Shown here in pieces: positions 1 through 33,999 of a DNA stretch of 33,999 nucleotides. A program made the translations under genes and the position numbers. Position 1 is the first letter of the stretch, and each line of letters opens with the position of its first letter. A model generated the notes under the pieces. That model was not told the DNA's origin and ran no database searches. It saw only the letters and a list, made by a program, of their open reading frames with translations. The stretch is from Candidatus Parvarchaeota archaeon (GTDB lineage: Archaea > Nanobdellota > Nanobdellia > JAFCGN01 > DAOVEB01), in the NCBI GenBank assembly GCA_030669205.1, contig DAOVEB010000003.1:1-33999 (forward strand). The letters run 5' to 3'.

Positions 1-41
1 CAAACCTTCTTCAAATCCTGCCATGAGGAAGTTGATGTCAT
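1..41 (-). CDS. 5' end of an unidentified gene (partial, runs off window)
   Basis: An ATG opens a frame reading MTSTSSWQDLKKV that continues past the window edge. A TATA-like box (tataattata, 61-70) lies about 26 nt upstream, the spacing seen for leaderless genes elsewhere in this window. It follows hypC on the same strand but appears to have its own promoter. Only 13 residues are visible, so no function can be given. Confidence 0.4.
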   Translation of the reverse strand, partial: MTSTSSWQDLKKV

Positions 42-65
42 TTTACTAATTAAGGATTTCTATAA

Positions 66-269
66 TTATAGACCTTGTAGTGCTTCCATAGTTTTCAGGT
101 ACTCCTCTTCAGAGATTGTGTCGACAACCCTGTTCGCGTGAATGACAACATAGTCACCAGGCTTCACCTTGAGAAAACCCAGCTTGACCTTACGCTCCTC
201 TCCATTGACCTCGACTATTCCCCTTTTTCCGTCAACTGATTTCAGCACTGCGGGAAAGGCCAAGCACAT
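66..269 (-). CDS. hypC: HypC/HupF-type [NiFe]-hydrogenase maturation chaperone
   Basis: The 67-residue protein begins MCLAFPA, the HypC hallmark in which Cys2 must become the N-terminal functional residue, so this start is firm. A beta-barrel-like core follows (VEVNGEERKVKLGFLKVKPGDYV split across residues 19-41). In the family, HypC binds the hydrogenase large-subunit precursor and, with HypD, carries the Fe(CN)2CO unit. The gene start lies inside the end of the upstream protease gene (38 nt overlap), so the two are translationally coupled. It is slightly shorter than typical HypC (about 75-90 residues). No hydrogenase structural gene is visible here. Confidence 0.9.
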   Translation of the reverse strand: MCLAFPAVLKSVDGKRGIVEVNGEERKVKLGFLKVKPGDYVVIHANRVVDTISEEEYLKTMEALQGL

Positions 270-645
270 ACTCTACTGCAAGGTCAGCGTTCTTTTTAGC
301 CTTTTTGGTGAGTCCGTCTCCGAACCTGTGCGAATAGGTCTTTATCCCAATGACCTTTATCTCCCTCCCTGTGTACCTTGATATCAGGTCAACAGAGTAG
401 CTGTGTGTGGAGATATTGTTTCCCTTTGCACTCCCAATGATGAACGGTTTGTTGGCCTCGAACTGCGCAGCGTCTATGAAGTAAAGTTCACCCTCAGGCA
501 ACTTGCTCAGAACGGCCTCAGGTGTCGTGTGCGCGAACAGCACGCTGAAGCCCAGCTTCTCCAACCTCCTGCCGGCGTAGACGCCCACACCATCGTCCCC
601 TTTCAGCTCGTTGCCGACTGCTATGAATGAAACCACGACTTTCAC
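232..645 (-). CDS. HycI/HyaD-type hydrogenase maturation protease
   Basis: The protein opens with a hydrophobic strand followed by GNELKGDDGVG, matching the GN-x-L-x-x-D-D-G-x-G nickel-binding signature of [NiFe]-hydrogenase C-terminal processing peptidases. An internal ELYFIDAAQF strand (second metal-binding Asp) and a THSYS segment after it agree with the M52 family. This enzyme removes the C-terminal extension of the large subunit after nickel insertion. I chose the GTG at 645 because a TATA-like region lies about 25 nt upstream; the longer frame to 705 would begin upstream of that promoter. Its 3' end overlaps hypC, so both belong to one maturation operon. Confidence 0.85.
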   Translation of the reverse strand: MKVVVSFIAVGNELKGDDGVGVYAGRRLEKLGFSVLFAHTTPEAVLSKLPEGELYFIDAAQFEANKPFIIGSAKGNNISTHSYSVDLISRYTGREIKVIGIKTYSHRFGDGLTKKAKKNADLAVEYVLGLSRSAEIS

Positions 646-690
646 AACCCGATTAAAATATATAAGGATATAGTGTGTGTAATCGTGTCT
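646..690. promoter_or_regulatory. Overlapping divergent promoters
   Basis: The 45 nt between the protease and the EamA gene hold one AT-rich block (ttaaaatatataagg at 653-667, continuing to gatatag). It provides a TATA-like element about 27 nt from the ATG at 691 on the plus strand and another about 25 nt from the GTG at 645 on the minus strand. Both transcripts would be essentially leaderless, and polymerase binding on the two sides may be mutually exclusive. Confidence 0.55.
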
Positions 691-1515
691 ATGAGGTCGT
701 TTCAACTTGTCCTTGCAACAGCTGTAATCAGCGGCTTTTCAATCTACGTGAACAAGCTGCTTCTTGTAGGACAGGACCCACTTACCATGACCTTTGCCAA
801 GATGGCCGTTGCAGCACTGGTTCTGTTGGCTGTTGGTTCAGTCGGGAGGACCATGACTCCAAGCAGCCTTGGCAGGGATGAATGGCTGAAACTTGCGCTG
901 GTCGGACTCATCGGCGGCTGTATACCATTTCTCCTCTTCTTTTACGCACTGGCGATGACCTCGGCTGCGAGCGCATCATTCATTCACAAGACCATGTTCA
1001 TCTTTGCCTCCATCTTCTCATATACGTTCTTGCGCGAGAGATTTCCCAGGTTCAAGGTCGCTGGCATGGTGCTTGCCTTTGTCGGCGTTGCCCTGCTCCT
1101 TGGATTGTCCGGGATATCTTTCGGCTACTTTGATGCCATTATACTCGTAGCAACGCTCTTCTGGGCAGGCGAACAGGTGATGTCAAAGTATCTTCTGCGC
1201 ACAGTCCATCCGGATGTCCTTGCCTCTGCAAGGCTCGGCTTCGGCTCTATTTTCATCTTCATCTTTCTCGTCTTCCGCGGCTTTGGCCACGTCTCCGTGT
1301 TGCCTGTGCTGGTTTCATCCGCATTTCTGGTCGCATACGTACTGACATGGTACAGGGGGCTACAAGGATTGGACGTCTCGACAGCCACCACTGTCCTGCT
1401 CATCGGCTCTGTTGTAACCACATTCCTCCAACTCAACATCTCATTTTATGGCGTCATTGGCTCCATTCTGATACTCGCGGCTGCTCTGCCCATGTGGAAA
1501 GGGGTGGCAACTTGA
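691..1515 (+). CDS. EamA/DMT-family transporter
   Basis: A 274-residue integral membrane protein with about ten hydrophobic helices and little soluble sequence, as in the drug/metabolite transporter superfamily, where two five-helix EamA repeats form the fold. Recognisable family features include the early SGFSIYVNKLLL helix, SAASASFIHKTMFIFASIFSY in the first half (residues about 92-112), FLRERFPRFKVAGM as the inter-helix loop, and the equivalent FWAGEQVMSKYLL in the second half. The substrate cannot be told. The start ATG follows a TATA-like box by about 27 nt. The stop codon overlaps the TTG of the next gene, implying co-transcription. Confidence 0.8.
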   Translation: MRSFQLVLATAVISGFSIYVNKLLLVGQDPLTMTFAKMAVAALVLLAVGSVGRTMTPSSLGRDEWLKLALVGLIGGCIPFLLFFYALAMTSAASASFIHKTMFIFASIFSYTFLRERFPRFKVAGMVLAFVGVALLLGLSGISFGYFDAIILVATLFWAGEQVMSKYLLRTVHPDVLASARLGFGSIFIFIFLVFRGFGHVSVLPVLVSSAFLVAYVLTWYRGLQGLDVSTATTVLLIGSVVTTFLQLNISFYGVIGSILILAAALPMWKGVAT

Positions 1516-2195
1516 ATGGCATCCAGCTAGCTTGCAGATATGCGTACCAAACAACCAAACTTGGCTACTGTGGTCCAAAAGAGCTCTCTGACATGATTTA
1601 CAGCTGCGCGAGAGACGGAGCATGTGAGGAGATTAGGGATTCTCTGATGCACTATGAGGCACTGCCCATATACCTGAAACTCATAGCCAAGACCCATGAC
1701 CTTGACCCGCTTGATTTGGAGGTAGTCGAGGCATTCTGGCTTGGCAACAAACTTTCATCCTCAATCGGCACAGACGCCATAAGAACCGCTTTCCAGCCTC
1801 TAATGGAGATTGGTTACTACAAGAAGCGCCTGAAACCAAAGTTCGACTCCTTTCCCATGGACTGCCACCCAACCCATTCCTTCCATGTCCTGCTCATCGG
1901 CTCGATAACTGGAGTACTGGGCAAAGACGTTGAGAACATCAACAGCTGCCTGGTCAGAAAAGGGACTGTGAAAAACGGGGTGGTTGAGATGGAGCACCTC
2001 AGGAAGGTGGACAACAGGCTGGTTCTCGGGAAGAGGGATGCCCTAGACATGAAGATGGACTTTGTTGAAGCCTCAACCGGGGACACGATTTCGTTTCACT
2101 GGGGTTACGCAGCGCAGAAACTTGACAGGAACAAGTCAAATGACCATGCAGTCGACCTAGAACATCACCTGGGGATGAGGAACCGTCTTATTTGA
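1512..2195 (+). CDS. Conserved hypothetical, DUF6390-like, linked to hydrogenase maturation genes
   Basis: A soluble protein of about 227 residues, starting at a TTG that overlaps the previous stop (TTGA) with a ggggtgg ribosome-binding site just upstream; the frame is open further 5' but inside the transporter gene. Visible landmarks are LGYCGPKE near residue 20, PTHSFHVLL around 120-130 and ISFHWGYAAQKLD near the C-terminus. These resemble, from memory, the DUF6390 family reported near [NiFe]-hydrogenase loci; that match is a recollection, not a search. Position beside hypC and the protease supports a hydrogenase-related accessory role. Its 3' end overlaps the convergent rpo3 gene by 8 nt. 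Confidence 0.6.
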   Translation: MNGIQLACRYAYQTTKLGYCGPKELSDMIYSCARDGACEEIRDSLMHYEALPIYLKLIAKTHDLDPLDLEVVEAFWLGNKLSSSIGTDAIRTAFQPLMEIGYYKKRLKPKFDSFPMDCHPTHSFHVLLIGSITGVLGKDVENINSCLVRKGTVKNGVVEMEHLRKVDNRLVLGKRDALDMKMDFVEASTGDTISFHWGYAAQKLDRNKSNDHAVDLEHHLGMRNRLI

Positions 2196-2973
2196 TGGAC
2201 TTCTTGAATTCATCTAATTTGTCCTTTAGTATGTCGAGTCCAACCTTCATTATTTCTGCTGGCTTCAGCTGGCCAAAGCTGTCGATGTGGAAGAGTATGT
2301 TGTTTCTGTCGGCTTCTACAGTTATCCCACCGGTTTTGCAGACATCAACGCAGGCCTCACACAGGGTGCAATCCATTACATTGTTCGGTTTGACAACCAG
2401 TTTGCCTTTTTTTATTGTAAGGACGTCAACCGGACAAGCTTCCGCACACTCTGTACAGTCGCTGCAGAGTTTTTGGTTTATGGCTATTATCGGCATGAAT
2501 CTGTGATGTGCAAAGCACGGTGACCACTTCGCGTGGTCCCTGCCCCTGCCCAGTATGGCAGTGGCGGTGAACTCCAGTTCTTGGCCTTTCCTGAGCTTTG
2601 TAATTGGTAAGGGATATACTGGAACAACTGCCCTGTCATTTGACTTCATCTCTGTTGCGAGCACAATCTTTGGCCCCTTTGCCTTCAGTGTAAGTGTCAC
2701 CTGACACCTTCTACAACCCTTGCCTTTGCATTTGCACTCGTCTCTGAAGTTGTAGGACTTCAGGTCCGTTTTCAGCGGCACGAGACCAAGCCTGTGTGCA
2801 ACCATCTCGTCGTACATGGCTGAGGAGTTCTTCACAAACTCGACATCCTCTATGGCCATTGTTGGAACGTCTGATATGCAAACCCTCCGAAGCGAGTTTA
2901 TAAGTCCGATTGGCTCACCAGTTATCTGGTAAACGGTTTCGTCCTTGTTCTTTGAAACCAGTTTTTTAATCAA
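2188..2973 (-). CDS. rpo3: RNA polymerase subunit Rpo3 (RpoD) with two 4Fe-4S motifs
   Basis: The 261-residue protein has the alpha-like dimerisation domain ([20 protein letters not shown], residues 23-42) that pairs with Rpo11 in the polymerase assembly platform. A cysteine-rich patch follows (C80, C82, C87, C90). Residues 165-215 form an inserted ferredoxin-like domain with two complete CxxCxxCxxxC sets: C170/173/176/180, followed by Pro, and C202/205/208/212. Archaeal Rpo3 proteins differ in whether they keep zero, one or two clusters; this one appears competent for two. It is last in the S13-S4-S11-Rpo3 operon and its start overlaps the rps11 stop. Confidence 0.95.
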
Positions 2974-3368
2974 ACCCTTCTCCCCCTTCTGCCCCCCTTC
3001 TTCCGGCAGCCGTCGTGCGGAATCGGCGTGACATCCTCAATTGTTCCTATCTTCAAACCGGCTCTGGACAGCCCGCGTATCGCGGCCTGTGCGCCCGGTC
3101 CCGGGCTTTTGTTGCCGTTGTGCCCGCCCTTGGCACGCACACGTATATGAACAGCATTCACTCCCTTGTTCCTTGCCTCTTCAGCAACGCGCTTTGCAGC
3201 CATCATCGCTGCTGAGCGGGATGATTCAAGTCTTGACGCCCGGACGACCATACCACCAGATACTCTGGCTATGGTCTCTGAGCCTGTTATGTCTGTTATG
3301 TGGATAAACGTGTTGTTGTAACTGGAGAAGATATGTGCAATGCCCCATCTAAGTTTATCCCTTGCCAT
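2970..3368 (-). CDS. rps11: Ribosomal protein uS11
   Basis: A 132-residue small-subunit platform protein with the conserved [19 protein letters not shown] start, [17 protein letters not shown] centre, and a C-terminal [21 protein letters not shown] tail (residues about 112-132) typical of archaeal and eukaryotic uS11. I chose the ATG giving MARDKLRWG because a GGGGTG ribosome-binding site lies 6 nt upstream; an upstream in-frame start adds three residues. The gene begins inside the last codons of rps4 (14 nt overlap) and its stop overlaps the rpo3 start, indicating tight translational coupling. Confidence 0.95.
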
Positions 3369-3882
3369 GTTTTGCACCCCTTGTAGCGTGTCCTGCCTTG
3401 GCCAACACCGAGTATGGATTAAACCTTAAATTCTTTTCCTCCTCTCTTGAAACAAGATGTGACGGGGAGGTTATAACCTTGTCACCCACCATGACATGTT
3501 TGTGGGTTATGAACTGTCTTGACTGGCTCACTGTGTTTGCCAGGCCTTTCTTGACCAGCATTGTCTGGAGACGCCTGTCCATTATGTCTTTAATTGTCAT
3601 CGTGAGGACATCGTCGACCTTCGCATCCTTGTCCAGAAGCCCGACGCGGAACGTCGCACCGAGAAGCTGCTCCTTCTCCCTCAGGTTCTGTTCAGAGCCG
3701 CCTGCAACAACCTTTCTGGCCTGTGACCTGTACTTCCTGAGAATATAACGCATCTTGTGTATCTCTCTCTTGTTTTTGATTCCATACTCCTTCTTTAGGG
3801 CAGCCTCTTCAACTATCCTGCTCTTCTGCCACGGGTGCCTAGGTCCCTCAAATTTGCTTCTTGTCTTCTTTGGGTCACCCAT
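3355..3882 (-). CDS. rps4: Ribosomal protein uS4
   Basis: About 175 residues of archaeal/eukaryotic-type uS4. It opens [18 protein letters not shown] and has an S4 RNA-binding domain around residues 103-160 ([20 protein letters not shown], then [18 protein letters not shown]). It is a primary binder of the 16S rRNA 5' domain. The chosen ATG overlaps the rps13 stop (TGATG); an in-frame GTG lies one codon earlier. It keeps the order S13-S4-S11-Rpo3 normal in archaea. Confidence 0.95.
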
Positions 3883-4358
3883 CACTTACCACCCTTCTTT
3901 TTGGCTGGTGCCACTCCTTTCTTTCTCCTGACACCGACTGTTGTACCCTTCCTGCCAGTTGACTTTGTCCTCTGGCCCCGCACCTTCAGGCCGTAGGAAT
4001 GCCTGAATCCCTTGTATGATTTTATCTTTCTCATGCGCTTTACGTCAAATGACTGGACAAGTTCTATGTCCGATGATATCAGATGTTTCTGCTCTCCAGA
4101 GTCCCGGTCCTTTTGCCTGTTGAGCAGAAATGTCGGAATCCCATACTCTGTTGGTTTCCTCAGAGCATCGGAAATCTTGTCCATCTCCTCCTTGCTGAGA
4201 CCTCCAACAGGTCGCTTTGGGTCCAGTTCCAGCGCCTTTACAACAGCATGTGAATAGCTATGACTGACACCCTTGACCTTTCTCAGTGCAGAGAGCAACT
4301 TTACCTCTCCCGTTATGTCTGCGCCAGCTATCCTTACTATTTTCTTGAGCTCGGCCAT
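3882..4358 (-). CDS. rps13: Ribosomal protein uS13
   Basis: A 158-residue small-subunit head protein. It shows the conserved RIAGADITGEVKLLSALRKV N-terminus, the helix-two-turn-helix middle, and the basic C-terminal GLKVRGQRTKSTGRKGTTVG segment (residues 123-142) that contacts tRNA and 16S rRNA, followed by a short lysine-rich tail (residues 144-158). It is the first gene of a four-gene operon. Its ATG lies about 28 nt downstream of a TTTAAA box shared with two other ribosomal transcription units here, so the mRNA is probably leaderless. Confidence 0.96.
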   Translation of the reverse strand: MAELKKIVRIAGADITGEVKLLSALRKVKGVSHSYSHAVVKALELDPKRPVGGLSKEEMDKISDALRKPTEYGIPTFLLNRQKDRDSGEQKHLISSDIELVQSFDVKRMRKIKSYKGFRHSYGLKVRGQRTKSTGRKGTTVGVRRKKGVAPAKKKGGK

Positions 4359-4380
4359 GCTGATTATCTAATTCATATCT

Positions 4381-4391
4381 CTTTTAAACCT
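4381..4391 (-). promoter_or_regulatory. TATA/BRE promoter of the rps13 operon
   Basis: Read on the minus strand this is aaggtttaaaag. The TTTAAA core is centred about 28 nt before the rps13 ATG, the expected distance to an archaeal transcription start at the first codon. The AGGTTTAAA string recurs upstream of eL14 and uL3 at nearly the same spacing. Confidence 0.65.
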
Positions 4392-4435
4392 TTTCCTCAA
4401 ATATTTTTATAAATGGGTTAGTATTACCCGTGATT

Positions 4436-4858
4436 ATGAGGCTCTTGCTGGAAGACCACCAGATAGAACTAATTTACCACAGGAACGTTTCGCACGAAAA
4501 CCTCCTCAACAAGGTGAAAGCTGGAAAATCACACGTGCCACGCGTCTGGAAGCTCTTGGTTGACAAACTGCCCTACGATATCTTTGGTGGTGAGATGGGT
4601 GTGGGCCAGAACTTTGAACTGCATGTTGGCGATGGTGTAAGTGAGCCACACTTCTTCATAAAGACCAGAAACATGGAGAGAACCGTTTTCTATGTCATAA
4701 ACCTGCTTGACCCGCCGGATAGCGAGGAGGCCGCGATGATGGAGGTGCTTCGAACAGCACACAGACTCAATAGATTCTACGACAGATATGAAGCCAAGTT
4801 TGAGGACGACTCAGCCGGGTTCGCGGTTGTCATATCCAAGAAAAAGGCCCTGTTTTGA
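4436..4858 (+). CDS. Hypothetical protein, 140 residues
   Basis: I do not recognise this protein. It is soluble, mixed alpha/beta by composition, with no cysteine motif, signal peptide or membrane segment. Landmarks are LPYDIFGGEMGVGQNFELHV (residues about 48-67) and an acidic/Met-rich helix (SEEAAMMEVLRTAHRLNRFY, 97-116). A tttttataaa box (4404-4413) lies 27 nt before the ATG, so I prefer this start over the GTG two codons upstream. It is divergent from the rps13 operon and may be transcribed alone or with the next small gene. Confidence 0.65.
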   Translation: MRLLLEDHQIELIYHRNVSHENLLNKVKAGKSHVPRVWKLLVDKLPYDIFGGEMGVGQNFELHVGDGVSEPHFFIKTRNMERTVFYVINLLDPPDSEEAAMMEVLRTAHRLNRFYDRYEAKFEDDSAGFAVVISKKKALF

Positions 4859-4904
4859 AGAAAAAGATATATTTCTGAACATCCAATGTATGTGACGGGA
4901 AGAG

Positions 4905-5144
4905 ATGACGGACATACTTGGCAGACTGAATGAAATTAGTGCTTACAGGAGGAGAGCGAATATCCGATCGGAACTTGAGCGTGAACTCTCTAGACGGTTC
5001 GAAAAGGAAGTCAGAGTGGTAGCAATGAGGAAATGCAGAGAATTTTACTTCGACTGCGAACTCAATCTTGAAATAGATGGCTGTTCTATCTACTGTACCC
5101 GTCTTGAAAAACTGGTTAAGAACTACTGTAAAAGAGTTTCATGA
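4905..5144 (+). CDS. Small hypothetical protein, 79 residues
   Basis: An unrecognised small protein. The first 40 residues are charged and helical (RRRANIRSELERELSRRFEK), followed by a segment with four cysteines (C44, C51, C60, C64, then C75) that could bind a metal but fits no motif I know. A TATA-like gatatattt at about 4868 precedes the ATG by roughly 36 nt. The stop codon overlaps the ATG of a 28-residue reading frame in ATGA fashion. Confidence 0.5.
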   Translation: MTDILGRLNEISAYRRRANIRSELERELSRRFEKEVRVVAMRKCREFYFDCELNLEIDGCSIYCTRLEKLVKNYCKRVS

Positions 5145-5227
5145 CCAACAGGGTTTCGCAGCGCCTGGATTATTACGACATGACCGTGTTCGCCTGTATG
5201 GACGCCTACTGGCCGCTTTTAGTATAA
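5141..5227 (+). CDS. Possible 28-residue ORF, or 5' fragment of a broken gene
   Basis: ATG overlaps the preceding stop as ATGA, a coupling used repeatedly by genuine genes in this window. The peptide reads MTNRVSQRLDYYDMTVFACM then DAYWPLLV before TAA. It is far more GC-rich than the gene that follows. It could be a real micro-protein or the front of a gene interrupted by the AT-rich neighbour. There is no homology evidence. Confidence 0.25.
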   Translation: MTNRVSQRLDYYDMTVFACMDAYWPLLV

Positions 5228-5280
5228 CAGACAATTTGGTTAGATAATATTTATAAATACTACTTATAAGTAATTACATA

Positions 5281-5820
5281 ATGTCGGATATTCAAATCTT
5301 CGAAGAAGAGGACAAGATTTATTTAGCTAAACATAGGGAATACCCTTTATTTTTTATTGATTCATCTTCAATGTCTTATGTTTCCACCACAGAGAAAACA
5401 AAACAAAAACACATAAGAGAAGTTCTTGATGATGAGGATCTTCTTGAAGATATTGTTGATATAACGGGGATTGATAAATCAGGACTGACAACTTCTTTGA
5501 AAAACGAAGAGCCATTAATCTTGACAAAAAAAACTAATTGCCCCTATAGAAAACATGTCGGACCAAAAGTTTTCAAAGCTTGTGGAGGTTACGATCATAT
5601 CCTTTCCGCAACAACTGCTGCATGGGCTGTTGAAGGTTTTTTATTGGGCGTACCTTTAGCAGTTTTACCATCAATTTGGTTAGGCTATGCAGGAGACCCT
5701 TTTAGTTTCCTTGCAGGGATTCTTGCGGTTACACTCATTTTTTCTTTACAAGGAGCATACCAAGGAATGCAAAACAGATCTAAAAAGATGAATAATGAGC
5801 CGTTTTTTGATCTATTTTAA
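5281..5820 (+). CDS. AT-rich hypothetical membrane protein, 179 residues
   Basis: Not recognised. The first ~120 residues are soluble and acidic (DDEDLLEDIVDITGIDKSG). The C-terminal part has two hydrophobic helices around residues 118-140 (WAVEGFLLGVPLAVLPSIWL) and 143-163 (FSFLAGILAVTLIFSLQGAY), ending with a basic tail. A single CPYRKHVG motif sits between. Codon choice is clearly A/T-richer than in its neighbours, suggesting recent acquisition. A TATA box (tatttataaat, about 5248-5258) lies 27 nt before the ATG, so the gene looks expressible as a leaderless transcript. Confidence 0.65.
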   Translation: MSDIQIFEEEDKIYLAKHREYPLFFIDSSSMSYVSTTEKTKQKHIREVLDDEDLLEDIVDITGIDKSGLTTSLKNEEPLILTKKTNCPYRKHVGPKVFKACGGYDHILSATTAAWAVEGFLLGVPLAVLPSIWLGYAGDPFSFLAGILAVTLIFSLQGAYQGMQNRSKKMNNEPFFDLF

Positions 5821-5916
5821 TAGAGATAGTCATCTGCCGGGTGTTTAGACCTCTGCTCGTCAGGTATGTTGCACGCGAGAACCTGAAACTGTGGGGTTTA
5901 TCCGTTTAACTTTCAA
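5821..5916. other. Intergenic segment, possible 3' fragment of an interrupted gene
   Basis: GC-rich again after the AT-rich gene. On the plus strand one frame reads VFRPLLVRYVARENLKLWGL then SV and a stop at 5907-5909. This looks like the C-terminus of a protein but has no start of its own that I can support. It shares a PLLV tetrapeptide with the fragment at 5141-5227. Confidence 0.25.
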
Positions 5917-6047
5917 CGCCGAGGACGAGATTCGAACTCGCGCCCGAAAAAATCGGACAGGCTCACTGGGTCTTTTTTTGGTAAAGCTTTCTTTCGCAAA
6001 GAAAGGTTTTTCCAGGCCTGCGCGTTAGACCACTCCGCCACCTCGGC
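5917..6047 (-). tRNA. tRNA-Ser(GGA) with intron
   Basis: The acceptor stem GCCGAGG pairs with CCTCGGC. The D arm is GCG/CGC, the anticodon stem CAGGC pairs with GCCTG, the loop CTGGAAA carries anticodon GGA, and a long variable arm (CCGA/TCGG) makes it type II. The T arm has loop TTCGAAT. The discriminator base is G, as for archaeal Ser; CCA is not encoded. The anticodon loop is only restored by removing 46 nt (5964-6009) between positions 37 and 38. The loop bases CTGG pair with intron CCAG and leave a TGA bulge at the 3' site, consistent with a bulge-helix-bulge substrate. Mature length is 85 nt. Confidence 0.93.
5964..6009 (-). other. tRNA-Ser intron, 46 nt, position 37/38
   Basis: The central 4-bp helix is CTGG (anticodon loop) with CCAG (intron 3' end), flanked by 3-nt bulges AA|A and TG|A, the canonical cut pattern for the archaeal splicing endonuclease. 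Inside the intron, ctttcttt-gcg-aaagaaag forms a perfect 8-bp hairpin. The helix on the intron side of the 5' bulge is poor, so the bulge-helix-bulge may be relaxed. Confidence 0.85.
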
Positions 6048-6082
6048 ACAGAAGTGGAGAAACTCTATGGGGTTAAAAAAGT

Positions 6083-6535
6083 TTATGATTCGTCGGTTTT
6101 TATGGTGATGACATTGATGCCAGCCTGTTTGAGCAACTCGATGCCGTCTGTTGTGGAGTATGTTCCGGACATCACCACTTTCTTTACCCCTGAATTGATT
6201 ATCAGCTTGGAACATATCTGGCAGGGATAGCTGTTGGTGTAGAGCGTCGCCCCCTGGATGTTGCCGAATTCGAGCGCGCGCAGTATCGCGTTCTGCTCAG
6301 CGTGCACGGCCCTGCAGATTTCATGCCGTGTGCCGCTCTTTATCCTAAGCTCGTCGCGCAGGCACCCGATTTCGGTGCAGTGCTCCATGCCCGAAGGCGC
6401 GCCGTTGTAGCCCGTGCCGCGTATCTGGTTGTTCAGGGTCACGATTGCACCATACTGGTGACGCTTGCACGTTGAGCGCAGCTTGACTACCTCAACCATA
6501 CGCGCGAAGTATTCGTCCCATCCTATGCGGCTCAT
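6083..6535 (-). CDS. dCMP/cytidine deaminase family protein (ComEB-like)
   Basis: A 150-residue zinc deaminase. The HAE motif (H78-A-E80, in HAEQNAILRA) supplies the zinc ligand and proton-shuttling Glu, and PCQIC (C105, C108) completes the site. The extra HCTEIGC segment (residues 52-58) and the H71/C74 region before HAE are typical of deoxycytidylate deaminases, which bind a second zinc. The predicted reaction is dCMP to dUMP, feeding dTMP synthesis. The ATG overlaps the stop of the upstream Trm112-like gene (ATGA); a longer frame to 6595 exists but lies within that gene. Confidence 0.85.
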   Translation of the reverse strand: MSRIGWDEYFARMVEVVKLRSTCKRHQYGAIVTLNNQIRGTGYNGAPSGMEHCTEIGCLRDELRIKSGTRHEICRAVHAEQNAILRALEFGNIQGATLYTNSYPCQICSKLIINSGVKKVVMSGTYSTTDGIELLKQAGINVITIKTDES

Positions 6536-6744
6536 CTCAATTCCTTCGGCAGCATTATGGGTATTCCATCCTCTATTGGGTAGACTTCCTTGCACTTCTT
6601 GCAGGTGAGCGTACCGTCAATCTTTTTATCCTTCCCACGCAGGTCCTTCAGCACCAAGTCCCCCTTGCACTCAGGACAGCACAGAATCTCCATCAGCCTC
6701 GGGTCGACCAATGGTTCCTTTTTCCTTGTTGTCTTCTTTGCCAT
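6532..6744 (-). CDS. Trm112-family zinc-ribbon protein
   Basis: A 70-residue protein of the Trm112/YcaR family. It has a basic N-terminus, then LMEILCCPECKGDL (C23, C26), a short insert, and LTCKKC (C48, C51) forming a four-cysteine zinc ribbon, and ends with the family's YPIEDGIPIML motif. In archaea and eukaryotes Trm112 activates several RNA and protein methyltransferases. It lies 5 nt downstream of a methyltransferase gene and is coupled to the deaminase gene after it. A partnership with the adjacent methyltransferase is an inference. Confidence 0.85.
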   Translation of the reverse strand: MAKKTTRKKEPLVDPRLMEILCCPECKGDLVLKDLRGKDKKIDGTLTCKKCKEVYPIEDGIPIMLPKELR

Positions 6745-6749
6745 GCGGC

Positions 6750-7346
6750 TTAACTGTGTTTACTTCCTTTTATCTTTTTCGAGCAATACACCCAGAAACC
6801 ACCTGACCTGGCAACTACTTTACAGTTGCCGAATGCCTGCTTCATCCGCTCCATCAGCCTCTGCCCCGCTATCCTGTGGCGGGCGACCATGAAAAGCTTG
6901 CCATCCTGGTTGAGATGCTTAGGTGCCTGGTCCACAATCTGGAAACATACCTCCAGGCCTGCGCTGATTGGTGGATTCGAGGCGATCACGTCAAAGGAGC
7001 CGACCTTGCTGTAAAGGTCTGAGTTGGTCACCTTTGCAGTGACTCCTAGCTTCTTCGCATTCATGCGCGCCACCTTCAGAGCCCTCCTGTTCACGTCCGA
7101 CATTGTCACCTCTGCTCCAAGCTTTGCAGCAACCAGCCCGACAACCCCAATACCACACCCAAGGTCAAGGAATTTGCCACCAATGTCCATGTTTTTTATC
7201 AAAGCCAGGGTTCCCCTGTCGAGCTTCCTCCAAGAGAAGATTCCTGGCGCAGTATACAGTTCAAAGTCCATTCCGCGCAGATTGCCAACGCGGAGCAGGC
7301 CCAACCTGAACGGCGTTTCCTGTTTCTCAGAGAAGTAGTGGCTCAT
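6750..7346 (-). CDS. RsmC/MTS-like class I methyltransferase
   Basis: A 198-residue SAM-dependent methyltransferase. The N-terminus has the HYFSEKQ and ELYTAPGIFSWRKLD motifs (residues 3-44) of the RsmC/RlmG-type small domain. SAM motif I is FLDLGCGIGVVG (59-70), the acidic loop is SDVNRRAL, and the catalytic SNPPI is at residues 123-127, indicating methylation of an exocyclic amine, most likely of guanine in rRNA. The exact target cannot be read. The start overlaps the previous gene's stop (ATGA). Confidence 0.85.
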   Translation of the reverse strand: MSHYFSEKQETPFRLGLLRVGNLRGMDFELYTAPGIFSWRKLDRGTLALIKNMDIGGKFLDLGCGIGVVGLVAAKLGAEVTMSDVNRRALKVARMNAKKLGVTAKVTNSDLYSKVGSFDVIASNPPISAGLEVCFQIVDQAPKHLNQDGKLFMVARHRIAGQRLMERMKQAFGNCKVVARSGGFWVYCSKKIKGSKHS

Positions 7347-7999
7347 TTTTCTATAAAAGGTATTATCATAATCAGTGAGCCTATGAGGACGCCGACTGAA
7401 CCAAGTGCAGGCACCCCATAAAGCGTGTGCAGGAAGACATCTACTATCTCTGCTGAGAGCAGCATGACCAGAAGGCCAGCTATGAAGAGAACCATCTGCT
7501 TTTTGAGTTTGCCCGAAAGCTTTTTGAAAAGTGTGACAAGGTTGTACGTTGCATAGACCACTGGAACCGCACCCATCCCGCCGAAGAGTAGGATGAACCC
7601 CACGTCGTACCTGCTTGAAAAGCCGTCTGCTGTGTATACGACCTCAGGGGTGAACGCCAGGATGAGTGGTATTGTTATGATGGGGACCAGCGATATGGCT
7701 ATGCCAAGGTCGCTGAGCTTTCCATAGGTCAGATTCACCGAAAAAAGGGAGATGGAAACTGCGGCACCTATAACGCAGAGCAGCACAGCTACAAGCAAAA
7801 ATCTTGCAGTTACGTCCATCCCAATTGGTAAGACAGTCATTACCAGTTCAAGCAGGTTCCACAGGCTCGCGAACATTATGCCGACTGTGAAGAACTGCTT
7901 TGTCCTGTCCCTAGCCCTTGAAATCATCAGAAAGAAGAGGGACGCGCTTGCAAGGGTCGCGAGAAGCCTTGTATAGAAGACCAGTACCGTCTCAAACAC
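7343..7999 (-). CDS. Seven-helix membrane protein, sensor-like (7TM histidine-kinase N-terminal type)
   Basis: A 218-residue protein made of seven hydrophobic helices (roughly residues 4-27, 37-58, 64-90, 97-118, 131-156, 167-193 and 198-215) with almost no soluble part. Size and topology resemble the 7TM region found at the N-terminus of some archaeal histidine kinases, but no kinase domain follows, so this would be a stand-alone receptor or membrane anchor. The family assignment is by architecture only. The GTG start overlaps the stop of the upstream winged-helix gene, and it sits in the KaiC-like cluster, which suggests it senses or anchors for that module. Confidence 0.6.
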   Translation of the reverse strand: MFETVLVFYTRLLATLASASLFFLMISRARDRTKQFFTVGIMFASLWNLLELVMTVLPIGMDVTARFLLVAVLLCVIGAAVSISLFSVNLTYGKLSDLGIAISLVPIITIPLILAFTPEVVYTADGFSSRYDVGFILLFGGMGAVPVVYATYNLVTLFKKLSGKLKKQMVLFIAGLLVMLLSAEIVDVFLHTLYGVPALGSVGVLIGSLIMIIPFIEK

Positions 8000-8231
8000 C
8001 CGCCATAGCTATCACGGTTTTTCCACCCATATTTTGGGAGTTCAGTATCCCCAGGCGAACGAGGTCGAATATGCATCTTTCGACGTTCGTTTTTTTCAGG
8101 CCTAGACGCAACGAAATGCCGTTTACGTCGTCCATGACACCTGGATTTCTGCGGAAAAAGTGAAGTATCTCCATGTGGGTCAAGGTCACCTCTAATCCAG
8201 ATGACATTAGTTTTTTCACTGCGTCAACCAT
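7992..8231 (-). CDS. Small winged-helix protein (paralogue A of the KaiC cluster)
   Basis: A 79-residue predicted winged-helix domain: helix with LTHMEILHFFRRNPGVMDDV (residues 17-36), recognition helix around LGLKKTNVERCIFDLVRLGI, and a short wing (MGGKTVIAM). It aligns along its whole length with the domain encoded just upstream of the KaiC gene, which has LIHLELLYFFRNNPSIMDTV in the same place. There is no other domain. DNA binding or protein interaction are both possible. It is encoded 15 nt after the KaiC-like gene and overlaps the membrane protein gene. Confidence 0.65.
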   Translation of the reverse strand: MVDAVKKLMSSGLEVTLTHMEILHFFRRNPGVMDDVNGISLRLGLKKTNVERCIFDLVRLGILNSQNMGGKTVIAMAGV

Positions 8232-8246
8232 TTTGGATACTCGGAC

Positions 8247-9023
8247 TTACTTGTTGAAAAATTTGTCCACTTCCTTGCGGACGGACTTGAACGCAGAGCC
8301 CCCCATAATGTTTTCATAGTCCTTGAATGGCAGTTCAACCTCCATACCCTTTGAAGTCACCTGTAACTCCCTTATCGACTTGTCATGGTTGCTACCCCTC
8401 AGTTTTATTATTGTAATTGACTTCTTGAGCTCTGACCCTATCTCAACATACCTCAGGAGTATTATTGAATCGACAAGGAAACCAAGTCCAAAGTTGGAGA
8501 TGGACAGTTCGCCACCTCTGAGTTCTGGCAGTTCGTGGGTGAAAAGCGCTGTTATTCCCTTTGCCTTGAAGTAGTTGATTAAAGAGTAAATCTCCTTACG
8601 TAGGTTTATGGGCTCGTTTATCAGTGATTTGAAGAGCGTTATGCTGTCTATTAAAACCCTCTTCACTTCCATCTCTTTGATTACTTCGTCAAGTCTGTTC
8701 TTGTAGATTCTCATCTGTTGCAGAACAAAAGGTGATGTGGCCATGACCTTTACCCTGTTCTTCTCCTCCAGGCCGCGCAAGTCCCATCCGAACTCCGATG
8801 CATCTCTGTATATCTGGTCTGGCAGCTCTTCAAATGTGACTATAAGACCATTTTCATTGTACTTAGTGGCTCCGTTGTAGATGAACTGGAGACCTAGTGT
8901 GGTCTTGCCAGTACCAGGGCTGCCGGCTACCAAAGTCACTGTTCCACGTATGAGCCCGCCATTCAGCATCTTGTCGAGCCCGACAATGCCGGTCTTGGTC
9001 CTACTTCTTGTCTTTTTTGGCAA
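8247..9023 (-). CDS. KaiC-like (RecA-superfamily) single-domain ATPase
   Basis: The protein has TGIVGLDKMLNGGLIRGTVT, the usual KaiC-domain entry, then Walker A GSPGTGKTT (about residues 34-42), paired catalytic glutamates in TFEELP (about 65-66), and Walker B VLIDSIT (Asp about 126). Near the C-terminus IIKLRGSNHDKSIRE is the KaiC-type arginine-containing motif. With a single KaiC domain of about 258 residues it belongs to the archaeal KaiC-like group, proposed in the literature to act as signal-transduction hubs. I prefer the TTG at 9023, since GGAGG lies about 9 nt upstream; TTG at 9029 is an alternative. The start overlaps the upstream winged-helix gene. Confidence 0.88.
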   Translation of the reverse strand: MPKKTRSRTKTGIVGLDKMLNGGLIRGTVTLVAGSPGTGKTTLGLQFIYNGATKYNENGLIVTFEELPDQIYRDASEFGWDLRGLEEKNRVKVMATSPFVLQQMRIYKNRLDEVIKEMEVKRVLIDSITLFKSLINEPINLRKEIYSLINYFKAKGITALFTHELPELRGGELSISNFGLGFLVDSIILLRYVEIGSELKKSITIIKLRGSNHDKSIRELQVTSKGMEVELPFKDYENIMGGSAFKSVRKEVDKFFNK

Positions 9024-9345
9024 CCCCAATCCCCTCCGCCCTTTCCACTATCTCCTCTTTTGCAAGCGACAAAACCCTTCTCTTCTGCAGTTTACGGTCG
9101 ATTTCCCTGTTGTATATATATATTTTCATACCACTCACACTCTGTTCCTTCAGAACCTTCAGTTTGACAAAGTAGCCCATAGCATCGTCGATGTCGGCAG
9201 ATGACCTTCCAATCCTGGACGCTATGCCTCCAACTGTATCCATAATAGAAGGGTTGTTCCTGAAAAAGTACAGCAACTCCAGATGTATCAAGTCCCTTTT
9301 CATGCCTGTTTTTGTGACCATAACTAAAGTAGATACATTCTCCAT
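9001..9345 (-). CDS. Winged-helix protein (paralogue B of the KaiC cluster)
   Basis: Up to 114 residues: a winged-helix domain (LIHLELLYFFRNNPSIMDTV at about 20-39, then the RIGRSSADIDDAMGYFVKLK recognition region) followed by a charged C-terminal helix with a Lys-rich end. It is homologous to the smaller protein encoded after the KaiC gene. A TATA-like aaatataaata (about 9346-9356) lies directly at the annotated ATG, which would put transcription start near 9324 and favour the ATG at 9321. It is the first gene of the module and lies 13 nt after cbf5. Confidence 0.65.
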   Translation of the reverse strand: MENVSTLVMVTKTGMKRDLIHLELLYFFRNNPSIMDTVGGIASRIGRSSADIDDAMGYFVKLKVLKEQSVSGMKIYIYNREIDRKLQKRRVLSLAKEEIVERAEGIGVAKKDKK

Positions 9346-9358
9346 TATTTATATTTTT

Positions 9359-10324
9359 TCACCACATTCTTTGATATGTACCTGGTTTCATGATTACCCG
9401 CTCGAGCGTTGTTGCGACCCCCTGGTTTGAGGTGGAAATTGCTTCGGCCTCCATTGCGGCCCTCCCGACCGCTATTAATTCATTTGCAGGGGACATGATT
9501 GCGACAGTTGAGTTTTTGGAAATATCGTCGTGGAGCTTGGAGACCCCAGGCACCTTCAGCGTCGCACCATGACATATTGAATCAACAGTGGGTTCGGTCA
9601 CCCAGATATGTGGTAGATGGGCAACAGCAGCTTCGATGGGATGCACTACCGAACCCAAAACACCCCTTTTTCCTGTTTCTTTCCATCTGCTGTGAACTTC
9701 CCTGAGCTGTTGGAGCGTTACAATATCTGTCTTCTCGCTGAAGGGACCTGCCTTTGTTCTCCTCAACTCCTGCATGTGTGCACCCACACCGAGTTTTTTG
9801 CCTATGTCGTCGCAGAGCCTGCGTATGTACGTGCCTGCTTCGCAGCCAACGAAGAACAGGACATCCCTGCCGTCGACTTCCAGAGGTTTTATGTAGTATA
9901 CCTCACGCACCCTTTCCTGACGCTTCACATGGGAGCGAAGTGGAGGGAGCTGTAGGTTTTTGCCTACAAATGACCGCATGGCTGTAAGCAGCTTCCTTTC
10001 GTCGACATCCCTGTGCAGATGCATCAGGCACACGTACTCCTTGCCAGCTTTCAGCAGGAACCCGAGCACCTTTGTAGCCTCGCTCAACGCGACAGGCAGC
10101 ACACCGGTGACCTTTGGGTCGAGCGTTCCGCTGTGTCCCGCCTTTTTGACGCCCAGAATCTCCTTCACATAGTTGACAGTGTGCGTTGACGTCGGGCCGG
10201 ACGGCTTGTCCAGGTTGACAATTCCGTACTGGAGAAGCTCTTCACCGTCCCTGACGTGATAGGTGTAATCTATTTCCTTCACTTCGACTATACGCGGTCT
10301 GCGCCGCTCAAAAGGCAGCTTCAT
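9359..10324 (-). CDS. cbf5: Cbf5, H/ACA RNP pseudouridine synthase
   Basis: A 321-residue TruB-family enzyme. The N-terminal extension is followed by GIVNLDKPSGPTSTHTVNYV and the catalytic HSGTLDPKVTG loop (Asp69), then the conserved GTYIRRLCDDIG segment and a C-terminal PUA domain from about residue 240 (VKDS-equivalent region with ELIAVGRAAM). In archaea Cbf5 with Nop10, Gar1 and L7Ae uses H/ACA guide RNAs to make pseudouridines in rRNA; it can also modify tRNA position 55. A TATA-like taaaaatc box centred about 10352 sits 27 nt before the ATG, implying its own leaderless promoter. Confidence 0.95.
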   Translation of the reverse strand: MKLPFERRRPRIVEVKEIDYTYHVRDGEELLQYGIVNLDKPSGPTSTHTVNYVKEILGVKKAGHSGTLDPKVTGVLPVALSEATKVLGFLLKAGKEYVCLMHLHRDVDERKLLTAMRSFVGKNLQLPPLRSHVKRQERVREVYYIKPLEVDGRDVLFFVGCEAGTYIRRLCDDIGKKLGVGAHMQELRRTKAGPFSEKTDIVTLQQLREVHSRWKETGKRGVLGSVVHPIEAAVAHLPHIWVTEPTVDSICHGATLKVPGVSKLHDDISKNSTVAIMSPANELIAVGRAAMEAEAISTSNQGVATTLERVIMKPGTYQRMW

Positions 10325-10400
10325 GCAGATGCATCTTCAGAACACAGTTAAAAATCTATTTCTTGATATAAACTTTTATCTTATAATCCCAGAACTATTC

Positions 10401-10925
10401 TCACTTGGCCTTTGTGCTCTTCTTGGCTGTCGTCTTCTTCACTTTCTTGGTAGCCGCTTTCTTTTTTACAATCTTCTTTGACTTCTTCACAGTCTTCTTT
10501 TTGGCAGCAACCTTCTTCGGTTTTGGCTTGGCAGGTTTCTTCACCTTCTTTGCTGGAGTCTTTTTCTTTGCTGGTGCTTTCTTCTTGATGACTTTCTTCT
10601 TTGGTTTCAGCTTCTCCTTTGGCACCTTCTCCCTTGCTTTCAAGACCCGCTTCTTCACAGGTTTCTCCTTTGGAGGCTTTGGCTTGGTTTTTGGTGTGAG
10701 TTTGAACCCTGCCTCTTCCATCGCCTTGCGCACGGTTTCAGTTGTGGCGCGCTTTGCCACCTTGAGAACCGTACCAACCGGTTTCAAATGCCTGACATTG
10801 CACCTGCGTCTGCGCACATCACCGTCGACTATTACGAAGGTCGCGTCCTTCTTTTCAACAACCACGCAGAACCTTCCGGCTTCCCTTCCGACCGTTTTTT
10901 TGCACACCCTGCCAACGTCAAACAT
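10401..10925 (-). CDS. rpl14e: Ribosomal protein eL14 with long lysine-rich tail
   Basis: The first ~75 residues are archaeal eL14 (MFDVGRVCKKTVGREAGRF with a KOW-like core, then NVRHLKPVGTVLKV). The remaining ~95 residues are almost entirely Lys, Pro, Ala and Thr (KKK-APAKKKTPAKKVKKPA style repeats), like a histone H1 tail and far longer than the usual ~80-95 residue protein. A TTTAAA box centred at 10954 lies about 30 nt before the chosen ATG, excluding the longer frame to 10937. The tail may contact rRNA or DNA; this is an inference. Confidence 0.88.
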   Translation of the reverse strand: MFDVGRVCKKTVGREAGRFCVVVEKKDATFVIVDGDVRRRRCNVRHLKPVGTVLKVAKRATTETVRKAMEEAGFKLTPKTKPKPPKEKPVKKRVLKAREKVPKEKLKPKKKVIKKKAPAKKKTPAKKVKKPAKPKPKKVAAKKKTVKKSKKIVKKKAATKKVKKTTAKKSTKAK

Positions 10926-10948
10926 TGTAATCCTCAATTGGAACAGCG

Positions 10949-10960
10949 GTTTTTAAACCT
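10949..10960 (-). promoter_or_regulatory. TATA/BRE promoter of eL14
   Basis: On the minus strand aggtttaaaaac, with TTTAAA about 30 nt before the ATG. It is nearly identical in sequence and spacing to the boxes before rps13 and rpl3. Mapping was done by eye. Confidence 0.6.
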
Positions 10961-10963
10961 TTT

Positions 10964-11524
10964 CTATCTATCCTTTTTGTTTTCCGTCCAGTACTTCACT
11001 ATCCTCTCAACCAGCTCGCACTCCTGTTTTATTGTCAGGTATGAGGTGTCAATGATGAAGTTGTAGGGCCGCATATCTTCCAAGTAATCTATACCGTACA
11101 GCTTCTTGTATCTCTTCTTGTTTGACTCATCCCGTTCCTTATTGGTTCTCAGTGCCTCTTTGAACTGTTGTTTGTCGCGGCCACCGACTCTGGACGCCGC
11201 TATACGCGAGTCTACCTTGATGAAGAACGCGATGTCATAGTTGTCGACGAAGAAAGCAGAGATACGTCCTTGGGTGATGCAGTTTCCTTTCTTGGCCTCA
11301 GCTGCCATACGTCCATCTAACCTCTCGTCAAAACTGAGATCAGCTTCTGTGAGTTTATGCCAGCGTTGGAACTGTTTAGGCTCGTTGGAGTCATATCCAC
11401 TCTCGTCTGCCATTGTTCGGAAGATATCACCTGCTGATATAAACCGAAGGTTGAACTTCTCAGCTATATGCTTCCCTATTGTCGTCTTCCCAGAGCCACT
11501 CGGGCCGTCTATCACAACTATCAT
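10964..11524 (-). CDS. Cytidylate kinase paralogue (second copy)
   Basis: A 186-residue P-loop kinase: Walker A GPSGSGKTT (residues 7-15), the NMP-binding FISAGDIFRTMADESGY segment, KKGNCITQGRISAF, and a LID with RTNKERDESNKKRYKKLYGI. This matches archaeal CMP kinase, which phosphorylates CMP and dCMP, more than adenylate kinase. It is the downstream member of a tandem pair with the gene whose stop overlaps its ATG. In archaea a single cmk normally precedes eL14 and cbf5, as here. Divergence between copies (GRISAFFVDN against GWLAGHFVSK) suggests different substrate or partner use, which the sequence cannot settle. Confidence 0.78.
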   Translation of the reverse strand: MIVVIDGPSGSGKTTIGKHIAEKFNLRFISAGDIFRTMADESGYDSNEPKQFQRWHKLTEADLSFDERLDGRMAAEAKKGNCITQGRISAFFVDNYDIAFFIKVDSRIAASRVGGRDKQQFKEALRTNKERDESNKKRYKKLYGIDYLEDMRPYNFIIDTSYLTIKQECELVERIVKYWTENKKDR

Positions 11525-12063
11525 TGTATCACTTGGATTATGGTGTCCACTATTTTCTCAGTGTCTCTCTGCAAGAGGTTGGCAGTGTTTATGACAAAGT
11601 CGTAGCGAGAGACATCATTAGGGTTCACATTGTACTCACGCCTCACCCTCCGAAGAAAGGAACGCTCGCGCTCGATTGTGATGCGCAGGCTGTCTTTGAT
11701 TTTTTCGCGTTTTGCAATGCGCTCTGCAGCTATCTTAAGCGGAACGTTCAGAAATATCTTCACATCCGCCTTGCTTACAAAGTGGCCTGCAAGCCAGCCT
11801 TCAATGACACAGTTCCCTTTCTTTGCCTCAGCGACTATCTTCATGTCAACCTCTTTGTCTATCCGCCTGCTGAGTTCTGCATTCTTTTCAAGTTCCCTGT
11901 GAAAACGCAGGAACTCCTCACCTTTCGGCTCAAAGCCGTGCTCTTTTGCGATTTTGCGAAACATCTCACCTGCTGAAATGTATCTCAGTCTGTACTTTTC
12001 CGCGATGTGCTCTGCAAGCGAGGACTTTCCAGAACCAGGACGGCCTGAAATAATTATGAGCAT
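11521..12063 (-). CDS. cmk: Cytidylate kinase (first copy)
   Basis: A 180-residue P-loop kinase starting MLIIISGRPGSGKSSLAEHI (Walker A at residues 7-15), with YISAGEMFRKIAKEHGFEPK, KKGNCVIEGWLAG and a LID helix RITIERERSFLRRVRREYNV. The overall pattern is that of archaeal CMP kinase. The ATG at 12063 is preceded by a tttttattt box centred about 27 nt upstream, so the extra 24 residues of the open frame to 12135 are rejected. Its stop overlaps the start of the second copy in ATGA fashion. It is divergent from the Get3 gene. Confidence 0.83.
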   Translation of the reverse strand: MLIIISGRPGSGKSSLAEHIAEKYRLRYISAGEMFRKIAKEHGFEPKGEEFLRFHRELEKNAELSRRIDKEVDMKIVAEAKKGNCVIEGWLAGHFVSKADVKIFLNVPLKIAAERIAKREKIKDSLRITIERERSFLRRVRREYNVNPNDVSRYDFVINTANLLQRDTEKIVDTIIQVIQ

Positions 12064-12145
12064 ATAGTTTATAGCCACTACACAAATAAAAATCTTGGCA
12101 GATGATGAGAAAAGTATAATAAGATTGGGAGCCAATTAAAAACCG
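12064..12145. promoter_or_regulatory. Divergent promoters of cmk and the Get3/ArsA gene
   Basis: The minus-strand TATA-like tttttattt (12086-12094) is about 27 nt from the cmk ATG. The plus-strand agtataataag (about 12112-12122) is about 28 nt from the ATG at 12146. Both genes therefore appear to be transcribed from the first codon. Confidence 0.55.
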
Positions 12146-13321
12146 ATGCCAGCACGCGTTATCATATTCACAGGCAAGGGTGGAACTGGAAAAACCACAA
12201 GTGCAGCTGCCACAGCACTGCTCTGCGCGAGGAAGGGTTATAAAACCTTGGTTATGTCGAGCGACCCCGCCCATTCACTCGCAGACTCATTTGACATGCC
12301 CATTGGCGGCGAGGTCAAGAAACTTATGGACAACCTTTGGGGCGTTGAGATAGACGCACACACAGAGATGCACAAAGAGTGGGGTACAGCCATTGCTTAT
12401 GCAAGACAGCTTCTCTCTGTTCAGTACGACGATGCTCTTGCTGGAGAGATTATGGCGATTCCTGGAATCGACGAAGTTTTCACGCTCCTGAAGATAAAAA
12501 AGTTCATCAACGACTATGACGTCATAATCCTTGACACAGCACCCACTGGTCACACACTCCGGATGCTCGCCCTGCCAGAGGCAGTAGGTGGTGCCGGCCA
12601 GAAGCTGATAGGTCTTGAGAAAAAGGTCACCAAGGTGCTGAAGCCATTTGAGGATATGGTTGGCGTCCCTCTTCCTGAATCAAGCACGTTCGATGAGACC
12701 GAAAAACTCTACGTCAGACTCATGGAGGCCAAAAACTTGCTTGCTGGCAAGAACACGACTGTACGCATTGTTCTCAACCCGGAAATCATGTGTATACGGG
12801 AAACCGAGCGCGCGATGACATTTATGAACCTCTTTGGCTTCCACGTTGACAGCGTGATTCTCAACAAAGTCCTCCCTAAGGAAGTAAAGGACCCTTACTT
12901 CGACAAGTGGAAAAAGCTGCAGAAGAAATACATGAAAGAGGTGGAACTGTCGTTCAAACCACTCTCAATAATGAGCATACCTCTTATGGAGACAGAAGTT
13001 GTAGGGACAAAACTGCTCGGAGACGTTGCGCGCGAGCTCTACGGGAAGAAGGACCCCACCACTATCTTCACCTCTGAGAAGCCGTTTGACATCGGCAAAA
13101 GAAAGGGCAAGTTCTACATCAGAATCAAGTTGCCGTTCACTAAAAAGGAGGATATAGACATCGAGGCCGCTGATGACAGGCTGATAATCAAGGTTGGTTG
13201 GTACAAGCGTGTGCTCACGCTACCGGCAGTCGTGGTGCGCCAGTCTGTGAAGAAGGCAGAGCTCAAGAACGGCTACCTCACTATAGTCTTTGAAGGGAAA
13301 AAGAAAGAAAAAAAGAAGTGA
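12146..13321 (+). CDS. Get3/ArsA-family ATPase with C-terminal Hsp20-like domain
   Basis: A 391-residue SIMIBI ATPase. The deviant Walker A GKGGTGKTT (residues 10-18, signature Lys11) is followed by Switch I DPAHSLAD (41-48), Switch II LDTAPTGHTLRML (129-141), and the ILNKVLPKE nucleotide-base motif. From about residue 310 there is a beta-rich domain (GKFYIRIKLPFTKKEDIDIE, ADDRLIIKVGWYKR, ELKNGYLTIVFEGK) matching the Hsp20/alpha-crystallin-like domain of some archaeal and bacterial ArsA proteins. It lacks the CxxC of eukaryotic Get3. The family handles tail-anchored proteins or drives arsenite export; with no ars genes nearby, targeting is more likely. Confidence 0.87.
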   Translation: MPARVIIFTGKGGTGKTTSAAATALLCARKGYKTLVMSSDPAHSLADSFDMPIGGEVKKLMDNLWGVEIDAHTEMHKEWGTAIAYARQLLSVQYDDALAGEIMAIPGIDEVFTLLKIKKFINDYDVIILDTAPTGHTLRMLALPEAVGGAGQKLIGLEKKVTKVLKPFEDMVGVPLPESSTFDETEKLYVRLMEAKNLLAGKNTTVRIVLNPEIMCIRETERAMTFMNLFGFHVDSVILNKVLPKEVKDPYFDKWKKLQKKYMKEVELSFKPLSIMSIPLMETEVVGTKLLGDVARELYGKKDPTTIFTSEKPFDIGKRKGKFYIRIKLPFTKKEDIDIEAADDRLIIKVGWYKRVLTLPAVVVRQSVKKAELKNGYLTIVFEGKKKEKKK

Positions 13322-13340
13322 CTTCTGCGTTCACATCATC

Positions 13341-13349
13341 TTTATATAA
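13341..13349 (+). promoter_or_regulatory. Strong TATA-like box firing antisense into an orphan operon
   Basis: The string tttatataa lies between the convergent ends of the Get3 gene and the orphan operon. Spacing predicts transcription start near 13368-13374, from where RNA would run antisense to the last orphan gene. A 64-codon frame begins at 13374 but looks like a shadow of that gene. Confidence 0.4.
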
Positions 13350-13384
13350 CTGTCAACGAATGTTCCTGAGTGTATGTTTCAAGT

Positions 13385-14335
13385 TCATCCCAATCCAAAC
13401 CTCTTTTTTATAAGAGTCACTGCATCTGAAAAACCAATCAACTTATCCACAGTGTCACCTTTCCCAGGTTTCCCACCTAACTTTTCATATACATCCTCAT
13501 CCACTATCCTAACTGCATCGGAGAAGTCACCAGTTGTCGACATGAAAATACCTTCTGTGCTGTCATAAAGTGGATAAGAGGCATATCTCGCTGGCACACC
13601 GTGTCCTGGATCCGCTTCTTCCCATCTCCTTGGACTTAAACAATAAATATCAACTGCTTTGGGGTTTGTCATTGACCAGCGGATGAACTCCTTGTGGAGC
13701 TTTCCCTCCACCCATGTCAATCCCTTGGGATACACATTCCTCCAGTCGCTTGGAACAATCGGTGTGATTTCTACCTTGTTCTGTATTTTCCCCTTTTTGA
13801 TAAGTAGGTCTTCTATCTCCTTTTTGACGCAAGATTCCAAGGTCCTGAGCTTTTTGACAACGCTTTTGGAGTCTAATCTCTGATAGCTCGAAATGAGCTC
13901 TTCTAGCTCCATTTGCTTTCCAGCAACTTCATCATCCAATGATGATATCCCATCCTTCATCTCTTGTATTTTCTTCTCTTGCTTTGTCTTGTATCTCGGC
14001 TCCTTTGGATTCATCCTGAAAAATGTTGTGACATGTGAGGGTTCGTCAAGCCATGCATTTGGACCCCTCATCACAACTAAACCAAAGTCGGGTTCAATCT
14101 CATATATTTCACCACTATTATAGCGGATACTTGGTCGACAGCGACAGTATTTGCACCATCTGTCGATTGATAATCCACCACCAAAAACATCTTTCACATC
14201 CGCTATCTTCCTCATTTTTTGGGTTTCGGGATTGAAGAAGCCGATAACTTCATACTTCAGACATTCACCAATCCTCCAATATTCCTTCTCCTTGAAGAAT
14301 CTGGAGACTCCTTCAGCAATCTCGTCCTTCACCAT
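13385..14335 (-). CDS. Orphan operon, gene 3: hypothetical protein, 316 residues
   Basis: Not recognised. Residues about 1-120 contain WCKYCRCRP (C61, C64, C66), possibly metal-binding. Residues about 130-195 are a charged heptad-like stretch (KQEKKIQEMKDGISSLDDEV onward) likely to form a coiled coil. The C-terminal third is globular with LSPRRWEEADPGHGVPARYA and STTGDFSDAVRIVDEDVYEK. There is no signal peptide or membrane helix. A GGAGG ribosome-binding site lies 7 nt before the ATG. It follows gene 2 by 3 nt. A cytoplasmic multi-protein complex with genes 1 and 2 is plausible but unproven. Confidence 0.65.
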   Translation of the reverse strand: MVKDEIAEGVSRFFKEKEYWRIGECLKYEVIGFFNPETQKMRKIADVKDVFGGGLSIDRWCKYCRCRPSIRYNSGEIYEIEPDFGLVVMRGPNAWLDEPSHVTTFFRMNPKEPRYKTKQEKKIQEMKDGISSLDDEVAGKQMELEELISSYQRLDSKSVVKKLRTLESCVKKEIEDLLIKKGKIQNKVEITPIVPSDWRNVYPKGLTWVEGKLHKEFIRWSMTNPKAVDIYCLSPRRWEEADPGHGVPARYASYPLYDSTEGIFMSTTGDFSDAVRIVDEDVYEKLGGKPGKGDTVDKLIGFSDAVTLIKKRFGLG

Positions 14336-14338
14336 AGG

Positions 14339-14689
14339 TCATCCTCCTTTCAGACACTCCTTTGCAAGTTGCCTGCACCTTTCCATGGCCTCTGTATCAG
14401 AGACACTGCAAAGGACCTCCAGGTTCCTGAACCTCTGCTTTTTTACGAATCCGCGGCGGCCGATGATATAAGTCTCAGAGCGTACTAGATGATGTTTCGA
14501 TATCCTATCAAAGACGAAGTAAGTTTCTAGGTAACTTTGTCTGGCTTTGTAACCACATTCCACTTCCTCCACATGCGGTCTGACGAAGTCTTCAGGTGTT
14601 AGGTACACGGCTCTATGTTCTTCCTCCCAGGATAGTGTGGTACAGTTTGATATGTTGACACATATTTTCGGCTCCTTTTTCTTCCCCAT
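14339..14689 (-). CDS. Orphan operon, gene 2: hypothetical protein, 116 residues
   Basis: Not recognised. It begins with a basic MGKKKEPKICVNISNCTTLS, has an aromatic/acidic middle (VYLTPEDFVRPHVEEVECGY), then RSETYIIGRRGFVKKQRF and a final helix with two cysteines (MERCRQLAKECLKGG). It has no transmembrane segment. It starts 1 nt after gene 1's stop, with a gaggt ribosome-binding site inside the end of gene 1, so the genes are co-translated. Confidence 0.6.
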   Translation of the reverse strand: MGKKKEPKICVNISNCTTLSWEEEHRAVYLTPEDFVRPHVEEVECGYKARQSYLETYFVFDRISKHHLVRSETYIIGRRGFVKKQRFRNLEVLCSVSDTEAMERCRQLAKECLKGG

Positions 14690-14690
14690 A

Positions 14691-15605
14691 CTACAACCTC
14701 TTCAGGGAGAACTCTATGTTGTCGACAGATACCTCTTCGTTTTCGTAGCCAACCCTTTTGTAGATTGATCTTCCGAATCCTTCATTGTCCTTGGACCACT
14801 CTTCGAAACATACATCACACACCTTCATTTGCTTGCTCCTGTCAAAGTTCCACAGATACCATTTTATATGAGGTGGCTTGAAGATGACTTTGTCATGGAT
14901 GTCTGGTATATTACTCTCTCCATTCTCAGCTTTCAATTTCACTAACTCCTCGAGATTGTGGAGATCCTTGAGGAAGGACTGTAGTTCTTTTTTAGTTTTT
15001 TTAACCTCATCAGAGAACTCTTCTGAATACCCCGACATCTCCTGCCTCACAAACTCGCGCTTCAGGCTGAACTTGAACTCGTAATCAGGTGCTTCAATCT
15101 CTGATATGAACACAAAGAACACGTCCGAAGAGCTTCCCCAGTCGTTGAGAACAGCAACCTTGCCTGATGGCACGCCACAATTGAAACATGAACATTCATA
15201 GTACCTTCCAAGTGGCACACCAATATAGTCAAGATGGAACCTCCTCGTACTGTCAGCATCCACAGATGTGAGATCAACGCCCTTAAGAAATGAGTTCACT
15301 TCTCCCAGGGTTGCCAGAATATCTGATGGTTTGTCGGTTTCAAAGTCATTGATGATTTTCTCCATCGCCTCTTTGTCCCACTTATCAAGTTTGGATTTTG
15401 ATTTGGAGAGCAAATCAAGCATCTTTTGTATTGGATGATATTCATAACTCTTGTAATAACTTATACCCTCATAATCACTACTGCTCTTAATTTTGTATTT
15501 TGAGGCGTTGAACAGCTTATGCCAATTGTGTACAGGATACCTGCCCCTGTTCAATTCCTCCTTGAAAAAAGCAAGATCATCCATCAAACAAGCAAGATTA
15601 TCCAT
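14691..15605 (-). CDS. Orphan operon, gene 1: zinc-ribbon/coiled-coil hypothetical, 304 residues
   Basis: Not recognised. An N-terminal helical region (about 1-115) leads to YYECSCFNCGVPSG (two CxC/CxxC cysteines, about 139-144), a mixed region with FFVFISEIEAPDYEF, a coiled-coil-like stretch (EEFSDEVKKTKKELQSFLKD), then KVCDVCFEEWSKDNEG near residue 270. CxxC plus a distant CxxC suggests one split zinc site. GAGGTG lies 5 nt before the chosen ATG; the in-frame TTG one codon earlier is less likely. The first 14 residues are an imperfect repeat, MDNLACL then MDDLAFF. It heads a three-gene operon with a promoter at about 15657-15667. Confidence 0.65.
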   Translation of the reverse strand: MDNLACLMDDLAFFKEELNRGRYPVHNWHKLFNASKYKIKSSSDYEGISYYKSYEYHPIQKMLDLLSKSKSKLDKWDKEAMEKIINDFETDKPSDILATLGEVNSFLKGVDLTSVDADSTRRFHLDYIGVPLGRYYECSCFNCGVPSGKVAVLNDWGSSSDVFFVFISEIEAPDYEFKFSLKREFVRQEMSGYSEEFSDEVKKTKKELQSFLKDLHNLEELVKLKAENGESNIPDIHDKVIFKPPHIKWYLWNFDRSKQMKVCDVCFEEWSKDNEGFGRSIYKRVGYENEEVSVDNIEFSLKRL

Positions 15606-15743
15606 CAAACCACCTCAAAAAATAATTGTTGACCATCCTTGGTTGGTGAGACATCCATATTTATAATAATTTTCTTAACAGTTAATTTTATAAATATGAA
15701 ATATTTACAATTACTGGAAAGTGAAAAGAAACAGTTGTCTGCC
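15606..15743. promoter_or_regulatory. Divergent promoter region between orphan operon and CARF-like regulator
   Basis: The minus-strand ttattataaat (15657-15667) predicts start near 15634, a leader of about 29 nt with GAGGTG. The plus-strand ttttataaata (about 15686-15695) predicts start near 15717 and a leader of about 27 nt before ATG 15744. The two TATA boxes are only ~30 bp apart, so a regulator bound here would affect both directions. This is one of the few places in the window where leadered transcripts are predicted. Confidence 0.55.
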
Positions 15744-16478
15744 ATGAAGATACTGCTCTCTCCGGTGGGGATATATGTGGGCCGCGTACTCAAAGGTATC
15801 TCAAAAACCAAGCCGGATAAGATATATCTTTTTGTTTCCAAGCGCGAGGAAGACAGCGACTATACTAAGGAGTGGAGCGTAGCGACCGAGATGTATGCAA
15901 AGGATATCATGAAGAGGATATCCTTATTCTACGGCAGGTCCGACATCAAGGTTGTTTCCGAAAAGCTTGGAAATTATTCGAGGATGCTCAAGATAATGAT
16001 AAATCTGGTCATAAAGCATAAGGACGCAGAGTTCCTTATAGACATCACCTCTGCGCGTCGCGGATTTGAGATGGCTGCAATAACGTTGGGTATGTTCTTC
16101 ACCAACGTTAGGTGTTTCTACATTCCGCCGAAGGAGCCCTTGATGCCATCTGACTACTCAAGGAAGGTCATAAAGGATGAGGGCGGCGAGCCGGAGACCA
16201 TAACTACACCTAAGGTTGACTTTTCCGAGCTACAGAAAAGACCACTGAAGGACATTTTGGTTGTACTCAGTTTGGACTTAAAGGGAAGGTCAGACAAATT
16301 TATTGCTCTTCTCAGAGCTCTTAAGTGGGATGAGACCAGGTCCAACGTCATAAGATTGAGTAAGATGATAAAGAAACTTGAGAACTATGGTTGTGTCCGC
16401 ACAAAGCGCTTCGGCAGGGAGAAGTCGGTTGAGCTCACACTACTGGGCGAGTCGCTTGCAGTGGCACTTGGTTCATGA
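15744..16478 (+). CDS. CARF-like Rossmann domain with C-terminal winged helix (HFX_2341/DUF6293-like)
   Basis: A 244-residue protein. The N-terminal ~130 residues look like a Rossmann-type fold: MKILLSPVGIYVGRVLKGIS, KIYLFVSKREEDSDYT, and EFLIDITSARRGFEMAAITL (about 95-114), where the D-x-T-S stretch sits where CARF domains bind nucleotide. After a linker, residues about 160-244 form a winged helix (LKDILVVLSLDLKGRSDKFI, then VIRLSKMIKKLENYGCVRTK). This architecture matches archaeal CARF-wHTH regulators. The start is chosen from the promoter position; a longer frame opens at 15639. It probably regulates the divergent orphan operon, itself, or both. The family match is by eye. Confidence 0.68.
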   Translation: MKILLSPVGIYVGRVLKGISKTKPDKIYLFVSKREEDSDYTKEWSVATEMYAKDIMKRISLFYGRSDIKVVSEKLGNYSRMLKIMINLVIKHKDAEFLIDITSARRGFEMAAITLGMFFTNVRCFYIPPKEPLMPSDYSRKVIKDEGGEPETITTPKVDFSELQKRPLKDILVVLSLDLKGRSDKFIALLRALKWDETRSNVIRLSKMIKKLENYGCVRTKRFGREKSVELTLLGESLAVALGS

Positions 16479-16516
16479 CCGAAATTGTTATTACCTGAAG
16501 TTCTTTGCTGCTTGTT

Positions 16517-17512
16517 ATGGGACCCACATTTCGTCTCCATGCCTTTCTTGCCTCGCTGTTTCTAGTGGTTCTGTCCACTGGTTGCACGCAACCGCAGGGG
16601 TGGCAGATTCAGAACGGTCTTGGGATGAGATACGGCATATTCATAATGGATGCAGGTGGCACCAACGTGGAGCAGATATATGGAAGTGAGACAAAGATAA
16701 CCAATGCCCTTGCGTCACCTGACGGAGCAAAAATTGCCTTTTTTGAGTTAGCGGGCCAGACAGGCGACCTTCAGAACATAAGCACATCAGAGATAGCCCT
16801 GATAAACATCGATGGCACAGGTTATATGAAGCTCACAGACAACAACTGGATGGACTTCCAGCCCATATGGTCTTCTGACGGGAATGAGCTCTTGTTCGTG
16901 TCAACTGGGGGGATTCCCGCAGGCACAGACATCTATGTCATGGATCCGGATGGCAACGTCCTGAGGCAGCTAACAGACACGGTTGGCATATCAGAGGCAG
17001 ACCCGGACTGGAAGTGTGGGAAGGTCGCCTTCACCAGAAACGGCACAATCTGGATCATGGACGAGGACGGCTCCAACGAACAGCAACTGACAGATCCTCC
17101 TGGAAGAGGTATTGATGTGGGTGTGCAGTACCCCCTCGGCGACTATGACCCAAACCTTTCGCCGGACTGCTCAAAGGTCGCCTTCGAGAGGCTGGCCGGA
17201 ACAGGTATGGATGTCAATGGTGTGAACCTTGGTGACTATGACCTGTATGTGCTTGAACTGTCCACGGGCATAGAGCATGACATAAGCCAAAATCCAGCAG
17301 CTGACCTGTTGCCAGAGTGGTCACCTGACGGCACCAGACTGATTTTCCTTCATCTGAGCAATGTGGCCGCTGACCTATATGACATCTACATGGTCAACGC
17401 GGACGGTACAGGAAGGACAAAGGTCACTGGGGACGATCCAAATAACTTCGTTGAGGACAGCTGCACCTGGTTTGGCAACAGAATCCTCTTCACAGCAGAG
17501 TTTTATGAGTGA
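16517..17512 (+). CDS. TolB/PD40-type beta-propeller lipoprotein
   Basis: The N-terminus is a signal peptide ending in LSTGC (Cys23), a lipobox, so the protein is probably lipid-anchored outside the membrane. The rest is repeated PD40/TolB blades: LASPDGAKIAFF, PIWSSDGNELLFVS, NLSPDCSKVAFERL, PEWSPDGTRLIFLH, each followed by an I-Y-V/M-D/N-x-DG strand such as IYMVNADGTGRTKVTGDD. About five to six blades are visible in 331 residues. Such propellers mediate protein or ligand binding at the surface. It lies 38 nt after the CARF-like gene but has no clear functional link. Confidence 0.75.
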   Translation: MGPTFRLHAFLASLFLVVLSTGCTQPQGWQIQNGLGMRYGIFIMDAGGTNVEQIYGSETKITNALASPDGAKIAFFELAGQTGDLQNISTSEIALINIDGTGYMKLTDNNWMDFQPIWSSDGNELLFVSTGGIPAGTDIYVMDPDGNVLRQLTDTVGISEADPDWKCGKVAFTRNGTIWIMDEDGSNEQQLTDPPGRGIDVGVQYPLGDYDPNLSPDCSKVAFERLAGTGMDVNGVNLGDYDLYVLELSTGIEHDISQNPAADLLPEWSPDGTRLIFLHLSNVAADLYDIYMVNADGTGRTKVTGDDPNNFVEDSCTWFGNRILFTAEFYE

Positions 17513-17550
17513 TGCCAATATTTTTAAATCATTCATATTGTTTCTTTATA

Positions 17551-18129
17551 GTGATAACATACAATGAGGAACTTTCGGAGTTTGCAGGGAAGCAGGCGGG
17601 AAAGTGGAAGTCAAAAGGGAATTATTCAATCTACTCATTCGAGAACTTCAAGGACCTGTCGGAAAAAAACAACCTCCTCTTTGTAATGTCGGCTGTCAAC
17701 GGGTTTCCGCCAGCTTTTTTGGCAGTATTTGGCGATGAAAACGAGATCTATGTCCATCAGGATACTCTTGACTCTCTATCTGTTGATGGAGCAAGATGTC
17801 CGATTAAACATGAGATCGTCGAGAACTTTCTGAGGAAAGCCCTTGAGATGAGTCCGTATTCAAACAAGGAGGACAACGAGCTGGTACATCCAATAGTTGA
17901 TATGCTCTCCCACGATGAACAGTATGAAACTACCTTTTACAAAATGGCTTCATCCTCTAGTTCATATCTGACAGTTGCTGTCCTGAAAGGCGAGATAACT
18001 GTGAGATCATCTAATGGGAATATTTTTTCTTTCATAAAAGAGTCAGCAGAGAGATGCCGTGAAGACCTGTTCTGCAGATTTTCCACTGCCAGGACATTAT
18101 TGGATATTGTTAATGAAGAACACAAATGA
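17551..18129 (+). CDS. Hypothetical protein, 192 residues
   Basis: Not recognised. A soluble mixed alpha/beta protein with LLFVMSAVNGFPPAFLAVFG (about 42-61), DNELVHPIVDMLSHDEQYET (109-128) and a serine-rich stretch ASSSSSYLTV. No signal peptide or metal motif is seen. A tttttaaat box at about 17520-17528 is 27 nt before the GTG, which I take as start; the frame is open from 17509 but that would precede the promoter and overlap the propeller gene. Confidence 0.55.
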   Translation: MITYNEELSEFAGKQAGKWKSKGNYSIYSFENFKDLSEKNNLLFVMSAVNGFPPAFLAVFGDENEIYVHQDTLDSLSVDGARCPIKHEIVENFLRKALEMSPYSNKEDNELVHPIVDMLSHDEQYETTFYKMASSSSSYLTVAVLKGEITVRSSNGNIFSFIKESAERCREDLFCRFSTARTLLDIVNEEHK

Positions 18130-18176
18130 AGTTCTCCACAGTAAACGTTAAGTAGGATATCAACTCATATAATGGT

Positions 18177-19679
18177 ATGAAAACAGAACTCAAGGTTGAG
18201 TTCCGCCTCAGCAACCCGCTGCCGAAAGGCGCAAGGAACGAGGTAATCGGCTTCCTTGAGGGCAGGGTATCCGCTGTTGACAGGGACGCGAAGGCAGCCG
18301 GCTTTGAGGTGGCGGGCTCGAAGATAACATTTTCCCTCTCATCAACTTTAATGGCACATGGCACAGTGCTCCGCGTGCGCAAGCCGCTGGCAGAATTTCT
18401 GGGCAAGAAGTACAAGACCGGCTTGAGGTCTACTGTTGTAAAGGGCTACAAGATAGTTCTTGAAACAGAGAAGCCGAAGGAAAGGTTCGTGCTCCCGTTC
18501 TGCAGGATAAACTATACCAAGGACGGGGTGAGGTTCCGGCTTGACGATATGGACGACCTGGCCCTGAACAGGAACTATCCAAACCGGATTGTGAAGCGGT
18601 TCAAGACAAAGGTCAACGCCCAGCGAATCAAGGGCAAGACCATGACGCAGCGAGTGATTCGCGAGAGCAGGAAAAGGCTAAGCAGGTACGCTCACAGGAG
18701 GGATATAACCAAGGACCTTATCAAGAGGGGATGGCTCCGCGAGTTCGCCCAGGGTGTCTGGACAGTCATGCCGCCGTTTGCAGCGCTCATCAAGGCCATA
18801 CAGAACCTCTGCATCGACACCATAGCAAAACCTCTTGGTTTCCAGGAGGTGATTGTGCCGAGGTTAATCCCGCTCGAGGTTCAGAGGAAGAAAGGACAGC
18901 TCAGCGGAATACCCAACGAGATATTCTGGGTCTGTCCGCCTGCCAGCAGGGACCCAAAAGAATTTGAGTGGTATAGGGACCTTGTTGAGATAACGGGCGA
19001 GACCCACCCTGACGAGCTGAAAAAGCATTTGAGGGAGCCCATGTTCTCACTGTCATACGCGCAGTGCGAGCCCCTCTACGACGTCTTCAGAGGTGAAATC
19101 GTCGACGCAGACGAGCTGCCGTACAAATTCTACGACGTCAATGGTCCGACCTGGAGATGGGAGGGTGGCGGACTCAAAGGCTACGAGCGGCTCAACGAGT
19201 TCCTCCGCATCGAACTTTTCTATATCGGCACAAAGGAGCAGTTGATTGGGATTCGCGACAGAATCCTAGCCAAATCAGAGGAAGTGATGGACAGTGTCTT
19301 TGACGTGCAATACAGGGTTGACGCGAACGTGCCTGTTTACCTTGAGCACGCAGGTCAGGCGGAGGAGGAAGCTGACTTTGTGAAGACCTATGACCTCACG
19401 GCAATCCTTCCGTTCAAAACAGTGAGCAGGGACGAGGCAGAGCTGGAAATAGCGAGTTACCACGTGCATACCGACTTCTATATGGACAGGTTCCACATCA
19501 AGGAGAGAAAGAACCGGGAAATCTGGACTGGCTGCGCCGGAATAGGTCCAAGCCGGTGGGCTTATGTCTTCCTGCTACGCTGGGGCTTTGACTACTCCAA
19601 GTGGCCAAAGGAAATCAGGAAGTACATTGGCAGCAAACTTCCGGACGTGCCAAGGATGGTAACATGGCCAAAGAAGTAA
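18177..19679 (+). CDS. serS: Seryl-tRNA synthetase, type 2 (methanogen-type)
   Basis: A 500-residue class II synthetase of the rare archaeal SerRS2 type. The N-terminal ~165 residues are a unique tRNA-binding domain instead of the long coiled-coil arm of ordinary SerRS. The catalytic core shows VIVPRLIPLEV (motif 1 region), MFSLSYAQCEPLYDVFRGEI (motif 2 region) and WTGCAGIGPSRWAYVFL (motif 3). The zinc ligands known in Methanosarcina barkeri SerRS (Cys306, Glu355, Cys461) match Cys297, Glu346 and Cys453 here at constant offset, so the serine-binding zinc site is intact. It charges tRNA-Ser, one gene for which is at 5917-6047. SerRS2 is mostly known from methanogens. Confidence 0.9.
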   Translation: MKTELKVEFRLSNPLPKGARNEVIGFLEGRVSAVDRDAKAAGFEVAGSKITFSLSSTLMAHGTVLRVRKPLAEFLGKKYKTGLRSTVVKGYKIVLETEKPKERFVLPFCRINYTKDGVRFRLDDMDDLALNRNYPNRIVKRFKTKVNAQRIKGKTMTQRVIRESRKRLSRYAHRRDITKDLIKRGWLREFAQGVWTVMPPFAALIKAIQNLCIDTIAKPLGFQEVIVPRLIPLEVQRKKGQLSGIPNEIFWVCPPASRDPKEFEWYRDLVEITGETHPDELKKHLREPMFSLSYAQCEPLYDVFRGEIVDADELPYKFYDVNGPTWRWEGGGLKGYERLNEFLRIELFYIGTKEQLIGIRDRILAKSEEVMDSVFDVQYRVDANVPVYLEHAGQAEEEADFVKTYDLTAILPFKTVSRDEAELEIASYHVHTDFYMDRFHIKERKNREIWTGCAGIGPSRWAYVFLLRWGFDYSKWPKEIRKYIGSKLPDVPRMVTWPKK

Positions 19680-19713
19680 TCTTTATATGGTAGTAAATTC
19701 CCGTTACTGCTTG

Positions 19714-20226
19714 ATGGCAGACAACAACAGTGGAAGATGCCTAACTCTTGAGGATATGTACCCGCACATCATCGGCTTTGTGGATGGTTTTAGTGCCCCA
19801 AGTCATGATGGGAAACTTTCAGAGATTCTGAGCCAAGAACTTTCACGACACTATAAAGGACTCCTATGTATGTGCAATCAGATGGACTATGAACACCATC
19901 ATAAACAATTTATGTCGGAGATAGAAAAGGTTTCAGTTGACATCGGTCCGGATGGATTTAGAGTTTACGTGAAAGTAAAGGATGAAGTAAAAAGTATAGA
20001 CCGTGCTGATGACTATGACGCTTTTTATGGCGTTATAAACAATACAATCCATGAAGGCGACTTTGAGCGTCTGTTGGCAAAAAACCCGCAGAAACTTGAA
20101 GAGCCACATACGTGGACCCATAAAAGAGGTACTGAACTAGTTCCTGAAAAGGTTCGGGACAGGCAGGGGAATCTGAGTTACAACATCTTCCTCGTTAGAG
20201 ATAGTAGACTCGTGAAGGCGAATTAG
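19714..20226 (+). CDS. Hypothetical protein, 170 residues
   Basis: Not recognised. Soluble, acidic, His-rich patch (DYEHHHKQFM, about 58-67) and a strand-rich middle (DGFRVYVKVKDEVKSIDRAD). The C-terminal part, THKRGTELVPEKVRDRQGNL, is basic. A ctttatatgg box at about 19681-19690 lies 27 nt before the chosen ATG; nine further codons upstream are open but would lie before the transcription start. Confidence 0.55.
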   Translation: MADNNSGRCLTLEDMYPHIIGFVDGFSAPSHDGKLSEILSQELSRHYKGLLCMCNQMDYEHHHKQFMSEIEKVSVDIGPDGFRVYVKVKDEVKSIDRADDYDAFYGVINNTIHEGDFERLLAKNPQKLEEPHTWTHKRGTELVPEKVRDRQGNLSYNIFLVRDSRLVKAN

Positions 20227-20326
20227 CCAGGGAGATGAATTCCCACACGATAATGTCAGATATTTCTATTCAGTAGGAAGTTTTCAGAACATAAAGTTAT
20301 AAATTCTACATACATTAACTGTCACC
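20227..20326. other. Intergenic region with promoter for the next small gene
   Basis: About 100 nt between two orphan genes. Only an agttataaat box (about 20295-20304), 27 nt before the ATG at 20327, can be supported. No RNA gene or repeat was seen. Confidence 0.45.
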
Positions 20327-20551
20327 ATGGCAAAGAAAAAGGCTGAAAAGGAGCCAGAGGTTAACTTGGACAAATACTTCAAACTCCTTGAGGCCATTGG
20401 CAAGAGCGAGCCCGCTGGCCACGCCAAGGCGGCAACCAAGGAGGTGCTGCTCGCGATGAGAGGCGTTCTAGACGTCGCAATCAGTGCCATTGAGCTGGGT
20501 GAAAAACCAAAAAAGAAGAAGAGAACCAGGTTCAAGATAAAGATCAAGTGA
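20327..20551 (+). CDS. Small lysine-rich helical protein, 74 residues
   Basis: Not recognised. Basic ends (MAKKKAEKEPE and KPKKKKRTRFKIKIK) flank an amphipathic helical centre (LDKYFKLLEAIGKSEPAGHA, then LLAMRGVLDVAISAIEL). It could bind nucleic acid or a membrane surface; neither is shown. It ends 2 nt before the convergent DUF106 gene. Its TATA-like box is well placed for a leaderless transcript and its base composition matches the ribosomal genes. Confidence 0.6.
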   Translation: MAKKKAEKEPEVNLDKYFKLLEAIGKSEPAGHAKAATKEVLLAMRGVLDVAISAIELGEKPKKKKRTRFKIKIK

Positions 20552-20553
20552 AC

Positions 20554-21015
20554 TCAGATGATTCCACGCGCTTCCAGTTTATCAGCCGCGCGTCGCAGAA
20601 GTGTTGAGAACAGCATTGAACAGATTATGTAAGTCCATAGCCAACCCAGACCGTCCCCTATTCCGAGCGGAACCCAGTTGAGGAAGGCGGGTAAAGGTAT
20701 GAGAACACCCACACCGGCATAGGCGCCCCTCAAAACCGTAAAGACCAACAGAAATGGAATCATTGTTATCATCGTCGGCTTCATGGTGAGCTTCATCATG
20801 TCCATGTTTATGTCCAGCATCTTGCTCTGCTTGGCGTTATAAGCCTTTGAACCCGGCTTGATGTTTTTGAGTTCGTTCCTTATGTTCTTCATGCGGTTTT
20901 TCATCCCGGTTATCTTTTTCCTGTCGGTTGTGAACTCGTGTACCAGCTGGTAGATTATGGAGATGCTTAATGAAATCATTACAATCTCCACTATTGGCGA
21001 AAGGCCGAACATCAT
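20554..21015 (-). CDS. DUF106 membrane protein (EMC3/TMCO1/Get1/YidC superfamily)
   Basis: A 153-residue membrane protein with an N-terminal helix (VEIVMISLSISIIYQLVHEF), a cytosolic charged coiled-coil pair (residues about 30-70, including KNRMKNIRNELKNIKPGSKA), then two or three further helices. This is the DUF106 pattern, the archaeal Oxa1-superfamily insertase relatives of EMC3 and TMCO1. It normally follows secY in archaea; here the adenylate kinase gene that often sits between them is missing. ATGATG overlaps the secY stop; either ATG may be used. Confidence 0.88.
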   Translation of the reverse strand: MMFGLSPIVEIVMISLSISIIYQLVHEFTTDRKKITGMKNRMKNIRNELKNIKPGSKAYNAKQSKMLDINMDMMKLTMKPTMITMIPFLLVFTVLRGAYAGVGVLIPLPAFLNWVPLGIGDGLGWLWTYIICSMLFSTLLRRAADKLEARGII

Positions 21016-22403
21016 GAACCACCGAAAAACTTTCTCATTCCCGGGCCCATATCCCCAACATACTGTCTGGATATCTGCTCGTAGAAGTTGTAGACTATCA
21101 TGACACTTAATAGTATTCCTGTTCCTCTTGAAAGGGCTCCAAAGAGGTCAGCCACCACTGCCAAAAGTCCAACAGAGAAGCCACCCATGATGGTGAGAGG
21201 CTTTATGTACCTGTTGAGTACACGCTCTAGAATGCGTTTGTCCCTGCGGAATCCTGGTATAGAGAGCCCGGACGACAGTATCTGGTCTGCCACGCTTTCA
21301 GCGCTCTGACCGCCTATCTCTATCCAAAGCACTGAGAAGATTACAGAGCCGACGAGCATGAAAGTGAGGTAAACAAGGATGGATATGACATAGTCGGGCA
21401 GGAAGCCGCGTATCACTATGTCCCTTATAGAGGGCGGATTCAGGTATTTTACGAGTCCAGAGACAGGAACCTCCCTATAGCCCCCTGCACCGACATTCTG
21501 CCTCTCATACGTTCCTAGCATTGGAAAACCGGCGTGGAACATCATAAGACCCCAAAACTGCATGCTCGCGAGCATTGCCGCGACCAGGATTACCGGCATG
21601 TTTGAAGTGTAGATGAAGTTCAGCGGCCACTTTATTCCAAAGCCGCGGACCCTGCCAAAGCTGAGGGGAATGTTAACCTTGATTGACTGCAGGTAGGTTG
21701 CCATGACAAAGACAATAACTGTTGCAGCAATCGCGACCATGGGCCACAGTATCTCAGATGGGAGACCCATGATTATCAAGGTCAGCACCTGAGGTATCAC
21801 GCCAACGGGCACACCTGCCGGTCCAAGCATTGGCGAAATGGAGTTTACTATTATCTGTCGCGAGACCCCTGCGACGATGAAAAGCGAGATGCCGGAGCCA
21901 ATACCCCACTTACTGACAACCTCATCCATGAACAGTATTAGCATTCCACCCATCACCAGCTGCAGAGCCATGACTGTCTGAATCGCGAGTCCTGGCACAG
22001 CTGGAGGCAGCGCGCCCGAGAGGACGTACATCACGTTCTCAGCAACTATGAAAACAATGGCAAAGAGCTTTTGTATCCCACCAAACTTGCGCTTTCCTTC
22101 AGTGGTTGTTGTATCAATCTTGATCACATCAGCCCCCACAAGGAGCTGGAGTATGATGCTGGCTGTGACTATTGGCCCTATGCCAAGGGTTATCACAGAA
22201 CCAAACTGCGCTGCAAGTAGAACTGACATCATCTCAAACTCTGTTTTGTAAGCCGGACTCAGTCCATACAGGGGAATCATTGACAGCACGAAGTATATAA
22301 TCAGGATGATTCCGGTCCAGTAGATTCTCTCGTTGAAATGGAGTTTCTTTTTTGGGGATGAGACTTCAGGCAGGCTGTTCAGGATAGAGTCAAGATTCAA
22401 CAC
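21012..22403 (-). CDS. secY: Preprotein translocase subunit SecY
   Basis: A 463-residue protein with ten transmembrane helices and archaeal SecY motifs: an N-terminal amphipathic region, RIYWTGIILIIYFVLSMIPL as helix 1, a plug segment after it (YGLSPAYK, AAQFGSVITLGIGPIVTASI), FGRVRGFGIKWPLNFIYTSN in the central cytosolic loop, and GFRRDKRILERVLNRYIKPL in the last cytosolic loop that docks the ribosome. It forms the protein-conducting channel with SecE and Sec61-beta, not seen here. Its start overlaps the end of rpl15 by 14 nt. Confidence 0.96.
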   Translation of the reverse strand: MLNLDSILNSLPEVSSPKKKLHFNERIYWTGIILIIYFVLSMIPLYGLSPAYKTEFEMMSVLLAAQFGSVITLGIGPIVTASIILQLLVGADVIKIDTTTTEGKRKFGGIQKLFAIVFIVAENVMYVLSGALPPAVPGLAIQTVMALQLVMGGMLILFMDEVVSKWGIGSGISLFIVAGVSRQIIVNSISPMLGPAGVPVGVIPQVLTLIIMGLPSEILWPMVAIAATVIVFVMATYLQSIKVNIPLSFGRVRGFGIKWPLNFIYTSNMPVILVAAMLASMQFWGLMMFHAGFPMLGTYERQNVGAGGYREVPVSGLVKYLNPPSIRDIVIRGFLPDYVISILVYLTFMLVGSVIFSVLWIEIGGQSAESVADQILSSGLSIPGFRRDKRILERVLNRYIKPLTIMGGFSVGLLAVVADLFGALSRGTGILLSVMIVYNFYEQISRQYVGDMGPGMRKFFGGS

Positions 22404-22743
22404 ACTTCCCTCCTGATTTTTCTATGGCTTCTCTCGCCTTCTTTGAGAACGCGGACGCCTTGACCGTGAGCTTCTTTTTCAGGATGCCTTTTCCCAACAC
22501 CTTGGTATCAGGCAACTCAGCGCTCTTATCATAGGAGTTGAGGTCGCTCAAGTTGACAGTTGCGTAAACGTTCGGAAGTTTTGAGATGAAACCTTTTTTA
22601 TCGAGGCGGGGCAACGGCTTGTGACTCCTGCGCTTGCCCGCTCCGGCACGGCCCCTGCCACCACGGTTTCCTGCACCTCTCCTTCGGAGACCCAGACGCC
22701 TGAAACTCTTTCTCCTCGACTTCTTTTCCCTCCTGACAACCAT
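22390..22743 (-). CDS. rpl15: Ribosomal protein uL15
   Basis: A 117-residue protein with the very basic N-terminus RREKKSRRKSFRRLGLRRRG and Gly/Arg-rich GNRGGRGRAGAGKRRSHK (residues 26-43) that threads into 23S rRNA, and a C-terminal globular part ending LTVKASAFSKKAREAIEKSG. It is compact; many archaeal uL15 proteins are about 140-150 residues. It starts right after uL30 and overlaps secY, the standard archaeal order. Confidence 0.94.
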   Translation of the reverse strand: MVVRREKKSRRKSFRRLGLRRRGAGNRGGRGRAGAGKRRSHKPLPRLDKKGFISKLPNVYATVNLSDLNSYDKSAELPDTKVLGKGILKKKLTVKASAFSKKAREAIEKSGGKCVES

Positions 22744-23079
22744 CTAAACCATCCTCATTATCAGTTTGTTTATCTCCTTTCCGCGGTAGCCAAGGGAGCC
22801 TCCCGACCCATAAGCCCTTTTGATTGACTTGAGTCCTCCTCTGGGCGGCTTAAGCCTCACAACACTGCCCTCCTTGGCCTTCAGGACGTCGAGCGTTTTC
22901 TTATCAACCTCACCAAAAGTCACGTAGTCCTTGCATCTCCGTACCATGGGAAGCCTCTCCTTGCTCAGAATAGCACAGTTGAACTTTGCCTTCAGGCCCA
23001 GCAGCTCTATTGTCTTCCTTGCCTTTGGCTCTGTTCCAATAGTTGACCTGAGCCTCACAACCGCGATGACATCGCTCAT
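22744..23079 (-). CDS. rpl30: Ribosomal protein uL30 (short form)
   Basis: It begins with IAVVRLRSTIGTEPKARKTI, the L30 domain, followed by RLPMVRRCKDYVTFGEVDKK. The C-terminus has the archaeal ending GSGGSLGYRGKEINKLIMRM. Total length is 111 residues, against about 150 in most archaea, so the region between the core and the Gly-rich end has been shortened. Its ATG overlaps the rps5 stop and its own stop abuts rpl15. Confidence 0.92.
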   Translation of the reverse strand: MSDVIAVVRLRSTIGTEPKARKTIELLGLKAKFNCAILSKERLPMVRRCKDYVTFGEVDKKTLDVLKAKEGSVVRLKPPRGGLKSIKRAYGSGGSLGYRGKEINKLIMRMV

Positions 23080-23747
23080 CTCTTATCACCCGTTTTCTTG
23101 GTCCTTGACAGGTTCTTGAGAGCTTCGAAACAGGCGTAAATCAAGTTTATCCTGGTGCGTGACTGGCCACTTACCCTTGACCACACATCCTTTATACCTG
23201 CAAATTCCAGGACTTTCTTGCACTCGTCGTGGATGCAGAGGCCAACCCCTTTGGGTGCGGGCAGTATTTCAACCCGGACCGAGCCACATCTGCCACTCAC
23301 CCGTAATGGAATGGAGTGGTTCTCACCGCAACCACACTCCCAGGAGCCGCAGTCTCTGACAACCTTAATCATGTTGAGTTTGGCGGAAATCAGGGCTTTT
23401 TCACGCGCAGGCACGGTTTCCCTTGAGGAACCAAGCCCGATTCCAACATAGCCATCGTGGTTGCCACAAACTGACATTGTGGTGAACTTGGGCTTGTTTC
23501 CCTCCGCTGTTTTCTTCTGAGTCTGCCTGAAAGCTCGGCGTTTGCCACCACCAAACTTCCCCTTGGCCTGCCCTATAAGCAGAAGGTCATGCTCCAAATC
23601 CGGAATCAAAACGTTGATTATTTCAGGCTCTGTTATCCTCTGACCTCTGTTGATTATCTGGTCCAGGTCAATTATCTTTCCGTCCTTGACCTGCCTGCCA
23701 AGGCCAGTCTTTGGGACCCAGTTATCAGTGTTGTTTTCCCTTCGCAT
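23076..23747 (-). CDS. rps5: Ribosomal protein uS5
   Basis: A 223-residue archaeal uS5: WVPKTGLGRQVKDGKI at the N-terminus, a double-stranded RNA-binding-like S5 domain with VCGNHDGYVGIGLGSSRETV (about 93-112), and the C-terminal S5 domain with VEILPAPKGVGLCIHDECKK. It helps decoding accuracy in the small subunit. The ATG lies inside the last codons of rpl18 (23 nt overlap). Confidence 0.95.
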   Translation of the reverse strand: MRRENNTDNWVPKTGLGRQVKDGKIIDLDQIINRGQRITEPEIINVLIPDLEHDLLLIGQAKGKFGGGKRRAFRQTQKKTAEGNKPKFTTMSVCGNHDGYVGIGLGSSRETVPAREKALISAKLNMIKVVRDCGSWECGCGENHSIPLRVSGRCGSVRVEILPAPKGVGLCIHDECKKVLEFAGIKDVWSRVSGQSRTRINLIYACFEALKNLSRTKKTGDKR

Positions 23748-24303
23748 CTTCGTTCACCTTACCCTTTGCCTTCGCTTTCTTTGCGATGCTCTTAGCCGCC
23801 CTTTTCTTTTGTGGCTTGCCAGTTTTAATTCTTTCTGCGGCATCCTTCACTGCCTTCTCACTGGTACCCTTTGTGTGACCTCCAAAGAGTCTGTCCTCTG
23901 GCGGGAAAACATCATTATGGTTCATCTTCATGCCGCCGTCCAAAGCACCCTTCAACGCCGCGAAGGTCTTGGTGCCCTTGCGTGGGGTTATGAATCCTAT
24001 GTCCGGCACAACGTCCTTTTTCTTGGAACGTTTTGCACACAGCAACCCTGTCAGGTAGGCTGCTGGTATGTTCCCTGTGGGACCCTTATAGCCGAAGTCA
24101 GCAAGCTCGCCCGAATTGGCCTGTGCAACGGTCTTATCACCCTTGTTGTCGTAAAGGATGACCTGACACAGACAGTGTCTGTTTGACAGCCTTACAACCA
24201 TTCTGGGCTTGCCTGATTTCAGATAGGCTAACCTCTTCTTATAGTTAGTCCTCTTCTCCCTTCTTCTGCGGAACTTCACCACATATCTTGAGTTTATGGC
24301 CAT
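23725..24303 (-). CDS. rpl18: Ribosomal protein uL18 with lysine/alanine-rich tail
   Basis: A 192-residue 5S rRNA-binding protein: YVVKFRRRREKRTNYKKRLA, PRMVVRLSNRHCLCQVILYD, GELADFGYKGPTGNIPAAYL and GALDGGMKMNHNDVFPPEDR are standard archaeal uL18 landmarks. The final ~45 residues become Lys/Ala-rich (KTGKPQKKRAAKSIAKKAKA), one of four such tails in this window. It lies 1 nt after eL19. Confidence 0.94.
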   Translation of the reverse strand: MAINSRYVVKFRRRREKRTNYKKRLAYLKSGKPRMVVRLSNRHCLCQVILYDNKGDKTVAQANSGELADFGYKGPTGNIPAAYLTGLLCAKRSKKKDVVPDIGFITPRKGTKTFAALKGALDGGMKMNHNDVFPPEDRLFGGHTKGTSEKAVKDAAERIKTGKPQKKRAAKSIAKKAKAKGKVNEDAKGKQH

Positions 24304-24304
24304 T

Positions 24305-24748
24305 TCAAACCTCCTTCTTCCTTATGTGTAACTTCAGGTGAGCTACTGATCTGAAGAACCCACCCTTGACCCTTCTGTACAGTTTCCTGTAATCTGAGCT
24401 GCCAAGCACGTTCTTTTCCTTTATGAGCTTGAGAAACTTTCTCTGTGCCCTGATCCGGCTCATCCATCTCTTCTTCTTGGGATAGCGGGCGTTCCATGTG
24501 CCTTTTCTGTGCCCCGGACCTTTCTGCCTGCCTTTCCTTCTCTGGATAATCCGTTTGCGTATCCTCCCCCTACTGCTTCCCTTTTTGGGTTTCTTCTTTA
24601 TCGCGCCATCCCTTATGAGGCTACGGATGTCCTGGCGTGTGATTGCCTGCTTCACGTCCTCCACCCTTTCAGGGTCTATGTATACCTTACCTATGCCGAC
24701 GTCCAGCACCTCAGACGCGAGTCTTTTTTGAATTTTCAGATTCACCAT
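24305..24748 (-). CDS. rpl19e: Ribosomal protein eL19
   Basis: A 147-residue archaeal/eukaryotic large-subunit protein. It starts LKIQKRLASEVLDVGIGKVY, has the conserved ITRQDIRSLIRDGAIKKKPK and the basic helix RGRIRKRIIQRRKGRQKGPG, then RKGTWNARYPKKKRWMSRIR and a final LYRRVKGGFFRSVAHLKLHI. Order eL32-eL19-uL18 is standard in archaea. Confidence 0.95.
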   Translation of the reverse strand: MVNLKIQKRLASEVLDVGIGKVYIDPERVEDVKQAITRQDIRSLIRDGAIKKKPKKGSSRGRIRKRIIQRRKGRQKGPGHRKGTWNARYPKKKRWMSRIRAQRKFLKLIKEKNVLGSSDYRKLYRRVKGGFFRSVAHLKLHIRKKEV

Positions 24749-24750
24749 CC

Positions 24751-25257
24751 TTATCTCCCCCTCCCTGCTTTCCTCACAGTTGTCTTTTCAGGGGCTGGTT
24801 TCTTCGGAGCGGCTTTCTTCGAAATCTGCTTTGCCGGCTTCTTCGGGGCGGCCTTTTTCTCCAATCCCTTCTTCTTAGGCTCTGGTTTCTTCTTTTTCTT
24901 CGGCTTCTTCTCTTCGACCTTGAGCTTTTTCTCCACCTTTTGCCTGACCCTTTCAAGCTTTACGTTCAAAACTTTTATCTTCATCTTCTCTGCGAGTTCG
25001 AGCATCTTGAGCCTCTTCTTAAGCCCGACCCTGCTCGCTATCTGGACCATACCCGAGCTCTGTCTGAGTTCGTCGAGGTTGTGCACAACCTTTGTCTCCT
25101 TCCTCTCCGTCTTTGGAGTCCTGTATCCAAAACCAGGCATTCTTGGGGCATGCCTCTCCTTTCTCCTGGCCTTGGAATGGAAGCCCTTTGGCTTTCTCCA
25201 TCTATCTTTCAGCTTTTTTCTCTTCTTGTGCTCTCTCGGGAGGAATCTCTTTTTCAA
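24751..25257 (-). CDS. rpl32e: Ribosomal protein eL32 with lysine-rich C-terminal tail
   Basis: The core starts FLPREHKKRKKLKDRWRKPK and includes GFHSKARRKERHAPRMPGFG, YRTPKTERKETKVVHNLDEL and RVGLKKRLKMLELAEKMKIK, the eL32 family pattern. From about residue 115 the protein is a Lys/Pro/Ala tail (EEKKPKKKKKPEPKKKGLEK and similar) ending in RKAGRGR. Typical archaeal eL32 is about 120-130 residues; this one has 168 because of the tail. Confidence 0.93.
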   Translation of the reverse strand: MKKRFLPREHKKRKKLKDRWRKPKGFHSKARRKERHAPRMPGFGYRTPKTERKETKVVHNLDELRQSSGMVQIASRVGLKKRLKMLELAEKMKIKVLNVKLERVRQKVEKKLKVEEKKPKKKKKPEPKKKGLEKKAAPKKPAKQISKKAAPKKPAPEKTTVRKAGRGR

Positions 25258-25778
25258 GCTTTACCACCTTTGCTGACTATGTATATGCCATCTTGGAATA
25301 CCCTGCGGTCGCGGCGCTTGACCCTGCAGACCTGTTCAATGTTAGCAGCTATCTGAGACACCTTTTCCTTGTCGATTCCTTGCAAGGTTATCTCACTGCC
25401 CTTTATGTCAACATCGACCCCTTGCAGGAGTCTGGTTGTGCGGGGCTTCTTTTCACCCATGAAGTTCTCTATGATGAGGGTTGAACCTTGTTTTTTCAGC
25501 GAGATTGGAAAGTGGATAAAACATATTTTCATCCTGTACTCAAAGCCCTCTGTTACCCCTTTCATCATGTTCTTTATGTGAGCTCCGAAGGTGTTTATCA
25601 TCCTTTTGTGGCTGCGCCTTTTCCCACCTTCAACAACAACCTTGTCGCCTTCGATGGATATCATGATTCCCGGATAGCTCAGCTTCTTTCTCAATTCGCC
25701 TTTAGGGCCCCCTACAACTACTTCCATCCCGTCAACCTTTATGGTTGTGCCCTCAACAAAGTTTATCTCTTCTTTCAT
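25254..25778 (-). CDS. rpl6: Ribosomal protein uL6
   Basis: A 174-residue protein with two L6 repeats. EGTTIKVDGMEVVVGGPKGE opens the first, ITLQGIDKEKVSQIAANIEQ lies in the second, and the C-terminus RDRRVFQDGIYIVSKGG is the family's end. I start at MKEEINFVEG, 1 nt after the rps8 stop; the longer frame would run back into rps8. It sits near the factor-binding site of the large subunit. Confidence 0.94.
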   Translation of the reverse strand: MKEEINFVEGTTIKVDGMEVVVGGPKGELRKKLSYPGIMISIEGDKVVVEGGKRRSHKRMINTFGAHIKNMMKGVTEGFEYRMKICFIHFPISLKKQGSTLIIENFMGEKKPRTTRLLQGVDVDIKGSEITLQGIDKEKVSQIAANIEQVCRVKRRDRRVFQDGIYIVSKGGKA

Positions 25779-25779
25779 C

Positions 25780-26169
25780 TCAATACACATACGCCAGTAG
25801 TATTCCACCGAGACCGTCACGGGAGGCCTCTTTGTGGTTCATAACACCCTTTGGTGTTGAAACAATCAGCATACCAAACTCCCTTGCTGGCAGGTATCTC
25901 TTCTCAAACTTGATGTAGTCCCCCACCTTTGCAGGGAACCTTGGCCGAATCGAGCCGCACTTGTTTATGGAGCCCGAAAGCTCTATCTTGAGCATTCCGC
26001 CCTTGTTGTCGTCTATATACTCAAAGTTTCCAAGATACCCCGCGTCATGCATGAGACGGACTATTTCCCTGACCATCTTGGACACAGGCTTCACAACCAC
26101 ATCCGGCCTGCCAACTTTCTCTGCGTTCATTATCTGGCTCATCACATCCGAAAGCACATCATGTCTCAT
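25780..26169 (-). CDS. rps8: Ribosomal protein uS8
   Basis: About 129 residues: DVLSDVMSQIMNAEKVGRPD at the N-terminus, KPVSKMVREIVRLMHDAGYL, and the C-terminal REFGMLIVSTPKGVMNHKEA with GLGGILLAYVY, all typical of archaeal uS8. Two adjacent ATGs follow the rps14 stop; a gaggtg ribosome-binding site inside the end of rps14 favours the second. Confidence 0.95.
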   Translation of the reverse strand: MRHDVLSDVMSQIMNAEKVGRPDVVVKPVSKMVREIVRLMHDAGYLGNFEYIDDNKGGMLKIELSGSINKCGSIRPRFPAKVGDYIKFEKRYLPAREFGMLIVSTPKGVMNHKEASRDGLGGILLAYVY

Positions 26170-26172
26170 CAT

Positions 26173-26412
26173 TTACACCTCGTGACCATATTTTTTGAAT
26201 CCAAGCCCCTTGGCTATCTCCCTGAAGCACTGCCTGCACACGCCAAGGGAGTACTTCCTTATATGGGCGCCGTAGCGTCCGCAGCGCCTGCAGCGTCTCG
26301 CGCCCCTGCCAAAGCTGTGCTCCTTCGGCTTGGAGAACTTCAGGAACCTATCTTTTTTCACCTTCTTGTGTTCTATCTGTTTGAGAACCTTTTTGTAACT
26401 GGCTGTTGTCAT
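26173..26412 (-). CDS. rps14: Ribosomal protein uS14 (zinc-binding, N-terminally extended)
   Basis: A 79-residue uS14 with one zinc ribbon, C41-R-R-C44 and C59-R-Q-C62, in [20 protein letters not shown] and [20 protein letters not shown]. Most archaeal uS14 proteins are 50-56 residues. Here about 23 additional N-terminal residues ([20 protein letters not shown]) precede the family core. The start overlaps the rpl5 stop in ATGA fashion. Confidence 0.94.
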
Positions 26413-26915
26413 ACCACTTCAACCCCAAAGCTCTTTTTCATGAACTTGATTGCCTCGTCCTTCTTGATTTTGTGGTGTGTTCCAACACGAGATTTCATGA
26501 CGTGCCTTTTCTTTACCCTGTAGCCCCTACGCTCAAGGACAACCGCAACATCAAATCCTATTATGCCTATGGACGGGTCGTACTCCACTCCTGGGACTGT
26601 TATGTATTCCTCAACCCCAAAACTCAGGTTTCCATACCGGTCGAAGTTGGACGACTTGATACTGTTGTCAACACCCTCAAAGAGATTTTTAAGCAGGTCA
26701 ACGGCCTTCTTACCCCTGATAGTACACTTCACACCTATTTCGACCCCAGGGCGCAGGCCCCAAGTCGGAACTCTTCTCTTTGACCGTGTGGTGACGCATT
26801 TCATGCCTGAAACGCTCTCCAAAAGCCTCTTTGCCCTGTCCAACTTTGCCCCCGGTTCTCCCGCCCCAATGTTCAGAACAACCTTTGAAACCTGGATTTC
26901 TTTCATCTTATTCAT
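26409..26915 (-). CDS. rpl5: Ribosomal protein uL5
   Basis: A 168-residue 5S rRNA-binding protein: [40 protein letters not shown], and the [20 protein letters not shown] to [20 protein letters not shown] region typical of archaeal uL5. The first ATG overlaps the rps4e stop and has GGTGGTG 7 nt upstream, so I prefer it over an ATG three codons later. Confidence 0.95.
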
Positions 26916-27612
26916 TTATTTTCACCACCGGCTTCTTTCCTCCAACAACAAAAGCAAACCTCTGGAGCGTCTCATAGGCTGCGCCTGCTGATTTGAGAAT
27001 CACCCTATCGGGATAAGGACCCTCAACCTCAACCATACCTTTGATTACTGCTGTCTCTCCAACGTGCTTTCCGCCGTTGACAAATACCAGCGCCCCCTCC
27101 TTGAAAGGCAGGTACTCCAATATCTTCTGGCTCGGCAACTCAATCAAAAGCGACGCCTCTGTGCTGTACTTCCTACCCTGGCTTTCGGACAGAAGTATAT
27201 TCCTTCCATCGTGCAGTGAGAGCTGAATCTTGCTCCCTTTCACCATCCTTTTGCCAGTTATCATGGCTATCTTCTTGTTGCTCTCGGCTGATGGTATCCT
27301 TATAAGGCTCAACTTACCCTTCCTATCAAGGACCATTCGGTAGTTTGTTTCTCCAACCCTCACAACATCCATGAAACCGACGGAGAAGCCTCCGTCCTTC
27401 CTCTTCACCCCATCAACCATAACAGTGCCAGAGTTCAGAAGTATCTTTGTCTCCCTTGATGTCTTGCTGATTTTGAGAAGGTCCCTGCAAAGGACTATGA
27501 GGGGTACGCTGTCCTCTCTGTTGTGTGGGCCAGGTCTGAAAGTGGCTATGAACTTTGCGTCCTTTCTCCTTATGTTCCATGAACGTGGAGCTGCAAGTCT
27601 CTTAAGGTGCAT
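26908..27612 (-). CDS. rps4e: Ribosomal protein eS4
   Basis: A 234-residue archaeal/eukaryotic small-subunit protein. It starts MHLKRLAAPRSWNIRRKDAK, which is the conserved N-terminus, so the longer upstream frame is rejected. An S4-like RNA-binding segment (ILLNSGTVMVDGVKRKDGGF), a central domain and a C-terminal KOW (GALVFVNGGKHVGETAVIKG) follow. It overlaps the end of rpl24 by 11 nt. Confidence 0.94.
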   Translation of the reverse strand: MHLKRLAAPRSWNIRRKDAKFIATFRPGPHNREDSVPLIVLCRDLLKISKTSRETKILLNSGTVMVDGVKRKDGGFSVGFMDVVRVGETNYRMVLDRKGKLSLIRIPSAESNKKIAMITGKRMVKGSKIQLSLHDGRNILLSESQGRKYSTEASLLIELPSQKILEYLPFKEGALVFVNGGKHVGETAVIKGMVEVEGPYPDRVILKSAGAAYETLQRFAFVVGGKKPVVKINE

Positions 27613-27883
27613 CTTTTCCCACCTCTGCCTTTCTCTTAGGGTCTGACATGTCCGGTTTGACAATCAAAACATTCGATGGATAGATAGGATATCTGATTTC
27701 ACTGCCGTCCGTTTTTTTCATCTTTGCACAGTCAATGAGAAGTCTGCCACGGACAACGTCCTCAACCTTCCCTTCCTTGCCACGGAACTGGCCGCGCATA
27801 ATCTTTACTATATCTCCAGATCTCACCGTCATCGAACGTCTTTTATACCTCTTCATCAATGTCCTGCTCAAATGTGCTTTCAT
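27602..27883 (-). CDS. rpl24: Ribosomal protein uL24 (short form)
   Basis: It begins MKAHLSRTLMKRYKRRSMTV, followed by the KOW motif RSGDIVKIMRGQFRGKEGKV and YPIYPSNVLIVKPDMSDPKR. At 93 residues it lacks the roughly 25-residue N-terminal arm seen in most archaeal homologues. The ATG lies 1 nt after the rpl14 stop; an in-frame start farther upstream lies inside rpl14 and does not look like uL24. Confidence 0.9.
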   Translation of the reverse strand: MKAHLSRTLMKRYKRRSMTVRSGDIVKIMRGQFRGKEGKVEDVVRGRLLIDCAKMKKTDGSEIRYPIYPSNVLIVKPDMSDPKRKAEVGKDAP

Positions 27884-27884
27884 T

Positions 27885-28289
27885 TCAAACCACCACCGAC
27901 GCCACCTTGCCAACTGTGGGGAATCTCTCGATTACCTCACGTGCAACAGGTCCTTTGACCACAGTGCCCTTTGGTTCCCCTCCTTTGGCGTCTTTCAGCA
28001 GTATCGCTGCGTTGTCGTCAAAGCGTATCCGGGTTCCGTCGTGTCTCTTTATCTCCCCCCTCTGCCTTATAACAACTGCTGGCACCACCTTATGCTTGAT
28101 GTCCGGGTTGCCTTTCTTCACTGCAGCCATCACAATGTCTGCTATGCCCGCCTTTCCAATCCTCCTTTTGACACCTTTGTAGTTCTTTACGCTGATTATC
28201 TGGATTATCCTCGCACCGCTGTTGTCAGCCACCACCAATTTTGCGCCAACAGGCAGCGTTCTCCTTATGCGCGACTTTATACCTCTCAT
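27885..28289 (-). CDS. rpl14: Ribosomal protein uL14
   Basis: A 134-residue protein with TLPVGAKLVVADNSGARIIQ, VKKGNPDIKHKVVPAVVIRQ, GTRIRFDDNAAILLKDAKGG and GTVVKGPVAREVIERFPTVG, the strong uL14 signature. It lies at the subunit interface. The start overlaps the rps17 stop (ATGA). Confidence 0.96.
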   Translation of the reverse strand: MRGIKSRIRRTLPVGAKLVVADNSGARIIQIISVKNYKGVKRRIGKAGIADIVMAAVKKGNPDIKHKVVPAVVIRQRGEIKRHDGTRIRFDDNAAILLKDAKGGEPKGTVVKGPVAREVIERFPTVGKVASVVV

Positions 28290-28612
28290 TCCATCACCTT
28301 CAACACAACAAACTTCTTAGTTTTGGATATGGGTCTGCATTCCATAATTACCACGTTATCACCCTCCTTGGCGCCGATGCACGGCGGATTGTGCGCTGTC
28401 AGCTTTGTGGAACGCTTTTCGAAACGCTCGAACTTCGAGATTTGGATTATCCTTTCAAACGAAACCTTCACAGATTTTTCCATCTTGGCAGAGGTGACCA
28501 CACCCTTGAATATTCTGCCACGGACTGAAAGTGTTCCATGGAACGGGCAGTTCCTGTCACTGCATCCTCCCTTTGGTGCCTTGATTCCTTTTATACCCAC
28601 ATTTTCAGTCAT
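28286..28612 (-). CDS. rps17: Ribosomal protein uS17
   Basis: A 108-residue OB-fold protein: CPFHGTLSVRGRIFKGVVTS, KSVKVSFERIIQISKFERFE, then THLTAHNPP-equivalent (KLTAHNPPCIGAKEGDNVVI) and CRPISKTKKFVVLKV. The N-terminal Cys pair (SDRNCPFHG) belongs to the archaeal/eukaryotic form. It overlaps rnp1 upstream and rpl14 downstream. Confidence 0.95.
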   Translation of the reverse strand: MTENVGIKGIKAPKGGCSDRNCPFHGTLSVRGRIFKGVVTSAKMEKSVKVSFERIIQISKFERFEKRSTKLTAHNPPCIGAKEGDNVVIMECRPISKTKKFVVLKVME

Positions 28613-28872
28613 CGCAACTTCACCTTTTTCAGCCTGTCTTCAGGCCTGAAGCATATCGAATCCCCACAAAGTTCGATTCTGCCGTCAACGTCCAAGACGA
28701 ACGTCTTTCCCTTTTTCAGTATGCGCTTATCGCCAGCTTTGGTTCTCATCAGGAAGGTATTCTTGGTCTCATCAATTATTATTCCCTCAGCAACCTTTCT
28801 TCCACTATCGCTGACCTTGGAGAAAAGCCCTATCATTTCGTGCTTTCCTATGTTTTTTCTTGTTATCACCAT
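28609..28872 (-). CDS. rnp1: RNase P protein component 1 (Rnp1/Pop4, P29)
   Basis: An 87-residue Sm-like beta-barrel protein: HEMIGLFSKVSDSGRKVAEG, IIIDETKNTFLMRTKAGDKR and FVLDVDGRIELCGDSICFRP match archaeal P29/Rpp29. It binds the specificity region of RNase P RNA together with Rpp21. It lies between SUI1 and uS17, as in most archaeal superoperons. Confidence 0.93.
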   Translation of the reverse strand: MVITRKNIGKHEMIGLFSKVSDSGRKVAEGIIIDETKNTFLMRTKAGDKRILKKGKTFVLDVDGRIELCGDSICFRPEDRLKKVKLR

Positions 28873-28873
28873 A

Positions 28874-29182
28874 TCATCTCACCTCTATCAGCTCAGGTGA
28901 AAAACCCATTTCCACAAGCATCTTCTTCACCTTCTCACTGTGGTCACCCTGGAGCTCTATCTGGCCCTTTTTGGAGGTTCCGCCACAGGCCAACTTTTGC
29001 TTCAGCTCCTTGCCAAGCTCTTTGAGGTCTATCTGCTTCTCGTCGATGCCTTCAATGATTGTCATTTTCTTTCCATACCTCCTACGCACAGTTCTGACCT
29101 GAATCTTCTGCTGCTCCTTAGCTATGGTCTCGCAGACGCATAGTTCACTTGGCAGTCCACAGATCTGACAAACGTCGCTCAT
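28874..29182 (-). CDS. Translation initiation factor SUI1/aIF1
   Basis: A 102-residue factor with the SUI1 domain [40 protein letters not shown] and [16 protein letters not shown]. The N-terminus carries a small cysteine cluster, C5-x2-C8 and C15-x-C17, a zinc knuckle found in archaeal homologues. It promotes start-codon discrimination on the 30S subunit. The ATG overlaps the rpl29 stop. Confidence 0.94.
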
Positions 29183-29382
29183 CTTTTCTTCCTTTGCCTC
29201 CGTTCAGTTAACAACCTGGCGATTGTCTTTCTTATTTCCCGGACCTGACCGGGATTGTCAGGTGGCACTTTTGAGGATATCTGCGTCCTAGCTTTCATCA
29301 GCTCCTTGCGGAGCTCAAGCTCCTTATCACCCATCTCTTTTTCACTCATCTTTTTTATCTCCGTCTTTCTTAGTACCGCCAC
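29179..29382 (-). CDS. rpl29: Ribosomal protein uL29
   Basis: A 67-residue two-helix protein: [20 protein letters not shown] then [13 protein letters not shown] and [20 protein letters not shown]. The archaeal family starts M-A-x-L-R-x-x-E-I, so I take the GTG at 29382 (GTG GCG GTA), preceded by GGTGG. That makes the gene overlap rps3 by 41 nt. An ATG at 29349 would lose the conserved first 11 residues; a GTG at 29391 adds three. Confidence 0.88.
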
Positions 29383-30106
29383 CCTTTCCACCTTCCACCT
29401 TTGACTTAACCTTTTTCGCGCCGACTTTCTTCTTCACAGCGTCAGTTTTCTTTTTAACTTCCTTTTTGACTCCGGTGTCGCCTTTCTCCTCAACAACCGG
29501 CTCAACGTCCTCCATTATCCTGACATCGTCAGGCATCCTCACGTCAGAACGAAGTATCTTGACAGTTATCCCAATCACGCCTGACTTCAACTTTATGTTA
29601 TGCTTTGCAATCTCGACCTTTGTGTCGGAGATATCCCCACACTTGGGCAAGGAGCCTGAGTAGAACCTCCATCTCCTGGAACGTTTGCCCGGGACCTTGC
29701 CTGCCATCAGTATCTCCGCCCCCTTAACACTGCCCCCTGACATGATTCTATGCAGGGACCTATAACCTATTGATTTAAATCTGGAGACGCCGAAGCGAGT
29801 CAGCTGAAATGCAATGCGCCCGGCTATTATGTTGGCGTTGATTTCAGGGTCCTCAACCTCCCTTACCTCTATTTGGGGTGACTGCATCTTGAACCTGTTC
29901 TTGAGAATGTCTGTGAGGTTTCTTATGTTTTCGCCTCCACGACCAACTACAAGGCCTGGCTTGCTTGTATGTATTATGACCTTCATGCCAAGGGGCGTCT
30001 TGGTTATCTCGCAGTGTGAATAGCCCTGCTTGTTGAGCCGGTCGCCTATATATTCCTTGACCTTGTAGTTCTTCACCTTCTTGTCTATGAACATCCTCTC
30101 AATCAT
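29342..30106 (-). CDS. rps3: Ribosomal protein uS3 with acidic/lysine-rich tail
   Basis: A 254-residue protein: KH domain with LGMKVIIHTSKPGLVVGRGG (GxxG-type loop), the IAGRIAFQLTRFGVSRFKSI helix region, and the C-terminal domain GAEILMAGKVPGKRSRRWRF. From about residue 205 it continues as a charged tail (KKEVKKKTDAVKKKVGAKKV, then Gly/Lys/Asp). The mRNA entry-site role is known from the family. It overlaps rpl22 upstream by 4 nt. Confidence 0.94.
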   Translation of the reverse strand: MIERMFIDKKVKNYKVKEYIGDRLNKQGYSHCEITKTPLGMKVIIHTSKPGLVVGRGGENIRNLTDILKNRFKMQSPQIEVREVEDPEINANIIAGRIAFQLTRFGVSRFKSIGYRSLHRIMSGGSVKGAEILMAGKVPGKRSRRWRFYSGSLPKCGDISDTKVEIAKHNIKLKSGVIGITVKILRSDVRMPDDVRIMEDVEPVVEEKGDTGVKKEVKKKTDAVKKKVGAKKVKSKVEGGKGGGTKKDGDKKDE

Positions 30107-30498
30107 CCTTCCACCTCAATGTAGACGTTCGTCATCCTCCCTATCCTTCTGGTTGACCTGCGCTCCTTGGAAATGGCCCGGCCGCAGACAAATGACACTA
30201 TCCTGGCTTTTTCAGGGTCAATGTTGTTCTGAGCCGCATTTGTAACCGCGTTCTCCAAGACCTTTATGACAGCCTTGCTGGCCTTCATGGGATACCTCCC
30301 AGCAGCAATGCCTTTCTTGTGCGCCATATCCTTGTTGTAGCGCCTGAAGGGTATTGCCCTCCTCTTGTCTATAACGTCATTTAACAGCTTTATTGCTCTA
30401 CCAATCTTCATCCCTTTCACGGTTTTGCCTATCTCCACCGCGTGCTTGAAGGAGATTGGAAGGTTCGTTCCTGCTGCCTTTGCTTTTTCCATCAACAT
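30103..30498 (-). CDS. rpl22: Ribosomal protein uL22
   Basis: About 131 residues: ISFKHAVEIGKTVKGMKIGR, AIPFRRYNKDMAHKKGIAAG, RYPMKASKAVIKVLENAVTN and VCGRAISKERRSTRRIGRMT. The beta-hairpin that lines the exit tunnel is intact. The N-terminus is about 10-15 residues shorter than in most archaea. The chosen ATG overlaps the rps19 stop (TGATG); another ATG lies two codons later. Confidence 0.93.
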   Translation of the reverse strand: MLMEKAKAAGTNLPISFKHAVEIGKTVKGMKIGRAIKLLNDVIDKRRAIPFRRYNKDMAHKKGIAAGRYPMKASKAVIKVLENAVTNAAQNNIDPEKARIVSFVCGRAISKERRSTRRIGRMTNVYIEVEG

Positions 30499-30905
30499 CA
30501 CTTTATCGGTACAAACTTGGATGAGCGTGAGGCACCCACACCTGGTGAGCCATGTTCGATTCTCTTCCTTGTCAGTGCGAACTCCCCAAGGAAATGACCG
30601 AGCATCTCTGGCTGCACCTCAAACTGCTTGAACTCCTTTCCATTGTGCACGGCCAACTTCAGCCCCACGAACAACGGGAGTATCACCATGTCCCTCTCAT
30701 GGGTCTTTATTGGCCTTGGCTCCCTACCGTCCGCCTTCGCCTTCGCAGCACTCTTCACCTTTTCAAGCAGCTTCTTCTGCATCGGCGTGAAACCTCTCTT
30801 TATGGACCTACGCACCCTTGCATTTACTAGCTCCGCGAACTCATTGGTTGACATTGCCTTGAGTTCCTCCAGCTTCCTGCCCATGAACAAAATCTCTCTT
30901 GCCAT
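30498..30905 (-). CDS. rps19: Ribosomal protein uS19
   Basis: A 135-residue protein with FMGRKLEELKAMSTNEFAEL, ARVRRSIKRGFTPMQKKLLE, VILPLFVGLKLAVHNGKEFK and EMLGHFLGEFALTRKRIEHG, the archaeal/eukaryotic form. It pairs with uS13 in the head. Its ATG overlaps the rpl2 stop by one base. Confidence 0.95.
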   Translation of the reverse strand: MAREILFMGRKLEELKAMSTNEFAELVNARVRRSIKRGFTPMQKKLLEKVKSAAKAKADGREPRPIKTHERDMVILPLFVGLKLAVHNGKEFKQFEVQPEMLGHFLGEFALTRKRIEHGSPGVGASRSSKFVPIK

Positions 30906-31615
30906 TATCTCCTCCTCAGCTTCTTTCTACCAGTCTTTCTGGCGGCTATGCTACCAACCTTCCTTCCAGGAGGGGCGGTTCTTGAGACTGTCTTTCTCTT
31001 TTTGTGTCTTCTCATTCCCCCTCCAAAAGGATGGTCAACAGGATTCATTGCCCCGCCTGCAACAATGGGCCATACCCTGGATTTGCTCCTGAGTATGTGG
31101 TGCTTCTTTCCAGCCTTCACAAGAGGCTTCTCTTTCCTCCCGCCGCCTGCGATGGTTCCTACCGTCGCCTTGCAATTTGGGTTGAATATCTTCATTGATT
31201 TTGATGGAAGCTGCAGTGTGACCCCGCGCTGGTCCTTTGACACAACGCGTGCGGTGCATCCAGAACCTCTCACCAATTTGCCGCCGTCTCCTGGCGAGAG
31301 TTCGATGTTGAATATCCTGGTTCCCTCGGGTATCTTGCTGAGCGGCAAGACATTACCCGGCATGATTGCGGCGTCTTCGCCTATGTGGATAGTATCACCT
31401 TCGGCAACGCCCAGCGGAGCGGGCAAAATGAATCTCTTGCCATCCAACTTTATCTCCATAAGCGGGGAGTTCCTACCCGGACCATGGTATATCGAATTTA
31501 TCCTCGCCTCGCCGCTCCCGCGGGGATAACTTATCTTCCCCTTCCACCTGTGGGTCGGAGACCTGTAAACAGGCTTTCCTTTCCCCCTTCTCTGCTGTTT
31601 GAGTCTTTTTGGCAT
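30905..31615 (-). CDS. rpl2: Ribosomal protein uL2
   Basis: A 236-residue peptidyl-transferase-centre protein: RGKGKPVYRSPTHRWKGKIS at the N-terminus, LVRGSGCTARVVSKDQRGVT centrally, and the GGAMNPVDHPFGGGMRRHKK segment (residues about 191-210) containing the conserved His of uL2. Length is normal for archaea. It lies 1 nt after rpl23. Confidence 0.96.
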   Translation of the reverse strand: MPKRLKQQRRGKGKPVYRSPTHRWKGKISYPRGSGEARINSIYHGPGRNSPLMEIKLDGKRFILPAPLGVAEGDTIHIGEDAAIMPGNVLPLSKIPEGTRIFNIELSPGDGGKLVRGSGCTARVVSKDQRGVTLQLPSKSMKIFNPNCKATVGTIAGGGRKEKPLVKAGKKHHILRSKSRVWPIVAGGAMNPVDHPFGGGMRRHKKRKTVSRTAPPGRKVGSIAARKTGRKKLRRR

Positions 31616-31616
31616 A

Positions 31617-31865
31617 TTATATCATCCCCAGTTCAGTTGCCACGTCCAATGCACTATCTTTTTCCGACAGCTTGACATAGGCCTTTTTTATGTTTTTTGA
31701 GTTCGCGACCCTCACCTTGTCAACTTTCACCTTGAAAAGCTCTTCAACCGCCTTCTTTATCTGGTGTTTGTTGGCTTTGGGGTCAACTGCGAAGACTATC
31801 TCATTGGACGAGTCCATAAGCCTGACCGCCTTTTCCGTTGAGAGAGGATAGAGTATGACCTTCAT
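31617..31865 (-). CDS. rpl23: Ribosomal protein uL23
   Basis: An 82-residue exit-site protein: ILYPLSTEKAVRLMDSSNEI, AVDPKANKHQIKKAVEELFK, VKVDKVRVANSKNIKKAYVK. It gives a docking site for SRP and SecY next to uL29. The start overlaps the rpl4 stop (ATGA). Confidence 0.95.
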   Translation of the reverse strand: MKVILYPLSTEKAVRLMDSSNEIVFAVDPKANKHQIKKAVEELFKVKVDKVRVANSKNIKKAYVKLSEKDSALDVATELGMI

Positions 31866-32662
31866 TTGAACAACCCTTCCAGTTCTTTCATCGCGTCCTC
31901 ACTCCAGATGCACAGTCTGCCAGGCTGGCAACCCGGCGCAAGTAGCTCCGCATTCAGGTCCTTGACCAGAGATACATCCGCACCAGGTATGTTCCTCGCT
32001 GACTTGAGGAGGTCGCACCTCCTGCTCACCACAAACAGCGGGCCCTTCCTCTTTCTGTAGGGTCTGCCGCGCATCTTACCCCTGCCAGGTCTCTTCTTCT
32101 TCTGGGACGCGCGCTCCAACTCATCACCCAGACCAATGGCTTCAACCATCTTCTGGACGTCCGCCGTTCTTTTGAGCAACTCTGCCTTGTTCTCCACCAC
32201 AACCGGAACCTTGACCTTCCCAACACTATGTCTCTTGCCCACAACTTCCCTGTCTGCTGTGGCGGCTATGGCACTTCTTATTGCAAGCAGCCGCTCCTTG
32301 CTGTTTATCTTCTCCTCCAGCACCTTGCTGACCTGTGGAGGGAATGCGACCCGTCCGCCCTTGGTTTGCGGCGCGAACGCGCCCACGTAGTGGAATCTCA
32401 TGCCACGCCTCCACATCACCTTTGTTGGAGTCCTTGACGTGCCCATGCCGTACGTTCCTCTGTACGCCCTACGTCTCTTTGAACGGTAAACAGACTTCCG
32501 CTTTCCCGCGTCTGGGTTTGTGCCCTTTGGCTGCCTATTTCTGGACTGGATTGAGAGAACCGCGCGCTTTATGATGTCAGGTCTGAACTCCTCTTTGAAG
32601 ACCGCGGGCAGTGTGATTTCCCTTTTTCTTTTGCCGTCAACACCAAACACGCTTGCCTTCAT
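31862..32662 (-). CDS. rpl4: Ribosomal protein uL4
   Basis: A 266-residue protein: SVFGVDGKRKREITLPAVFK, PDAGKRKSVYRSKRRRAYRG and GGRVAFPPQVSKVLEEKINS, the tunnel-facing archaeal loop, then the C-terminal RKRKGPLFVVSRRCDLLKSA. Archaeal-type, of normal length. The start overlaps the rpl3 stop. Confidence 0.95.
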   Translation of the reverse strand: MKASVFGVDGKRKREITLPAVFKEEFRPDIIKRAVLSIQSRNRQPKGTNPDAGKRKSVYRSKRRRAYRGTYGMGTSRTPTKVMWRRGMRFHYVGAFAPQTKGGRVAFPPQVSKVLEEKINSKERLLAIRSAIAATADREVVGKRHSVGKVKVPVVVENKAELLKRTADVQKMVEAIGLGDELERASQKKKRPGRGKMRGRPYRKRKGPLFVVSRRCDLLKSARNIPGADVSLVKDLNAELLAPGCQPGRLCIWSEDAMKELEGLFK

Positions 32663-33639
32663 TGTTTCGAACTCCTTGAAATGTACGTGATTTCGCCTGG
32701 CTGCTTTGGAACCTTTCGGTCTGGCCTCACAGCCTTCCTGAACAGAACCAGGCGCTTCTGCGGCCCAGGAACAGAACCTTTAATCATGATGTAATTCTTC
32801 ACCTTACCATAGTGCGGGAAGTCGCCGGCAGGTGTCACATCTTCCCCGTCTTCACCCATTGCGAGCACCCATCTGTTGTAATCAACCCTCTGGTGGAAGC
32901 CCATCTGACCCCTGTTTGGCGTCTGCCTCACAGTCACCGCAGGGTGCCAGGGACCCATGGAACCCACCTTTCTTCTGGACTTCTCAGCCTTGTGATGCAG
33001 GAGTTTGACGCCAAAACGCTTTACCACGCCTTGGAAACCCCTGCCCTTTGTTATGGCAATTACATCAATTTGCTCCCCAGGCTTGAAGACGCTCTCTACC
33101 TTTATCTCCTTGCCCAGATGCTCCTTTGCGAACGCCTCCTTCTCCTGCAATGAACCGCCAAGAGGGACCTCAAAGACCTCCGGCCTCCGTTTGAATGGCG
33201 GCTGTGTATAGCATAGAATGGTTATGTCGTGGTACTCGCCCATCTGCTTCTCTTTCTTCTTCTGCCCCTTCTTCTCCTTTTTCTTCACCTTGACCCTCCT
33301 TTCAAGGTCTTTGTCAAGGTTGTCAGCCCACCTCTCGCCAACCGACACTTTGCCGTCGGTTGTATCAGCATAGTAACGGACACCTCCAACCTTGAGAGGT
33401 GGTATCTCCAAAACAGTAACCGGAACAGATATCTTCTCGCCCTTTGTACGGGAATATTTGCGGTTGTCAACCATCATTATATGGGTCATTCCAGCTTTGT
33501 AGCCGGCAAACAGTCCTGGCCTCGCCTCATCAGATTTCACAGTCCTGACCCTAGGTACAGGTCTTCTGGCCCTCTTCCTCGGCCAGTACGCCATAGACCC
33601 CTTTCTGGGGCTCGAACGACTGCCTACTTGGTGTCCCAT
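32659..33639 (-). CDS. rpl3: Ribosomal protein uL3
   Basis: A 326-residue archaeal/eukaryotic uL3: SSPRKGSMAYWPRKRARRPV, AGYKAGMTHIMMVDNRKYSR, RGFQGVVKRFGVKLLHHKAE, GSMGPWHPAVTVRQTPNRGQ, MGFHQRVDYNRWVLAMG. It includes a lysine-rich insert (KKKEKKGQKKKEK, about 117-130). It is the first gene of the superoperon; the ATG lies about 30 nt after a TTTAAA box, so the message is probably leaderless. Confidence 0.96.
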   Translation of the reverse strand: MGHQVGSRSSPRKGSMAYWPRKRARRPVPRVRTVKSDEARPGLFAGYKAGMTHIMMVDNRKYSRTKGEKISVPVTVLEIPPLKVGGVRYYADTTDGKVSVGERWADNLDKDLERRVKVKKKEKKGQKKKEKQMGEYHDITILCYTQPPFKRRPEVFEVPLGGSLQEKEAFAKEHLGKEIKVESVFKPGEQIDVIAITKGRGFQGVVKRFGVKLLHHKAEKSRRKVGSMGPWHPAVTVRQTPNRGQMGFHQRVDYNRWVLAMGEDGEDVTPAGDFPHYGKVKNYIMIKGSVPGPQKRLVLFRKAVRPDRKVPKQPGEITYISRSSKQ

Positions 33640-33663
33640 TGTATCATCCTATCCCTTAATTTT

Positions 33664-33675
33664 CTTTTTAAACCT
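33664..33675 (-). promoter_or_regulatory. TATA/BRE promoter of the ribosomal superoperon
   Basis: On the minus strand aggtttaaaaag; TTTAAA centre is about 30 nt from the rpl3 ATG. The same AGGTTTAAAA string lies before rps13 and eL14. No other promoter this clear was seen between rpl3 and the DUF106 gene. Confidence 0.65.
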
Positions 33676-33757
33676 ATCTACCCAGAACACGTACCAACTG
33701 CGAAACCTTCAGAAACAATTCCAACGGGCTCATTTTTAAGTGTTGCGGATTTTCTGG

Positions 33758-33832
33758 AGTCTTTTTTAGCCTGACAATCAATGAAAGAATGAATGTAATT
33801 TACTACCTACATTTCCTACTTGTCAGCTTTTA
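33758..33832 (+). ncRNA. Possible small structured RNA or hairpin element
   Basis: Between rpl3 and the next gene there are two nested inverted repeats: AGC(C)TGACAA (33768-33777) with TTGTCAGCT (33820-33828), and AATGTA (33792-33797) with TACATT (33808-33813) around a 10-nt loop. A T-run follows the outer stem. A catttttaag box (33731-33740) could start transcription near 33760. It may instead be a terminator or protein-binding palindrome. Confidence 0.3.
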
Positions 33833-33929
33833 TATCTCCTCGAAAGTAGTATAACATAACATAATATATATCCAAACGGTATTTTACAGCCTCAATTTAT
33901 TTTTAAGGTTCCGGGAGCTAGTAATCTAC

Positions 33930-33999
33930 ATGGTTTCAGTTGAGGACTTGGTCGAATCCCCGACCCACACATCTGAGAGTTATTTCCCCCACAGATTGC
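33930..33999 (+). CDS. 5' end of an unidentified gene (partial)
   Basis: An ATG opens a frame reading MVSVEDLVESPTHTSESYFP and on to the window end. A ttatttttaa box (about 33898-33906) lies 27 nt upstream, the same spacing as other leaderless genes here. Only 23 residues are visible, too few for identification. Confidence 0.45.
   Translation, partial: MVSVEDLVESPTHTSESYFPHRL

Follow-up and report, generated by a model that had tools for sequence, protein, structure and literature searches.

A winged-helix, KaiC ATPase and membrane protein gene cassette in a Parvarchaeota genome with counterparts in distant archaea and Chloroflexota

Results

Four adjoining genes encode two winged-helix proteins, a KaiC ATPase and a 7TM protein

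The window, that is the whole stretch of 33,999 nucleotides analysed here from a Candidatus Parvarchaeota archaeon (contig DAOVEB010000003.1), carries on its minus strand four consecutive genes encoding a winged-helix protein (wHTH1), a single-domain KaiC-like ATPase, a second winged-helix protein (wHTH2) and a seven-helix membrane protein (7TM) (Table 1). A sequence-only reading of this DNA had described the same four genes as overlapping or nearly overlapping, and both the coordinates and the junctions bear this out: wHTH1 and KaiC overlap by 29 bases, KaiC and wHTH2 are separated by a 15-base gap, and wHTH2 and 7TM overlap by 8 bases. The 7TM frame in turn shares a 4-base ATGA overlap with the next gene, which encodes an RsmC-like methyltransferase that also matches the NCBIfam RsmC model (3.6e-30, under that model's cut-off) and is probably co-transcribed with the 7TM gene.

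Table 1. Features of the cassette and its flanks in the window
Feature	Coordinates	Strand	Remark
cbf5	9359-10324	minus	directly upstream of wHTH1
TATA-box-like AAATATAAAT	9347..9356	minus	between cbf5 stop and wHTH1
wHTH1, 114 aa	9001..9345	minus	perhaps 106 aa from internal ATG 9321
KaiC ATPase, single-domain, CII-like, 260 aa	8247..9029	minus	PF06745 4e-57
wHTH2, short winged-helix protein, 79 aa	7992..8231	minus	BLASTP to wHTH1 3e-16
7TM, seven-helix membrane protein, 218 aa, GTG start	7343..7999	minus	hydropathy and charge
RsmC-like small-domain methyltransferase	6750..7346	minus	PF05175 1.2e-42

The 10-mer AAATATAAAT occurs once only on the window's minus strand and is a possible promoter of the module's own; judging from its spacing, a leaderless start of wHTH1 at the internal ATG would fit. 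The initial reading had also set the module between cbf5 and rRNA/nucleotide genes, and cbf5 and the methyltransferase do flank it in the window, but these flanks are not shared by the other module copies described below. We therefore judged the methyltransferase to lie outside the module, which does not adjoin it elsewhere. Among the six genes scanned, no histidine kinase or receiver domain was found. An anti-phage defence role or a phage origin was considered and rejected, as the partners of KaiC had no specific PADLOC or PHROG match and KaiC itself had generic ATPase matches only.

Other genes of the window were also observed. After the 7TM gene, the methyltransferase is followed by a Trm112-like protein and then by a deoxycytidylate-deaminase-family protein, together forming a downstream operon (6083-7346, minus strand), and the adjoining of Trm112 and methyltransferase suggests an activator pair. 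Translations read by eye revealed an RNA polymerase subunit D-like protein including a ferredoxin-like stretch with cysteine motifs (2188-2973, minus strand), and two adjacent, similar-looking small nucleotide-kinase-like proteins with overlapping frames (10964-12135, minus strand), probably a tandem duplication.

The KaiC protein is a single-domain ATPase related to KaiC CII domains

The KaiC protein matches Pfam PF06745 with 193.7 bits against a cut-off of 26.6. It possesses a Walker A motif (GSPGTGKTT, residues 36-44), the catalytic glutamate motif (TFEE, residues 65-68) and a Walker B motif (VLIDS, residues 125-129), and the three are intact in all the KaiCs of its clade that we compared. 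The C-terminal tail motif of CII is also kept, since FKDYENIMGGS (residues 235-245) corresponds to FRNFERIISGS in the clock KaiC. On the contrary, the positions equivalent to the clock phosphosites Ser431/Thr432, read like the motifs from alignments with the sequences of PDB KaiC structures, residue comparison and trees, are occupied by G-F in the window KaiC and by E-F, A-F, G-F or P-F in the other clade members. Moreover, the protein consists of one domain where clock KaiC has two in tandem, and neither kaiA nor kaiB was found among the genes beside it.

Phylogenetic analysis placed the closest characterised relatives of the window KaiC among the KaiC CII domains. A 65-row tree united the HTH-associated KaiCs with a paralogue from the same genome and one solo Chloroflexota copy (support 92/79); the archaeal part of this group was recovered at 98/83, and the group as a whole adjoined the CII-type domains (91/91). 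A 34-row tree joined the window KaiC to its own-genome paralogue (100/98) and this pair to five archaeal KaiCs (89/80), leaving unresolved the junction of the archaeal KaiCs with the Chloroflexota members and the CII domains. By its sequence, the window KaiC is thus a CII-type ATPase predicted to be unable to use the clock phosphorylation switch.

The two winged-helix proteins are homologous

The proteins flanking KaiC had been read as related winged-helix proteins, and wHTH1 and wHTH2 proved indeed to be homologous. No significant curated family was found for wHTH1, while wHTH2 gave a weak MarR_2 match (6.8e-05, under the cut-off) and is without the long C-terminal helix. The AF2 model of wHTH1, with a core pLDDT of about 90, showed a winged helix extended by additional helices at both termini, and Foldseek returned as its nearest solved folds the archaeal wHTH regulators 3r0a, Sso10a-2 and AbfR2 (E 1.6e-3 to 5.5e-3, probability about 1.0). 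wHTH1 is also homologous to the wHTHs located 5' of KaiC in the loci L009, L058 and L087-L091. Most recognition helices of the family are neutral or acidic, and the best conserved motif of the family is the hydrophobic FFxxNP. We rejected the charge of this helix as proof against DNA binding, considering that taken alone it is a weak criterion. The fusion of a MerR domain to the wHTH in one Chloroflexota locus (L117, see below) supports DNA binding by the family, as far as domain composition can predict it.

The 7TM protein carries no output domain

The window 7TM has seven hydrophobic helices with a charge pattern indicating an N-out/C-in topology, in which cytoplasmic loops 1 and 5 are basic. 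As its stop codon lies a few residues past TM7, the protein has no output domain, confirming that the seven-helix protein is without a kinase output, as had been noted from the sequence. No Pfam, NCBIfam, PADLOC or PHROG match was found, MASE3 included, so that by sequence it is an orphan, and its structure model (pLDDT 51) was unusable and no fold search was made from it.

We compared the window 7TM with a profile of twelve KaiC-adjacent 7TMs, using as decoys non-family membrane proteins and 60 shuffles. The window 7TM scored highest, by a small margin (hhalign 24.8 against 22.6 for the best decoy; E 0.0064 for one comparison), and in this weak match the TM4-TM5 loop, TM5 and TM6 are paired in register. 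The topology read from the charges of the window 7TM agrees with that of the other KaiC-adjacent 7TMs. The window 7TM and the archaeal 7TMs of L094-L098 therefore have position and layout in common, while a common origin is not demonstrated. With the Chloroflexota TM pairs and the MASE3 of L117 no homology was found.

The cassette was not found among near relatives

We looked for the module among close relatives, as the first reading had proposed conservation of the neighbourhood as a check. Among 371 genomes of the same phylum, neither a convincing match to wHTH1 nor a KaiC of the cassette clade was found, so that near relatives taken alone would speak against a module, a verdict overturned by its recurrence in distant archaea and Chloroflexota. 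The order-level search around G638 covered one genome only, and in the phylum of a Micrarchaeota MAG, represented by 295 genomes, neither the module nor a clade KaiC was found.

The organism's own 0.91-Mb genome contains about a dozen KaiC-family genes, while neither further members of the wHTH1/wHTH2 family nor another homologue of the 7TM were found in it. The nearest KaiC to the window copy is the own-genome paralogue, which is 55% identical and located on contig C21; it is without a wHTH upstream, and the contig ends about 250 bases downstream. On the same contig, a KaiC C-terminal fragment at the edge (G000:C21:36-197) is convergent with the intact paralogue, and a KaiC copy on contig C12 (G000:C12:45-674) contains one in-frame TGA. 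Other pairings of KaiC-like and membrane proteins were observed in this genome. Contig C44 (L035:7629-10058) encodes a KaiC immediately preceded by a 199-aa 7TM, as well as a run of KaiC, PAS/GAF histidine kinase and response regulator, and on both C44 and C59 (L041:3313-4267) DUF7504 proteins, which are inactivated KaiC-like proteins, adjoin small proteins with 2-3 TMs.

The gene order recurs in distant archaea and Chloroflexota

Using KaiC alone as query, we searched 293 genomes in the phylum of 'Euryarchaeota archaeon L_MaxBin.117' and obtained five genomes at 43-48% identity, the closest outside archaeal KaiCs. All five loci encode a homologous wHTH immediately upstream of KaiC and a 7TM gene immediately downstream, and four of the loci carry tandem 7TM genes (L094 three, L095 four, L096 and L098 two each). 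One locus, L096, also has a PAS/GAF histidine kinase gene and a receiver gene, divergent and adjoining the module.

The order HTH-KaiC-membrane protein was also present in three Chloroflexota genomes, which, with the archaeal loci, extends it to two other phyla, the phylum of each outside locus being that of the MAG on which the search was centred. An Anaerolineae MAG (L009) has wHTH-KaiC-3TM-3TM followed by a GAF histidine kinase, L058 has wHTH-KaiC-TM, and in L117 a MerR+wHTH fusion precedes KaiC and a stand-alone MASE3. The recurrence of the order, together with the presence of this MASE3 in the membrane slot, indicates that a catalysis-free, receptor-like protein adjoining KaiC is a recurrent design. 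In L059 (Chloroflexota), wHTH-3TM-3TM lies at 1471-2505 without KaiC, and no KaiC of the cassette clade was found anywhere in that genome, while the clade KaiCs of L050, L121 and the own-genome C21 copy are without wHTH or TM neighbours. We did not count L017 as a cassette, as its KaiC-adjacent 7TM is an AI-2E family transporter. The search of plasmids gave only KaiCs about 30-36% identical to the window KaiC.

The wHTH led to L058 and L059, and KaiC to the five archaeal loci, L117 and L009. As the archaeal loci and L117 were chosen by KaiC similarity, the HTH and TM genes beside these KaiCs count as independent evidence, and the recurrence of the order in operons selected by KaiC similarity alone is more than chance. 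The gene cluster is therefore probably a real, transferable signalling cassette rather than a chance cluster, and its span from archaea to Chloroflexota together with its patchy distribution suggests horizontal transfer. The idea of a compact module thus holds for the order wHTH-KaiC-multi-TM, found in five archaeal and three Chloroflexota genomes, while the order with two wHTHs, in which wHTH2 occupies a slot between KaiC and 7TM, was seen in this window only.

Some of the archaeal loci have further genes in their surroundings. In L095 (2230-9561), the genes after wHTH-KaiC and four tandem 7TMs encode a fusion of KaiC with an Arf/Ras-like GTPase domain and a further KaiC/DUF7504 protein. In L094 (1615-10020), a type II/IV secretion ATPase and two T2SSF membrane proteins lie directly upstream of wHTH-KaiC and three 7TMs, a possible link of the cassette to archaeal pili. 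A further KaiC-membrane pairing was seen in L092 and L093 (312-3734), where one run encodes a short protein, a KaiC with two domains and a 500-aa protein of 11-12 TMs that has a weak ECF-transporter-like match.

Discussion

The arrangement is best explained, in our opinion, by a chain from a membrane sensor (7TM) through a KaiC ATPase switch to a wHTH output, which we consider rather probable. We infer that the 7TM would sense a stimulus at or in the membrane and, being without an enzymatic domain, would alter the state of the cytosolic KaiC by direct contact, probably via its basic cytoplasmic loops. KaiC is presumably a hexameric switch driven by ATP and closed to phosphorylation at the clock sites; it would relay this state to one or both winged-helix proteins, which would act as the DNA-binding output. 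In this chain the signal would run from membrane to DNA; it is less likely that KaiC is itself the signal output, as had been suggested, than that KaiC transduces the signal and the HTH protein forms the output. In favour of the chain, the membrane slot of L117 is taken by a recognised sensor domain and its HTH partner includes a recognised DNA-binding domain, the cassette KaiCs cluster near CII domains with their ATPase motifs intact, the wHTH1 model resembles archaeal regulators, and L096 has kinase and receiver genes alongside. Against it, no homology between the window 7TM and the other membrane partners could be demonstrated, the recognition helix is mostly neutral or acidic, and both clade KaiCs without partners (C21, L050, L121) and partners without KaiC (L059) exist.

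These same features can be read in other ways. As the main alternative, the wHTH might be an adaptor that ties a KaiC assembly to the membrane receptor without binding DNA, the output lying elsewhere, in other KaiCs, histidine kinases or GTPases. The charge of the recognition helix, the hydrophobic FFxxNP as best conserved motif, the persistence of the wHTH beside TM genes when KaiC is absent (L059), and the kinase and GTPase genes adjoining some modules are all consistent with such a role; considering that a MerR DNA-binding domain is fused to the wHTH in L117, that the fold neighbours of the wHTH are DNA-binding regulators and that helix charge is by itself a poor guide, we find it unlikely. 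It is also conceivable, if quite improbable, that wHTH and KaiC cooperate alone and that the window 7TM is unrelated and simply co-transcribed, as it belongs to no curated family, has no demonstrable homology to the other cassette membrane proteins and overlaps the downstream methyltransferase gene too. On the contrary, its slot, helix number and charge pattern match those of the 7TMs of five other operons, its profile score tops non-family membrane proteins and 60 shuffles, by the small margin reported above, and its frame overlaps that of wHTH2.

A clock-like device, in which, as in the cyanobacterial oscillator, the wHTHs would read cycles of KaiC autophosphorylation, might be suggested by the relationship to KaiC CII domains and the retained CII tail, but we hold it to be very improbable: the window KaiC has a single domain, the Ser431/Thr432 equivalents are replaced in every member compared, and no kaiA or kaiB lies beside the gene. 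Returning to the chain from receptor to wHTH, the recurrence of the cassette raises the more tentative idea, to which we give somewhat less than even credence, of a mobile design apart from one- and two-component systems, in which a stand-alone membrane receptor would act through a non-phosphorylating single-domain KaiC on a dedicated wHTH. The cassette would be common to Chloroflexota and unrelated archaea, and its receptor, be it a 7TM, a MASE3 or paired 3TM proteins, would be freely exchanged.

Multi-TM sensor domains are usually fused to a kinase or a cyclase. MASE3 (PF17159) and other such sensors resemble the membrane partner of the cassette, and the stand-alone MASE3 of L117 fills the same slot, whereas the window 7TM matches neither MASE3 nor another curated family. 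Two-component systems likewise join a membrane sensor to a DNA-binding regulator, while here a KaiC-family ATPase stands in the middle and the window operon is without histidine kinase or receiver. With the CII half of cyanobacterial KaiC (KaiABC clock), the cassette KaiC shares the RecA-fold ATPase, the catalytic glutamate and the C-terminal tail motif, and an output through a DNA-binding regulator is proposed for the cassette as it is known for the clock. It differs in having one domain instead of two, in the replacement of S431/T432, in its membrane partner and in having no kaiA/kaiB alongside.

KaiC-like ATPases have been proposed as archaeal signal-transduction hubs by Makarova, Galperin and Koonin (2017, mBio 8:e01959-17; through PMC5847659 and PMC13286277). 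As far as that proposal is conveyed by these sources, the hubs resemble the cassette in tying KaiC-family ATPases to input and output proteins and in having many paralogues per genome, and the cassette is set apart by its defined and recurrent HTH-KaiC-multi-TM order, its dedicated wHTH family and its CII-like KaiCs without phosphosites. A literature search on KaiC with seven-transmembrane or HTH-membrane operons, the scope of which did not include Makarova et al. 2017 itself, found nothing on the cassette arrangement. While inputs and outputs of the archaeal KaiC hubs are mostly unknown, the cassette, a short operon with counterparts in both domains, offers a candidate of each, an enzyme-less membrane receptor as input and a dedicated wHTH as output, and thereby makes the hub idea testable with three or four small proteins, for instance those of a Chloroflexota relative. 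To the known systems, as conveyed by the sources cited, the analysis adds a recurrent cassette with its own wHTH family, differing membrane partners in one slot and CII-type KaiCs without phosphosites, spanning archaea to Chloroflexota.
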